Part shown: piece by piece, positions 1 to 64,000 of the stretch
How positions within the stretch are numbered: position 1 is the stretch's first letter
How the letters are laid out: each line of letters opens with the position of its first letter
Assembly: GCA_900637705.1 (NCBI GenBank)
Contig: LR134390.1
Span: forward strand, 2,852,001 to 2,916,000
Origin: Fusobacterium varium
GTDB taxonomy: Bacteria > Fusobacteriota > Fusobacteriia > Fusobacteriales > Fusobacteriaceae
DNA length: 64,000 nt
Direction of reading: 5' to 3'
Position numbers and translations under genes: made by a program
Notes under the pieces: generated by a model
The model's database searches: none
Told to the model about the DNA's origin: nothing
Seen by the model: only the letters and a program-made list of their open reading frames with translations

Positions 1-1208
<1,208 letters not shown>

Positions 1209-1342
1209 ATCTATTTACTCAGTTATTCAACTGATTGTTTACACCTATTTATTGTTTGTTGATTTTTTCATCTCTCTCTATTCTGTTGCTAATGTCCTTT
1301 TTTATTACTTTTTTCTTCCCGCTTTCCTGCGGTACATTGATT

Positions 1343-1371
1343 ATAATATCATAATTTTTAGATTCCGTCAA
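1343..1371 (-). promoter_or_regulatory. rRNA operon promoter
   Basis: On the minus strand there is TTGACG (1366-1371), a 17-nt spacer, and TATTAT (1343-1348). Transcription would begin near 1336, giving a leader of about 130 nt before the mature 16S end. A small GC-rich hairpin (CCGC...GCGG) lies just after the predicted start. Only one strong promoter was recognised in this 280-nt gap. Confidence 0.75.
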
Positions 1372-1490
1372 TATTTTTTTGCTTTTTTTAAAAAAATTAT
1401 TTATCTTCTAAATTCTTTGATTTCACTTTTAAATTATTAATATTTCTTAATTCTAATATTATAATCTTTTCCCAAGATTTCTTTATATTT

Positions 1491-2627
1491 TCAAAAAATA
1501 TTCTTTAAAGATATACTTAATTTTATTTCTTCTTTTGTTATAAGTTTTCCAGTTTCAACAACATTTCCATCTATCACAACTTTATATTCTCCCAAAACTT
1601 TTCCTGCTTCTACTGGGGCAATTGCTCCCTTATTCCTTTTTATAGATATTTTTATATCACTATCTTTATTCAAGATATCTGTAAAGCTTTTATCAGGATA
1701 TAAATCAGCATATTCTTTATCTCCACTAAATATTGGAACTTTAGCAATAGCTATATTTTTATCAGTAAGTTTTCTAAATTGATAATGCTCATAAAATTCT
1801 TCCATTTTTTTTAAAACACTTTCATCTCTTTTTTTATAAGTAGGTCCTCCCACAACTACTGTAAATATCTGCATACTTTCTTTATCACTTAATACAGAAA
1901 TATTATACCCTACTTTAGAATGATGTCCTGTTTTAATTCCATATATTCCCTCTTCTCCTAATAATAAATTTCTATTTTTTATTTTCAATTTTCCATCATG
2001 TATAGTGGCTTCCTTCATAGAAGCTATATCCATATATTGGCTATATTTAGCAGCCTCAAGAGATAACTTATATATTCCTCTTGTTGTTCCAGAATCCATT
2101 CCTTTTTTTGTCATATCACTTGGAAGTCCAGCTGGTGTATAAAACTCTAATTCTTTTTCCAATCCTAAATCAATAGATTTTTTATTCATCATTTTTACAA
2201 ATTTATCTACATCTCCCTTTCCTATATATTCAGCTATAGCATAAGCTGCATTATTAGCTGAGTATATTGCTGTCGCCTTAATTAAATCTTCAAGAGTAAA
2301 AACTTCTCCCTCTTTCATAGGAATTCTACTTCCACCAGTTTGTGCAGATTTCTTACTGACTTTAATTTTGTCCTTCATTTTTATACTACCTTTTTCTAGT
2401 TGATCAAAAGTTACCATCAAAGTCATCATTTTCGTAAGAGAAGCTAAAGGATATTTTTCATCAATATTTTCTGAATAATATATCTTCCCTTTATCATCTC
2501 CTAAAAGTATTGCCTTATATGAAGGTTTTTCCTCTTTCACTACAACTTCACTTTCTACTTCTTTAGCAAAAACTGTAGAACTGGCAAGTATAATAGTTAA
2601 TAACAATACATTTATAATTTTCTTCAT
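1491..2627 (-). CDS. dacA: D-alanyl-D-alanine carboxypeptidase (S11 family, low-mass PBP)
   Basis: This 378-residue protein trims the terminal D-alanine from peptidoglycan stem peptides in the periplasm. It has a signal peptide ending at about residue 21 (TVFA). All three serine penicillin-binding motifs are present: SLTK at 63-66 with the acylated serine 63, SAN at 123-125, and KTG at 232-234. A beta-rich PBP5-type C-terminal domain follows (about 285-378). No C-terminal amphipathic membrane anchor is obvious to me. It stands alone between the rRNA promoter region and the terminator of the nifS-nifU unit. The family assignment is firm; dacA versus dacF or another paralogue is a naming choice. 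Confidence 0.93.
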   Translation of the reverse strand: MKKIINVLLLTIILASSTVFAKEVESEVVVKEEKPSYKAILLGDDKGKIYYSENIDEKYPLASLTKMMTLMVTFDQLEKGSIKMKDKIKVSKKSAQTGGSRIPMKEGEVFTLEDLIKATAIYSANNAAYAIAEYIGKGDVDKFVKMMNKKSIDLGLEKELEFYTPAGLPSDMTKKGMDSGTTRGIYKLSLEAAKYSQYMDIASMKEATIHDGKLKIKNRNLLLGEEGIYGIKTGHHSKVGYNISVLSDKESMQIFTVVVGGPTYKKRDESVLKKMEEFYEHYQFRKLTDKNIAIAKVPIFSGDKEYADLYPDKSFTDILNKDSDIKISIKRNKGAIAPVEAGKVLGEYKVVIDGNVVETGKLITKEEIKLSISLKNIF

Positions 2628-2640
2628 TACGCATCTCCTG

Positions 2641-2693
2641 TTGTATAAAAATAAGCTTCTGTAAAATTATATCATAAATTTACAGAAGCTTAT
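2641..2693 (-). terminator. Intrinsic terminator after nifU
   Basis: A 15-bp perfect inverted repeat (2651-2665 with 2679-2693, 13-nt loop) is followed on the minus strand by TTTTATACAA. It closes the nifS-nifU transcript just downstream of the nifU stop. Confidence 0.8.
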
Positions 2694-2724
2694 ATTAAAA
2701 ATTAATTTTTAATAATCTATTTTT

Positions 2725-3117
2725 TTATTTATCTTCTTTTTTATCTTTTTTAGAAAGATAATCCTCAATAGCTAATTTGATAGCCTCTTCCGCAAGAACA
2801 GAACAGTGCATCTTTACTGGTGGAAGTCCACCTAATTCTTCTACTACTTTTTTGTTTGTAAGAGCTAAAGCTTCCTCCACAGTTTTTCCCATGATAAGTT
2901 CTGTAGATACTGAAGAACTAGCTATTGCTGAAGCACATCCAAAAGTTCTAAATTTGACATCAGTTATTATATTACCTTCTACCTTAATAAATATTTCCAT
3001 TATATCCCCACATGAAGGATTTCCTACTTTTCCATATCCAGATGGATTTTCTATAACTCCAACATTATGCGGATTCATGAAATGTTCCATTACTTTTTCT
3101 GTATATTGCATTTTCAT
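2725..3117 (-). CDS. nifU: Iron-sulfur cluster scaffold protein, NifU/IscU type
   Basis: This 130-residue scaffold receives sulfur from the desulfurase encoded immediately upstream and builds Fe-S clusters for transfer to apoproteins in the cytoplasm. The three cluster ligands C36, C61 and C105 and the conserved D38 are visible (PSCGD, FGCASAIASSS, KMHCSVLAEEA). The length matches an IscU-like single domain, without the extra ferredoxin and Nfu domains of nitrogen-fixation NifU. The gap to nifS is 14 nt, so the pair is co-transcribed. No hscA, hscB, fdx or iscR lies nearby, which fits the minimal two-gene system of many anaerobes. The nifU/iscU name choice is arbitrary. Confidence 0.95.
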   Translation of the reverse strand: MKMQYTEKVMEHFMNPHNVGVIENPSGYGKVGNPSCGDIMEIFIKVEGNIITDVKFRTFGCASAIASSSVSTELIMGKTVEEALALTNKKVVEELGGLPPVKMHCSVLAEEAIKLAIEDYLSKKDKKEDK

Positions 3118-3131
3118 ACTCCTTATTTACA

Positions 3132-4301
3132 TTATTTATTTTTAAATTCATTCCAAAGAGGAGAGATCGCTCTTAATTTTTCGATCACTTCTACCAGAAC
3201 ATCCAATGTATAATCTATTTCTTCCTTTGTATTATATTTCCCTAACCCAAATCTTATAGTTCCATGTGCAAATTCAGGTTCAATTCCCATTGCTAATAAT
3301 ACATGTGAAGCCTGTAAATCATCTGATGAACAAGCAGACCCTGAGCTTACTGCTATTCCTTTATAACTTAGGCTAAGAAGAATTGATTCTCCTTCAAGAT
3401 ACTTAAATGTTATACTTGAAGTCCCTGGAAGTCTTTTTGCTTCTTTAGCATTTATCACAACCTCAGGTATTCTTTTTAGTACTTCACTTTCAAAATAATC
3501 CCTTAATTCTTCTTCTTTTTTAAATTCTTCTGCCATATCTCTATAAGCTATTTCCAAGGCTTTAGCCATTCCAACCATTCCTGGAACATTTGAAGTTCCT
3601 GGTCTTCTTTTCCCTTCTTGTCCTCCACCAGTAAGAACTTTACCAAATCTTACTCCGTTTCTCCAGTAAAGAGCTGCTATCCCTTTAGGTCCATAAAATT
3701 TATGCGCTGAGAAAGAAAGAAGATCTATTCCCATTTCTTTTGGTTTTATATCAACTTTTCCCATTGTCTGAACTGCATCAACATGAAATATAATTTTATT
3801 TTCCTTAGCTATTTTTCCTATCTCTTCTATTGGTTGAAAAGTTCCAACCTCATTATTAGCATGCATTACAGTTATTAGAATAGTTTCATCTTTTATTGCA
3901 TTTTTCAACTCTTCTATATTAAGTACTCCATTTTTATCCACATGAAGAATTGTTATTTCATAACCTTCGTCTTCAAGATCTTTTAAAGTATTTTTTATAG
4001 CTGGGTGCTCTATCGGACTTGCTATTATATGCTTTCCTCTATTTTTATATGCTCTAGCTATTCCTCTAATTGCAAGATTATCTGATTCACTTCCTGATGC
4101 AGTAAATATTATTTCATTAGGTTCTACACCAAGATGCTTTGCGATAGTTTCTCTTGATTCATTCATAGCTTTATTTGTTTCTTTACCAAAAAGATGCAAA
4201 CTTGAAGCATTTCCATAATACTCAGTTAAATAAGGTACCATTGCTTCAAATACTTCGTTATCCATCTTTGTTGTTGCATTATTATCTAGATAAACTCTCA
4301 T
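3132..4301 (-). CDS. nifS: Cysteine desulfurase, NifS/IscS type
   Basis: A 389-residue PLP enzyme that converts cysteine to alanine plus enzyme-bound persulfide for Fe-S assembly. The PLP lysine is K201 in the SAHKFYGPKG motif. The catalytic cysteine is C324 in the loop SSGSACSS, which has the long group I form rather than the SufS form. Fold-type I landmarks such as NNEVG and HVDAVQ are intact. It is the first gene of a two-gene operon with nifU. The start ATG at 4301 has an upstream GGAGACG on the minus strand. Confidence in function is high; whether it also supplies tRNA thiolation cannot be told from sequence. Confidence 0.95.
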   Translation of the reverse strand: MRVYLDNNATTKMDNEVFEAMVPYLTEYYGNASSLHLFGKETNKAMNESRETIAKHLGVEPNEIIFTASGSESDNLAIRGIARAYKNRGKHIIASPIEHPAIKNTLKDLEDEGYEITILHVDKNGVLNIEELKNAIKDETILITVMHANNEVGTFQPIEEIGKIAKENKIIFHVDAVQTMGKVDIKPKEMGIDLLSFSAHKFYGPKGIAALYWRNGVRFGKVLTGGGQEGKRRPGTSNVPGMVGMAKALEIAYRDMAEEFKKEEELRDYFESEVLKRIPEVVINAKEAKRLPGTSSITFKYLEGESILLSLSYKGIAVSSGSACSSDDLQASHVLLAMGIEPEFAHGTIRFGLGKYNTKEEIDYTLDVLVEVIEKLRAISPLWNEFKNK

Positions 4302-4382
4302 ATTTATCGTCTCCTTGAATTACATTTCTTATTACTACTATGTTATACCATTCCTTATTTATTTTGTCAAGAATTAAAATGA

Positions 4383-5513
4383 TTATTTATCTATATTTTT
4401 TCCATGTTCACAAAACTCTTTTATTTCGCACTCATTACACTTTGGTCTTCTAGCTATACATTTATCCCTTCCTTGTAATATAAGGTAGTGTGAAAAATCT
4501 ATCCAGTCTTTTTTAGGAACTATTTTCATCAGGTCTTGTTCAATTTTTATAGGATCATCATTTTTTACCAATCCAATAAGATTAGATAATCTTTTTACAT
4601 GAGTATCAACAGTTATCCCATCTGCTAATCCCCATACTTCACCTCTTACCACATTGGCTGTTTTTCTTCCTACTCCTGCAAGTTCTATAAGCTTATCCAT
4701 ATCCTTTGGTATTTCTCCATTGTATTTAGAAAGAAGCTGCTGACTGCATAATTTTATATTTTTAGCTTTATTTCTAAAAAAACCTGTACTTTTTATCATT
4801 TCTTCTATTTTTTCTACTGGAAGAGCTGCAAATCCTTCAGGAGTATTAACCTTTTTATACATTTCTTTTGTAACAATATTTACTCTTACATCTGTACACT
4901 GAGCTGAAAGAATAACAGCTACAAGAAGTTCAAAAGGTGTTTTATAATCTAATGCACATTTAGGATCTCCAAATTTTTCATGGAGTTTTTCAAGTATCTT
5001 TTTTACTTTTTCTTTCTTAGTCATAATTTTTTCCTCTAAAGTTTTCACTTTCTTCTCAAATAAAATATGTTCAGTTCCATTATACTCTTCTATTTTTTTT
5101 CTTTTAAATCCAATTTTAAGAAATACTTTTTGTGATATTTCATTTTCTTCTAATACATATGCTGATATTTTTTTTATATTTGGTTTTTCAAAACAGAGTT
5201 CATTGATACTATTGATAATAACAGTTTCTGAATATCCTTTTCCTCTTATACTTTCTACAAGATATACACTTATAGCAGCAGTTTCCTCATCTAATTCAAA
5301 TTTTACAGTTCCTAGAAATTCTCTACTCAAACTTTCTATAGTATAAAAAAGATACGAAGGGGAATTGATAACAAAACTATACCATCTTCTATGAGCTTCC
5401 CACTGCTCCTTTTCATTATCTGAATAGTATTTTTTTACATAATTTAAATGGATATATCTATAAATATCTGGTATATCTTTATCCATCATTTTTCTCAATA
5501 TTATCTCAATCAA
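4383..5513 (-). CDS. nth: GNAT acetyltransferase fused in frame to endonuclease III
   Basis: One open frame encodes about 163 residues of a GNAT N-acetyltransferase (acetyl-CoA loop RGKGYS, C-terminal VFLKIGF), followed without a stop by a complete endonuclease III. The nuclease part, numbered from its own methionine at 5024, has the helix-hairpin-helix LAGVGRKTA with catalytic K121, D140 in VDTHVKRL, and the 4Fe-4S ligands C189, C196, C199 and C205 in exact C-x6-C-x2-C-x5-C spacing; 213 residues is the normal Nth length. It excises oxidised pyrimidines. The upstream start is probably TTG at 5513, set by AAGGTG 6 nt before it; GTG at 5522 is the alternative. A good internal ribosome binding site precedes the Nth ATG, so free Nth is likely made. 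The fusion may be an artefact of a missing base (see findings). Confidence 0.8.
   Translation of the reverse strand: MIEIILRKMMDKDIPDIYRYIHLNYVKKYYSDNEKEQWEAHRRWYSFVINSPSYLFYTIESLSREFLGTVKFELDEETAAISVYLVESIRGKGYSETVIINSINELCFEKPNIKKISAYVLEENEISQKVFLKIGFKRKKIEEYNGTEHILFEKKVKTLEEKIMTKKEKVKKILEKLHEKFGDPKCALDYKTPFELLVAVILSAQCTDVRVNIVTKEMYKKVNTPEGFAALPVEKIEEMIKSTGFFRNKAKNIKLCSQQLLSKYNGEIPKDMDKLIELAGVGRKTANVVRGEVWGLADGITVDTHVKRLSNLIGLVKNDDPIKIEQDLMKIVPKKDWIDFSHYLILQGRDKCIARRPKCNECEIKEFCEHGKNIDK
5022..5037 (-). promoter_or_regulatory. Internal ribosome binding site and start of Nth
   Basis: On the minus strand AGAGG lies 8 nt before an ATG (5024-5022) that is in frame with the upstream acetyltransferase and begins a full-length, unextended endonuclease III of 213 residues. 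The strength of this site inside a reading frame suggests independent or coupled translation of Nth. Confidence 0.65.
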
Positions 5514-5528
5514 TAAACTCACCTTTGA

Positions 5529-6749
5529 CTATTTTAAAACTACTTTATGATATTTTTTCTTTCCTATTTTTACAAGAAATTCTCCATTAGCGAAAAGATC
5601 TTTTGTTATAGGCATAGTAAAATCCGTTACTTTACTATCTCCTATATTTAATCCATTTTGTTGAACTAATCTTCTACCTTCACTTTTAGTTTTTAATATT
5701 CCTTTTTCTACTAGAAAATCTATAAGTCCAATTCCTAAAACTGCTTCTTCTATTTCTACTGAAGGAACACTGCTCATATCCTGTCCTCCACCGAATAAAG
5801 CCTCTGCAGCTGTTTTAGCTTTAAGAGCTTCTTCTTCTCCATGAATCATCTTTGTAATTTCAAAAGCAAGTATTTTTTTAGCCTCATTTATTTCTGCACC
5901 TTCTAATGCACTTAATCTTTTTACTTCATCCATTGGAATGAATGTTAATAATGAAAGACATTTTTCTACATCTGCATCATCAACATTTCTCCAGTATTGG
6001 TAAAATTCATAAGGAGATGTTTTTTCTGGATCTAGCCACAAAGCTCCTTTTGCAGTTTTCCCCATCTTCTTTCCTTCACTATTAGTAAGAAGAGTACAAG
6101 TCATTGCAAAAGCTTGTTTTTGCTCTTTTTTTCTAATAAGTTCTACTCCTGCAATCATGTTAGACCATTGGTCATCTCCACCAAGTTGCATAGTACAACC
6201 ATGTTTTTGATTTAATACAAGAAAGTCATATCCTTGCATCAACATATAGTTAAATTCAAGGAAAGAAAGTCCAACTTCCATTCTAGATTTAAAACATTCA
6301 GCTGCAAGCATTCTATTTACAGAAAAATGTGCTCCTATATCTCTTATAAAATCTATATAATTAAGTCCTAATAGCCAATCTGCATTATTTTCAAGTATAG
6401 CTTTACCATCTGAAAAATCTATAAACTTTTCCATTTGTTTTTTTATAGCTGCTACATTGTGAGCAATAGTTTCTTTGGACATCATAGTTCTCATGTCAGT
6501 TCTTCCACTTGGATCCCCTATCATAGCTGTTCCACCACCAAGTAGAGCTATTGGTCTATGACCATGTTTTTGCATATGAGACATAAACATCATAGCAATA
6601 AAATGTCCTACATGCAGACTATCTGCTGTTGGGTCAAAACCTATATAAAAAGTAACTTTCTCTTTTCCTAATATTTCTCTCATCTCTTCTTCATGAGTGA
6701 ATTGTTTTAAGTATCCACGTCCTACTAATACATCAAATACGTTTTCCAT
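5529..6749 (-). CDS. tyrS: Tyrosyl-tRNA synthetase
   Basis: A 406-residue class I synthetase that charges tRNA-Tyr. The HIGH motif reads HVGH (46-49) and the KMSKS loop reads KMGKT (228-232), the glycine-for-serine variant common in TyrS. Tyrosine-pocket signatures QGYDF and GGDDQWSN are present. A C-terminal S4-like RNA-binding domain runs from about 340 ([18 protein letters not shown]). The start has a strong GGGAGG a few bases upstream. The acetyltransferase-nth frame begins within a few bases of the tyrS stop, so they are probably co-transcribed. Upstream lies a full attenuator: promoter, leader peptide with three consecutive Tyr codons, and terminator, implying induction when charged tRNA-Tyr is scarce. 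Confidence 0.97.
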
Positions 6750-6802
6750 CTCGTCCTCCCTTGTTTTTTCTATATTATTTTAACACAAAGCCCTTTATTT
6801 TT

Positions 6803-6844
6803 AAAGAAAAATAAAAGCCTATTGATTGTATCAACAGGCTTTTT
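6803..6844 (-). terminator. Attenuator terminator in the tyrS leader
   Basis: A 14-bp stem (6813-6826 with 6830-6843; one G-U) with a tiny loop is followed on the minus strand by TATTTTTCTTT. It sits about 65 nt upstream of the tyrS start and after the tyrS promoter, so read-through must be regulated. The strand 6828-6837 of the terminator can instead pair over 10 bp (two G-U) with 6849-6858 just upstream, a candidate antiterminator. Confidence 0.8.
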
Positions 6845-6848
6845 CTAT

Positions 6849-6936
6849 CTATTAATACATCTCCCTTACTATTAAACTGCATAACAAAAGGGATTTAGTT
6901 ACCTAAATCCTAGTTACAGTAATAGTATGAAGATGT
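6849..6936 (-). promoter_or_regulatory. Structured tyrS attenuator RNA (nested stems)
   Basis: On the minus-strand transcript four nested helices can form: 6929-6936 with 6857-6864 (8 bp, one G-U); 6920-6927 with 6867-6874 (8 bp, perfect); a CTG/TAAC helix with a 2-nt bulge; and an apical GGATTTAG-GTAA-CTAAATCC hairpin (6891-6910). The 5' strand of the second helix is exactly the three Tyr codons of the leader peptide. A ribosome stalled there would keep the structure open and change pairing into the terminator downstream. No T-box sequence is present. Confidence 0.7.
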
Positions 6937-6963
6937 TATGAATACATTATTTTTATTAAACAT
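6910..6963 (-). CDS. tyrS leader peptide with Tyr-Tyr-Tyr
   Basis: A 17-codon ORF, MFNKNNVFITSSYYYCN, ends at TAG (6910-6912). AGAGG lies 6 nt before its ATG, and its promoter is only about 20 nt further upstream. Codons 13-15 are TAC-TAT-TAC (6927-6919). A run of the cognate amino acid in a short translated leader ahead of a terminator and the matching tRNA synthetase gene is the signature of ribosome-mediated transcription attenuation, as in trp, his, phe and pheST leaders. The peptide itself is probably without function. I know of no description of this leader in this group, but I could not search. Confidence 0.8.
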   Translation of the reverse strand: MFNKNNVFITSSYYYCN

Positions 6964-6992
6964 TTTTGACCTCTGTGTACTTTATTTTTTAA

Positions 6993-7021
6993 ATTTTATC
7001 ATGTTTTTCTTATTTTTTCAA
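6993..7021 (-). promoter_or_regulatory. tyrS leader promoter
   Basis: Minus strand: TTGAAA (7016-7021), 17-nt spacer, TAAAAT (6993-6998), with TG one base before the -10 (extended -10). Transcription would start near 6986, giving a leader of about 237 nt before tyrS. It lies just downstream of the terminator of the preceding gene, so tyrS is an independent unit. Confidence 0.75.
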
Positions 7022-7059
7022 ATTTTAATTACTTCATATTATTTTATAAAAGTAATTTT

Positions 7060-7096
7060 CAAATAAAAAAAGAGCTCTCAAGTTCCTTGAAAGCTC
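7060..7096 (-). terminator. Intrinsic terminator after the DUF218 lipoprotein gene
   Basis: An 11-bp stem (7072-7082 with 7086-7096, one G-U on the minus strand, 3-nt loop) is followed by seven T and ATTTG. It lies 12 nt beyond the stop at 7109 and insulates the tyrS promoter from upstream transcription. Confidence 0.85.
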
Positions 7097-7108
7097 AATA
7101 TTGCACAT

Positions 7109-8164
7109 TTATCTTTGAATTCCTGGATAAGCCCACATTCCTGCAGCTCTCATCATATCTCTATAAATAACTAATTTTTCATTATTAGATACTTTATGTG
7201 CTTCTCGTAAAGTTGGATAGTCTAAATATACTAGATTATCCATAACTGAAAGATTTAACCCTTCACTTACTGCCATTTCTTTAAAAACAGCCAATCCTCT
7301 TCTCATATGACTTGCACTGCTTATTAAAGTCATATTTTCTGTTCCTAATTTTTTCATAATTTCTACTGAATAAAGTGCATTTCCAACTGTATCTTTTGCT
7401 TGGTCTTCAATATGGACTTTACTAGGATTTACTCCTTTTTCTACTAACCATTTTTTCATAAGATATGCTTCTGTTACTCCACCTTTTGGAACTCCACCAG
7501 TTACTATTATCTCAGCATTAGGATTTTTTCTATACATAGCAAGTCCTTGCTCCAATCTTCCTATCAATGGTTCTTTCATTACCCCATTTTCTCCTAGAGC
7601 ATATCCTAAAATAACAATCGCATAATTTTCTAAATTTAAAGATTCTGGTTTTACTTTTAAAATAGTATTCATATAGTTATCTGTTCTGTCAAATCTTTCT
7701 ACAAATTTCCTAGTCATTTCTGGATAAATTTTTTCCATAGCTGCTATTGTATTAGTGTAAGTATTATTATCTCCTAACGCTCTACTATATCCAGCCAACA
7801 ACATATTTGCATCAAAACTTTCTGGATATATTTTTATTATTTCTTTATATGTTGCTAATGCTTCTTGTATTTTGCTCTGAAGTACCTGAGTTGTTGCTAT
7901 TCCAAACCTCAAGTCTAATCTATTTGGGTCAAGCATACTTGCTTCCCTAAAAGAATTTTCAACAACATCATACTTTCCTTTTAATGTTATCCCTTTAAAA
8001 AATTCTTTTTCTACTTTTTGTAAATCCCCGCCATTCCAATAATAATATATTCCAGTTTGAGTATATTCATTTATTTTTTTCTGATCTTCAAAAGTTTTTG
8101 CCGAAGTACATCCTGCTAAAGATAATACAGCTAAAATTCCTGCTATTAATTTTATTTTATTCAT
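7109..8164 (-). CDS. Lipoprotein with TPR repeats and YdcF-type DUF218 domain
   Basis: This 351-residue protein carries a lipoprotein signal with lipobox LAGC and acylation at C19. Residues about 75-150 look like two tetratricopeptide repeats (EALATYKEIIKIYPESFDANM). From about residue 180 there is a DUF218/YdcF domain with VILG, VTGG and SSASHMRRG, a fold seen in ElyC and SanA envelope proteins. Its biochemical role is not established; proteins of this family affect envelope integrity and polyprenol-linked precursor metabolism in enterobacteria. It is a single-gene unit with its own terminator. The combination of TPR and DUF218 on one lipoprotein suggests an envelope-anchored scaffold plus enzyme or binding domain; that is inference. 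Confidence 0.8.
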   Translation of the reverse strand: MNKIKLIAGILAVLSLAGCTSAKTFEDQKKINEYTQTGIYYYWNGGDLQKVEKEFFKGITLKGKYDVVENSFREASMLDPNRLDLRFGIATTQVLQSKIQEALATYKEIIKIYPESFDANMLLAGYSRALGDNNTYTNTIAAMEKIYPEMTRKFVERFDRTDNYMNTILKVKPESLNLENYAIVILGYALGENGVMKEPLIGRLEQGLAMYRKNPNAEIIVTGGVPKGGVTEAYLMKKWLVEKGVNPSKVHIEDQAKDTVGNALYSVEIMKKLGTENMTLISSASHMRRGLAVFKEMAVSEGLNLSVMDNLVYLDYPTLREAHKVSNNEKLVIYRDMMRAAGMWAYPGIQR

Positions 8165-8282
8165 ATCTAATCACCTCTAATATAGTATTGATTATAATAT
8201 GAATTTTAACATATTTCCTATATTTCTTCAATTAAATCACAAATTTTTATTTCATATTTTTATAAAAAAATGCTATAAAAAT

Positions 8283-8317
8283 TCAAAAAAAGGAACAGAA
8301 ATTTCTTCCTGCTCCTT
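8283..8317 (-). terminator. Intrinsic terminator after mgl
   Basis: A 9-bp stem (8290-8298 with 8309-8317, one G-U on the minus strand) is followed on the minus strand by a run of seven T. It ends the malY-nhaC-mgl transcript. Confidence 0.8.
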
Positions 8318-8332
8318 AGTTAATTATTATAC

Positions 8333-9526
8333 TTATTTTACTTTTTCCAAAGCTTTATCTAAGTCAGCTATTATATCCTCTACATTTTCCAATCCTACTG
8401 ATAATCTTACTAAACCTTCTGGTATTCCTGCTTCTTTTAATTCTTCACTTGTGTAAGCAGAATGAGTCATAGAAGCTGGATGCTGTATCAATGTTTCAGT
8501 ATCTCCTAAGCTTACTGCCAATGCACACATTTCAACATTATTTAGCAATGTTTTTCCTGCTTCAAATCCTCCTTTAAGTTCAAATGACATTATTCCTCCA
8601 AACCCTGTCATTTGTTTTTTAGCAATCTCATATCCCTCATGATCTTTTAGTCCTGGATAATAAACTTTTTCTACTTTAGAATGAGCATTTAAATATTCAG
8701 CAACCTTCATTGCATTTTCACAATGCCTTTGCATCCTTATTTCAAATGTTTTTAATCCTCTTATTATAAGATGAGCTTCTGTTGGTCCTAATACTGATCC
8801 TGTCATATCTTTTATTCCAAAAAGCTTTACTTCTGTTATAAGTTCTTTACTTCCAACTGCAAACCCTGCTATTACATCTCCATGTCCATTTAAATACTTA
8901 GTTGCTGAATGAACCACTATATCTGCCCCTAACTGTAAAGGTTTCTGCAAATAAGGAGAAGCAAATGTATTATCTACCACCACTTTTGTATATTCATTTG
9001 TGTGAGCTATTTTCGCTATTTCTTCTATATCAGATATTTTTAAATTTGGGTTTGCTGGTGTTTCCAAATATACAACTCTTGTATTTTTCTTCATTGCTTT
9101 TTTAACTGCTTCAAGATCTGAAGTATCTAAAAATTCAACTTCTACTCCATACCTAGTCATTCCATGGCACAATAATGCAAATGTACATCCATATAATATT
9201 TTATCTGCTATTACATGATCTCCAGCTCTCAACAGTGTCCAAAGCACAGATGAAATAGCCCCCATTCCTGAAGATGTAGCTGCTGCTGCCTCTCCACATT
9301 CTAATGCTGCTATTTTCTCTTCTGCTACTGCTGTTGTAGGATTTCCAAGTCTAGAGTATATATACCCCTCCTCTTTTCCTGCAAATCTTGCTCCACCTTG
9401 CTCTGTTGAGTCAAATACGAATGTAGAAGTTTGGTATATTGGAGTAGATAGAGCTCCAAATGGATTTTTACCTTGTCCTGCATGGATAGCTATTGTTCCT
9501 ATTCCCTTATTTTTTAAGTCTTTCAT
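8333..9526 (-). CDS. megL: L-methionine gamma-lyase
   Basis: A 397-residue Cys/Met-metabolism PLP enzyme that splits methionine into methanethiol, ammonia and 2-oxobutyrate. The Schiff-base lysine is K210 in SATKYLNGHGDVIAG. The substrate-pocket cysteine that separates methionine gamma-lyases from cystathionine enzymes is present (C114 in LYGCTFALL), and R61 in YSRLGNPT binds cofactor phosphate. From memory it closely resembles the characterised F. nucleatum enzyme. It is the last gene of a unit with nhaC (54-nt gap) and malY, so the operon joins two C-S lyases with a transporter. The start ATG has GGGGAG upstream. Methanethiol production is a known trait of fusobacteria. Confidence 0.93.
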   Translation of the reverse strand: MKDLKNKGIGTIAIHAGQGKNPFGALSTPIYQTSTFVFDSTEQGGARFAGKEEGYIYSRLGNPTTAVAEEKIAALECGEAAAATSSGMGAISSVLWTLLRAGDHVIADKILYGCTFALLCHGMTRYGVEVEFLDTSDLEAVKKAMKKNTRVVYLETPANPNLKISDIEEIAKIAHTNEYTKVVVDNTFASPYLQKPLQLGADIVVHSATKYLNGHGDVIAGFAVGSKELITEVKLFGIKDMTGSVLGPTEAHLIIRGLKTFEIRMQRHCENAMKVAEYLNAHSKVEKVYYPGLKDHEGYEIAKKQMTGFGGIMSFELKGGFEAGKTLLNNVEMCALAVSLGDTETLIQHPASMTHSAYTSEELKEAGIPEGLVRLSVGLENVEDIIADLDKALEKVK

Positions 9527-9580
9527 TACTCCCCTCCATAAATTTTAAAATAATCTTGATTAGTACTATTGATTTAATTT

Positions 9581-10933
9581 CTATTCTCTTATTCCATTAG
9601 GATTTTTCTCAATAAATTCCTTCTCTTCTTTTGTACGTAGCAATCCAAACTGAATAGTTATACAAGTTGTTATTATTAAAGCAAACATATAAAACATATA
9701 TTTTAATACAGCCATTGGTGATACATCTGAAAGCCCTGTAACTATAAGCATACCTCCATCATATGGTGTCAATGCAATAAATGCACATGCAAATATATCT
9801 ATAAGACTTGCAAGACGTTTGGGAGCAATTCCATAATTTTTTCCTATTTCCTTAGCTATAGGAGCTGATATAATAATAGCAATTGTATTATTTACAAGAG
9901 CTGCTGATAAAAGTCCTGAAAGAAGTCCAATTCCATATTCTGCTCCTTTACGTTCCTTAATCCTAGATACTATACTGTTTACTAACCAGTCTACTCCACC
10001 ATAATACTTTATCAATCCTATAAGTCCTGAGATTAATATTGCAACAATAGTGATACTGAACATATCTTCCATTCCTCCACCTATTGCACCTACCCACTCT
10101 AAGAAACTTACACTTCCCTCTCCAATACCTATAACTCCTGTCATTGCTATACCTATAAATAACACCCCTGCCACATTGAATCCCATTAAAGCTGCTATCA
10201 ATACCACTATATATGGAATTACACGAAGTAGATAAAAGGGATGTTCCCCTGTTATAACCCCAGCTCCTCCAAATGCCCAGTATCCTATTATTGCAATTAT
10301 AGCTGCTGGAAGAGCTATAAAAAAGTTCATCTTAAATTTGTCTTTCATTTCTGAACCTACACCTTTCGCAGCAGAAATTGTAGTATCTGATATCATTGAA
10401 AGGTTATCTCCAAAATATGCTCCCCCAATAACAGCAGCACATGTCAAAGGTAGATTTAATCCTGCTGCTTGAGCTACCCCTATTGCTATTGGAGCCATAG
10501 CTGCAACTGTTCCCATAGATGTTCCTATTGCAGTAGAAATAAAACATGATATAAGAAATACTCCAGGAACAAGAGCTGCACTTGGAATAAATGTAAGTCC
10601 AAGGTTAACTACTGATTCAACTCCACCCATTGATTTTGCTGCTCCTTGGAATCCACCTGCTAAAAGATAAATCAATCCTATAAGGATAACACCTGCATTT
10701 CCTGCATTTTCAGAAAATATATCTATCTTCTTTTCAAGTTTCATTGATTTGTTCATAATCAATGCCACAGCTATACCTATAAGAAGAGCAACATGCCTAG
10801 GAAATTTTTTAAACGCTCCATCTACTCCCATAAATGTGAACATAAGTCCACTTCCTATATACAAAGCTAAAAATACTAACAAAGGTAAAAATGCTATCGC
10901 GCCATATTTTTTTTCTCCATTTTTTTCGTTCAT
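9581..10933 (-). CDS. nhaC: NhaC-family sodium-coupled transporter, copy 1
   Basis: A 450-residue polytopic membrane protein with about eleven to twelve hydrophobic segments, two inverted halves, and NhaC landmarks (AAVIGGAYFGDNLSMISDTTISAA in the first half, ALVNNTIAIIISAPIA in the second). Family members are Na+/H+ antiporters or Na+-coupled exchangers such as malate-lactate antiporters, and one branch (MetT) has been proposed to carry methionine. Here it lies between malY (23-nt gap) and megL in one operon, so uptake of methionine, cystathionine or a related sulfur amino acid is a reasonable inference, but not shown. It is clearly paralogous to the transporter encoded at 17596-18957. Confidence 0.85.
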   Translation of the reverse strand: MNEKNGEKKYGAIAFLPLLVFLALYIGSGLMFTFMGVDGAFKKFPRHVALLIGIAVALIMNKSMKLEKKIDIFSENAGNAGVILIGLIYLLAGGFQGAAKSMGGVESVVNLGLTFIPSAALVPGVFLISCFISTAIGTSMGTVAAMAPIAIGVAQAAGLNLPLTCAAVIGGAYFGDNLSMISDTTISAAKGVGSEMKDKFKMNFFIALPAAIIAIIGYWAFGGAGVITGEHPFYLLRVIPYIVVLIAALMGFNVAGVLFIGIAMTGVIGIGEGSVSFLEWVGAIGGGMEDMFSITIVAILISGLIGLIKYYGGVDWLVNSIVSRIKERKGAEYGIGLLSGLLSAALVNNTIAIIISAPIAKEIGKNYGIAPKRLASLIDIFACAFIALTPYDGGMLIVTGLSDVSPMAVLKYMFYMFALIITTCITIQFGLLRTKEEKEFIEKNPNGIRE

Positions 10934-10956
10934 AAATTAAACCTCCCCTAATCTTT

Positions 10957-12147
10957 TTATCTTTTTTCTCTCCATTTTTTTATTCCCTTTTCTATCCTAT
11001 TCATTCCTTCTTCTACCATGTATCTCGGACAAGCTATATTCATTCTTTCAAAACCTATTCCATTTTCACCAAACCAATATCCATCATCTAATGCTATTTT
11101 ACATTCCTCCTGCATAAATTTTGACAATTCTTCTTTAGATAATCCTAAAGCAGAAAAATCAAGCCACATAAGATAAGTTCCTTCAGGTTTTTTAACTTTT
11201 ACTTCTGGTATTTTTTCTTCTACAAATTTAATTACATAATCCATATTTCCGTTTAGATGTTCAATTAGTTGATCTACCCACTCATCGCATTTTTCATATC
11301 CAGTTTCAAAAGCTACTAGACTAAATGGACTATTTCTTTTTATATCCAATATTCCAAGCTCATTATCAAATTTCTCCCATTCTTCTCTTCTTGGAAATGT
11401 TACAAATGAAGCTTGAAGCCCTGCTATATTAAATGTTTTAGTTGGTGAAAAACAAGTAATAGTATTGTCCTCTATTTCTTTTCCAAGAGAAGCTACTGGT
11501 ATATGTTTATATCCTGGCATTACCATATCTCTCCATATTTCATCTGCAATAACTCTTACTTTATATTTTAAGCATAAATCAGACATCTTTTGAAGCTCTT
11601 CTCTTCTCCATACTCTTCCCACTGGATTATGAGGACTACATAAAATAAATAAATTAACATTTTCATCAGAAATTTTTTGCTCAAAATCTTCAAAATCTAT
11701 TGTATAATATCCAGTATCATCTTTTACTAACTTATTTTCTATTACTTCTCTTCCATTATCCTTTATTGTAGCTGCAAATGGATAATATACAGGACTTTGA
11801 ATAAGTATTTTTTCTCCTGGCTTTGTCATTCCTCTCACTAATAAAGAAAGTGTAGGCACAACTCCTGGACTATTTATAAGAGTAGCAGGATCAATCTTAT
11901 ATCCAAATCTTCTTTCCAACCAATCTGCTGCTGCTTTATAATAAGAATCCGGTCTATATACATAACCAAATATTCCTTGTTCTACCTTTTCTCTCATAGC
12001 ATCTATTATCTCAGGAGCTGTTTTTAAGTCCATATCTGCTATCCACATTGGCCATAAATCATTTGATATAAATTTTTTTCCCATCTCCTCCCATTTAGCT
12101 GCATGATTTCCTGTTCTGTCAATTTTTTCATCAAAAGAATATTTCAT
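10957..12147 (-). CDS. malY: MalY/PatB family C-S lyase (cystathionine beta-lyase type)
   Basis: A 396-residue fold-type I PLP enzyme. The PLP lysine is K237 in SPTKTFNIAG, and SPHNPVGRVW and ADEIW are the typical aminotransferase-like landmarks of MalY/PatB. Characterised members release ammonia, pyruvate and a thiol from cystathionine, cysteine or cysteine conjugates; some also act as aminotransferases. It heads the malY-nhaC-megL operon and diverges from a MocR-type regulator. Its promoter has TTGACT-17-TATAGT, and a perfect 8-bp-arm palindrome lies 7 nt upstream of the -35, the position of an activator site. Exact substrate is unknown; H2S or thiol production from cysteine-like substrates is likely. 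Confidence 0.88.
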   Translation of the reverse strand: MKYSFDEKIDRTGNHAAKWEEMGKKFISNDLWPMWIADMDLKTAPEIIDAMREKVEQGIFGYVYRPDSYYKAAADWLERRFGYKIDPATLINSPGVVPTLSLLVRGMTKPGEKILIQSPVYYPFAATIKDNGREVIENKLVKDDTGYYTIDFEDFEQKISDENVNLFILCSPHNPVGRVWRREELQKMSDLCLKYKVRVIADEIWRDMVMPGYKHIPVASLGKEIEDNTITCFSPTKTFNIAGLQASFVTFPRREEWEKFDNELGILDIKRNSPFSLVAFETGYEKCDEWVDQLIEHLNGNMDYVIKFVEEKIPEVKVKKPEGTYLMWLDFSALGLSKEELSKFMQEECKIALDDGYWFGENGIGFERMNIACPRYMVEEGMNRIEKGIKKWREKR

Positions 12148-12221
12148 TTTTCCTCCTTACAGAAACAACTTACATATTTTTTTAATGCATAGCAATTTTT
12201 TAATTCATATATTATAATACA

Positions 12222-12250
12222 ACTATAAACTGTTATACCCTTTTAGTCAA
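12222..12250 (-). promoter_or_regulatory. malY operon promoter
   Basis: Minus strand: TTGACT (12245-12250), 17-nt spacer, TATAGT (12222-12227). An AACTGTTATAC half-site lies inside the spacer. A promoter with identical geometry relative to the same upstream palindrome serves the second nhaC operon (19054-19082). Confidence 0.75.
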
Positions 12251-12257
12251 TATATAT

Positions 12258-12285
12258 AACTGTTGAAACCGATATACAACAGTTT
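12258..12285. promoter_or_regulatory. Probable MocR operator at malY
   Basis: AACTGTTG and CAACAGTT form a perfect 8-bp inverted repeat separated by 11 nt that read AAACCGATATA. The site starts 7 nt upstream of the malY -35. The same sequence with one arm change recurs at 19090-19117, again 7 nt from a -35. The adjacent divergent regulator gene is the natural candidate to bind it. Confidence 0.7.
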
Positions 12286-12356
12286 GTATTTTTGATATAA
12301 ATGTCTTTTTACGTATTTTAAGCTCTATTTTCAAATGTTGATAACTGTTTTAATAT

Positions 12357-12370
12357 CTGTTGTATAACAC
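12357..12370. promoter_or_regulatory. Distal shared element between malY and the MocR gene
   Basis: CTGTTGTATAACAC followed by a TTTTGATT block is repeated at 19188-19201. Its distance from the palindrome start is 99 nt here and 98 nt there. It shares the CTGTT core with the proximal site, so it may be a second operator, possibly for autoregulation of the regulator gene. Confidence 0.55.
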
Positions 12371-12443
12371 TTTTTGATTTTTATTCACATCAAACATTTT
12401 TAATTTATATAAAACAGTTAGAAATTAAAGGGGGAAGATTTTT

Positions 12444-13889
12444 ATGAAACTTAATTTTATAATCTACAAAGATTCACCTCATAAAATTTACTTGCAGCTG
12501 TATGATTCTATAAAAAATATGATAGAAACTGGGGAAGCTCTTCCCAATGAAAAGCTTCCATCTATAAGACAGATAGCTATTAAATTTGACATAAACACCC
12601 TTACTGTATTAAAGGCATATGATCTTCTTGAAAAAAATAATTATATCTATAAGCTTTCTGGAAAAGGCTGCTTTGTAAAAGAAAAAAATAAACTTATATC
12701 AAGTACTCAAAAGCCCGTCATAAATAATTTTGCAATAATGAATAAAGATATAAATTTTGCCAGTGCTACTCCTGCAGCAAATCTTTATCCTGTTGATATA
12801 TTTCAGGAAATTATAAATGATATATTTAGTAATTATGGAGAAAAAGCTTTTAATTATTTTAATACTCAAGGACTTTTAGAATTAAGAGAAACAATTACTG
12901 AAAAGCTTAAAAATAATAATATTTATACTTCTCCAAATAATATTCAAATAGTTTCTGGTTCTCAACAAGCTCTTGATTTAATAAAAAAATTATATTGAAG
13001 AGAAAAACCACTACAGTAGTTGCTGCAAATCCAACATACTATGGAGCTATAAATACTTTTTCTGAAATAGCTAAAATGATAAGTGTTCCTTTAGAAGAAG
13101 ATGGAATAAATATAGAAGAGTTAGAAAAAATTCTTCAAAAAAATAAAGTAGATTTTATATATACTATGATAAATTTTGAAACTCCTACTGGAATTTCATG
13201 GTCAACAGAAAAAAAGAAAAAAATACTTGAACTCTCAGAAAAATATAATTTCACTATTATAGAAGATGATTGTCTTTCTCCTTTGTATTATTATAATAAT
13301 GTTACAATTCCCTTAAAAGCTATGGATAAAAAAAATAAAGTAATTTATATAAATTCTTTTTCAAAACTTATAATGCCTGGATTAAGGCTTGGATATATGA
13401 TCGTACCTAATAATTTAATTTCAGATATAATAGCTGCAAAGTTTTCTGCTGATATATCATCTTCTGGTTTATTTCAAATGGCACTTCATTTTTTCATTAA
13501 AAAGGCTATTTAGAACCCAATATTGAAAAATTAAAAAAGCATTTAAGGAAAAATATGAACTTACATTGTCCCTTTTACAAGAAATAAAAGAAATTGAACT
13601 TCCATATATTCCACAAGGAGGATTATATATATGGATAAAATTGCCAAAAGGTCTCAATTCAAATGTTTTTTATAATATATTGAAAGAAAGACATGTTTCT
13701 ATACTTCCTGATTCTGTATTTTACATAAATGATGAACAGGAAAATAATCATATTCGTTTAAGTTTTGCTGCTGTTACAAAAGAAGAGATAGTAAGGGGAA
13801 TAAAAATAATAAAAAAATCTTTAGAGGAATTTTCACAAAAAAAGGATTTCTTATTTAAAGAAGACTTTATGTCTATCTTAATAAGATAA
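12444..13889 (+). CDS. MocR-type regulator (GntR HTH plus aminotransferase domain), frame broken three times
   Basis: The N-terminal 70 residues are a GntR winged helix (YDSIKNMIETGEALPNEKLPSIRQIA), followed by a fold-type I aminotransferase domain with VSGSQQALDLI, ANPTYYGAI, the PLP-binding SFSK motif and a C-terminal arm. Such proteins sense PLP-linked amino compounds and usually activate a divergent operon. The frame changes at the A7 at 12983-12989, the A5 at 13499-13503 and the A6 at 13533-13538; adding one A at each restores a continuous protein of about 480 residues, including the stretch GYLEPNIEKLKK between the last two. All three need the same one-base correction, so sequencing error is more likely than decay. 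The start has GGGGGAAG upstream. Likely controls malY-nhaC-megL and nhaC-M20. Confidence 0.8.
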
Positions 13890-13931
13890 GTTTTTATAAT
13901 TATTATTATAAATTTTATAAATTCTATTTTT

Positions 13932-13970
13932 AAAAAAGTATCGTATTATTATGGTACTTTTTTTATTTTT
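13932..13970 (+). terminator. Intrinsic terminator after the MocR gene
   Basis: AAAAAAGTA (13932-13940) pairs with TACTTTTTT (13955-13963), extended by a G-C-type inner pairing, then a T-rich tail. It lies about 40 nt past the stop. Confidence 0.75.
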
Positions 13971-13993
13971 TAGTACATAAAGTTCATTAGCTT

Positions 13994-14023
13994 AAAAAAC
14001 ATAAAAAAAATTTATGTTTTTTT
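13994..14023 (+). terminator. Second hairpin with T run upstream of glnN
   Basis: A 12-bp A/T-rich stem (13994-14005 with 14011-14022) followed by T and A residues. It could be a tandem terminator for the MocR transcript. It lies upstream of the glnN promoter, so it is not an attenuator for glnN. Confidence 0.5.
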
Positions 14024-14100
14024 AAATAATGATTATATTCTTAAATACTTTTTAAATCTAATTTCATATTTTCCCAGCATTTTATTACTAAAAAAAAGTA

Positions 14101-14129
14101 TTGCACAAAATATAATCCCATGCTAAAAT
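14101..14129 (+). promoter_or_regulatory. glnN promoter
   Basis: TTGCAC (14101-14106), 17-nt spacer, TAAAAT (14124-14129) preceded by TGC, an extended -10. Transcription would start near 14136, leaving a leader of about 70 nt. No sigma-54 element or glutamine riboswitch is recognisable. Confidence 0.65.
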
Positions 14130-14206
14130 TTTGAAATAAAATTTAAAAAAAAGAGCACGTGTTTCTTTATAATAAAAATATATTTTTATTTATAAGGAGG
14201 ATAAAA

Positions 14207-16315
14207 ATGAAAAGTATGCTAGAAACTTTTGGGATTAACTATTTTTCTGAACTTGATCTGAAAAGTAGGGTGCCTGGAACAATATTCAAAAAATTTAAAT
14301 CTGCTCAACTTGGAGAGGGTGAACTGTCTTCAGAAGTCGCAGATGTAATCGCATCTACTGTTAAAAACTGGGCTATTGAAAATGGTGCCACTCACTTTAC
14401 CCACTGGTTCCAACCTCTTACTGACCTCACTGCTGAAAAACATGAATCTTTTATCTCTATTTCTTCTGACGGAACAATTCTATCTCAATTTTCTGGAAAA
14501 TCTCTTATTAAAGGTGAAACTGATACTTCTTCTTTCCCAAATGGTGGACTTCGTTCGACTTTTGAAGCTCGTGGTTATACTGCATGGGATACAACTTCTC
14601 CAATGTTCTTAAAAGGTGAGGGAATCTCTAAAACTCTTTATATTCCTACTGCTTTTGTTGGATATAATGGAGAAGCTCTTGATAAAAAAGTTCCTCTTTT
14701 GAGATCAATAAAAGCTATTGAAACTCAAGCTTTAAGAATTCAAAAACTGCTGGGTGATACAAAAACTACACATATTGATGTTACTTTAGGAGTGGAGCAG
14801 GAATACTTTCTAGTTGATAAAAAATTCTGGGACAAACGTCTTGATCTTTCTTTAGCTGGAAGAACTCTTTTTGGTAATCTTCCACCAAAAGGTCAGGAAA
14901 TGAATGACCATTATTATGGAACCATAAAAGAAAGAGTTGAAGTCTTTATGGCCGAACTTGATAGCGAACTTTGGAAAATAGGAGTTATTGCCAAAACAAA
15001 ACATAATGAAGTTGCTCCTAATCAATTTGAACTTGCTCTTATGTTTGCATCAGCAAATGTGGCTGTAGACCAAAATCATCTTGCTATGGATACAATTAAA
15101 AAAGTTGCCAACAGACATCAATTAACAGCTTTACTTCATGAAAAACCATTCCAAGGTATCAATGGTTCTGGTAAACACTGCAACTGGTCTCTTTTAACTA
15201 ATACAGGAATAAATATTTTTGATCCAGATACTCTTGCAAAAGATAATATGCAATTCCTTCTCTACATAATGGCTGTAGTTGAAGGAATAGACAGATATGC
15301 TGATATATTAAGAGCATCTACTGCTACTCCAGGAAACGATCATAGACTTGGAGGTCATGAAGCCCCTCCAGCTATTATTTCCATATTCTTAGGAGAACAA
15401 TTACAGCAGCTTTTAGAAAATATAGAAGATATTGATACTTCTTCCACTGAAGAAGGAATGATAGATATTGATATTCATATACCTAAAATACCAAAAGATT
15501 TTTCAGATAGAAACAGAACTTCACCTTTTGCATTCACAGGAAATAAATTTGAATTTAGAATGCCAGGTTCAAGTGCTTCTCCTTCAACTCCAGTATTTGT
15601 TTTAAATACTATTGTTGCTGATATATTGAGAGAATATGCTGATTCTTTATCTGAAAATGCATCATCAAAAAACATAAATACATCTATAATCAAATTAATA
15701 AAAGACAGATATAAAAAACATAAAAGAATAATCTTCAATGGAAATGGGTATGAGGGTTCTTGGATAGAACAGGCTGAAGAACTTGGACTTTCCAATCTAA
15801 AAAATACTATTGAAGGACTTCCAGTATATACTAAAGAGGAAACTATAGCATTGTTTGAAAGAAATGGTATTCTTACTAGAGAGGAAGTTTATTCAAGATA
15901 TAAAATTTACTGTGATAGATACAATAACCAATCAAATATTGAAATAACAACAGCTGTTAGAATGGCAAGAAATGAAATATATCCATGCATTACCAAATAC
16001 ATTAATAATATTTCTCAAATGATTAATAATGTAAGAACAGCTCTTGGAGAAGAAGAATTCATTCAATATGATAAAGAACACCTTATAAAAGTAATTGGTT
16101 ATAAAAATCGTTTAAAAGATACTATAACAAAATTAAATGAAGGTACAAAAAAAGCATTCTCTATTTCAGACTGCTATAAAAAAGCCGTTTACTATGATAC
16201 TGAACTTATTCCTATACTTAATGAAATGAGAGTCATTGTAGATGAACTTGAATTATTAATAGAAAAATCGGTATGGCCTATTCCTTCATATTTTGATTTA
16301 TTATTTAATCTTTAA
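14207..16315 (+). CDS. glnN: Glutamine synthetase, type III
   Basis: A 702-residue ATP-dependent ligase making glutamine from glutamate and ammonia. The length and motifs are those of the GSIII family: VEQEYFLVD, KTKHNEVAPNQFELA, GINGSGKHCNWSL and NDHRLGGHEAPPAI, with the C-terminal alpha-helical extension of this class. The start is the ATG at 14207, which has AAGGAGGAT ideally spaced; the open frame extends 16 codons upstream to 14159 without a better site. It is transcribed alone, from a promoter at 14101 to the terminator at 16361. It will assimilate ammonia, some of it released by the neighbouring lyases; this link is inference. Confidence 0.95.
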   Translation: MKSMLETFGINYFSELDLKSRVPGTIFKKFKSAQLGEGELSSEVADVIASTVKNWAIENGATHFTHWFQPLTDLTAEKHESFISISSDGTILSQFSGKSLIKGETDTSSFPNGGLRSTFEARGYTAWDTTSPMFLKGEGISKTLYIPTAFVGYNGEALDKKVPLLRSIKAIETQALRIQKLLGDTKTTHIDVTLGVEQEYFLVDKKFWDKRLDLSLAGRTLFGNLPPKGQEMNDHYYGTIKERVEVFMAELDSELWKIGVIAKTKHNEVAPNQFELALMFASANVAVDQNHLAMDTIKKVANRHQLTALLHEKPFQGINGSGKHCNWSLLTNTGINIFDPDTLAKDNMQFLLYIMAVVEGIDRYADILRASTATPGNDHRLGGHEAPPAIISIFLGEQLQQLLENIEDIDTSSTEEGMIDIDIHIPKIPKDFSDRNRTSPFAFTGNKFEFRMPGSSASPSTPVFVLNTIVADILREYADSLSENASSKNINTSIIKLIKDRYKKHKRIIFNGNGYEGSWIEQAEELGLSNLKNTIEGLPVYTKEETIALFERNGILTREEVYSRYKIYCDRYNNQSNIEITTAVRMARNEIYPCITKYINNISQMINNVRTALGEEEFIQYDKEHLIKVIGYKNRLKDTITKLNEGTKKAFSISDCYKKAVYYDTELIPILNEMRVIVDELELLIEKSVWPIPSYFDLLFNL

Positions 16316-16360
16316 AAAATTTCATTTTGTTTTTAACACACTTCAATATAATATAATAAA

Positions 16361-16384
16361 AGAAGCTGGCATAAGCCAGCTTCT
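16361..16384. terminator. Bidirectional terminator between glnN and the M20 gene
   Basis: A perfect 10-bp stem AGAAGCTGGC with GCCAGCTTCT around an ATAA loop, T-rich on both sides. It serves the two convergent genes. Confidence 0.9.
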
Positions 16385-16389
16385 TTATA

Positions 16390-17580
16390 TTATATCCCAC
16401 TGTATTTTCCATTTAAATAATCATATGCTATCTTAGAAAATGCTGCTGCTCCCATTTTTATTACTTTTTCATCTACATTAAATTTAGGATTATGAAGTGG
16501 ATATTGTGTATCTTTCTCCTCATTTGCACTTCCTACTATCATATATGTAGCTGGTATATTTTCACTGAAGAAACAGAAATCATCTCCACCTATTTTAAAG
16601 CTCTGGTTTACAACAAACCCTTTATTAAAAACATCTTTTACACTATCTCTCACAGCTTCTATCACTTCTGGTGTGTTATATACAGGAAAAGTCTTTCCTC
16701 TATATGAAAATTCACACTTCACTCCATATATTTCACTTATATTTTTTATTATTTTGTCTATTTGTTCTTTTACAAATTCACGATTATATTTGTGTAAAGT
16801 TCTTACTGTTCCTGCAATTACTGCTTCATTTGGAATAATAGCATCATATGTTCCTGCATTGAATCTGCATATCTGCACCACACATGGCTCTAATGGTGAT
16901 ACTTTTTTAGGTATGAGATTCAAGAGATTATATGCTTCTACTGCTGGAAGTATAGGATCTATACTTTTAGATGGAAATGAACCATGTCCTCCCTTTCCTA
17001 TAAACTTTATTTCAAAAAAATCTGGATATGAACTTACAGGTCCTGGTTCTATAGAGGCAGTTCCTATTTTTTCATTAGGTTCCACATGCATTCCAATCAC
17101 ATAGTCTACTTTTGGATTTTCCAGTATTCCATCTTCCACCATTAAATCTGCACCACCTACTGTTTCTTCTGCTGGTTGAAAACAGAGTTTTACATTTCCA
17201 TTAAGTTCATCTTTTAATTGAGATAATATTTTTGCTGCTCCTAATAAAGCAGCAGTATGAACATCATGCCCACATGCATGCATTTTTCCATTTACCTGTG
17301 ATTTATACTCTATATCATTTTCTTCGCTCATAGGAAGAGCATCTATATCAGCTCTTATCATTATTGTCTTTCCAGAAGGATTTTTACCATATATCATTCC
17401 CTGTATCCCTGTTTTGGCAAATCCTCTTTTCACTTCTATTCCTAATTTTTCCAATTCAGCTGTTATAAAATCTGAAGTATCAGTTTCCTGCCCACCTAGC
17501 TCTGGATTTTTATGTATTTTTCTACGATTTTCTATCATTTCATCAGCATATTTTTCTGCTAATTCTATTATTCTATCCAT
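16390..17580 (-). CDS. M20 family amidohydrolase (HipO/AbgB-like)
   Basis: A 396-residue metallohydrolase of the M20D type, which cleaves N-acyl or N-aroyl amino acids or related amides. Metal-site signatures are present: ACGHDVHTAAL, FQPAEETVGGA, MHVEP and a C-terminal PLHNPKF. The cysteine in ACGHD is typical of the HipO/IAA-amino-acid hydrolase branch. It follows nhaC copy 2 by 15 nt and shares its promoter, so the substrate is probably brought in or exchanged by that transporter. The specific substrate (N-acetyl-cysteine or N-acyl-methionine type, hippurate, or a diaminopimelate derivative) cannot be told from sequence. Confidence 0.85.
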   Translation of the reverse strand: MDRIIELAEKYADEMIENRRKIHKNPELGGQETDTSDFITAELEKLGIEVKRGFAKTGIQGMIYGKNPSGKTIMIRADIDALPMSEENDIEYKSQVNGKMHACGHDVHTAALLGAAKILSQLKDELNGNVKLCFQPAEETVGGADLMVEDGILENPKVDYVIGMHVEPNEKIGTASIEPGPVSSYPDFFEIKFIGKGGHGSFPSKSIDPILPAVEAYNLLNLIPKKVSPLEPCVVQICRFNAGTYDAIIPNEAVIAGTVRTLHKYNREFVKEQIDKIIKNISEIYGVKCEFSYRGKTFPVYNTPEVIEAVRDSVKDVFNKGFVVNQSFKIGGDDFCFFSENIPATYMIVGSANEEKDTQYPLHNPKFNVDEKVIKMGAAAFSKIAYDYLNGKYSGI

Positions 17581-17595
17581 TTTATCCTCCCATTC

Positions 17596-18957
17596 TTATC
17601 CTAACTGAGTATTTTGCTTCTCTAACAAGTCAGCTTCTTTTTCCTCTTTAGTTTTCATAAGTCCAAATTGGATAGTTATTATAGTACAAATTCCTAAAAA
17701 TACCTGATAGAAAGAAAAACTTATTATTTCTATTGGAGAAACTGACGCCATAGATGTTATAAGAAGCATTCCTCCAGCATGTGGAGCCAGACATAATATT
17801 ACACAACTGAATATATCCAATAAACTAGCAGTTCTTTTTGGAGCTATTTTGAATTTTTCTCCTACCTGTTTAGCTATTGGAGAAGCAATTATAATAGCAA
17901 TAGTATTGTTTACAAGGCAAAAAACCAATACTGATACTAAAACAGCTATACTATATTCTGCACCCTTACGAGTTTTTATATTTCCAGTAAGTTTCTGCAC
18001 AAGCCACTCTATTCCACCATATTCTTTTATTAATCCAATAAGTCCTCTAATAAGAATAGCCATAATAGTTACATTCATCATTCCATCCATACCTTTTGCT
18101 ACTGACTGGAAAAATGTTACAAAAGTCATACTTCCTGTTACAAATCCTACTGCTCCAGCAAATAATATTCCTCCAATAAGAACTGTGAATACATTTATTC
18201 CTGCTACAGCTGCTACAAGTACTGCCAAATATGGAACCACCTTTATTAAATTATAGCTCAATTCTCCTTCAATCTGTCCAGCTCCTCCTACTATTGTAAA
18301 AGCTATAATTGTTGCTATTGCTGCTGGTATAGCAATTAAAAAGTTCATTCTAAACTTATCTTTCATTTCACAGCCTACTCCTCTAGTAGCTGCAATTGTA
18401 GTATCTGATATAACTGACAGATTATCTCCAAACATAGCTCCTCCCAAAACTGCCGCTAAGGTTATTGCTGGATTTAATCCTACTTTCTCTGATATTCCCA
18501 ATGCAATTGGAGCAACTGCAACAAGTGTTCCTGTTGAAGTTCCCATTGCTGTTGATATAAATGCTGATATTACAAACAATCCTGGAACTAAAAACTGTTT
18601 TGGAACAAATGTAAGTCCAAGATTTACAACAGAATCTACTCCTCCCATTCCTTTTGCTACCCCTGCAAAAGCTCCTGCCAAAAGAAAGATAAGAGCCATC
18701 ATCATAACTCCACTTTCTCCAGAAGTTGTTGTGAATATATTGATTTTATCATCTAATTTCATTTTTCTATTCATAGCAAATGCTATGATAACCCCTATAA
18801 GCAATGCCGCATGTCTTGGAAGCTGATTAAATGGACTAGCTACTCCTCTAGCTGAAAAAAACATTCCTCCACCTAAATATATTATCAAAAATATAACCAG
18901 TGGAATAAACGCCCAACCCCCATAATTCTTTTTTTCTCCTTCTGTTTTCTTGTTCAT
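17596..18957 (-). CDS. nhaC: NhaC-family sodium-coupled transporter, copy 2
   Basis: A 453-residue membrane protein, colinear with the copy at 9581-10933 and sharing the same motifs (LGGAMFGDNLSVISDTTIAATRGVG; CLVNNTIAIIIASPIA). About eleven to twelve transmembrane segments. It forms an operon with the M20 amidohydrolase. The 130-nt region upstream is a near-copy of the malY control region, including the palindrome with the same 7-nt spacing to the -35 box, so both nhaC genes are probably co-regulated by the MocR protein. I infer that each transporter feeds a different lyase or hydrolase step of one amino-acid catabolic programme. Plain Na+/H+ antiport cannot be excluded. Confidence 0.85.
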   Translation of the reverse strand: MNKKTEGEKKNYGGWAFIPLVIFLIIYLGGGMFFSARGVASPFNQLPRHAALLIGVIIAFAMNRKMKLDDKINIFTTTSGESGVMMMALIFLLAGAFAGVAKGMGGVDSVVNLGLTFVPKQFLVPGLFVISAFISTAMGTSTGTLVAVAPIALGISEKVGLNPAITLAAVLGGAMFGDNLSVISDTTIAATRGVGCEMKDKFRMNFLIAIPAAIATIIAFTIVGGAGQIEGELSYNLIKVVPYLAVLVAAVAGINVFTVLIGGILFAGAVGFVTGSMTFVTFFQSVAKGMDGMMNVTIMAILIRGLIGLIKEYGGIEWLVQKLTGNIKTRKGAEYSIAVLVSVLVFCLVNNTIAIIIASPIAKQVGEKFKIAPKRTASLLDIFSCVILCLAPHAGGMLLITSMASVSPIEIISFSFYQVFLGICTIITIQFGLMKTKEEKEADLLEKQNTQLG

Positions 18958-19053
18958 AATTATAACCCCCTTATTATAAAAAAATAATTGCTTCTAACCT
19001 CCTTTTTATATATTTTAGCTAAATATTTATTCCCCTATTATTTATTAATATAT

Positions 19054-19082
19054 AATATAGCCTTTCATTATTTATTCGTCAA
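19054..19082 (-). promoter_or_regulatory. Promoter of nhaC copy 2 operon
   Basis: Minus strand: TTGACG (19077-19082), 17-nt spacer, TATATT (19054-19059). It lies about 95 nt upstream of the nhaC start, the same relation as at malY. Confidence 0.75.
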
Positions 19083-19089
19083 GAGCTAT

Positions 19090-19117
19090 AACTGTTTAAA
19101 CCGATATACAACAGTTT
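19090..19117. promoter_or_regulatory. Probable MocR operator at nhaC copy 2
   Basis: AACTGTTT and CAACAGTT flank AAACCGATATA; only one base in the left arm differs from the malY site. It starts 7 nt upstream of the -35. A second shared element (CTGTTGTATAACAC) follows at 19188-19201. Confidence 0.7.
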
Positions 19118-19187
19118 AATTTTTACAATATTTTGTATCTTTATCGTACTTTAAGGCTATCTTTGATATATAAAATAAAAAAAACAA

Positions 19188-19201
19188 CTGTTGTATAACA
19201 C
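19188..19201. promoter_or_regulatory. Distal shared element at nhaC copy 2
   Basis: Identical 14-mer CTGTTGTATAACAC to 12357-12370, followed in both places by TTTTGATT. It lies 98 nt from the start of the proximal palindrome. No regulator gene is adjacent here, so it is not there merely as that gene's own promoter. Confidence 0.55.
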
Positions 19202-19240
19202 TTTTGATTCTCTTCATATAGTTATAATTTTAAAAAGCGA

Positions 19241-19270
19241 TTAAAAAAGAGAACCACTTTTGATTCTCTT
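19241..19270 (-). terminator. Intrinsic terminator after the aldo/keto reductase gene
   Basis: A 9-bp stem (19247-19255 with 19262-19270, one G-U) followed on the minus strand by a run of T. It lies 8 nt past the stop. Confidence 0.75.
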
Positions 19271-19277
19271 CTCCATT

Positions 19278-20270
19278 TTATTTCAATATATTTTCTATCT
19301 TCATTATCTCATCTTCTGAAAAATATAAATTCTGAATAGTTTTTACATTATCTTCTATTTGTTCTGATCTACTTGCTCCTATCAGTACACTTGTTACTTC
19401 TTTTTTTCTCAATACCCATGCAAGTGCCATTTGTGCCATGCTTTGATTTCTATTTTCTGCTATTTCATTCAGTTTTTTTACTTTTAGCAATTTTTCTTCA
19501 TCAAGATAACGTTCTGCTATGGTAGTCCCTATTCTTGCTGCTCTTGAATCAGAAGGCACATCATTGATATACCTATTAGTTAAAGCTCCCTGTGCTAAAG
19601 GGCTGTAACATATGCACCCTGTTCCTGAGTTTTCCAATACTTCAAATAATTTTTCTTCTGCCCATCTCTCAAACATATTATATCTGATTTGATTTATAAG
19701 ACATGGAACTTTTAATTCATTAAGTATTTTTATAGCTTTCTCTGCTTCTTCAGCTTCATAATTAGAGATTCCTACATACAAAGCTTTTCCCTGTTTCACT
19801 ATATCAGCAAGAGCAGTCATAGATTCTTCTAAAGGTGTTTCTGAATCAGGTCTGTGATGATAAAATATATCTACATATTCCAGACCCATTCTTTTTAGGC
19901 TCTGATCTAAACTTGCCATGATATATTTTCTTGAACCTCCATCTCCATAAGGTCCTGGCCACATATCATACCCTGCTTTTGTAGATATTATCATCTCATC
20001 TCTATAACTTTTCAAATCAGATTTTAATATTCTACCAAAATTTTCTTCAGCAGAACCATCTGCTGGTTTTCCATAATTATTGGCTAAATCAAAATGTGTT
20101 ATTCCAAGGTCAAAAGCTTTGAACAATTTTTTCTTTTGAATCCCTAAAGGTGTTTCTTCTCCAAAATTCTGCCATAACCCTAAGGAAATGACAGGAAGAT
20201 AAAGTCCACTATTCCCACACTTTCTATATTTCATATTATCATATCTTTTTTCATCAGCTCTATAATTCAT
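19278..20270 (-). CDS. Aldo/keto reductase, YghZ/GprA-like
   Basis: A 330-residue NADPH-dependent oxidoreductase of the AKR superfamily. Tetrad residues are visible: D in THFDLANNYG with the catalytic tyrosine of that motif, K in ISTKAGY, and H in YHHRPD. The GSRKYIMASLDQSLKRMGLEYVD block and overall length match E. coli YghZ, a reductase of L-glyceraldehyde 3-phosphate and methylglyoxal. It is 10 nt downstream of rnr and probably the last gene of the yqeK-rnr unit, although no functional link is evident. The physiological substrate is unknown. A second in-frame methionine at residue 13 is a possible start, but the N-terminal residues match the family. Confidence 0.88.
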   Translation of the reverse strand: MNYRADEKRYDNMKYRKCGNSGLYLPVISLGLWQNFGEETPLGIQKKKLFKAFDLGITHFDLANNYGKPADGSAEENFGRILKSDLKSYRDEMIISTKAGYDMWPGPYGDGGSRKYIMASLDQSLKRMGLEYVDIFYHHRPDSETPLEESMTALADIVKQGKALYVGISNYEAEEAEKAIKILNELKVPCLINQIRYNMFERWAEEKLFEVLENSGTGCICYSPLAQGALTNRYINDVPSDSRAARIGTTIAERYLDEEKLLKVKKLNEIAENRNQSMAQMALAWVLRKKEVTSVLIGASRSEQIEDNVKTIQNLYFSEDEIMKIENILK

Positions 20271-20280
20271 ATTCTTCTCC

Positions 20281-22398
20281 TTATAGTCCTTCTTCCATAA
20301 CTACTTGAGGTACTACCTCTATCTCCAGTTCTGCAAGACTTGCTCTTACCAAAATAACCTTGTATTTATCTCCAATACTGTATATTTTTCCACCATCTAT
20401 ATCTTTCATTACATATTCTCTATCATCAAATTCATAGTAATGTTTAGCTGCCACCACATCCCAGAAACATTCTACATGTTCTTCAGTTTCAAAGAATACT
20501 CTCTTATTACTAAATCCAACAATAGTAGCTTCATATTCCTCTCCAACTTTATCTATCATATATTCTACAAGCTTAATTTTTACACTTTCATCTTCTACTT
20601 TCATAGCTGCTCTCTCTGTTTTTGATATATGAGTACATATTTGTGGAAGTTCTTCTGCATTTTTAGCTATCACTTTTTTACTTGGATATCCATGAAGAAC
20701 AGAATTCAATATTCTATGAACAGTCAGGTCTGCATATCTTCTGATTGGTGAAGTAAAATGTGTATAGTATCCAGATGCCAGTCCAAAATGCCCCAAATTA
20801 TCAACTGTATATCTTGCCTGTTTCAATGCCATAAGTATAAGCTTATGTACAAGAAGATTTATTCCTCTTTCCTTTGAATCTTCAATTATTTTTTGGAATT
20901 TTTTAGGATGTATTTCATCTAAGGAATGTATTCTATATTTAAATTTACTTAATGTTTCATTTAGATTTTTTATTCTTTCAGGATCTGGTTTTTCATGTGT
21001 TCTATATACTGATGGTATTTCCAGCCAGAAAAGTTTTTCAGCTACAGTTTCGTTAGCTGCTATCATAAAATCTTCTATTATTCTTTCAGACTCTCCTCTT
21101 TCTCTATTCTTAATGTATTTTACTTTTCCATTTTCATCAAGAACTAATTTTATTTCAGGAAGATCAAAATCTATGCTTCCTCTGTTATATTTTACCTGTC
21201 TGATTATTTTAGAAAGTTCAAGCATTTCCATTACCATATCTTTTATATCTGCATACTCTTTTAAAGCTTCCTCTTCTCCTGCTATCATTCTATTGACATT
21301 AGTATATGTCATTCTTCTTACACTTTTAATTACAGATTTATAAGTATCAGAATCTACTACTTTACCATTTTGGTCTATTTCCATTTCACAAGTAAATGTA
21401 AGTTTATCTTCATCAGGATTTAAAGAACATATTCCATTAGATATTTCTTTAGGAAACATAGGAAGTACTCTATCTACAAGATATACTGAATTTCCTCTTT
21501 TAAAAGCCTCCTGGTCTAACATAGACCCCTCTGGTATATAGTATGATACATCAGCTATACTTACTATCAGCTTATAATTGCCATTTGGAAGTTTTTTTAC
21601 ATAAACAGCATCATCTAAATCTTTTGCATCATCTCCATCTATTGTTATTATAGAAAGATTTCTCAAATCTTTTCTTTTTGCTATTTCATCTTTTGGTATA
21701 GTTGTTGCTATACTTCTTGCCTCTGCTAATACGGGCTTAGAAAAAGTTTCTGACATTCCCTCTCTTACAATAAGAGCTTCAATCATGTTATTTGTATTAT
21801 ATGGGTCACCAATTACCTCAATAATTTCTCCTTCAGGTTTCTTTTCATTAGTTCCCCATGAAGTTATCTTTACTACAACAAGCTGTTGATTTTTAGCATC
21901 TTTCATCATTCGATATGGAATATATATATCCTTTCCAAATGAATGTGTGGGAGTTACAAATCCAAAATTTTCATTTCTTTGCAGTATTCCTACTATTGTA
22001 TCTCTTTCTCTACTTATTACTTTTACTACTTCTCCCTCTTTTTTCTTATCACCATTGAGCCCTGATGTTATTTTTACTAATACAGTATCTCCATCTAGTG
22101 CTGAATTAAAATGAGGTTTTGGAATAAATATTCCTTCATCAGCAGTATCAACAAAAGCAAATCTATCTTTTATTATACTGAAAGTCCCCTTTACAAATCC
22201 AAGATTTTCAGGAATATTATATTTCCCTCTATTATTCCTCATAAGATCTCCATCTTCTATCCACTTTTCAAGTATTTCTCTATTTTCCTTTTTATTTTTA
22301 AGGGACCACCCTAAAAGTTTTGTTATTTCGTCTAATTTTAATCCTTTTCCTTTATCCATAAGTTGTTTAAGTCTTTCTAATTCTTTATCTAAATTCAT
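20281..22398 (-). CDS. rnr: Ribonuclease R
   Basis: A 705-residue 3'-5' exoribonuclease of the RNB family, which degrades structured RNA. In order: N-terminal helix-turn-helix-like and cold-shock domains (about 1-220), the RNB catalytic domain with IDGDDAKDLDDAVYV carrying the metal-binding aspartates, HFTSPIRRYADLTVHR near residue 550, and a divergent C-terminal S1 domain. It is shorter than the E. coli protein, lacking the long basic tail. It overlaps yqeK by 4 nt (ATGA-type overlap), indicating coupled translation. Confidence 0.94.
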   Translation of the reverse strand: MNLDKELERLKQLMDKGKGLKLDEITKLLGWSLKNKKENREILEKWIEDGDLMRNNRGKYNIPENLGFVKGTFSIIKDRFAFVDTADEGIFIPKPHFNSALDGDTVLVKITSGLNGDKKKEGEVVKVISRERDTIVGILQRNENFGFVTPTHSFGKDIYIPYRMMKDAKNQQLVVVKITSWGTNEKKPEGEIIEVIGDPYNTNNMIEALIVREGMSETFSKPVLAEARSIATTIPKDEIAKRKDLRNLSIITIDGDDAKDLDDAVYVKKLPNGNYKLIVSIADVSYYIPEGSMLDQEAFKRGNSVYLVDRVLPMFPKEISNGICSLNPDEDKLTFTCEMEIDQNGKVVDSDTYKSVIKSVRRMTYTNVNRMIAGEEEALKEYADIKDMVMEMLELSKIIRQVKYNRGSIDFDLPEIKLVLDENGKVKYIKNRERGESERIIEDFMIAANETVAEKLFWLEIPSVYRTHEKPDPERIKNLNETLSKFKYRIHSLDEIHPKKFQKIIEDSKERGINLLVHKLILMALKQARYTVDNLGHFGLASGYYTHFTSPIRRYADLTVHRILNSVLHGYPSKKVIAKNAEELPQICTHISKTERAAMKVEDESVKIKLVEYMIDKVGEEYEATIVGFSNKRVFFETEEHVECFWDVVAAKHYYEFDDREYVMKDIDGGKIYSIGDKYKVILVRASLAELEIEVVPQVVMEEGL

Positions 22399-22973
22399 TT
22401 TTCCTCCTTAATCTCTTCCTCTTTCAGCCATTCAAGCATATCTTCAGTATTTTTATGTATCTTTCCTTTTCTCTCTGTGAGATATTCTATTTTCTTATTA
22501 ATTTCCAATATTATCCCTTTGTTCAAATCCTTTTCTACTTCTTTTCTAATTTCATTAACAGCAGGATAATCTCTATTTTTTTCAATTCCATCTGCAATAT
22601 ATATTATTCTTCCTAAAAGGCTAAGTCCTCTTTTCCCAACAGTATGATATTTTATTCCATTGAGAATATCTTCATCTGTTATTCCAAATTCATTTCTCGC
22701 TATTACACACCCTGCAAATCCATGAAGTATCTCATTTATCTCCATATCCTCTTTTGAAAGTTCATCAGAAAAATTTTTTTGACATATATCTTTCATTTTA
22801 TTTATTTGCATCTCCTTGGCTACATCATGCAGTATCGCCGCTATTCTGCATTTTTTTTCATCAGCTCCATATTTTTCTGCCAATTCTGCTGCTTTTTCCT
22901 CCACACCTAAGGTATGTATATATCTTTTTTCTCTCATTCTTTTTCTAACTTCTTCTCTTAATTTTTCCAGCAT
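22395..22973 (-). CDS. yqeK: YqeK family HD-domain hydrolase
   Basis: A 192-residue HD-superfamily phosphohydrolase. The metal ligands appear as RYIHTLGVE, ILHDVAKE and LHGFAGCVIA, with YHTVGKRGLSLLGRIIYIADGIE near residue 120, the pattern of YqeK proteins that hydrolyse diadenosine tetraphosphate symmetrically to ADP. In Firmicutes yqeK neighbours nadD and rsfS; here it precedes rnr with a 4-nt overlap. The function is transferred from the family; no unusual feature was seen. Confidence 0.88.
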   Translation of the reverse strand: MLEKLREEVRKRMREKRYIHTLGVEEKAAELAEKYGADEKKCRIAAILHDVAKEMQINKMKDICQKNFSDELSKEDMEINEILHGFAGCVIARNEFGITDEDILNGIKYHTVGKRGLSLLGRIIYIADGIEKNRDYPAVNEIRKEVEKDLNKGIILEINKKIEYLTERKGKIHKNTEDMLEWLKEEEIKEEK

Positions 22974-23082
22974 AACACTGCCTCCATCAAGTTAAATACA
23001 TTTCATAGATTTTTGATTCCCATCAATTTAAGTGTATCATTTTATTCTCCCTTTTCAAAATTTTTTAATAAAATATGAGAAA

Positions 23083-23130
23083 ATAAAAAAACTGCACCTT
23101 CCATCTTAATTATCTAAGACTTTAGGTGCA
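23083..23130 (-). terminator. Intrinsic terminator of the ROK-agaS-aldolase-PfkB operon
   Basis: A long stem closes TGCACCT (23093-23099) with AGGTGCA (23124-23130) and an inner TCTTA/TAAGA helix; on the minus strand it is followed by seven T. It lies about 90 nt beyond the pfkB-family stop. Confidence 0.8.
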
Positions 23131-23221
23131 ATATAAAGTTAAAATTCTTTCTATTTTCATTTTTTATAAAATCATTAATTTATAATACTATATTTTTAAA
23201 AACCTGATATTTTTTTAAACT

Positions 23222-24157
23222 TTATACATTACTTATTTCTATATTTTTTAATATATTATTTAAAATTTTTAAATCAATACTCCCTGTAGTTTCAAGCATT
23301 GCATTTGTAGTTCCACAAGCTATTCCCAATTTAAAACTTTCCCTTAAACTTTTTCCTTCAGATATTCCATGAGCAAATCCTCCAATTACAGAATCACCTG
23401 AACCAACTGTGTTTTTAATTTCAACTTTTGGAAGAAAAGCTCTATATACTTCATTTTCAGTTACAAGAACAGCCCCGTTTCCTCCAAGTGTTACCATTAC
23501 ATTCTTCACACCTTTTTTTACAATTTTTCTTGCTGCTTCTATTATTTCATTTACAGTGCTGAATTTTTTATTAAACATATCTTCTAATTCATCTTGATTA
23601 GGTTTTATTAAAAAAGGTTTAGCTTCTATTCCCTTTATAAGAGTATCTCCACTTGTATCAAGAATAAATTTTATCCCTCTTTTAGAGGCTTCATTTATTA
23701 AAATATTGTATGAATCCTTTTGAATCCCATTTAGAATACTCCCAGAACCACATACTAATTTTACTCCACTTTCTAAAATAGAAATATATTTTTTTAAAAA
23801 GTTTTCAAAATCTTTTTCCTTTCCCTCTGCTGACTCAAGAAGTTCAGTTATTTTTCCTGTACTTTTATCAATAACAGCTATACATGTCCTTGTTTCAAAA
23901 TCAGTTTTTATAAAATTATTTTTTATTCCATCTTTATCTAATTTTGATAAAAATAATTTTCCTGTATGCCCTCCTACAATTCCAGTAGCAAGAACATCTC
24001 CACCTAATTTTTTTATTATTCTACTTACATTTATTCCTTTTCCCCCAGCATTTTTTTCAATAGATATGGTCCTATTTATATTTCCCGTATCAAGTTTTTC
24101 AACATTATATCTTACATCTATTGCTGGATTAAGTGTAACTGTTAAAATTTTATTCAT
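23222..24157 (-). CDS. PfkB-family hexose-phosphate kinase (tagatose-6-phosphate or 1-phosphofructokinase type)
   Basis: A 311-residue sugar kinase of the LacC/FruK/PfkB group. N-terminal TLNPAIDVRY and NAGGKGINVSR bind the sugar phosphate. The C-terminal NTVGSGDSVIGGFAHG holds the catalytic aspartate and anion hole. The gene lies 2 nt from the tagatose-bisphosphate aldolase gene and after agaS, so its job here is most likely ATP-dependent phosphorylation of tagatose 6-phosphate to the 1,6-bisphosphate. Sequence alone cannot separate it from fructose-1-phosphate kinase; context is the deciding evidence. Confidence 0.85.
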   Translation of the reverse strand: MNKILTVTLNPAIDVRYNVEKLDTGNINRTISIEKNAGGKGINVSRIIKKLGGDVLATGIVGGHTGKLFLSKLDKDGIKNNFIKTDFETRTCIAVIDKSTGKITELLESAEGKEKDFENFLKKYISILESGVKLVCGSGSILNGIQKDSYNILINEASKRGIKFILDTSGDTLIKGIEAKPFLIKPNQDELEDMFNKKFSTVNEIIEAARKIVKKGVKNVMVTLGGNGAVLVTENEVYRAFLPKVEIKNTVGSGDSVIGGFAHGISEGKSLRESFKLGIACGTTNAMLETTGSIDLKILNNILKNIEISNV

Positions 24158-24159
24158 AA

Positions 24160-25023
<864 letters not shown>

Positions 25024-25031
25024 CTAAAATT

Positions 25032-26174
25032 TTATTCTTCATATTTATGAATGATTACACCTTTTACAACTCTATTAACCTCTCCTGTAGGACAAGGATT
25101 ATCTGGATTTATACCAAGCTTTGACGATTTTAAAAGAGAAATCATCTGTCCCCACAAAAGATACCCAAGTCCTGCTATTACTTCTTCCATCTCTCCTAAT
25201 TTTTCATCATTAAAAGAAAAATAGTAATCAGAATTTTCTTTTACCTCATCATCATAAGCAGTATCTAAAACTATTACTTTCTTCTCTTTTTTCTCGTTTT
25301 TAAATTCTTTTAACAGATCAAGTTCATAAATTCTTGTATATTTATTATTTGACATCATACATACAATAGCCGTCTTATCATTTACTATTGATTTAGGCCC
25401 ATGTCTAAATCCTAAAAAAGTATTATAGAAAGAAGCTACTTTACCCCCTGTAAGCTCTAAAACTTTTAATGATACTTCCTCTGCCAATCCTTTTAAAGCC
25501 CCATCTCCTAAATATACTATTCTTTCTATATCAAGATTTGAAATAGCATCTGCTCCACTTAAAATATTTTCTAAATTCTTTTCTACTATTTCTGCTACAT
25601 AGTTCACTCTTTCTGCATAATATTTAAAATTTTCTCTTAATAGAATAAATATCCCTGCAACTACCATAGATGAAAAACTTCCTGTCATAGCAAATCCCTT
25701 ATCATTTGTCCTCTCAGGCATTAATAACAAAAATTTATTATCTTTTTTTTCTGATATTTTTGCTAACTTTCCCTCTGAATTACAAGTTATGAATATATGA
25801 TATATATTCTTCACCATTTTATCTGCTAACTCTACTGTTGCAACACTCTCTGGAGAATTTCCAGATCTAGCACAAGATATCAATATTGTTGCAGTTTCTT
25901 TATCTAAGTATTGCTCAGGCATAGATACTATATCTGTAGTAGGAATTGATAGTACCTCTATATCCAATTTGCTGTTTATGTAAGAGCTTATTGTATTTCC
26001 TACAAATTCTGATGATCCTGCTCCAGTAAATATTACCTTGACCTTATTCCCTTTTATTTTCTCTAAAAATCTACTTATTTCTGGAAGTTTTTCTTTTATT
26101 AGTTGTATTTCTTCTTTCCAGATAGATGGCTGTTGGACTATTTCTCTCCATGTTATACAATTTTTAAATTCCAT
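25032..26174 (-). CDS. agaS: SIS-domain sugar isomerase/deaminase, AgaS type
   Basis: A 380-residue protein with two SIS domains: FTGAGSSEFVGNTISSYI followed by SCARSGNSPESVATVELADKM in the first, and a second half with GFRHGPKSIV and a C-terminal NRVVKGVIIHKY. AgaS converts galactosamine 6-phosphate to tagatose 6-phosphate and ammonia. The gene is followed directly by the aldolase and PfkB kinase that complete this route and preceded by a ROK kinase, so the operon is a coherent amino-sugar pathway. It could instead be a fructosamine or glucosamine-type deaminase; the tagatose aldolase favours galactosamine. Confidence 0.85.
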   Translation of the reverse strand: MEFKNCITWREIVQQPSIWKEEIQLIKEKLPEISRFLEKIKGNKVKVIFTGAGSSEFVGNTISSYINSKLDIEVLSIPTTDIVSMPEQYLDKETATILISCARSGNSPESVATVELADKMVKNIYHIFITCNSEGKLAKISEKKDNKFLLLMPERTNDKGFAMTGSFSSMVVAGIFILLRENFKYYAERVNYVAEIVEKNLENILSGADAISNLDIERIVYLGDGALKGLAEEVSLKVLELTGGKVASFYNTFLGFRHGPKSIVNDKTAIVCMMSNNKYTRIYELDLLKEFKNEKKEKKVIVLDTAYDDEVKENSDYYFSFNDEKLGEMEEVIAGLGYLLWGQMISLLKSSKLGINPDNPCPTGEVNRVVKGVIIHKYEE

Positions 26175-26185
26175 TTTTCTCCCCT

Positions 26186-27148
26186 TTATAATAAATTATT
26201 TTTTATTACTAATGCTGCTGCACCTTTTATTCCAGCTTCTTCATTTAATTCTCCAAAAGATATTTTAAGATTCTCCATAGTCATGCTGAGAGCATATTTT
26301 GATAAATGCTTTTTTATACCTCTCAACAAAATATCCCCTGCTCTGGAAACTCCTCCTGTAAAAATAATTATTTCAGGATTTACTATATTCAAAAGCATTC
26401 CAATTCCTTCTGCCATATATTCACAAAAAAAATCTACTATCTCTATTGAAAATTTATCTCCAGATTTTGCCATATCAAATATATCCTTTGCTTCTAATTT
26501 ATTCAAATTCCCATTTATTCTTTTATATAATTCATTATTTTTATCTTGTTCTAATCTTCTTATTCCCTCACGCACTATTCCAGTAGCAGAGCAGTATGTT
26601 TCCAAACACCCAGTAAGACCACAGCCACACTTATATCCATTTTTATTTACTACTATATGCCCAATTTCACCAGCTGCACCAGCTGCTCCCTCTACTATTT
26701 TTCCATTTATTATTATTCCTGCTGCTACCCCTGTTCCTATAGGAATAGTTATACTATTTTTATATTCTCTACCTGCACCAAAAAGTGCTTCTCCTAAAGC
26801 AATAACTCTTACATCATTTTCTACTTTTACAGGTTTTTTAGATATTCTTTCCATAAGTTCTTTGGCAGGAAAATCATTTCCCCAAGAAAAATTTGCTGCT
26901 ATTTTTACAATTGAATTATTTACCACAGGTCCAGGAATTCCCATTCCAACAGCTTCAATTTCATCTTCTGAAATTTTTGACTCTTCTGCTAATACTCTAA
27001 CTGTATTCCATATTCTTATAAAAGTTTCTTCTCCACCATTTTTAGAATTTGTCTTTATACTTTTTTTCTTTAATATTTCAGCTTTTTCATTTAAAATCCC
27101 TATTTCTGTATTTGTTCCACCAATATCTATTCCAACAAAGTAAGCCAT
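26186..27148 (-). CDS. ROK family sugar kinase
   Basis: A 320-residue ASKHA-fold kinase. FVGIDIGGTNTEIGIL is the phosphate-1 loop, VENDVRVIALGEALFGAG carries the catalytic aspartate region, GEIGHIVV binds sugar, and YKCGCGLTGCLETYCS is the zinc-binding motif of ROK kinases. There is no helix-turn-helix, so it is an enzyme rather than a repressor. The start is the ATG at 27148, which has AGGAGGGAT upstream; the frame is open 13 codons further. Given the downstream agaS, its substrate is probably galactosamine or N-acetylgalactosamine delivered without phosphorylation by the SSS transporter. That step would replace a PTS; substrate identity is inference. Confidence 0.85.
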   Translation of the reverse strand: MAYFVGIDIGGTNTEIGILNEKAEILKKKSIKTNSKNGGEETFIRIWNTVRVLAEESKISEDEIEAVGMGIPGPVVNNSIVKIAANFSWGNDFPAKELMERISKKPVKVENDVRVIALGEALFGAGREYKNSITIPIGTGVAAGIIINGKIVEGAAGAAGEIGHIVVNKNGYKCGCGLTGCLETYCSATGIVREGIRRLEQDKNNELYKRINGNLNKLEAKDIFDMAKSGDKFSIEIVDFFCEYMAEGIGMLLNIVNPEIIIFTGGVSRAGDILLRGIKKHLSKYALSMTMENLKISFGELNEEAGIKGAAALVIKNNLL

Positions 27149-27203
27149 TTTATCCCTCCTTTCTTTAATTTTATTTTCTTTAAACATTTTTAAAATTCAT
27201 TAT

Positions 27204-27218
27204 GTTGTCCGTACCAAT
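27204..27218. promoter_or_regulatory. Probable GntR/HutC operator upstream of the ROK operon
   Basis: Read on the minus strand the site contains TTGGTACGGACAAC, very close to the TTGGTATAGACAA-type boxes bound by GntR/HutC amino-sugar regulators (NagR/DasR). A similar site lies over the promoter of the first GntR gene (32098-32112). On the plus strand both read TGTTGTC-NN-TAC-NN-AT. Confidence 0.55.
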
Positions 27219-27227
27219 TTTAATCCC

Positions 27228-27255
27228 TTAAAAATCAGACTCTTAAGAGTCTGAT
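27228..27255 (-). terminator. Intrinsic terminator after the second GntR gene
   Basis: A perfect 11-bp palindromic stem (27234-27244 with 27245-27255) followed on the minus strand by TTTTTAAGGG. It separates the GntR unit from the ROK-agaS operon, which must have its own promoter. Confidence 0.75.
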
Positions 27256-27256
27256 C

Positions 27257-27993
27257 TTAATTATCTTCTAGCTCTACTTCAAATTCAAATTTATCTCCAC
27301 GAAGAAAACTTATTGTATATTCTATTTTTTCTATTCCTGTATATGTCCATCTTTGAAGTTTTATAATTGGACTTTTCTCTTCTATTTCCAATATATCAGA
27401 AATTTTTTTATCTGCACTAAGAACTGAAAATCTTTCAGTTGCTTTACTAAAAGCTATTTTATATTTTTTATGCAAAACATCATATAAAGGTGCTGCCAAA
27501 ATATCTTTTTTAGAGAAATTTAAAAACTTTTTAGATGGAAGATAAGTTTTTTCATACATAAATATTTCTCCATCAGCTAATCTTAGACGTATAAGTTCAA
27601 ATGCTTTTTCATCTTTACTCAAATTTAATTCCTGTTCTATTTTTTCTCCAACTACTTTTTCTTTAAATGAAAGAATTTTTGACTCAGGAATTTTTCCTTG
27701 CTTTTTCATTTCCTCAGTAAAACTATAGAATTTTAAAAGTTTTTGTTTTAATACTCTTGCTGAAACAAAAGTTCCACAACCTTGAATCTTATATATATAC
27801 CCTTTTTTTCTAAATATGCTATTGCCTGTCTTACTGTGGCTCTACTTAAATTATACTTTTCACAATACTCTCTTTCAGTAAGAATTTTATCATTTTCTTT
27901 TAAATTTCTACTTTTTATCTCTTCAATTATAATCTCTGCTAATTGGTAGTAAAGTGGACTTTTAGATTTATTTATCAGCATCTTGTCCTCCAT
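27257..27993 (-). CDS. GntR/HutC family regulator, frame broken once
   Basis: About 245 residues when read across the break. The winged helix (SPLYYQLAEIIIEEIKSRNLKENDKILTEREYCEKYNLSRATVRQAIAYLEKKG) is followed in the other frame by YIYKIQGCGTFVSARVLKQK and then a UTRA effector-binding domain (SFKEKVVGEKIEQEL to the end). The break is at the T7 at 27803-27809 (A7 in the coding strand); one extra A restores the protein. A paralogue of similar layout is encoded at 31305-32027. UTRA domains of this kind bind phosphorylated amino sugars, fitting control of the neighbouring ROK-agaS operon. It lies 79 nt after the sulfatase gene. Confidence 0.82.
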
Positions 27994-28072
27994 AAATATT
28001 TTATTATTGATTAAATAATATCATCTGTCCAATCATTTTACAAGAGATTTACTCTTTTAGTCTATTATTACT

Positions 28073-29525
28073 TTATATTTCATTGATTATTCTATAGAGC
28101 CACCCTGCTAATGGATCTTTTATTTTTACCATTTCATTATATAATTCTTCCAGCATTTCTTTCTTGATATGTCTATACTCTTCATTATAAAACAGATTAT
28201 TCATTTCTTCCTTATCATTTTCTATATCATAAAGTTCTCCAATATCTGAAGCATTGAAAATTATTTTATAATCTTTTCTTCTCCACATTCTCTGTTCAAA
28301 ATATACAAAGTGTCCAGCCAGCTGTCCAAGAACTCCTTTTCTTTTATTGTTTTTTCCTTCTCTTAAAATAGGAAGAAGTGATTCCCCATCAAAAAAACTT
28401 GAAACATTCTTTCCAGCCACATCATTGCAAGTTGGTGTTAAGTCATGAAGATATACAAAATTATCATCTTCCTCATTTTTTCTATTTGAACCAGGGTCTT
28501 TTATTATCATTGGAATTCTGTAAGTTGTATCAAACATAAATTCCCCTTTTTCTATGAGTTTGTGAGCTCCCATTGCATCTCCGTGATCAGCTGTTATTGC
28601 CATAAAAAGATTTTCATATAGTCCCTCTTTTTTAAGAACTTTACAAATTCTCCTATTGCATCATCTATCAAAGTTATATAACCCCAAAATTTAGCAATAA
28701 CCTCTTTCCATCTTTCTTCAGATGCATTCCATACTCCCCACATTTTAGCTATATCTTTATAATGATTTGGTTTCCCTTCCATTGGACTATAAAAGCTTTT
28801 ATCTAAAACTACATCTTCAGGGTTATACATTGAATAATAAGGCTCTGGAATTATACAAGGAGTATGTGGTCCCCAAAAATTTAACCATACAAAAAATGGC
28901 TTTCCTTCTTTTTGGGCTTCAAGTACAGCTTTTTTAGCTTCATCTACTATAAAGAATGGAAGCGTTGCCTCTTTGGTTCCACTCAGAAGACCACAAAGTT
29001 CTTGAACTCTAAGATGAGAATTTTCTCCAAAATAGCTATTAGAAACCTCTGGCATTTCAAAACCTTTTTCCACCAGCCAGTCTTTATATCTAGTTTCCTG
29101 CTCAGGTCCCTGAGCAAATACAAGATTTTTATATACTCCACTTCCTGGATATCCATATCCATCAAAATTATGACCTCTAAAACCAAAATCTCTTGGAAGA
29201 ACTGTTTTTCCTACATGCCATTTTCCTATCAAATAATTTGCATAATCCTGCATTTCTGATATTATATTAGGATTTGACAATGAAGGATCTCCCAATCCAC
29301 CCTTTTCACTATTTCTCATAAGTCCATGATTACTTGGCATTTGTCCTGTAAATAGTGAAGTTCTGGCTGGACTACACACAGATGCTGGAGTAAATGCATT
29401 ATTAAATTTAACTCCATCTGCTGCTATTTATCCATATTTGGTGTCTTAACTATTTTATGTCCATATGTTCCCAACATATCAACTCTTACTTGATCTAATA
29501 ATATAAAAGCTATATTATTATTCAT
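28073..29525 (-). CDS. Cytoplasmic Cys-type sulfatase (YidJ-like), frame broken twice
   Basis: About 484 residues when read across two breaks. The start is the ATG at 29525 (MNNNIAFILLDQVRVDMLGTYG). The sulfatase motif C51-S-P-A-R55 is of the cysteine type, so it needs an anaerobic maturase (anSME) to form the formylglycine. D11 and the ADHGDAMGAH block supply metal ligands. There is no signal peptide, so desulfation would occur after uptake. Breaks: near 29424-29429 (one T missing before LAADGV) and in the T6 at 28628-28633 (one A missing in the coding strand before GLYENLFMAITADHGD). No maturase gene lies in the window. It follows an SSS transporter gene, the yidK-yidJ order known from E. 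coli. Confidence 0.85.
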
Positions 29526-29574
29526 CTTATTTTTCCTCCTTAAATTTCCAGTTGCCCTGTTTCTAATTTGTTTT

Positions 29575-31271
29575 TTAATATTCTTCACATATTACTTTAC
29601 TTGTCTTCTTCTTTTTTATATTTAATCCTGCTATCAATATCAAAGCAAGCACTGCAAATATCATAGTTATCCTTGTAAGACTGTTTCCACCAGCAAGCCC
29701 TATTGGTGAAAGAATACAGTATAAATAACACAATCCTAAAATAAGTAAAGCTGATGCTTCTTTTGCATATTTCCAATTGGTTAAATCTACATCTGACTTA
29801 TTTTTAACAGAAGGAACATATGGATTTTCTCTTTTAAAAATTCCTCCTAATACAAACATTGTCACAATATCAAATACAAATAATCCACCCATTACATGAA
29901 CAAAATTTATTTTTACCTTGAATATCCATACTAATGAAAAATACAACAATACATGAAGTAATACTGTTATTCTTGCTGCTTTTCCAGAAACTGTTTTATT
30001 TAAAAATCCTACTGCTACTAGAGCAACTATTGGGATATTGAAAAATCCTGCAAATCTTTTTAAAAGAAGGAACAATCCACCAGTTCCATATTGTAGTAAT
30101 GGAGCAATTATCATAGATACTATTGCTATTATAGTTCCAGCTATTTTAGCCACTTTTATTAAATCTTCATCTGATATTTTCTTATTGAATATTGGCTTAT
30201 ATATATCATAGCAAAATAATGTTGCAGCACTATTTATAAATGAATTAAATGTACTCAAGATAGCTCCAAACAAGCATGCAGTAAAAAATCCCAATAAAGG
30301 TTTCGGCAGAACTTTTGATACTAGTGTTGGATAAGCTAAGTCTATATTTCCTAATGAATTTCCAAAAATATGGAAAGAAATAAGTCCAGGAACATTTAAC
30401 AGTACAGGTAAAAATAATAAGAATACTCCAGCATACAAAATTCCTTTCTGTCCTTCTGCTAAACTTTTAGCTGCAAGTGACCTTTGAATTATTGCCTGAT
30501 TTGTTGTCCAATAGAAGAAATTTACTATTAATATTCCAGTAAATATTGTTGTCCAAGGTACTGGATCATTTGCTGCTCCCCAAGCAGTAAGCTTTTCTAT
30601 ATGAGCTGATGTAACTATATCTACTCCCTTTGGTAAACTTCCATTTCCTAAAAATTTCAAAGCAAAGAAAGGAATCATAGTTCCTCCTATTATTAATGCA
30701 AATCCATTTAATGTATCTGAAACAGCAACTGCTTTTAATCCACCAAATATTGCGTAAATACCTCCAATAATACCAATCAGCCAAACTACACCCCAAAGAG
30801 CTGTGTTAAAACTTACTCCAAACATTCCTGTTACATCAAATATTTGAGTGAAAGCGATAGCTCCTGAATATAAAGCTCCTGGTATCATCACAAAAGTATA
30901 TGCAACTAAGAAAAGAAGCGACATTATCTGCCTTGTTTGTTTATCATATCTTTCTTCAAAAATTCAGGTATAGTTGTGAATCCACCCTTTAGATATCTTG
31001 GTAGAAGAAATAATGCAAGTACACACAAAGGAACTACTGATTGTACTGTCCATGCTATAATTGAAAAATTACTTATATATGAAGATGCATTTACTCCTAC
31101 TAATTGTTCTGTTGAAAGACTTGTTAATACCATTGAAAATCCTATAACTGTAGCACTCAATCCTCTTCCAGCTAAAAAATATCCTTGAGCACTGCTGTCT
31201 TCATCTTTAGTTTTTAACCATGAGATAAAAGCAATTAATGCTGTTATTAAAACAAATGTAAAAAAAGTCAT
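29575..31271 (-). CDS. Sodium:solute symporter (SSS family, YidK-like), frame broken once
   Basis: About 565 residues and thirteen or more hydrophobic segments when read across the break. The N-terminal part includes [34 protein letters not shown] and [14 protein letters not shown]; the remainder continues with [24 protein letters not shown]. The frame changes at the short run 30951-30953; one added A gives [19 protein letters not shown], a canonical SSS sequence. Family members couple sugar or organic-acid uptake to sodium. The gene is followed 49 nt later by the sulfatase and preceded by a GntR regulator, so the likely cargo is a sulfated sugar or amino sugar. Confidence 0.85.
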
Positions 31272-31304
31272 TTTTTCCTCCCTAATTTATATCAATGGAG
31301 AGTT

Positions 31305-32027
31305 TTAAAAATTTGTTGTATAAACAAACTTATCTCCTCTCACTGTAGATTTTGTATATTCTAAAACCTTACTTCCTTGGAAAACTGTTCTTTCTACTTT
31401 CATACCTAAATCCCCTTCGTTTAATCCTAGAAATTTAGCTTCAGAAGCATCTAACTTACATGGATAAAATAACTCTTTTCCATGAGTTATTTTTATTCCA
31501 AATTCATTTGCCAAAACATCATATAATTTTTTTGATTTGAGATCAATATTTTCAATTCCTTCAACTAAAGAATAATTTAAATAAATCGTTTCATAAATTA
31601 AAGCCTCATCATTTCCATATCTTACCCATATAAGCTTGCATATAAATTCATCATCTGAAAGATTCATTTTTTCCTTAACAATACTATTAGGCTTTTTAAT
31701 TTTTAAAGATAATATTTTAGAAACAGGAATTTTTCCAAGACTCATCATATCATCATAAAACTTACTAAAATCTGACCGATTCTGATAAATTTTAGGAGAA
31801 GACACATAACTCCCCTTTCCTTGAAGTTTGTAAATATATCCTTCTTTTTCTAAAGTTCTTAAAGCCTGTCTTACAGTTGTTCTGCTAAGTTCATATGTAA
31901 TACAAAATTCTGATTCAGCAGGTATCTTATCATTTTCTTTAAGTATACCTTCTTCAATATATTTTTTTATACTATGTACTAACTGTTGATATAAAGGAAC
32001 CTCACTTTTCTTATTAATCTCAAACAT
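31305..32027 (-). CDS. GntR/HutC family regulator, intact
   Basis: A 240-residue regulator with an N-terminal winged helix (KKSEVPLYQQLVHSIKKYIEEGILKENDKIPAESEFCITYELSRTTVRQALRTLEKEGYIYKLQGKGSYV) and a C-terminal UTRA domain from about residue 90. It heads the SSS-sulfatase unit. Its promoter (TTGACA-17-TATACT) overlaps a HutC-like operator, so it is probably autoregulated and represses the operon until an amino-sugar or sulfated-sugar phosphate appears. It is similar in layout to the regulator encoded at 27257-27993 and to YidP, which accompanies yidK-yidJ in E. coli. Confidence 0.88.
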   Translation of the reverse strand: MFEINKKSEVPLYQQLVHSIKKYIEEGILKENDKIPAESEFCITYELSRTTVRQALRTLEKEGYIYKLQGKGSYVSSPKIYQNRSDFSKFYDDMMSLGKIPVSKILSLKIKKPNSIVKEKMNLSDDEFICKLIWVRYGNDEALIYETIYLNYSLVEGIENIDLKSKKLYDVLANEFGIKITHGKELFYPCKLDASEAKFLGLNEGDLGMKVERTVFQGSKVLEYTKSTVRGDKFVYTTNF

Positions 32028-32076
32028 AATTTTCTCCCATGGGTTTTTTAATAATATTATCTTTTCTATTACGATA

Positions 32077-32105
32077 AGTATAATTCAACCTTTAAGTGTT
32101 GTCAA
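32077..32105 (-). promoter_or_regulatory. Promoter of the GntR-SSS-sulfatase operon
   Basis: Minus strand: TTGACA (32100-32105), 17-nt spacer, TATACT (32077-32082). The operator-like site at 32098-32112 covers the -35 box, which fits repression. Confidence 0.8.
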
Positions 32106-32112
32106 TACTGAT
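32098..32112. promoter_or_regulatory. Probable GntR/HutC operator over the -35 box
   Basis: GTTGTCAATACTGAT; with the site at 27204-27218 it shares GTTGTC-NN-TAC-NN-AT. Read on the minus strand it contains GTATTGACAAC, a HutC-type half-site. Confidence 0.5.
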
Positions 32113-32455
32113 TTTTACAGGGTTTGAACTTGTATCATACACCTAAACCACTATATTAATTACTTAGTATCAACTTGTATCTAAAAAAATTTTTTTATTT
32201 TTTTTTACACATTATTAAGACAATATGTATTCTATTTTTTCAAATTAATCTTTTTTAGTTTCTATTTACCTCATCTAATCTTTTTAATTTTCACTTATAC
32301 CCTCTTTATTTTATTTTTTCAATATTTTTATAAAAAATAAAAATTCTTTCATCTAAGACTTAATAAAAAAAATATTTGAATAATTTTATAATTGATGTTA
32401 TCTTTATATCAGTATGAAAATTTAATTTTTAGAAATAAGAAGGAAAAATTCAATT
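32113..32455. other. AT-rich gap, no gene seen
   Basis: About 340 nt between divergent transcription units. Very A/T-rich with no ORF, tRNA or convincing hairpin. It must hold the promoter of the DUF202 gene; a weak AAAGGA ribosome binding site precedes that gene, but I could not choose a -35/-10 pair. Confidence 0.5.
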
Positions 32456-32472
32456 AGAAAGGACGTTTTAAT

Positions 32473-32748
32473 ATGACAAATAAATATAACCACAATAAAG
32501 AAGATATGATACTTAGGGATTTTCTTGCAACTGACAGAACAATCTTAGCAAATGAAAGAACCCTCTTAGCATATCTAAGAACTTTTATCAGTTTTTTTGC
32601 TGCTGGTATTGGTTTTGTTAAATTTGTAGATAATATTTTAGTAGTTTTTTTAGGATATGTTCTTGTAGTTTTTAGTATTATTGTTTTATGGTTTGGTTCT
32701 AAAAGATACATAAAAACTAAAAAAAGATATGAACATATAAAATTTTAA
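32473..32748 (+). CDS. DUF202 family small membrane protein
   Basis: A 91-residue protein with the DUF202 signature: a polar N-terminus (LRDFLATDRTILANERTLLAYLRT) leading into two hydrophobic helices (about 38-55 and 57-78) and a basic C-terminus. Similar domains occur in YidH and in vacuolar transporter chaperones; the function of the bacterial stand-alone form is not established. It is a single-gene unit on the plus strand ending in a strong bidirectional terminator. Confidence 0.8.
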   Translation: MTNKYNHNKEDMILRDFLATDRTILANERTLLAYLRTFISFFAAGIGFVKFVDNILVVFLGYVLVVFSIIVLWFGSKRYIKTKKRYEHIKF

Positions 32749-32758
32749 ATTTTCCACT

Positions 32759-32798
32759 AAAAAAAGAGTACCTTTTATTTTTTGAGGTACTCTTTTTT
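32759..32798. terminator. Bidirectional terminator between DUF202 and GerMN genes
   Basis: A 14-bp stem (AAAAAAGAGTACCT with AGGTACTCTTTTTT) around an 11-nt loop, with T runs on both strands. It serves both convergent genes. Confidence 0.9.
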
Positions 32799-32800
32799 GG

Positions 32801-33325
32801 TTATATATTTGTATTTCTATTATAAAATTTACTCAAATTATTGCTTCCATCTTTACCATTTATTAATATTTTCACTCTGTTGATATTTCCAAGTTCTGTT
32901 AGACTATTTACTATTGAATAAATATTTAAAAGACTTTTTCGGCTATTATCGTCCATTTCCTTCGATGAAGGACTTAAATCAATATATGCTGTATCACCAC
33001 TGAAATATAAATTTAAAACAGTAATATCCTTATTCTCAAGAAAGCCTTCATTTTGAAGAACCTCTATAGTTTTAGAAACTACTTTAACTGATTTATCTCT
33101 TCTGCTTTGACTTTCTTCTATATTTTCATCTTTTTTAATAAGTTCTCTCCCATCTGCTCCTGGAATATATATAGTTACTTTTTCCTTAACTTTTTCTTCT
33201 ATAGTTATTTCATCAGTATTAATCTTTTTTATACTTTTATCCTTTACAGTATTAGAGTATATTACTCCAAGTACTATAGCAACTATCCATATTCCTATTA
33301 ATGTTCCTAGCCATTTTTTACTCAC
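32801..33325 (-). CDS. GerMN-domain membrane-anchored protein
   Basis: A 174-residue protein with one N-terminal transmembrane anchor (about 5-24) and a C-terminal GerMN domain (about 75-170; VSKTIEVLQNEGFLENKDITVLNLYFSGDTAYIDLSPS). In spore formers such domains occur in germination and sporulation proteins; in non-sporulating bacteria they are often next to cell-wall amidases. Here the gene is 16 nt downstream of an N-acetylmuramoyl-L-alanine amidase gene, so a role in peptidoglycan remodelling is likely. The exact function is unknown. Confidence 0.8.
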   Translation of the reverse strand: MSKKWLGTLIGIWIVAIVLGVIYSNTVKDKSIKKINTDEITIEEKVKEKVTIYIPGADGRELIKKDENIEESQSRRDKSVKVVSKTIEVLQNEGFLENKDITVLNLYFSGDTAYIDLSPSSKEMDDNSRKSLLNIYSIVNSLTELGNINRVKILINGKDGSNNLSKFYNRNTNI

Positions 33326-33341
33326 TGCTTCACCTCATTGA

Positions 33342-34361
33342 TTAATAAAAATACCCTCTTACCATCTCAGCTATCTCTTTTGCCATCTTTTTTTGATATA
33401 CTGGATTTGTTATTTTCTGAAGATCACTCTTATTGCTTATAAAGCCTACTTCTATCAAGACACTGGGTCCATTAAAACCTCTCAGTACAGCAAAGTTTGC
33501 TCCATGTATCCCTCTATTATTTAATCCTATCGCTTCTGCTAAAGCATTATTTGTTTTCCTTGCAAATCCAATAGAACTTTCTTGATTTTTCTTATATGCT
33601 AATTCTCCCATTATCTGAGCTATATCACTACTATTTTCTCCATATTTATCTCCAAAACTATTTTCAAATGAAGCTATTCTTTCAGCATAAGGTGAAGATT
33701 TTTTAGAGAAATAAAAAACTTCTACTCCATTCATTTTACTTGATACTGCTGCATTGGCATGTATACTGATAAACATATTTGCTTTTGCTTTATTAGCTAT
33801 TTTTGGACGTTGTGACAAGGTTACAAAAACATCTGTATCTCTTGTCATAACAACATTGAAATCCTTTTTCAATTCATCTCTCAAATACTTACTTACTGCC
33901 AGAGTTACAGTTTTTTCATAATATTTTTTAAAACCTATTGCTCCTGGGTCTTTTCCCCCATGTCCAGCATCTATAGCTATTGTAAACTGCTTTTTTTGAG
34001 ATTTATCATTGAATGTAAGAACAAAATTATTTCCTTTTGAAGCAATTCCTCCACTATAGCTAATATTTTTTCTTAATTTAATAAAAAATCCAACTGAGCC
34101 ACTGTAATCTACAACTTCAAGGCTTTCTATATATTTCCCTGTAAAATTTTTATTATTTATTTTTCCAGTAAGAGTACTATCTGGAAATTCTAAAAAAATC
34201 AATTTATTATATTCATCATAATTCATTGTATACTTTGGTTTTTGCGATCCAGCAAAATCCATAGTTAGAACAGCTCCATTCAATTTTACTGATTTAATAG
34301 TTCCAGCAAACGAAAGTACTGTTAAAAATAAAAATAAAAAAATTGTAAGTATCCTTTTCAT
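33342..34361 (-). CDS. amiC: N-acetylmuramoyl-L-alanine amidase (Amidase_3, AmiC-like)
   Basis: A 339-residue periplasmic zinc amidase that cuts the stem peptide from muramic acid during daughter-cell separation. It has a signal peptide (MKRILTIFLFLFLTVLSFAG), an N-terminal AMIN-like domain (about 20-125) and the Amidase_3 domain with zinc ligands in IAIDAGHGGKDPGA, the glutamate in YYEKTVTLAV and the histidine in FISIHANA, and GFISN at the end. The start at 34361 is set by GGGG nine bases upstream. The open frame reaches back to an ATG at 34403, but that one lies inside the yajC terminator hairpin and is not credible. The GerMN protein follows. Confidence 0.92.
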   Translation of the reverse strand: MKRILTIFLFLFLTVLSFAGTIKSVKLNGAVLTMDFAGSQKPKYTMNYDEYNKLIFLEFPDSTLTGKINNKNFTGKYIESLEVVDYSGSVGFFIKLRKNISYSGGIASKGNNFVLTFNDKSQKKQFTIAIDAGHGGKDPGAIGFKKYYEKTVTLAVSKYLRDELKKDFNVVMTRDTDVFVTLSQRPKIANKAKANMFISIHANAAVSSKMNGVEVFYFSKKSSPYAERIASFENSFGDKYGENSSDIAQIMGELAYKKNQESSIGFARKTNNALAEAIGLNNRGIHGANFAVLRGFNGPSVLIEVGFISNKSDLQKITNPVYQKKMAKEIAEMVRGYFY

Positions 34362-34380
34362 CTTATGTCCCCGCTTTATT

Positions 34381-34412
34381 AAAGAAAAAACGACAATGTT
34401 CATTGTCGTTTT
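34381..34412 (-). terminator. Intrinsic terminator after yajC
   Basis: A 12-bp stem AAAACGACAATG/CATTGTCGTTTT (34387-34398 with 34401-34412) with a 2-nt loop, followed by T residues on the minus strand. It lies between the yajC stop and the amidase start, so the amidase has partial read-through or its own promoter. Confidence 0.85.
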
Positions 34413-34422
34413 ATTTCAATTA

Positions 34423-34698
34423 CTATAATACTCTAGAAATAGCCCCTTTAGTGAAAGTGATTTTTACGCCTTTATCAACTCTTACCTCTACATAATCTTC
34501 ACTTACAGAAACTATAGTACCTTTTATTCCACCAACAGTAACTACTTCTGATCCTTCTTTTAATGAATCCATCATTTCTTTTTGTTTCTTTTGTTTTTTC
34601 TTGTTTGGTAATATTAATAAGAAGTAGAATACAGCTATCCACACTACGAAAGTTAGTATCATACCACTATATTTACCTAATCCTAATAATTGTTCCAT
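34423..34698 (-). CDS. yajC: Preprotein translocase subunit YajC
   Basis: A 91-residue accessory subunit of SecYEG-SecDF. One N-terminal transmembrane helix (about 12-31; MILTFVVWIAVFYFLLILP) is followed by a basic stretch (NKKKQKKQKE) and the cytoplasmic domain EGSEVVTVGGIKGTIVSVSED, all hallmarks of YajC. It is normally near secD, secF or tgt; here those are absent. Confidence 0.92.
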   Translation of the reverse strand: MEQLLGLGKYSGMILTFVVWIAVFYFLLILPNKKKQKKQKEMMDSLKEGSEVVTVGGIKGTIVSVSEDYVEVRVDKGVKITFTKGAISRVL

Positions 34699-34796
34699 TG
34701 TTAATCCCCCTCATCAGAAAAGCTTTGTTAAAAGTATAACATATCATAAGCTTTTTTTCAATTTTTTCTATGATTTATATAGCTTTTTTCAATTTT

Positions 34797-35966
34797 TTAT
34801 TTAAAAAAAGCTTTTATTTTATCTTTTAAAGTTTTATGTTTTTTATAGTTTTTATCTTTTAAACTGTCATCAAAGGCTTTTAAAAGTTCTTTCTGCTTAT
34901 CGTTAAGGTCAGTAGGAGTTTCTACTACTACCTGTACCAATTGATCTCCAACCATAGAACTTCTCAAAGATTTGATTCCTTCTCCTCTTAATTTGAAAAG
35001 CTTTCCTGTTTGTGTTCCTGCTGGTATTTTTATATTTTTCTTACCATTCAAAGTAGGGATTTCCACTTCTCCTCCAAGAGCAGCTGTTGTGAAAGTGATA
35101 GGCACCTCACAAATTATGTCATCTCCTCTTCTTTGGAATAAATCATGTTCCTTTACTCTTATAATTACATAAAGATCTCCATTAGGTCCACCAGTTTCAC
35201 TAGCTTCTCCCATTCCATCTAGTCTAAGTTTTTGTCCATCATCTATTCCTGCTGGTATTTTTATCTTCTTTTCTACAGTTTCCTTTACAATACCTGTTCC
35301 ATGACAAGTTTTACATTTCTTTTCAGGTATTTCACCTTTACCATGACACTCATCGCATTCTGCATAACTTTCAAAATTTCCAAGTATAGTTCTTTGAACT
35401 GTTTTTACTCTTCCAGAACCTCCACATTTAGTACATTTCTTCATTGTACTTCCTGGCTCAGCTCCACTTCCATTACATGTACCACATTTTCCATTTCTTT
35501 TATATTTTATTGTTTTTTCTACACCTTTTGCAGCTTCTTCTAAAGTAATCTCTACCTGATATCTTAAGTCAGCTCCTGGCTCTACGTAATTTCTTCTAGA
35601 ACTTCCACCACCAAATCCACTGAATCCTCCGAATCCTCCAGATCCTCCTCCGAAAAATGAACTGAATATATCTTCAAATCCTTCACTGCTGAATCCTCCG
35701 AATCCTCCAGCACCTGGTCCTCCCTGTTCAAAGGCTGCATGACCAAATCTATCATATTGAGCTCTTTTTTCCTTGTCTGATATCACCTGATATGCTTCAT
35801 TTATCTCTTTAAACTTTTCTTCAGCATCTTTTTTCTCTTTTTCGCTGGCACTACTGAATTTATCAGGATGATATTTCATGGCAGCTTTTCTGTACGCTTT
35901 CTTAATATCAGCTTCAGAAGCATCTTTTGCTACTCCTAATACTTCATAATAATCTCTTTTTGCCAT
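34797..35966 (-). CDS. dnaJ: Chaperone DnaJ
   Basis: A 389-residue class I J-protein. The J domain has HPD at 33-35, followed by a Gly/Phe-rich linker (about 75-125). Four CxxCxGxG zinc-finger repeats ([32 protein letters not shown]) come next, then the two beta-barrel substrate domains and dimerisation tail. It activates the DnaK ATPase. It is not in the hrcA-grpE-dnaK operon, being separated by ogt and an aldose epimerase gene, and no CIRCE lies directly upstream of it. Confidence 0.97.
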
Positions 35967-36044
35967 TTAATATTTTCCTCCATTTCTAATATCTAAAGTA
36001 TTATATCACAATTTTTAATATAACATGATATATTTTTATATAAA

Positions 36045-36917
36045 CTATAAAATAGTTATATCTAATGTCCTATGATATACTTCATCTTTTTCAATTTTTT
36101 CTATTCCTGCTTTTTCTTTAAGGTTTCCTGAAGCATTATCAAAATCTGATATTCCATTCCAAGGCTCCAGACATATATACTCTGCTCCTGGCTTATTCCA
36201 AAACGCTATATATTTGAATCCTTTATATACAAATTTTATTTCTTTACTATTTTTTCTATTTTTTAAATAAACAACATCAGAATTTGGCTTTTCAATGATA
36301 AGGGCATCATTTATAAAAGTATCTCTATCCAAATCAAGTATTTTTCCTTCAAAAGCTTTTATTTTCTTCTGAGAAGATATCAATGTTCCATTAAAAGTTT
36401 TTACCTCTCCAGTTTCATCTTTTTCAAATTCTAAATAATAATCTGAAAACTCTATTCCATTCCCTACAGGAATATTAAATGCTGGGTGAGCTCCCAACGA
36501 AAAATACATTTCCTTTTCTCCTGTATTTTCTACTCTGTATTCTATTCTCAAATTTTTATCCTTTATTATATATCTTATATAAAGCTTAAAATTAAAAGGA
36601 TAAACTTTTTTCGTTTGATCATTTGAAGCAAAAAGAAATTCCAGATAGTCATCTCCTTGATCACTCATCTGAAATTCATAATCTCTTGCAAACCCATGTT
36701 TTGAAGTAAGTTTATACTCTTTTCCTTCATAAAAATATCTGTCATCTTTTAAAGCTCCAACAAAAGGAAACAATATTGGCGAACTTTTTGCCCAGTATTT
36801 AGGATCTTTCTGCCATATATACTCTACATCTGTTGTTAAATCCTTCATTCCTATAAGTTCTGCCCCTAAGCTTTCTACCCTTATTTCCATTAAACTATTT
36901 TTTAAACTATATTCCAT
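36045..36917 (-). CDS. Aldose 1-epimerase family protein (LacX-like)
   Basis: A 290-residue galactose-mutarotase-fold protein. Landmarks are SPILFPFVGALKDDRYFYEGKEYKLTSKHGFARD near residue 50, SLGAHPAFNIPVG in the middle, and CLEPWNGISDF near the C-terminus, which match the LacX/YihR branch. Members interconvert anomers of free sugars or act on hexose 6-phosphates. It overlaps ogt by 11 nt, so the two are co-transcribed, though their roles seem unrelated. Substrate is unknown. Confidence 0.82.
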   Translation of the reverse strand: MEYSLKNSLMEIRVESLGAELIGMKDLTTDVEYIWQKDPKYWAKSSPILFPFVGALKDDRYFYEGKEYKLTSKHGFARDYEFQMSDQGDDYLEFLFASNDQTKKVYPFNFKLYIRYIIKDKNLRIEYRVENTGEKEMYFSLGAHPAFNIPVGNGIEFSDYYLEFEKDETGEVKTFNGTLISSQKKIKAFEGKILDLDRDTFINDALIIEKPNSDVVYLKNRKNSKEIKFVYKGFKYIAFWNKPGAEYICLEPWNGISDFDNASGNLKEKAGIEKIEKDEVYHRTLDITIL

Positions 36918-37386
36918 TCTTATCTCCTATATTCAGCTTTTCTAGGTCCAGCAGATATTCTTTTCTGAAAAGACCTCCTCCATATCCTGTTAATTTTCCA
37001 TTTTTACCTATTACTCTATGACAAGGAATTATGATTGAAATAGGATTTCTGTGATTGGCCCCTCCAATAGCTCTGACAGCTTTTGGATTTTTTATATATA
37101 CTGCTTGTTCTTGATAACTTCTTGTTTCTCCATAGGGGATATTCAATAAAGCTTTCCAAGCTTCCTGCTGAAATTTAGTTCCTTGACTTATATCAAGTTT
37201 TACATCAAATACTTTCCTTTTTCCTTCAAAATATTCTTTCAGCTGTTTGATACATTTTTCAACTTCTTTTGAGTGTATCTCTTCTAATCTATTATCTCTG
37301 AAGTTAATATTACTGATACCATCTTTTTCTTCACATACTTCAATTAAGCCCAAACCTTTTATTTCCAGATATCCTCTTCCTCTCAT
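36907..37386 (-). CDS. ogt: Methylated-DNA-protein-cysteine methyltransferase
   Basis: A 159-residue suicide repair enzyme that removes alkyl groups from O6-methylguanine. The acceptor cysteine is C122 in IIPCHRVIG, preceded by the helix-turn-helix RAIGGANHRNPI and followed by LTGYGGGLFRKEYLL. N-terminal residues 1-70 form the short RNase H-like domain. The length matches Ogt rather than the two-domain Ada. It is the first gene of a pair with the aldose epimerase gene (11-nt overlap). Confidence 0.94.
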   Translation of the reverse strand: MRGRGYLEIKGLGLIEVCEEKDGISNINFRDNRLEEIHSKEVEKCIKQLKEYFEGKRKVFDVKLDISQGTKFQQEAWKALLNIPYGETRSYQEQAVYIKNPKAVRAIGGANHRNPISIIIPCHRVIGKNGKLTGYGGGLFRKEYLLDLEKLNIGDKNGI

Positions 37387-37419
37387 TTCCCCTCCTTATC
37401 CTATTTAAAACTAATTACC

Positions 37420-37451
37420 AGAAAGGGAATAGAGTAAAGTACCCTATTCCC
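37420..37451 (-). terminator. Intrinsic terminator of the hrcA-grpE-dnaK operon
   Basis: GGGAATAG (37425-37432) pairs with CTATTCCC (37444-37451), 11-nt loop, followed by TTTCT on the minus strand. It lies 40 nt beyond the dnaK stop. Confidence 0.75.
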
Positions 37452-37490
37452 TCTATTTGTTTTCCTTTTCAGGAATTATTCAATTAATTA

Positions 37491-39317
<1,827 letters not shown>

Positions 39318-39382
39318 TTACCTCCTAAAATATCTTCTATATTTAAAACTGTTTTTTACTATAATTATATTAAAGTTTTTTA

Positions 39383-40006
39383 TTAACCTCTTTTACATAC
39401 TTTTACCATTGCTGGTCTTATTACTTTTCCTTTCATTGTATAACCTTTTTGAAGTTCAAGAATAATAGTATCATCTTCAAATTCTGGATTATCTTCTACC
39501 ATTACAGCATGGTGATACATTGGATCATATTTTCCTTCTGCTTTTATTGGTTCTACACCTTCATTTTCCATGATTCCTTTCAATTGCCCAAGTATCATAT
39601 CCACACCTTTTACAAGCCCATCAAAATCCTTTGTTGCTTCTGATGCTGATATAGCTCTTTCTAAGTTGTCTAATCCATCTAGTAATTTTGTAATTATTTT
39701 TTCTGAAGCAAATTTTCTTAATTCTTCTACTTCTTTTTCTTTTCTCTTGGTAAAGTTTTGGAAATCAGCTTGTTTTCTAAGGTAAGATTGCTTCCAATCC
39801 TCTACTTCTGCTTTTAATTTTCCAATTTCTTCTTCAGTATCTTTTTCGCAGCAGCAAGAACTTTTTTCTTCTCCATGACCTTTACAGTCACAACCACACT
39901 CTTCCTTTTTTTCCTCTTTTATTATATCTTCTTCAAAAGTTTCAACTTCCTTTTTCATTTCTTTATCCAATTCCTTTTCCAATATTTTTTCTTTATCATT
40001 TATCAT
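39383..40006 (-). CDS. grpE: Nucleotide exchange factor GrpE with cysteine-rich N-terminal segment
   Basis: A 207-residue exchange factor for DnaK. The long coiled-coil (about 57-120, EEIGKLKAEVEDWKQSYLRKQADFQNFTKR) and the C-terminal beta-wing (VEPIKAEGKYDPMYHHAVM) are standard. Unusual is the segment 35-53, which contains CGCDC, a histidine and CCC: six cysteines (37, 39, 41, 51-53) with H44 in an otherwise acidic, presumably disordered, N-terminal tail. GrpE normally has no cysteines here. It may bind metal or sense redox state or heat-linked metal release; this is inference. It overlaps hrcA by 11 nt. Confidence 0.95.
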   Translation of the reverse strand: MINDKEKILEKELDKEMKKEVETFEEDIIKEEKKEECGCDCKGHGEEKSSCCCEKDTEEEIGKLKAEVEDWKQSYLRKQADFQNFTKRKEKEVEELRKFASEKIITKLLDGLDNLERAISASEATKDFDGLVKGVDMILGQLKGIMENEGVEPIKAEGKYDPMYHHAVMVEDNPEFEDDTIILELQKGYTMKGKVIRPAMVKVCKRG

Positions 40007-41015
40007 TTGTTTCGTCCTTTCTCTCTATTTTATTTAACATTTTATTTACTTCTTGGGTTACATATTTTATCAGTCCCATAGTTTTTGAATATGCCATTCT
40101 TTTAGGACCTATTACTCCAAGTATTCCTTGAGATGCTCCAGCCTTATATAATGAATATACGAAGCTATAGTCTTCTAATCCTTTTATTCCTAATTCTTCT
40201 CCAAATACTACATTTACTTTTCCATAGGAGCTATCTCTATTTCTCACTAATTGCTCAAATAAAAGTTTTACATCTTTCCTATGATGGAAAAGCTCTAATA
40301 CTTCTGATACCTCATTAACATTTTTATCTTTAAAAATACTTGGAACATTATTTATAAATAGTTTACTGTCATCTTCATATTGTTCTAAGTTGCTTGTTAA
40401 TAATTTTTTTCCTAAAATAAATTTTTCTATATTTCCAAAATTTATTTCATGTTCTTCTATTTTCTTATTTAATTCTTTTGATATTACTTCCAGTTCTTCT
40501 TTAGAAACAGACTGACTCAATATTATCTTCTTAGTCTTAACTGCTCTATTTTCCATAACTATAACAGCTAAAACTAAAAATTCATCTATATGAACCAGCT
40601 CAATTTTCTTTATTCTTTCTACTGCAGTACTTGGCTCTATTGCTATCCCTGCATATGTTGTCATCTTAGAAAGAAGTGAAGAAGTCTTTTGTAAGAGCAA
40701 ATCAAGTTCATTAATTCTATGCTCATATTCAAGTTCTATATTGTTCTTTTCTTCTTTTGTAAGTTTTTCAACTTTTAGCAATTCATCAAGATAATATTTA
40801 TATCCTTTGTCTGTAGGGATTCTTCCTGAAGATGTATGAGTTTTTGCTATATATCCCATATCTTCTAGATCAGCCATTACATTTCTAATAGTTGCTGATG
40901 AAAGATCAATCCCATATTTTTTTACCAAAGTTCTTGAACCGATAGTATCGCCAAAAGTCAAATAATAATTTACTATTGCGTTTAATACTAACTTTTCTCT
41001 TTCTGAAATAGACAT
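39996..41015 (-). CDS. hrcA: Heat-inducible transcription repressor HrcA
   Basis: A 339-residue repressor that binds CIRCE and depends on GroE for activity. The N-terminal winged helix reads EREKLVLNAIVNYYLTFGDTIGSRTLVKKYGIDLSSATIRNVMADLEDMGYI; the GAF-like and inserted dimerisation domains follow. It is the first gene of hrcA-grpE-dnaK, with a perfect CIRCE between its promoter and start codon, so it represses its own operon. Confidence 0.96.
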   Translation of the reverse strand: MSISEREKLVLNAIVNYYLTFGDTIGSRTLVKKYGIDLSSATIRNVMADLEDMGYIAKTHTSSGRIPTDKGYKYYLDELLKVEKLTKEEKNNIELEYEHRINELDLLLQKTSSLLSKMTTYAGIAIEPSTAVERIKKIELVHIDEFLVLAVIVMENRAVKTKKIILSQSVSKEELEVISKELNKKIEEHEINFGNIEKFILGKKLLTSNLEQYEDDSKLFINNVPSIFKDKNVNEVSEVLELFHHRKDVKLLFEQLVRNRDSSYGKVNVVFGEELGIKGLEDYSFVYSLYKAGASQGILGVIGPKRMAYSKTMGLIKYVTQEVNKMLNKIERKDETNDK

Positions 41016-41032
41016 CTTTCATCACCTTTTTG

Positions 41033-41059
41033 TTAGCACTCATTAAAGTAGAGTGCTAA
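41033..41059 (-). promoter_or_regulatory. CIRCE operator
   Basis: TTAGCACTC, nine bases, GAGTGCTAA: an exact match to the HrcA-binding consensus. It lies between the operon promoter and the hrcA start, covering the predicted transcript start. Confidence 0.97.
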
Positions 41060-41071
41060 TTCTTAATTAAA

Positions 41072-41100
41072 AAGATACATCAATTTCATATATTTGTCAA
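41072..41100 (-). promoter_or_regulatory. hrcA-grpE-dnaK promoter
   Basis: Minus strand: TTGACA (41095-41100), 17-nt spacer, TATCTT (41072-41077) preceded by TG. The start point falls just before CIRCE, the classical arrangement. Confidence 0.8.
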
Positions 41101-41184
41101 TACTTTTTTAATTTTTTTTTTATAAATTGTTTATAATTTTTCTATTTTTTCCGTTATTTCCCTTTTTAAAGTTAATTCAATTTT

Positions 41185-41224
41185 TTTAAAATAAAAACTG
41201 ACCTTAAATTTTCAGATCAGTTTT
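41185..41224 (-). terminator. Intrinsic terminator after ctlX
   Basis: An 11-bp stem (41194-41204 with 41214-41224, one G-U on the minus strand) followed by TATTTT. It lies 14 nt beyond the ctlX stop. Confidence 0.8.
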
Positions 41225-41237
41225 ATTTTTATTTATA

Positions 41238-42157
41238 TCATATAAAAAATTCTGCCAACATACATCTTACTGATCCTCCCCCATATCTCTCAATAGTGGG
41301 AATATCTGAATATACTATCTCTGCTGATTTTTCTATTATTTTTCTTTGATCTTCTCTTAATATGTCATTAGCTGACTTAGACATTACCAATATTTTACTT
41401 CCATCTTTTTTTCTAAGCTCAAGAGCATTTCCTAAAAAATGATTTGTCTGTTCCTCAGTTATTTCAATGAGTACTTTTCCAGAATCTAATATTGATTTTT
41501 TTACTCTTTCTTTTTCTTCTTTATCTATTATGGAATCTAAGAATATAAGGACATATTCTTCTCCAATTGTCATCAATACATTTGTATGATATATAGGCAT
41601 CTGTTTTCCATCTACAGTCTGTTTTCCAGAAAAACTTACAGGTTTGTAGTCCATCAATCTGCAAAATTCTTCAAAAAGTTCTTTATTGGTCCTCTTAGAT
41701 AAACTTGCATAAGCTATCTTATTTTTTCTATCTAAGCACATACTTCCAGTCCCTTCAAGTATCCTGCCTTTTTTTCATTTTCAGTAAGATCTATTATTTT
41801 TAGATTTTCTCTATTTTTTACAAAATCTAAAATTTTAGGAGTTCTCTCCAATCTTCTATTTTCTGCATACATAGGATACAGCACTAAAGTTCCATTCTTA
41901 TGTGTACTGAACCAGTTATTTGGAAAAATACTGTCAGGAGTATGAGGTTCTTTTGTATCTTGAATAACTAACACCTCTATAGTTTTCTCTCTCAATTTTT
42001 CCACTAAAATATCAAATTCAGCTACTGCCTTTTCTTGTAGCTCTTTTTCATCTTTATGATCATCTTTTTGATAGAGATTATCTTTTGCTGTTTCAGCATT
42101 ATAAGCAAATGCTATTGGTCTTACCATCAAAACTCTATTAGTTAAAAAATTCTTCAA
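41238..42157 (-). CDS. ctlX: CtlX-type amidinotransferase-fold hydrolase, frame broken once
   Basis: About 307 residues when read across the break. Guanidino-group-modifying-enzyme landmarks are VLMVRPIAFAYN at the N-terminus, DSIFPNNWFSTH, the catalytic histidine in IYHTNVLM and the catalytic cysteine in SVRCMLAEF. These match the citrulline-utilisation hydrolases (CtlX). The start is most likely TTG at 42157, with AGGAGG eight bases upstream and the typical beginning MKNFLTNRVLMVRP. The frame changes at the T7 at 41769-41775; one added A gives GRILEGTGSMCLDRK, the expected core. The substrate is inferred from family resemblance only. It stands alone between terminators. Confidence 0.82.
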
Positions 42158-42348
42158 TTTTATGCCTCCTATATAAATTTTTATAGCCACATAAATACAT
42201 TCTAACATTCTTTACATAATTTTTTCCACTTTATTATTTAAGTAAAAACTGAAAGATGCTTATAAACAAAAATAAAGTTTTAAAATTTTTAATATTTTTT
42301 TATATTTTATCTATATCTTTGATACATTTTTTATAAAAAATAATTATA

Positions 42349-42386
42349 AAATAAAAAAGAGGTTAAAGAATTTTTTCCTTAACCTC
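42349..42386 (-). terminator. Intrinsic terminator after the VWA gene
   Basis: A 10-bp stem (42359-42368 with 42377-42386, one G-U) followed on the minus strand by TTTTTTATTTT. It lies 22 nt past the stop at 42409. Confidence 0.85.
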
Positions 42387-42408
42387 ACTTTAGAAATTAT
42401 ACTATATA

Positions 42409-43539
42409 TTATTTTATCTGTTTCTTAAGAACTTCTGATACAGCAGAATCAAATTCACTCTTACCTGCTGTTCCTTTCTTTTCTTGTTCTAATATATACT
42501 GCTCCCTCTCTCTTGATACTTTTATTATTTCTTCTCTTATCTCTTTACGAGTATCTATAATGCTTTGAATATATCCTTCTCTTGCTTTCAAAGACATTTT
42601 CTGCATATTTTCAGGAAGTTCATTATCTTTAATATCTTTCAATGAAATCTCATTATTTTCTACTGCCTGTACTAAATCTTCTTTTGAATAGCTATATTTA
42701 TTAATTGCTTTATTTATAGCTCTTGATGCTTTTGCTTCTACTGGTGCAGCTTCCATAGAATATTTTTCTGAATCAAACTTTTTAACTGCTTCACTTCTCT
42801 CTTCAGAACTACCATATGTTATATATGTTTTATCAATCCTTTTATTCAATTCATAAAGCTTATCATCATAAGGAGTAGTTACAACTTTTACTCCTCCATC
42901 TCCAGAAATATGAAAATATTCTCCACCACCAAATTGTGCTATTGCTTTCCAATAATAATCTGTTTTAGGCATATCACCACATTGAATAGTATTTATAATA
43001 ATTCCTCTACTTTTAGCTTTTTTAGCAGTATCACTGGTATCTGGTGAATCATTATAATCATCATGAGGAGGTGCATCTCCTACTAAAAATATTATCTGTG
43101 ATAAATTTTCTCTAGGTGTCGACCATTGAATCACTTCCAAACTTTCATGAAGAGCTTTTCTTACATCTTCAGGATCATCGCCTCCACCTTGAGCTTTATA
43201 CCCCATTAATACACTATATATTTCATCTAAGTTCTCACTAAGTTGTGTAACTTTAGTCACATAAACATCTCCACGATCACGATAAGCTACCAGTCCAATT
43301 TTTACTTTTGAATCTTTATGAGTCTGCATTACCTCATTCACTATACTCCATATTTTAGTTTTAGCTCCTTGAATAAGTCCCCCCATAGATCCAGTAGTAT
43401 CCAATACAAATACAATTTCAACATCTTTCTCTTTTGCTTTTGTCTGTTCAACTGCTGTATTTTCTGGTTTTGATTCTGTTGAAAATACTATTGTTCCCAA
43501 AAAAACAAAACCCATCAGTAGTGATAAAAATTTCTTCAT
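42409..43539 (-). CDS. Secreted von Willebrand factor A domain protein
   Basis: A 376-residue protein with a signal peptide (MKKFLSLLMGFVFLGTIVFS) and a VWA domain (about 40-235). The MIDAS begins with VFVLDTTGSMGG; GLVAYRDRGDVYVTKVTQ and FLVGDAPPHDDYND provide the other loops. The C-terminal 130 residues are charged and predicted helical (VQAVENNEISLKDIKDNELPENMQKM). Similar periplasmic VWA proteins are common in fusobacteria and Bacteroides, but their partners are unknown. The domain may bind a protein ligand through a divalent metal. Confidence 0.85.
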   Translation of the reverse strand: MKKFLSLLMGFVFLGTIVFSTESKPENTAVEQTKAKEKDVEIVFVLDTTGSMGGLIQGAKTKIWSIVNEVMQTHKDSKVKIGLVAYRDRGDVYVTKVTQLSENLDEIYSVLMGYKAQGGGDDPEDVRKALHESLEVIQWSTPRENLSQIIFLVGDAPPHDDYNDSPDTSDTAKKAKSRGIIINTIQCGDMPKTDYYWKAIAQFGGGEYFHISGDGGVKVVTTPYDDKLYELNKRIDKTYITYGSSEERSEAVKKFDSEKYSMEAAPVEAKASRAINKAINKYSYSKEDLVQAVENNEISLKDIKDNELPENMQKMSLKAREGYIQSIIDTRKEIREEIIKVSREREQYILEQEKKGTAGKSEFDSAVSEVLKKQIK

Positions 43540-43576
43540 AAATTCCTCCTAGCAAATATATTTTAGTATACAAAGT

Positions 43577-44055
43577 TTAATAGTAATATCCATAAAGCAT
43601 ATAATAGAAAAATGAATCAATGACATAAATTGAAAACAATACATATCCAGCAAGCATTACCAAAGATAAAATTATTCCTGTTCCTCCATCCAAACATTTT
43701 TCTTTCCCTGCCAGTATATCTTTTTTACCTGTAAAAAATACCAGTAATTTCCAAAAATTCCTAAAATCACACCAGCCACTATTCCAGAGATTCTTGTCAA
43801 ATCTATTCCTATAAAAATCATAAGTATATCTGTAAGGATAAAAGCTATAATGAGATACATTATAACTTTATACATTCCTCTGTATCCAAGCCATATCATT
43901 CCCAGAAAAAGAGCTGCAGGATTAAATTTCTTCCCCTCTCTCCATATATTTATATAGTCATCTGCTTTCTTTCCCACATATACTTTTATCTGCTCCTCAT
44001 TTTCATCTATAAATTCAAGTTCCTCATCTTTTAATTTCCACGACATCTGTTCCAC
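43577..44055 (-). CDS. DUF2628 family membrane protein, frame broken once
   Basis: About 159 residues when read across the break. The N-terminal cytoplasmic segment (MSWKLKDEELEFIDENEEQI) is followed by WREGKKFNPAALFLGMIWLGYRGMYK, the typical DUF2628 entry motif, and two or three transmembrane helices. The track stops early at 43672, but one added A in the T6 at 43721-43726 continues into a further hydrophobic segment (GIILSLVMLAGYVLFSIYVI) and a tyrosine-rich end at 43577. Function of the family is unknown. The start at 44055 lacks a strong ribosome binding site; the methionine at residue 4 is an alternative. Confidence 0.75.
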
Positions 44056-44867
44056 CTCTATGTTTTTTAATTAAATTGTAGCATATTCAAAAAAATATCT
44101 CTACATATTAACAGTTGCTTTTTTAGTGAAAACTGCTAGTTACAGTTGCTTATTCGTTTTATTATACTCATCAATATAAATTTTTTAATGTTTTTTATAA
44201 AAATACTAAAATTCTTTTTTCTATAAAAAATAATTAAAATATTCAATTTAATAAAAATGAATATGATTAATTTATTTATATACTTTCAAAATAAAGTGTA
44301 CATATTTTTTTGTAATTATATAAGTAAGCTTTTTTACAATAAAAATACAAACTAATATATTATAGATATTCATTAAAAAACCATCAAGATAAAAGTATTT
44401 TTTATTTATACATACAATATATATAATGAATAATAGTTTTAAAAATTTGAATTATAGATAATAAAAAATCAAACCAAAAATATATAAAGATATATTTTAG
44501 AACTAAAATTTTAAAAAAAATATGTATAAAATAAAAAATTCAGAAACTATTTTTATCTATAAACTTATTTTTTAAAAAAAATAAAATTCTTCTGTAATCA
44601 TATTTTCATTTTAAATAAAGATGTATATTAAAAATACTTATCTTAATTTATATTATATTTATATTACATATTATGGTTTTTTAGGTCAAAGTTTATATTT
44701 TTATAGAATATTTTTAAAAAATAAAGAAAATTTTTAATTATAAAAATATTTTTTATCATTAAAAATAGAATTTTAGTAAAGTGGTTTACCTAACAAAATA
44801 TACTAGTTAAATCAAATAAAGATTGTTGGAATTTAAAATAAAAAAATAGATTAAAGGGGGAAGATGT
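44056..44867. other. Very AT-rich 0.8-kb gap upstream of the autotransporter
   Basis: No gene, tRNA or clear terminator is visible. The first 100 nt hold two direct copies of ACAGTTGCTT (44111-44120 and 44142-44151), 31 nt apart, upstream of the DUF2628 gene. The next 600 nt are almost entirely A and T with many short A and T tracts. Just before the autotransporter there is a small palindrome GTAAA-GTGG-TTTAC and a TATACT hexamer, possibly its promoter, and then AAAGGGGGAAG as ribosome binding site. A/T tracts of this kind can bend DNA or bind silencing proteins; that is speculation. Confidence 0.5.
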
Positions 44868-47800
44868 ATGAATAAAAATAATATTGAAAAAATTTTTAAA
44901 AGATTTATAAAAAAAAGAATTGGCTATTCTTTATCATTATTAATACTTTTTTTAATAACAGGTGGAATATCTTTAAGTACAGAAACAATAACTAATTTAG
45001 AACTTGAAAAAGAAAAGATAAAGAAAGAAATTTCTGAAAATGAAAAAATTATAAAAAATATGATATTGAACTAGTTGATTTAATAAAAAAGGGAGATTTC
45101 TATTCAAAGCCTTTATTCAACAGTACTCAAATTTTTTTCAGCTATCAGAATTTAAGTACTGGCAAAATGAAGGACAATACAGATAAAGAATTTGCTGAAA
45201 CTATAGATGCTGTTAATAAACATTATGGAGAAAATATTTTAAATTCTGGAAAAGATTTGGGTAAAGATAAAGTTATTGCTGGAAATGGAGTTGTAGTTGA
45301 TACTACTACATTCAAGGAAGAAATAGAAATAGGAGCAAATATTAAGCCTGTTGAACCTCAATTTTCTCCAATTAATTCAAATATTTCTGTAAATGTATCT
45401 GCACCAGTCATAAACCTTGGAGCATTACCAAAGTCACTTACTCCAGCAATACCAGTAATCTCTGCAACTACTGCACCTGTAATCAACATTCCATTGCTTT
45501 CAAGCGGAATAAATATTTCAATTGTTCCTACTGAAGCAATAGATAAAATAGATATTACAGCACCAGCAATAACAATACCTAAAGTCCCTACTGAAAAAAA
45601 TGTTGTTGTCAATCCGCCTGCAACTCCAAATGGATTTGAACCAACTATAATAGCAATACCTGTTCCACCTACAGTACCAGTATTAAATATTCCTGCAGTT
45701 ACAATCCCAAATATTTCAACAGCCTCATCAGGTAATGGAGATGGTTCTTGGTATTGGAATCTTTCAGGCTCAAATGGAACCATATCTCAAGTAATAATGA
45801 CTTCTGGAAAATGGGATATCTCTGTGGCTGGAAATTCATATACTGATGGATTCAGCAGTGAAATTACGGACTATTCTGCTCATTTTGCAGCTCCATATGG
45901 AGGAACACCAATAGTTAATCAAACTTATTCTGGATTTTCTAATAGTGGACAGATGGGAATGTATAGAATAGTTGGATCGCCATATACTCTATTTGGTGAA
46001 AATACTGAAATTAATATAGATGCCAGTGCAAGAAGTAAGTCTGGAAGTGTCAGACAGTTTATACATTTTGACCCTCATGGAGATAAATCAATGGATTCGA
46101 TTGATGAAATTATTGATGCAACTGATGCTGAAAGACAGGAAGTTAAAGATATCCAGGCTAAATATAAAACTTCCTATCTCGCTCCAAAGCATATGATGTT
46201 ATCTATGAAAGGGATTATAAATGTAACTGGTAACACTATAAATGTTGTTGGACTGCAGGGACACTATGGTCCTCCATATGCCAATCCATATATAATCCAT
46301 AGTGGTAAAATAAATATCACAGGGAATAACAATGTTGTTTTTGCTTATACTCCAGAACATCAAAATGAAAGCAGAGATAGTATAATTTCTAACTATGATT
46401 CTGGAGAAATAATTATAAATGGTGATGAAAATTTTGTCATGGTTTATGATAAACAGACAATTACTCAAAGTCATTCTTTTAAAAATGATGGAAAAATAGA
46501 GATTGAAAATGGAAATAAAAATGTAGGTGTATATATAAAGAGATCAGCTAGAGGAGGAACATTAGATCTTATAAAACCTATAATTATAACTAATGGAAAT
46601 GAGAATATTGGAATTGTTCATAAAAATGAAACATATAATCAACTTAATCCTCAATCAGTCATAAAAGTAGATATAAAAAATGGAAATAAAAATATTGGAC
46701 TGCTTGAAGAAATGACCCAAAAATATACTTCTCACGAATTTAATATTTCTGGTGGAACTGATGGAATGGCAGTAATTTCAACCAATGGTGTATTATCCAT
46801 TGGAAGTGGAAATATTTCTATAACTGGTGGAAATAAAAATATTGGCCTTATTACTATTGGAGGCAATATAATTTCTGATGGAAATATTTTTATGATTAAT
46901 GGGAGCGAAAATATAGCAGCTCTTGCTAAAGATGGAAATTCTATCTCTGTTACAGGAAATGTTTCTATTGGCAGCAGCAGCCCTGTAACAAACTCAATTC
47001 CTTTTTATGTTACAGATACAAATTCAAAAATAGCATTATCTGATGACAAATTATCAATAAATTTATCTGGAGATAGTATAGGTGTCTATTCATCAGATAA
47101 TGGAAGTTTTACAGCTAATAGAACATCATTGATTCATTCTGGAATTGGATTTGGAAATGGTATATTGGAACCAATAGCCCCTGTAAATATTTATGTTGAA
47201 GGAACTACTATATCTGAAGTTGATAAAGGTATTGGCCTTTTTGCTAATGCAGGCGGAAAAATAAATACTAAAAACACATATGTTAAAGTTAAAAATGGTT
47301 CTGTCGGGATAGCCTCAATGGGAACAAATTCAAAAATAGATATCACCAATGGAATAGTTGACTATGAAGGAAATGGATATGCTGTATATTCTGATGGAAA
47401 TGGTCACATAGACTTAACAGATGGAGAAATAATTTTAAGAGGAAAAGCAACAGCCATTGAATTAGACTTAAGCAAGCCTAATCCAATAACTTTAACTGGT
47501 GCAAAAATTGTAGTAATGTCCAATGAGGCTATAGGTGTAAATTTAAAAAATGCTGGCACTTTAAATATTGGCTCTCTTGAAAGTAATATAGAAACAGCCC
47601 TAGGTGGAGTAAAGATAACTTCAGGTACTGATGGAACACAAGTATTTGACAAATACAAAGTTACAGTTGTTGATGGTGGGACTTTAAATATTGATGCCAA
47701 TATGGATAAATCAGATACTAATACAGCTTCTCCAGGATTTTTTTACTACAGAAGATTTCTAGGACAAAGACTTAACTTAAATGTTCTCAACAATATAGAA

Positions 47801-50800
47801 GTAAAATCAGAAATTGACAGTATTAATGCAGCTTCATATTTTAAAGGACAGGTAGTTGGGCTTGAAATGAACTCAAGTAAGTCAGCAGGAAGTTTAACAG
47901 ATACTCAAATAAATCTTGGAACTGGTTCTAAAATAACAGCTGATAGGACAGATACTGGTGATGGTGCTATTGGTTTATATATAAACTTTGGAAAAATTAA
48001 TTTGGCAGCCAATTCTAAAGTTGAAGTGGAAACAGGTAATAATATAGTCAATGATAAAGGAATTGGAGTTTATGCAGTAAATGGAAGTATGGTTTCTAAT
48101 GCTGGAAATATAAAAGTACAAGGGAATCAAGCTATTGGTATTTTAGGAATGGCATATAGAGAAGATGCTTTGAATAATGCAGTTGTAAATGAATTCGGAA
48201 CTGGAGGTATTTTTGCAAATCAGGGAAAATTAGATATCATCAATGATGGAGATATAATTCTTGATGGTACAGGTACAATTGGAATATATGCCTACAACAA
48301 TAATATTAATGGAGCAAATACTGATGCTAAAGTAGTTAATATGCCTACTGGAAATATAAAAGTTGGAAATTCAAACAACTTAAATGCTGCTGTAGGAATA
48401 TATGGTGAAAAAGCAACTATCTCAAACCAAGGTAAAATAACAGTGGGAGATGGAGGAATAGCAATTTATGCTAAAAATGACAGTAATATAATTGATCTTG
48501 GGAGTTTAAATATTGGTTCTGATGGAATAGGAGTTATGCTTGATGGAAAATCTGATATTTCTGCTGCTTCTCTTACTTTAACAGGTACTGGTATAGATAT
48601 TAATGGAAAAACAGGTATTTTCTACAAAGGAACAGGAAATGAAAGCAAAAATGTAAGTATTAATATAAATGCTTCAAATTTTGAAAAAGGAACAGCTATA
48701 TATGCCGAAAATATGAATATTCTATCTTCTGGAACTTTAAATATTGGAAAAGATGGAGTAGGACTTCTTCTAAAGGGAACTTCAGCTAACATTGGAACAA
48801 ATGCTGGTATTATTGATTTAACAGCAGATAAAACTGGTGCTGTTGGTATGTATACAAAAACTGCCAATCTTCTTAACTCAGGTACAATCAATGTAAACAG
48901 CTTTTCTCAAATAGGAGTATATGCAGAAGGTATTGGAAATAAAGCTATAAATGAAGGAGCAATACACTTAAATGCAAATGGAGTCACTGGAATTTTTGTA
49001 AAAGATAATGCTGTTGGAGAATTAAATACAGGTAATATTATAAGCTTCTCAGGAAAATCAAGTGTAGGAATTTTTTCAGAAAAAGCAGCTGTAAAATTAA
49101 AAACTAATTTAAATTTTATAAATAAAAATGAAAATAAAAATATCTATGTATATGGTAAAGATGCAGTTGTAGAGATAGATAATGGAAAAAATGTAATAGT
49201 AGATGGGGTAACTGCTCCAATGACAGCAGGAAATAAAACTGTTGGAATATACTTAGAAAATACTGGAACAGGAAGTATTTTTAATGGCAATGGAAATTTA
49301 GAAGTTAAAAATGAAGCGATTGGTGTTTATTCAAAAGGGAATAACTCCTTAAATATAAATATTACAGCTGATGGTGAAAAAACTACTGGAGTATTTATTG
49401 ATGGAGGCTCTTCTGTTTCTGGAACTGTAACTGTTAAAGGAACAGGAACTGCAGGAGCAATAGGAATATATGGAGATAATGGCAAAATTACTATTAATTC
49501 TCCTGGACTTACCCTTAATACAGATACTAACAAAGGAACAGGAATATATCTTACAAATGGAGCTTATATTGAAGGTAATGATATAACTATAAATAATACA
49601 GCAGGTATTAAAAATATTGGTGTATATTACAATAAGGGAATATCTGAAAAAACTTTGACTAATAAAGCTGCAATTAAACTTATTGGAAGTGACAGTATAG
49701 GTATATATGCAGCAGGTGGAGTAAAACTTATCAATACTAAAAATATTGAATCTACAGCAGCAGGAACATCAAATAATATAGCTTCATATATACAAGGAAA
49801 TTCATCTCTAATTTCAAATGGAAATATAACTATGAATAGCTTAAATAATATAGGAATGTATGTTGAAGAAGGAGAGGGAATAAACAATGGAGTTCTTGAT
49901 GTAAGCGAAGCAACTGGAACATCATCAGCTGGAATGGCAGCTAAAAATAATACTCTGGGAAATAAATCTTTTATTAAAAATACTGGAACTATAAAATCTG
50001 GAAATAACTTAGGAATGTACATAGCAGGAACTGGAATAAATTCAGGGATAAACACTGGAAATATTACTGCAACAACAGGAACTGGAGTTTATGTTGATGG
50101 TTTAGAAAATAGTTTTAATGGTACAGAAGGAACTATAACATCAAATGCAATTGGAATTTATTTAAAAAATACAGGTTCCAACAAAATAACTGCTGGAACT
50201 TTAAATATAGCTTCAGGAGGAGTTGGAGTATTTGCAGATAATGCTAAAATTGATTTTTCAGTAAATGCAGCAGATTCAGCAGGTATTGTTGGTGTTGCTG
50301 CTAAGAATAATTCAGTTATTTCAGGAAATATAAAAACTGGACAGGATTCTGTTGGAGTTTATCTTTTAGATGACACAGTAACATTCAATAATGCAAATAT
50401 AACAACAGGAACAAATAACTTGGGTACATCAGTTGGAATATTATTTGATTCTGGAATAACTAGTAATTATACTATGAACAATGCAACTGTAAATGCTAAA
50501 AATGGAATAGGAATATATTTAAATGGAACTGGAATGAGTCTTTCTCACAATGGAACTATAAATATTGAAGATGGAATAGGAATGTATGTAAAAAATGGAA
50601 CTACCCTCACAACAGAAACATCAATCTTAAATATAAATAAAGGAACTGGAATATATGTTGATGGTGGAATTGTTAACTTCGGAACAACTGGAAATCTAAC
50701 AATTAATTTTCTTGATGGTGGAGGAATAGGAGTATTTAACAATGGCGGAAATCTAACTCTTGGAAATAATATTACTGTAACAGGTTCAGGAGCCCTTGTA

Positions 50801-53800
50801 GCTACAGCAACAACAAATGGAAGTTTAAACTCAACAGGAAATTTAAATATAGGAACTGGTGCAATAGGACTTCTTGGACAATATGATAATGGAGTTAATG
50901 GAAATAAAAATATAAGTAACAGTGGAAATATTACTGCTAAAGATGGTGGAATAGGACTTGCAGCAGTTATTGGTGATTCACTTCCTTTACACACTATTAC
51001 TTTAAATAATACAGGAATAATAACAGCAAATGGAGAATCTCCAGCACATAATCCATCTATAGCAATGTATACAGATGTAGCTGATATAGTAAATACTGGA
51101 AATATCAAGGTAGGAAATAACAGTATAGGTATATATTCTAACTATAATGGCATACTTACATCTATACAAAATGATAATATGACTCTGACTGGAACAGATG
51201 GAATAGGAGTATATATCAAAGGAAGTACAAATGGTCTTATATCAAATAATATAACTTCTACTGAAGCAAAGAATACAGGTATAGTTCTTGAAAGAATATC
51301 ATCAAATATAAATGCTGGTAATATTGCTTTAGGTAATGAAAGTATTGGAATATTTGCAATGAATGGAACAGTATCTACAATAAACAGTAGCATATCAGTG
51401 GGTGATTCAAGTTCATCAAAAAATGCTATAGGGATAGTTGCAAATGGTGGTTCAAATATAAATCTAACAGGAACAAGTACAATTTCTGCTGGAGATAAAG
51501 GAATAGGTGTATATGCTGAAGGCACAGGAACAATTGCTGTTGTGACTAATACAGACAATATTTCAGTGGGTACAGATGGAATATATATTTATTCCAAAGG
51601 AGCTGCATTAACATTTACAGGAAATATCACAGCAGATAATCAGATTGGAGTAGTTGCTGATGGTGGAACTTTAAACAGCAGTACTTTCTCCATTACAGCA
51701 AAAAATGGTGGAATAGGTGTGTTCTTAAAAAATACTGTTCCTACATTTGGAAGTTCTACAATAGCAGTACAGGCAGGAAATTCATCTAAGTATTCAATAG
51801 GGATTTATTATGATAATGTTCCAGTTATAGGAACTACTCCTGTTATAACACAGACAGGAAGTTATACTATTGGTATGGTGTTAAATAATTCAACAGGAAC
51901 TACAGCTGGTGGAATTTTTATAGGAAATAGTGGAAACAATCAGATTGGAACTATAGTAAGAGAAAATTCCAATTTTACAGCAGCAGGAGATGTCAAGGTA
52001 GTAGGAGATAAGAATATTGGAATATATAGTGAAAAAAGTCAGATTTTAGTAAATGGAGATTTAGCAGTATTAGATTCTTCTAGTTCTGCAGATAAATCAA
52101 TATCTTCCCTAGGAATTTCTTTAAATGGTGGTTCATATAGAGGTATTGGAAATATTTCAATAGGAAATAACAGTATTGGAATCTTTGCTAAAAGTATGAT
52201 AACTGGAAATTTAATTTCCCAAGGAACAGGAATTGAGAATATGAATGTTGGTAATAATGGACTCGGAATATATGGAGAAGGCTCTGGAGATGTCATTGCT
52301 AATATGTCAAATATTACAATAGGTTCAAGTAATGCTACTGGTGTATATACTAAAGGAATGAATTCAACAGTTAAAGGCAATATGAGTATTGGAGCAAATA
52401 CAAGTATTGGTATAGTAAGTGAAGGTTCTGGAAATGTTTCGTATACAGGCTCTATGGCTATTGAGAATAAAATAGCTTCTGGATCAGTTGGTATTTATAA
52501 ATTACTTGGAGCAGGAACTATATCTACATCAACAGGCAGTTGGAGTGTTGGAAATAATGGTTATGGAATATATATTCAACAGGCCAAAACTGAAAATATT
52601 AATGAAAAAGAAATTATTACTATAACTTCCAACTCAGCAACAGTAAATAATAATGCTGATATGATACTTGGAACTTCAGCTGTAGGTATATTCTCTAATG
52701 GAAATAATATAATAAATAATGCTGGAAATATAGCTGTAGGAGCTACAGATATAAAAAATAATAATCATACTGATAGTGACCAGCACCTCAATTCAATTGG
52801 AATATATGCAGCTAATGGTACAAAAATTAATAATACTGGAAATATAACTGTAAATCATGATCATTCAATAGGAGTATATGCTCAGGGAGAAAAAACTAAC
52901 TTTATAAATACTGGAGTTATTAATGTTGATAATGGTGGTATTGGAGTTCTTGTAAGAAATGGTGCAACAGCTGTAAATGCTGCTGGTGGTAACATTATTT
53001 TAGGGAATAATATTGCTTCATGCAAAACAGCTACAGTAGGAATGGCAGCATATGGAGGGGCAAGAATAGAAAATGCTGGAACAATAACTGTTAATGAAGG
53101 CGTTGGAATGCTTTTAGGAGTTGGAGCAACTTTCTCAAATACAGGAAATATTTTTGTTAAAAATGGTATTGGAATAGAAGGACCAGGAACGCTTACTAAT
53201 TCTGGAAATATTACTATTTTACCTGGTGGAACGGGGTCAGCAACTGCTTTGACAGGTTTAGCTACTGCACAAGTTGGAAGTGTCATAATAAAGCCAGATG
53301 GAACTATATTAATCAATGATAAATATACATCTATAGGTGGAACTCTTTCTACTGCAGGAAATATAGTAGTAAATGGAGCATATGTAGATGTAACAACTGG
53401 AACACCATTGTTCAATGCAAACAGTGTGAGTGGTGAGGTAAAACTGCTTCCAAACTTTGCAGCAACAGGAAATGGAATTTCTTATGAAATAGAAGGATTT
53501 GTAAATACAGCAACAGGAACAATTACAGGAAGTAAACTTACTCCTGTAACATCTCCTTTATTTGTTGCTAAAGTTACAGATAAAGGAAATCTTGTTATTG
53601 CCAAAAGACCATATGCAGATTTAACAGTAGGTAATCAGTTTGATGCCTTGGATAAAGGATTGGATAACATACTTAAAAATAGTGGTGGAAATGGTAAAGA
53701 TGCTGAAATTCTAAAAGGGTTAAATCAATATCTTGAAGGACTTCCAGCAGATCAATTTGAGAGAGAAGCTTCTAGAAAACTTGCAGAAACAAGAGGAGAT

Positions 53801-54751
53801 ATTTATGCAACTATTCAAGGAAGAATGCAGGATATTAATCAAGCATTTGCTAACTCTTTCTATGAACTTGAATCATCATACAATCTGACTAAAGACAGCA
53901 GTAAATACAGTGTTATCTATACTGATGGAAATTATAAAGATTCCACTGTGGGAATAGACGACTATGATTACAAAGTAATGGGGCTTCTGTATATGAAAGA
54001 AAAAGAAGGAACAGAGTATGGAAGTAAATATGGGTATACATTAGGATTTACTGGATCGAAGTTTGATTTTGATGATGGAGGTTCAAAAGAAGATGTATAC
54101 TCATTGAGAGCAGGAGCTCACAGAGTTAAAAATTTAAGTGATGAATATAAAGTATCTTGGCTTACAAGATTGGAACTTGGATACAACAGACACATCGCTA
54201 AGAGAAAGCTTAATCTTCAAAATACATATGAAAATAAAGGGGAGTACAATACTTATTCTGTAGCATTTGATAACAGGCTTACAAAAGTTATCTATACAGA
54301 CATTTCTAGACAATTGGATGTATATGCTGATTTAGATTTAGAATATGGAAAAGTAGATGACTTTAAAGAAAGTGCTGGAAGCAAAGGTGGACTGGAAGTA
54401 CAAATTAAAGATAATGATTACTTAAGCGTACAGGTAGCAGCCGGAGTAAAAGCTCAGCAGAGAATCTATGTAGTAAATGATGTATCTGTAAAAGCAACAG
54501 CAGATGTAAAGTATGCATATGAACTTGGAGATAATTATGATGGAAATAAAGCAAGACTTAAAAATGGAGGAGAAGGATATTACAGTCTAATCACTCCAGA
54601 AAAGAAAGAGGGAAAACTTACAGGAAAAATCGGACTTACAATAGAAAAAGCTAATCATATGGGAGTAACTTTTGAAGTAGAGGCAGTAGATGAAGGAAAT
54701 AGAAAAGACTCATCAATCAAGTATGGAGTAAGATTCAATTACAAATTTTAA
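44868..54751 (+). CDS. Giant type V autotransporter adhesin, frame broken once near the N-terminus
   Basis: About 3,294 residues when read across one break. A signal segment (GYSLSLLILFLITGGISLS) starts at about residue 23, followed by a charged helix (LELEKEKIKKEISENEK). The frame changes in the A6 at 45053-45058; one added A gives KKYDIELVDLIKKGDFYSK and joins the main frame. Residues about 150-290 are proline-rich (PAVTIPNIS, VPPTVPVLNIP). Then comes a passenger of over 2,500 residues of beta-solenoid repeats with recurring IGIY or IGVY turns and N-I-x-V/I-G rungs. A linker helix (ETRGDIYATIQGRMQ) leads into a 12-strand-type outer-membrane barrel ending RFNYKF, with aromatic C-terminal residue. 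No protease motif was seen. Such proteins are surface adhesins in fusobacteria. Confidence 0.92.
46380..53260 (+). repeat. Degenerate beta-solenoid repeats in the autotransporter passenger
   Basis: Coding repeats of roughly 20-30 residues recur through the passenger, each built on patterns such as GNI-x-x-x-G and x-IG-I/V-Y/F-x-x-x-G. At the DNA level GGAATA/T, AATATT and ACTGGAA blocks recur but drift, so the copies are diverged rather than recent tandem duplicates. The regular repeats thin out before the proline-rich N-terminal region and after residue about 2,750. Confidence 0.7.
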
Positions 54752-54756
54752 CCAAA

Positions 54757-54779
54757 AAGGCAGAGATTATCTCTGCCTT
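54757..54779. terminator. Bidirectional terminator between autotransporter and gpx
   Basis: A perfect 10-bp stem AAGGCAGAGA with TCTCTGCCTT and a TTA loop, 5 nt after the autotransporter stop and 7 nt from the gpx stop on the other strand. Confidence 0.9.
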
Positions 54780-54785
54780 AATTAT

Positions 54786-55325
54786 TTATTTCAATATTGC
54801 TCTTGCTACTTCTGCATCTATCTCATCAGGTGTTACAGTAGGAGAAAATCTTCCAATTATTTCCCCATCTTTTCCTATGAGAAATTTAGTAAAGTTCCAT
54901 TTTATCTCTTTACCTAATAATGTTTGTCCTAATTTTTCAAGTTTATCCTTAAAAGAATCAGTTTCTCTATTTTTTATTTCCTCACTTGCTTTCTCTTTTA
55001 AATATATGTATAGAGGATCAGCATTCTTTCCATTTACATCTATCTTTGCAAATGTTTTAAACTTAGTTCCATATTTCAATTGGCAAAATTCAGCTATTTC
55101 TTCACTGCTTTCTGGTGCCTGTTTCAAAAACTGATTGCTTGGAAAATCCAATATTTCAAACCCTTTATCACGATATTTTTCATAAAGTTTTTCAAGTCCT
55201 TCATATTGAGATGTAAGTCCACATCTTGTAGCTGTATTTACTATAAGCAATACTTTTCCTTTATATTTTTCCAATGTTTCTTCTGTTCCATCTACATTTT
55301 TAACTTTAAAATCATAAATAGTCAT
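54786..55325 (-). CDS. gpx: Glutathione peroxidase family thiol peroxidase
   Basis: A 179-residue thioredoxin-fold peroxidase. The peroxidatic residue is C35 in NTATRCGLTSQY (cysteine, not selenocysteine). The FPSNQF block and WNFTKFLI near the C-terminus give the rest of the catalytic site. C81 in EFCQLKYG is in place for the resolving cysteine of thioredoxin-dependent members (BtuE/Gpx7 type), so the reductant is probably thioredoxin rather than glutathione. It stands alone. Confidence 0.9.
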   Translation of the reverse strand: MTIYDFKVKNVDGTEETLEKYKGKVLLIVNTATRCGLTSQYEGLEKLYEKYRDKGFEILDFPSNQFLKQAPESSEEIAEFCQLKYGTKFKTFAKIDVNGKNADPLYIYLKEKASEEIKNRETDSFKDKLEKLGQTLLGKEIKWNFTKFLIGKDGEIIGRFSPTVTPDEIDAEVARAILK

Positions 55326-55433
55326 TTTAGTACCACCTCTTAGAATTTTTTATGTTTCATATATATTATTCGAGCTGTTTCTAAAATTCTTTTTTTCTTT
55401 AATATTTTTAATTTTTATTATGTCATTTAAAAA

Positions 55434-56126
55434 TTATTTCTCTATTGCTTTTAACGCTGCTCTTTCTGCATGTATTGCTGCAGTATCAAATAATGAAATA
55501 TCTGTATCTTTCTGTTGTACCAAAAGACCAATCTCAGTACAACCTAATATAACTCCCTGTGCTCCCTCTTTTACCAAACTCTTCATTATATCAAGAAATC
55601 TCTTTTTAGAATCTGCTACTATATTTCCAAGACACAATTCTTCATAAATCACTCTGTTCACTTCTGCTCTGTCTTCAGCATCTGGAACTATAACTTCTAT
55701 TCCCCTGTCTACAAGTTTATTTTTATAGAAATCCTGTTCCATAGTATATTTTGTTCCCAGTAAGGCAACTTTTTTTATATTTTTCTTATCAAGTTCATCT
55801 GCTGTTGCCTCTGCTATATGAAGTATGGGAATACTTATTTTTTCTTGAATATCTGGAGCTATTTTATGCATTGTATTTGTGCATATAACTATGAAATCTG
55901 CTCCTGCTTTTTCTAAATTCTGTGCTGCTTCTGTTAAAATTTCTGCGCTTTTATCCCATTCTCCTTTTGCCTGACATTCCTCTATTTCCTGAAAATCCAC
56001 ACTAAAAAGGACTATCTTTCCTGAGTGCAGTCCTCCTAATTTTTCTTTTATTGTTCTATTGATTATTTCATAATAAGTTACAGTACTTTCCCAGCTCATT
56101 CCACCAATAAGACCTATTGTTTTCAT
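55434..56126 (-). CDS. Aspartate/glutamate racemase family protein
   Basis: A 230-residue cofactor-independent racemase-fold protein. MKTIGLIGGMSWESTVTYYEIIN at the N-terminus, the first catalytic cysteine in VICTNTMHK and the second in LGCTEIGLLV are the signatures of the YgeA/aspartate racemase group. Substrate could be aspartate, glutamate or a broader set (YgeA acts on homoserine and others). It lies between gpx and the ABC operon with gaps on both sides. A start at 56126 with GGAGG upstream is clear. Confidence 0.88.
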   Translation of the reverse strand: MKTIGLIGGMSWESTVTYYEIINRTIKEKLGGLHSGKIVLFSVDFQEIEECQAKGEWDKSAEILTEAAQNLEKAGADFIVICTNTMHKIAPDIQEKISIPILHIAEATADELDKKNIKKVALLGTKYTMEQDFYKNKLVDRGIEVIVPDAEDRAEVNRVIYEELCLGNIVADSKKRFLDIMKSLVKEGAQGVILGCTEIGLLVQQKDTDISLFDTAAIHAERAALKAIEK

Positions 56127-56317
56127 TTCATCCCTCCATATTTTATAAATACTCTCTTTATATATTATATAATTATAAAAAAATTTGTATATTCAAAATT
56201 AGTTCTATGAATAATATCATACTTTTTTAAGTATATTATTTAGATCTTCAAACTACGTTTTTTTATTCATAATTCATTTTTCATACTTATTATAGATTTA
56301 TCAAAAAATAAATATAA

Positions 56318-56358
56318 AAAATGACTAAGAAGTTAAAATATAATTTCTTAGTCATTTT
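56318..56358 (-). terminator. Intrinsic terminator of the peptide ABC operon
   Basis: A 14-bp stem (56318-56331 with 56345-56358) followed on the minus strand by a T-rich tail, 36 nt past the last ABC gene. Confidence 0.85.
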
Positions 56359-56393
56359 GATATTTTCTAATCTTTAAGTATCTATTTTTAATT

Positions 56394-57140
56394 TTAAACT
56401 TTTATTCCATCTAAAAAATATTTCCCATATTCACTTTTTGGATTTCTAAAAAAGTCAACTGTTTCTCTTATTTCCTGTACCTCTCCCTTATATAAAAGAA
56501 GAACCCTATGAGATATATTATATACAACCCCTAAGTCATGTGATATGAAAATAAAAGTTGTATTATACTCCTTATTAAATTTTTTAATAAGATTTAAAAT
56601 CTGATTTTGTATTGAAAGATCTAAAGAAGCAACAGGTTCATCACATACTACAAGTTTTGGTTTCAATATCATAGCAGCTCCAATGACTACTCTCTGCCTC
56701 TGTCCTCCACTCAGTTCAGATGGATATTTTCCTCCACACGTTTCTTCCAGTCCTATTTCTTTCAACATGGACTTTACTCTTTCTTCTCTCTCTTTTTTAT
56801 CTTTAACTCCATTTACTTTTAGTGGTTCTTCTAATATTTTTCCAATCTTCATAGCTGGATTTAAAGAACTATAGGGATCTTGGAATACCATCTGTACTTC
56901 TTTTTTTACCATTTCTTCAAGAGGACGTTCCATCAGCATTATATCTCCACTATTTTTCTTTTCAATTCCTAAAAGTATCTTTCCAATGGTAGATTTTCCT
57001 GCTCCTGATTGTCCAATGATTGAAAATATCTCTCCCTCTTTTACATCAAAGGTAACATCTTTTAATATCTGCTTTTTTTCTTTAGAAAAAAAATTCCCTG
57101 AATTATAGTATTTATTTAGATTTTTCACTTCTAAAAACAT
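56394..57140 (-). CDS. Peptide/nickel-type ABC transporter ATP-binding protein (second)
   Basis: A 248-residue ATPase of the OppF/NikE type. Walker A reads GQSGAGKST, the Q-loop VFQDPYSSLNPAMKIG, the signature LSGGQRQR and Walker B LVVCDEPVASLD. It is shorter than OppF, lacking the long C-terminal oligopeptide-transporter extension, which fits the NikE/DdpF end of the family. One base separates it from the preceding ATPase gene. Confidence 0.9.
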   Translation of the reverse strand: MFLEVKNLNKYYNSGNFFSKEKKQILKDVTFDVKEGEIFSIIGQSGAGKSTIGKILLGIEKKNSGDIMLMERPLEEMVKKEVQMVFQDPYSSLNPAMKIGKILEEPLKVNGVKDKKEREERVKSMLKEIGLEETCGGKYPSELSGGQRQRVVIGAAMILKPKLVVCDEPVASLDLSIQNQILNLIKKFNKEYNTTFIFISHDLGVVYNISHRVLLLYKGEVQEIRETVDFFRNPKSEYGKYFLDGIKV

Positions 57141-57141
57141 A

Positions 57142-57870
57142 TTATTCTCCTCTTGTCCATAGAGTTTTTGAAAAACCTATGAGTCTTTTTACATAAGGAT
57201 GTTCCTGATGTTCAAATATTTCTTCACAGCTGTTTTCTTCTACAATATTTCCTTTATACATAACACAAGCCCTGTCTGCAAAGTTTTTTATAGAATCCAG
57301 ATCATGTGAAATAAAAAGTATAGATATTCCCAGTTCTTTTCTTATATTCTTAAACAGAGTAATTACTTCCCTTTTTGTTCTCATATCCAATGCTGTTGTT
57401 ACTTCATCTGCAATCAGAACTTCTGGTTTTCCTATTAATGCTCCTGCTATGACTACCCTCTGTCTTTCTCCTCCACTTGTTTCGTGAGGATACTTTTTTA
57501 AAAATTTATCAATTTCTTTTATTCCAACTTTTTCTAACAAAGCTGTTACTTCCTCTTTCCATTTTCCATCATTTCCATAATGGGATTCATAAAGTCTTTT
57601 CAGCTGACTTCCTATCTTTATTGTTGGATTTAATGATATAAAAGCATTTTGAAAAACTGCTCCTATTTTACAGTTTTTTTCAAACTTCTCATAATGAATT
57701 ATACTTCTTTCAGGAAGTATTCCTAATATGAATTTAGTAGTCAAAGTTTTTCCACTTCCAGATTCTCCTACCAGAGCAACTATCTCTCCTTTTTCCATAT
57801 GAAAGCTCATATCTTTTAAAAGTACCTGTCCATCAATTTCTAAATTTAATTTTTCTATATTTATTATCAT
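57142..57870 (-). CDS. Peptide/nickel-type ABC transporter ATP-binding protein (first)
   Basis: A 242-residue ATPase of the OppD/NikD type. Walker A reads GESGSGKTLTTKF, the Q-loop VFQNAFISLNPTIKIG, the signature TSGGERQR and Walker B VLIADEVTTALD. It overlaps the stop of the permease gene upstream by 1 nt, so translation is coupled. With the neighbouring ATPase it forms the heterodimeric motor of the transporter. Confidence 0.9.
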   Translation of the reverse strand: MIINIEKLNLEIDGQVLLKDMSFHMEKGEIVALVGESGSGKTLTTKFILGILPERSIIHYEKFEKNCKIGAVFQNAFISLNPTIKIGSQLKRLYESHYGNDGKWKEEVTALLEKVGIKEIDKFLKKYPHETSGGERQRVVIAGALIGKPEVLIADEVTTALDMRTKREVITLFKNIRKELGISILFISHDLDSIKNFADRACVMYKGNIVEENSCEEIFEHQEHPYVKRLIGFSKTLWTRGE

Positions 57871-58627
57871 TAGAATCTTTTTCCTCTCTTTTCAAGTTTA
57901 TTCATCTGATAAACTGTGAATATTATGGCAAGTCCCGGAGCTATAGTAAACCACGGAGCTGATAAAAAATATGACTGTGACTGATTCAATATATTTCCCC
58001 ATGTAGGATATGGAGGCTGAATACCAAGCCCTAAATACCCCAAGCCAGCTTCAGTAAGTATTGCCCCTGCAAATCCAGTTGTAAAACTGATAAGTACAGG
58101 CTTCATTATATTTGGAAGTATATGATAAAAAATTATTCTTAAATCTGATACTCCATATGTTTTAGCTGCTACTACATATTCCATATTTCTTTCTTTCTTT
58201 ACAAGTCCCCTCACCATATTTACACATCTTGGAAGGTAGATAAGAAAAATAGCCACTATCATAGAAATAAATCCTGTCTTCAAAATTATTATTACTCCAA
58301 GAGCTATTAATATTGAAGGAATAGCTATTATTACTTCTATAAAAGATGTAATAACAGAATCTAAAACCTTTCCATAATAACCTGCTACACTTCCTATTAT
58401 TGTTCCTACTATTACAGAAAGTGCCACAGAAACTGAAGCTATGAGAAGAGTATAAAAGAACCCAATACAAGCCTGCTGAAAATATCTCTTCCTAAGTTAT
58501 CACAGCCCAATAGATTTTTTAGACTTGGTCTTGCCAGTATCATATCATCATTCATAGTATAAGGATTCTGATAAAAATAAATTACAACTATCAAAAGAAA
58601 TATAAGTACAATATATCTTTTTTTCAT
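57870..58627 (-). CDS. ABC transporter permease, OppC/NikC type, frame broken once
   Basis: About 252 residues when read across the break. The N-terminus (MKKRYIVLIFLLIVVIYFYQNPY) is a transmembrane helix, then NLLGCDNLGRDIFSRLVLG, the typical OppC lead-in. The frame changes at about 58459-58463; one added base gives LGFFYTLLIASVSVALSVIVGTIIGS. The EAA-like loop reads AAKTYGVSDLRIIFYHILPNIMKPVLIS and EAGLGYLGLGIQPPYPTWGNI follows. Six helices in total. It partners the OppB-type permease upstream. Confidence 0.85.
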
Positions 58628-58628
58628 T

Positions 58629-59543
58629 TTACTCTCCTCCTCTTATTCTAGGATCAATAACTGAATAGAGGATATCTATAATGAAATTAATAAGGACAAG
58701 CACTACTGATGTGTAGAAAATTAATCCCTGTATTAAAGGTATGTCCCTTGTTACTACTGAAGTTATGAGAAGCCTTCCAATTCCTGGAATAGAAAATATC
58801 TGCTCTATTATTACTATTCCTGTGATAAGATCTATTATCATAATCCCTATCAATGGAATTACTGGAAGAATAGAATTTTTTAATATATATATATTAAGCC
58901 ATTTCATTTTCAGCCCATTTACATAGAGATATTTTATGTACTCCTCTCTCATCTCATATTCAAGATTGCTTCTTATATAACTTGTAATTATTCCTATATT
59001 AGGTATAGCTATAACTACACATGGCATGAGAAGAGAAGCAAAAGTATTATTGTATCCAACAGAAAATAATCTCAATATTACTCCAAAAACAAACATAAAA
59101 ATTATTCCCAGCCAAAACGAAGGAACTGAGATAAAAACACCTATCATAAAATCTCCAAATTTTTTCACATGTTTATTTTTTATTTTATATAGCAAAAAAG
59201 ATAGGGGTACAGATACTAAGAATACTATCCCTATCGAAATCATAGCTATTTCTAAAGTAAGAGGAAGCCTTTTGAGAATGAGGCTGACAACAGGTTCGGA
59301 GTACTTGAAGGAATTTCCGAAATCTCCTACAAGTACTCCTTTGCCCCAAGTGAGATATCTCACTATTAAACTTTTATTTAATCCAAGTGCTTCTCTCAAT
59401 AATTCAATGTCCTCTGGAGTGCTTTCAACACCAAGTATAGCTGATGCTGGATCTCCCGGAATCATTTCCAAAAGCAAAAATGAAAGTGTCCCTATAAGAA
59501 ATATAGAAAATATCATTTTTGTTAGTTTTTTCATATAGAACAT
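58629..59543 (-). CDS. ABC transporter permease, OppB/NikB type
   Basis: A 304-residue six-helix permease. LTKMIFSIFLIGTLSFLLLEMIPGDPA is the typical first helix and periplasmic entry; the C-terminal IEQIFSIPGIGRLLITSVVTRDIPLIQG is the family signature. The start is the ATG at 59543, which has GGAG at the end of the preceding gene and overlaps neither its coding sequence nor stop improperly; the longer open frame to 59606 runs inside the binding-protein gene and is not credible. Confidence 0.9.
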   Translation of the reverse strand: MFYMKKLTKMIFSIFLIGTLSFLLLEMIPGDPASAILGVESTPEDIELLREALGLNKSLIVRYLTWGKGVLVGDFGNSFKYSEPVVSLILKRLPLTLEIAMISIGIVFLVSVPLSFLLYKIKNKHVKKFGDFMIGVFISVPSFWLGIIFMFVFGVILRLFSVGYNNTFASLLMPCVVIAIPNIGIITSYIRSNLEYEMREEYIKYLYVNGLKMKWLNIYILKNSILPVIPLIGIMIIDLITGIVIIEQIFSIPGIGRLLITSVVTRDIPLIQGLIFYTSVVLVLINFIIDILYSVIDPRIRGGE

Positions 59544-59544
59544 T

Positions 59545-61038
59545 TTAATCTCCAATACTAATTTTTGCGAAGTTCGTAAATGAGAGTGGATAGAATACAT
59601 ATCCATTTATGTTTTTATTCATAGCTGTGATAAGTTCTGGATCCATTATGAAAATTGCTGCATTTTCATCTCTTAATATTCTTTGAGCTTCTTTATAATA
59701 TTCAATCCTTTTATTTTCATCAGATGTCATTTTTGCATCTGCAATAAGTTTGTCATATTTAGGATTTTCATAGTTGAAGAAATTTCTTGGATAATTTGAT
59801 GCATATCTCTTTAATATAGAGTCTGGATCAAGTTTTCCTGTAAGTCCTACTATAGTTGCCTCATATTTTCTTCCACTGTAAACCTCTGACAGCCAAGTTG
59901 CCCATTCTACAGTTTCTATATTCATAGTGATGCCAACTTCCTTAAGCTGTTCAGCTATCACCTGAGCTGTTGATACATGCATTGCATAGTTGCTTGGAAC
60001 TCTCACTGTAAATCTAAGATTTTCATATCCTGCATTTTTTAAAAGTTCTTTTGCTTTTTCAACATCTCTTTTTTCACCTATATTATCTATGCAGAATTTT
60101 TTCATTACTGGGCTCATATTTGTTTCAAGTTTTATTCCATATCCACCCATTACATTTTTAATTATTCCATCTTTATCTACTGCTAAGTTAATAGCTTCTC
60201 TTACTTCTTTGTGGCTGAAAGGCTCAAATTTATTATTAAGTGCAAATATCTGAACTGTATTTTGAGCTCCTGATATAGTTTTAAAATTCTTAAGCTCATT
60301 TAATCTTTTTGAATCCACACGTGGAAGAATATCTATCTCCCCTGATAAAAGTTTTAAAAATGCTGTTTCTGCATTTGGAGTTACAAAAATTTCAACGCCA
60401 TCTATTTTGGCCTTTTCTCCCCAATAATCATCATTTTTCTCTAATGTTATCTTCTGTTCTCTCTCATATCCAGATACTTTAAATGGTCCTGTTCCTATTG
60501 GTTCCTTATCTAAAGAATCTCTATTTTCATCAGGAACTATTCCCTCTGTCATATAATAAATAAAGGCTGAATCTGGAACTTTAAGAGTAATTGTTATTTC
60601 ATCTTCACCAGTTATTTTTATATCATCTATATTTGAGAACATGGCCTGAGCAGGAGTATCCCCCTCTCTTCCTGACATTTTTCTTAAAGAAAATTCTACA
60701 TCTTTTACATCTAGAGGATTTCCATTATGAAATTTGATTCCATCTCTTATTTTAAATGTATATTTTAATCCATCTTCTGATATATTATATTCCTTGGCTA
60801 CTGCTGGGTAAAGTCCTCCATCTACTGTAGGCATTACAAGCCCTTCAAAAACATTCATCATTATTTCTTCCGAGCCACTTGATACAAGTTTGTAAGGATT
60901 TAAACTATCTATATCCATACTAGTGATAGTTCTTATTATTTTTTTCTCAGGAGCTTTTTCCTCTTTTCCACATCCTAAAAGAGCCAGTCCCAATAGCGAC
61001 AATACTATCAGTTTTTTATTTCTACCTTTTAAATGCAT
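59545..61038 (-). CDS. ABC transporter solute-binding lipoprotein (peptide/nickel SBP_bac_5)
   Basis: A 497-residue lipoprotein with lipobox LALLGC (acylated cysteine at residue 23). The SBP_bac_5 fold is evident from SMDIDSLNPYKLVSSGSEEIMMNVFEGLV, KYTFKIRDGIKFHNGNPLDVKDVEFSLRK and EPIGTGPFKVSGYE. It is the first gene of a five-gene operon (binding protein, two permeases, two ATPases). The cargo may be a short peptide, nickel chelate or similar; no residue I can see decides it. The operon is read from a promoter at 61105-61133. Confidence 0.9.
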   Translation of the reverse strand: MHLKGRNKKLIVLSLLGLALLGCGKEEKAPEKKIIRTITSMDIDSLNPYKLVSSGSEEIMMNVFEGLVMPTVDGGLYPAVAKEYNISEDGLKYTFKIRDGIKFHNGNPLDVKDVEFSLRKMSGREGDTPAQAMFSNIDDIKITGEDEITITLKVPDSAFIYYMTEGIVPDENRDSLDKEPIGTGPFKVSGYEREQKITLEKNDDYWGEKAKIDGVEIFVTPNAETAFLKLLSGEIDILPRVDSKRLNELKNFKTISGAQNTVQIFALNNKFEPFSHKEVREAINLAVDKDGIIKNVMGGYGIKLETNMSPVMKKFCIDNIGEKRDVEKAKELLKNAGYENLRFTVRVPSNYAMHVSTAQVIAEQLKEVGITMNIETVEWATWLSEVYSGRKYEATIVGLTGKLDPDSILKRYASNYPRNFFNYENPKYDKLIADAKMTSDENKRIEYYKEAQRILRDENAAIFIMDPELITAMNKNINGYVFYPLSFTNFAKISIGD

Positions 61039-61104
61039 TTTTCCTCCCTAGTCCATTAAAAAATGTGTTTCAGAATATGTCATTAATAATATTAAAGCTG
61101 ATTT

Positions 61105-61133
61105 ATCGTATCACATTTTCTCATTTATTTCAA
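61105..61133 (-). promoter_or_regulatory. Peptide ABC operon promoter
   Basis: Minus strand: TTGAAA (61128-61133), 17-nt spacer, TACGAT (61105-61110) with TG upstream of the -10. The transcript would start near 61098, about 60 nt before the binding-protein gene. Confidence 0.65.
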
Positions 61134-61350
61134 TGAATATATTAATTTTAAGTTTCTTTCTATTGTATCTTTGTTTGATATAACTATACTCCGTGATTTT
61201 TTATTTTTTTACAAGAATTTTATCTCCTCTATTGAATTTAAGAATAAAAATAGAACATAATTGAGCATTAAAATTCCATTATTATAATATCCTTTTTATC
61301 AAAAAAAATTATCTATTTATTTTTTTATAAAAAAAGTTTTCAAAAAAATA

Positions 61351-61379
61351 TTGACAATATCCCTTTCAAGTTATATAAT
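61351..61379 (+). promoter_or_regulatory. Consensus promoter of the 61.4-kb leader
   Basis: TTGACA (61351-61356), 17-nt spacer, TATAAT (61374-61379): a perfect consensus. The transcript would start near 61386, 30 nt before a short ORF and about 260 nt before the solute-binding protein. Confidence 0.85.
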
Positions 61380-61415
61380 CACCTCAATAAAATAAATTAA
61401 CACAAGGAGAAAAAA

Positions 61416-61490
61416 ATGTTATTTAAGAATCTAAGGAGTATGCCACAATTAAATATTTGCAACATATTCCTGTACAAAAGGATTCTTTAA
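61416..61490 (+). CDS. Probable leader peptide upstream of a solute-binding protein
   Basis: A 24-codon ORF with AAGGAG 6 nt before its ATG. It starts MLFKNLRSMPQLNIC and ends NIFLYKRIL. A perfect promoter lies just upstream and an intrinsic terminator 85 nt downstream, before the gene for an amino-acid-type binding protein. Five leucines are spread through it, but there is no run of one residue, so the sensed amino acid is unclear. The last codons fall in a foldable region: ATGCCA and ATTAAA (61439-61452) can pair with TTTAAT and TGGCAT (61487-61499). Confidence 0.55.
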   Translation: MLFKNLRSMPQLNICNIFLYKRIL

Positions 61491-61574
61491 TATGGCATTA
61501 TTCATGATATAATATATATTTACAAAGATGGGATAAATTTCCCTGAGTATAATATTTCTATGAATGCGTTTGTT

Positions 61575-61615
61575 AAAGTACTGATTCTTTTTAGGAATCA
61601 GTACTTTTTTTAATT
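61575..61615 (+). terminator. Leader terminator upstream of the solute-binding protein
   Basis: A perfect 13-bp stem (61575-61587 with 61595-61607, 7-nt loop) followed by TTTTAATTTT. It lies between the consensus promoter and the gene at 61648, so expression of that gene requires read-through or antitermination. Confidence 0.85.
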
Positions 61616-61647
61616 TTAATCACTAATAAAACATGGAGGGAAAAATT

Positions 61648-62388
61648 ATGAAAAAACTTTTTAAACTATTTATGTTAACTGTACTATTAGTACTAGCTGC
61701 TGCTTGTGGAACTTCTAAAACAGAACAAGCAAAAGACAATAAAGTCTATGTAATAGGAACAAATGCTGAATATCCACCTTTTGAATATCTGGAAAATGAC
61801 CAAGTATGTGGTTTAGATGCTGATATTATCTCTGCAATAGCTCAAAAATTAAATATACAATATAAATGGTCTAATACAAATTTTGATGGTCTTATTCCTG
61901 CTCTTCAGACGAAGAAAATGGACGTTGTGATAGCTGGAATGAGTATTACTCCTGAAAGAGCTAAAGCTGTTAATTTTTCTATACCTTATCTTTCATCTAA
62001 TGTAGCTTTTATAGCAAATAAAAATAAACCTATCAACGGTATAGAAGATTTAGAAAATAAAAATTTTGGTGCTGAACTTGGAACTACAAAGGAAGCTGCT
62101 GCAAGAAAAATAAAAGGTGCAACTGTAACTCCTTTCTCTTCTAACACTGGAGCTCTTGTTGCTTTAAAAAGCAGTAAAATAGATGCTATTGTCCTTGACG
62201 AAAGTGTGGCTGTAAAATTTGTAGAAAATAACCCTGAACTTATGCTTGTAGGAACTCTTGAAGGAGAGCCTAAAGCCATTGCTTTCAATAAAGATGATAC
62301 AGAACTTATGGAGAAATTCAATAAAGCTCTTCAAGAACTTATTGATGATGGTACTATTCAAAAATTAAGAGAAAAATATGGTGTATAA
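61648..62388 (+). CDS. Amino-acid ABC transporter solute-binding lipoprotein
   Basis: A 246-residue lipoprotein with signal MKKLFKLFMLTVLLVLAAAC. The family 3 binding-protein fold is clear from VIGTNAEYPPFEYLENDQVCGLDADIISAIAQKL, MDVVIAGMSITPERAKAVNFSIPY and FGAELGTTKEAAARKI. The start at 61648 has GGAGGG upstream; the open frame begins five codons earlier at 61633. No permease or ATPase gene follows; instead an alcohol dehydrogenase and an aminotransferase do. It may pair with a transporter encoded elsewhere or serve a sensory role. The leader upstream suggests control by amino-acid supply. Confidence 0.9.
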   Translation: MKKLFKLFMLTVLLVLAAACGTSKTEQAKDNKVYVIGTNAEYPPFEYLENDQVCGLDADIISAIAQKLNIQYKWSNTNFDGLIPALQTKKMDVVIAGMSITPERAKAVNFSIPYLSSNVAFIANKNKPINGIEDLENKNFGAELGTTKEAAARKIKGATVTPFSSNTGALVALKSSKIDAIVLDESVAVKFVENNPELMLVGTLEGEPKAIAFNKDDTELMEKFNKALQELIDDGTIQKLREKYGV

Positions 62389-62400
62389 TGGAGGCTGTTT

Positions 62401-63460
62401 ATGTTTGAAAATTTTTCATTCACTTCTTATTTCATAGATAAAAATATATGGAAATACTTAAAAAATGAAATTCTTCTATATAATAATATCCTCATTATAA
62501 CTGGAGAAAATTCTTTTAATAGTATAAGGGAAAAACTTTTTCCCTTACTTGAGGAAAAAAATATTCGATTGAAAAATATCATGGGGAATGTTCTTATGAA
62601 CATGTTGATGATATATTGAAAAATACACTGAATAAAAAATTTGATCTTGTTCTTGGAATAGGTGGAGGAAAAGCTATTGACACAGCAAAGATAACAGCTT
62701 TTAAATTAGGGATAGATATATTTTCTATCCCTACTATTGCTTCTACCTGTTCAGCAACATCTGCCTTATCTGTTGTGTATAACAACGATGGAAGCTTTAA
62801 GGAATTTTTTGATTTTCCTTCTCCTCCTAAAAAAACCTTTATAGATTTAGAAACTATAAAATCTGCTCCAGAAAAATATATATGGGCTGGTATGGGAGAT
62901 ACACTTGCCAAATTTTATGAAGTAAGAATGAAATATGAATATGTTTCCAGCAAAAATAATGGAAAGATGACCTATCCAAATTCCTTAGGAAAGGAAATAA
63001 GCCATCTCTGCAAAACTGTTATACTTGAAAATGGTGTTTCTGCTTACTTTGCTGAAGATATCAATGAGGAATTTAAAAAAGTTGTCCTTGCTATAATAGT
63101 AAATACTGGAATGGTTTCTAATTTAGTAGAAGAATTTCTCAATGGAGCTATTGCTCATTCTGTTTTTTATGGTCTGACTCTGCTTCCTTCGCTGGAAAAA
63201 GAACATCTTCATGGAGAAGTAGTTGCATTTGGTATACTTGTTCAGCTCCTTCTTGAAGGGAAAAAAGAGGAATACAAACAACTTCTTCCTTTCTACAAAA
63301 AACTTTCTTTTCCAGCAAAATTATCAGAAGTAGTAAAAAAGATGAATTTGAAAAATTGGAAGATAAAGTTCTCTGGGCCATTTTAGCAGGGCCTGACATA
63401 ATAGATATGGAATTTAATATAAATAAAGAAAATTTAAAAGAAACACTTTTTTCATTGTAG
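62401..63460 (+). CDS. Iron-containing alcohol dehydrogenase / glycerol dehydrogenase family, frame broken twice
   Basis: About 353 residues when read across two breaks. The nucleotide-binding half includes LIITGENSFNSIREKL and GIGGGKAIDTAKITAFKLG, the family 2 (glycerol dehydrogenase) motif. STCSATSALSVVYNNDG follows and the metal-ligand region has AIAHSVFYGLT and HGEVVAFGILVQLLLEG. Breaks: the A5 at 62572-62576 (one added A gives KKYHGECSYEHVDDILKN) and the A6 at 63335-63340 (one added A gives KKDEFEKLEDKVLWAILAGPD and a stop at 63460). Members oxidise glycerol or reduce hydroxyketones. It starts 13 nt after the binding-protein gene and is probably co-transcribed. Confidence 0.82.
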
Positions 63461-63469
63461 GGGGTAAAA

Positions 63470-64000
63470 ATGAAAAGCTTTATTGCAGATAAATTTAAAG
63501 AAAGAAATTATTCCATGGGAAACAAAAAAGGATCTGAAACTTGTTCTCTTTCTCTTATTAATCTGGGAATAGGAGATTTAGATATACATACTGATGAACA
63601 TCTTATTGAACTGGCTATGATTGATGCTAAGAATGGGCATACTCATTATACTGATTCTTATGGATATCTTGAATTAAGAAAAGAAATATGTAAATATCAC
63701 AAAGAAAACTTTCAAAATTATGAATTTTCTCCTAAAGATGTTATGATAACTACTGGAGCTTGTCATGCTCTTTATCTTGTATTTAAAAGTATTTTGAATA
63801 AGGGAGAAGAAGCAATTCTTCTTGCACCATTTTTTCCAGTATATGCTGATCAGATAAAATTATCTGATGGAGTTCCTGTAACTGTAGAAACAAAAATTGA
63901 AAATAACTTTCAAATAATAAAAGAAGATTTAGAAAAGGCAATAACTCCAAAGACAAAATGTATAGTTGTAAATTCTCCATCTAATCCTACTGGTGTCTGC
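63470..64000 (+). CDS. Class I/II aminotransferase, 3' end cut by window
   Basis: 177 codons are visible from the ATG at 63470, which has GGGG 5 nt upstream and lies 10 nt after the dehydrogenase stop. The fold-type I N-terminal half is intact: INLGIGDLDIHTDEHLIE, THYTDSYGYLELRKEI, VMITTGACHALYLVFKSIL, LLAPFFPVYADQI and VVNSPSNPTGV, typical of aspartate/LL-diaminopimelate-like aminotransferases. The PLP lysine lies beyond the window. Substrate cannot be told. It is the third gene of a unit with the binding protein and dehydrogenase. Confidence 0.85.
   Translation, partial: MKSFIADKFKERNYSMGNKKGSETCSLSLINLGIGDLDIHTDEHLIELAMIDAKNGHTHYTDSYGYLELRKEICKYHKENFQNYEFSPKDVMITTGACHALYLVFKSILNKGEEAILLAPFFPVYADQIKLSDGVPVTVETKIENNFQIIKEDLEKAITPKTKCIVVNSPSNPTGVC

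Follow-up and report, generated by a model that had tools for sequence, protein, structure and literature searches.

The leader in front of the binding-protein gene at 61648 of the analysed DNA stretch (the window; 64,000 nucleotides, 2852001-2916000 of a 3.30-Mb genome) was predicted to be an arginine-specific, ribosome-mediated transcription attenuator of the trp/his kind, a reading to which we give a probability of about 0.76. For the leader family to which it belongs, taken as a whole, arginine attenuation is highly probable. The computational basis comprises the anatomy of the leader, its conservation, its kinship with leaders of argC and argG, the enrichment of Arg and of its codon AGG, no detectable ArgR, and the folding of the leader family in three ribosome states; translation of the leader ORF, stalling of the ribosome and the direction of the response are predicted. 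It is likely, as well, that a bacterial family without detectable ArgR controls both arginine uptake and arginine synthesis through a dispersed regulon of leader-peptide attenuators, with the rare AGG codon as sensor and with tandem copies before argC, a specificity apparently undescribed for this mechanism.

Anatomy and conservation of the leader module

The preliminary description had placed a promoter, AAGGAG, a 24-codon ORF, foldable repeats and a 13-bp terminator before the gene at 61648. Each of these is present in the sequence, and the predicted leader module is thus confirmed. The module and the genes behind it are as follows:

61351..61379, + strand, sigma-70 type promoter TTGACA-17-TATAAT (12/12 match; hexamers identical in three other species)
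61404..61409, + strand, Shine-Dalgarno sequence AAGGAG of the leader ORF, kept in relatives
61416..61490, + strand, predicted leader peptide ORF MLFKNLRSMPQLNICNIFLYKRIL (indel-free in three species; homologous leaders elsewhere)
61434..61436, + strand, Arg codon 7 (AGG), predicted control codon by sequence comparison, fitting the Leu-Arg(AGG) of the leader family
61575..61611, + strand, predicted intrinsic terminator (stem 61575-61587/61595-61607, followed by a U run)
61648..62388, + strand, regulated gene, by homology an amino-acid ABC transporter substrate-binding lipoprotein, SBP_bac_3 (family 3)
62401..63460, + strand, second gene of the probable operon, by homology a glycerol-dehydrogenase-like protein with a broken frame in the assembly
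63470..64000, + strand, third gene of the probable operon, by homology a PLP aminotransferase that continues beyond the window end

Of the 24 promoter-like sites in 3.7 kb, this promoter ranks first and is the only one with a 12/12 match; by the looser rule, 20.5 such sites would be expected by chance. The leader ORF starts with the ATG at 61416, holds 24 codons and ends with the TAA at 61488-61490. The leader RNA was predicted to fold at -58.4 kcal/mol, against -40.5 +/- 4.0 for shuffled sequences (z -4.5; 0/200 shuffles as good). The intrinsic terminator, which has a 13-bp stem closing a loop of 7 bases (in the fold, 15 pairs around a loop of 3) and a U run on its 3' side, sits between the leader ORF and the first gene, as it does in the other leaders of the family.

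Three sister species have a leader at the corresponding place that is 87-90% identical over its whole length, with promoter hexamers, Shine-Dalgarno sequence, ORF and terminator all retained. The preliminary description had proposed an alignment of the leader across relatives, and there the frame is kept with no indel and a single amino-acid position changed: among the four close species, codon 15 varies (Cys/Ser/Phe/Phe) and codons 19 and 20 carry silent changes. The spacer 3' of the stop codon, by comparison, has indels and many changes in the same three sister species. Judged from these alignments, conservation of the leader across species is more than chance. In two further species, whose ortholog of the regulated gene is 71% identical, a diverged leader MFMMVLRNIKKLNNFSSIFLSINLSI shares the Leu-Arg(AGG) and is followed by a terminator of its own. 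A search of the phage collection gave no match.

The binding protein encoded behind the leader has its best matches among Gln/Arg and Lys/Arg/Orn binding proteins, below the curated cut-offs, and a scan of the genome contigs with the binding protein returned two distant matches only. An arginine-uptake role of the target transporters is suggested by homology. The dehydrogenase-like gene at 62401-63460 is split over three frames, with single-base length differences near 62553 and 63335; it is a single open frame in one relative (G010), and the break may be an assembly error or a recent pseudogene.

A leader-peptide family rich in arginine codons

Weak DNA matches at two loci (L016 and L017) led to a leader family, and more members were found upstream of binding-protein genes identified by protein homology alone; L010 and L011, two other weak matches that cover parts of the leader, look like chance on reading. 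According to pattern and model searches, the 61 genomes of the bacterial family hold at least 33 leaders that are non-redundant over their first seven residues, and every one of them is followed by a terminator and a gene. The pattern search gave 35 among the matches listed, clearly more than the reversed control, and overlapping or plainly chance ones were dropped on reading. Because MAFFT aligned the diverged leaders poorly, the model R1 is a sequence-only one and is biased to the genus; outside the bacterial family it gave one marginal match, which, with such a model, does not prove absence.

The genes behind the leaders encode binding proteins, permease-ATPase-binding-protein operons, M20 amidohydrolases, a binding protein together with an alanine-racemase-like enzyme, argG, and argC operons. 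The own genome holds a paralogous leader MLFNKLRIRNRKNNKNIEYLVFFVC (L056), followed by a terminator and an M20 amidohydrolase/binding-protein operon, whose counterpart in another genome (G008) reads MLFNKLRIRNRKSNKNIEYLISFVC. At least four leader modules of the arginine kind were found in the own genome, which bears out the earlier expectation that such modules recur there. Several minor features were seen across the leaders. The operon with the alanine-racemase-like enzyme (L096, 421-2218) is leader-controlled and might have a link to D-amino acids; an (A/G)CATTATG-like motif recurs about 30 nt 3' of the hairpin in L056, L053, L040 and others; and CATTNAA is present in many terminator loops.

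Arg accounts for 21.5% of codons 2-13 in the 33 non-redundant leaders and for 2.0% in genes, a 10.8-fold enrichment. AGG makes up 82/104 of the Arg codons in leaders and 10/180 in genes, where the scan required one AGG per leader and, after removal of those 33, AGG is still 49/71. Leu was rejected as the sensed amino acid, being only 2-fold enriched against the 10.8-fold of Arg. One leader, MLKLRRRRIRRSRTKNNNSYLIQLA, which lies before an amino-acid permease, contains a run of Arg.

The preliminary description had suggested sensing through a ribosome pause at the C-terminal FLYKRIL, or else through a small molecule or protein. A nascent-peptide arrest of this type, responsive to a ligand or protein, fits the C-terminal residues being unchanged in the four close species, and we regard it as very improbable, since the C-terminal parts of the peptides differ completely between members of the leader family and what the members share is Arg codons, not a C-terminal motif. 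The feature conserved instead, also in peptides before arginine genes, is the N-terminal Leu-Arg with AGG, and the proposal of small-molecule or protein sensing is likewise not borne out. It is just as implausible that a structured RNA element, such as a riboswitch or a protein-binding site, acts through an AAGGA...UUCCU hairpin with the ORF being incidental. AAGGA and its complement do recur, and the leader does fold better than shuffles; however, every member retains a Shine-Dalgarno sequence, an ATG and a short frame without interruption, whereas the RNA past the hairpin diverges, the Arg enrichment is a coding property, and no Rfam family matches. An Rfam search of the window and 12 sister loci found no known RNA at the leaders.

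The kinship with arginine biosynthesis genes argues for arginine as the signal. In one genome (G033), the leader MLLRNFRIMTKHNKTIILNVRLTS precedes argC-argJ-argB-argD-argF, and in the own genome MLKALKLRNRKY... is the leader that stands before a binding protein and then argG. The prediction was tested on all 13 argC genes of the bacterial family above the curated cut-off, and 10/13 have a short upstream ORF led by a Shine-Dalgarno sequence and containing two or more Arg. Under a stricter rule, which demands at least three Arg in codons 2-13 together with a terminator, 7/13 argC genes have a leader, against 0/13 Asd-type controls; a further two argC leaders qualify through the Leu-Arg(AGG) form with a terminator, giving 9 of the 10. 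At the three argC loci lacking such a leader, argG lies directly before argC. The model R1 had matched one argC leader (G040) at E 7.4e-4 before the argC search. Leaders of argC, some of them in tandem, include MLIRRSRMRRRIKTNKSYHFKMA and MRRYRRIRSKYNIQY; MFRISRTRRQIKNQYKSF; and MLRKRFRRSNLKSSIFL. At three loci upstream of argC (L185, L186 and L187), two Arg-rich leader ORFs stand in tandem about 260-280 nt apart. Upstream of a divergent argC-like gene in a further genus (L194 and L196), the ORFs MQSMARQRIRTYF... and MQSKARQRIRTYF... resemble arginine leaders.

The ArgR repressor and T-box RNAs are the usual control of arginine genes in other bacteria. ArgR (PF01316) scored above the cut-off in 0/61 genomes of the bacterial family, and the same search scored it in 8/14 control genomes; a covariance-model search of the own genome found no T-box match.

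Alternative folds and the predicted switch

For each leader, the sequence through the whole terminator 5' arm was folded after removal of the nucleotides that a ribosome would cover, and the sequestration of the arm by upstream sequence was measured. The family mean is 0.31 for the empty leader, 0.53 when a ribosome stands on the last N-terminal AGG and 0.33 when it stands on the stop codon, against 0.40, 0.40 and 0.35 for shuffled leaders in the same states. The difference between stall and empty is 0.224, compared with 0.00 +/- 0.033 in 20 shuffled families (largest 0.05), and counted leader by leader the signs are 27 to 2 for stall versus empty and 23 to 2 for stall versus stop. Two members (L174 and L180) have folds without the pattern of a stall freeing the antiterminator. 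The empty leader pairs less despite having more free sequence, the opposite of the default, which points to a protector hairpin. Both for the family average and for the window copy (0.38 empty, 0.55 at the AGG stall, 0.19 at stop), mutually exclusive protector, antiterminator and terminator structures were predicted, with the stop codon at segment 2. The predicted segments of the window copy are:

61425..61442 (61425-61432, 61434-61442), + strand, segment 1, 5' side of the protector, from the empty-leader fold
61463..61487 (61463-61471, 61480-61487), + strand, segment 2, 3' side of the protector, from the empty-leader fold
61477..61498, + strand, 5' strand of the antiterminator, pairing with 61564-61567, 61571-61578 and 61583-61590 in the fold with the ribosome at Arg7
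61564..61590, + strand, segment 3, 3' strand of the antiterminator, overlapping the terminator 5' arm, from the fold

Segment 2 shares 61477-61487, the stretch reaching the stop codon, with the antiterminator. In the empty leader, 61425-61432 pairs with 61480-61487 and 61434-61442 with 61463-61471, and the terminator is formed; in addition, 61415-61422 pairs with 61492-61499 and is predicted to cover the leader's own start codon, which would add a layer of control at translation initiation. With the ribosome at Arg7, the pairings become 61477-61484/61583-61590, 61485-61492/61571-61578 and 61495-61498/61564-61567. With the ribosome at stop, only a spacer hairpin and the terminator remain. The stem at 61485-61492 is retained in three relatives, where a change of UGUU to UAUU turns a U-G pair into U-A.

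Transcription would begin at the consensus promoter, and a ribosome would start on the 24-codon ORF. With ample charged Arg-tRNA for AGG, the ribosome would reach the stop codon at 61488 and cover segment 2, by which the antiterminator (61477-61498 with 61564-61590) would be blocked, the terminator at 61575-61607 would fold, and transcription would end before the binding-protein gene. When arginine is short, the ribosome would wait at Arg codon 7 (61434-61436) and cover segment 1, which would free segment 2 for the antiterminator and allow the transporter operon to be made. With no ribosome, the 1:2 protector hairpin would tend to hold segment 2, and termination would be the default. If the fold includes the complete terminator, this structure prevails at equilibrium although a ribosome is placed at Arg7, and the switch must therefore be kinetic: the antiterminator would have to form before the terminator, as is the rule in attenuators.

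A stall at any position between the start and roughly nine codons past the AGG leaves the antiterminator available, and a later one loses it; the folding test therefore does not single out the Arg codon as the stall site. The RNA would thus read an early delay of the ribosome, and Arg is what stands out among the early codons of the family. A stall at codons 19-24 of the window copy drops arm sequestration to 0.06-0.22 and masks the antiterminator, which also speaks against a pause in FLYKRIL.

The window copy is the leanest member of the leader family, with one N-terminal Arg codon (7) and another at codon 22, too late to help. Being among those with the fewest Arg codons, it makes its own arginine response, suggested by kinship and fold, the least certain step. 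Among leaders of the window type, the stall value is clearly above the empty one in 4/6 species only. We consider it improbable, although clearly less so than an arrest peptide or an RNA element, that the family senses arginine while the window copy has drifted into a weak or general attenuator of translation rate, or into a sensor of another scarce aminoacyl-tRNA. Drift is consistent with the single N-terminal Arg of the window type in six species, compared with two to six in most other leaders, and with the CTA Leu codon that precedes AGG in four of these six; yet AGG and its position are kept in all six although the remaining peptide has diverged (MFMMVLRNIKKLNN...), and promoter, ORF and terminator are still intact. 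As the AGG takes part in the pairing of the protector hairpin too, its conservation could be partly structural. Arginine attenuation remains the preferred reading for the window copy.

Relation to known attenuators

According to a survey from 2013, the ribosome-mediated attenuators in Rfam were only those for His, Leu, Thr and Trp, and those for Ile/Val and Phe are also known (PMC3766115). Like the trp, his, leu, thr, ilv and phe leaders, the present ones have a short ORF with codons for the sensed amino acid, three alternative structures, a stop codon at segment 2 and target operons for the same amino acid. Unlike them, they would sense arginine, occur in this bacterial family, use few and scattered codons that are mostly the rare AGG, and have mostly uptake genes as targets. 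The targets do include biosynthesis genes (argCJBDF and argG), the uptake genes being assigned by homology.

In Salmonella, ribosomes slow at Arg codons of the upstream ORF orf34 of speF under low arginine, and the mRNA structure switches (PMC6386406). An upstream ORF with Arg codons and a proposed structure switch are common to both systems; however, orf34/speF acts on Rho termination, on decay by RNase G and on the translation of an ornithine decarboxylase, carries a pair of adjacent Arg codons within a conserved peptide, and has no intrinsic-terminator switch described (PMC6386406). By eye, orf34 and the peptides of the window family have no similarity. The His leader peptides of bacilli (hisS/hisZ), found from premature terminators (PMC2965389), are likewise leader-peptide attenuators outside proteobacteria but have His codons and other targets, and the main text of that study makes no mention of fusobacteria. 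For carA of P. aeruginosa, a leader peptide and pyrimidine attenuation have been mentioned (PMC4997734).

Neither Rfam nor the literature yielded a bacterial arginine attenuator of the present type, and no paper on arginine leader peptides from these bacteria was found, in a search that covered few subscription journals, where an older report is possible. If the proposed mechanism is true, arginine would become one of the few amino acids known to be sensed through ribosome-mediated transcription attenuation, the control of arginine genes in bacteria without ArgR would be explained, and a regulon for testing would be named, comprising uptake genes, the M20 amidohydrolase, argG and argCJBDF. Short AGG-rich ORFs ahead of a terminator would serve as a search rule for more cases.

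The preliminary description had also likened the module to a tyrS leader, and this likeness holds, with such a leader and its terminator present in the same window:

6963-6910, - strand, tyrS leader MFNKNNVFITSSYYYCN with a Tyr run, a Tyr-run attenuator with a terminator before the gene at 6749

The two modules are alike in leader ORF and terminator, and the control codons of the tyrS leader would be Tyr.
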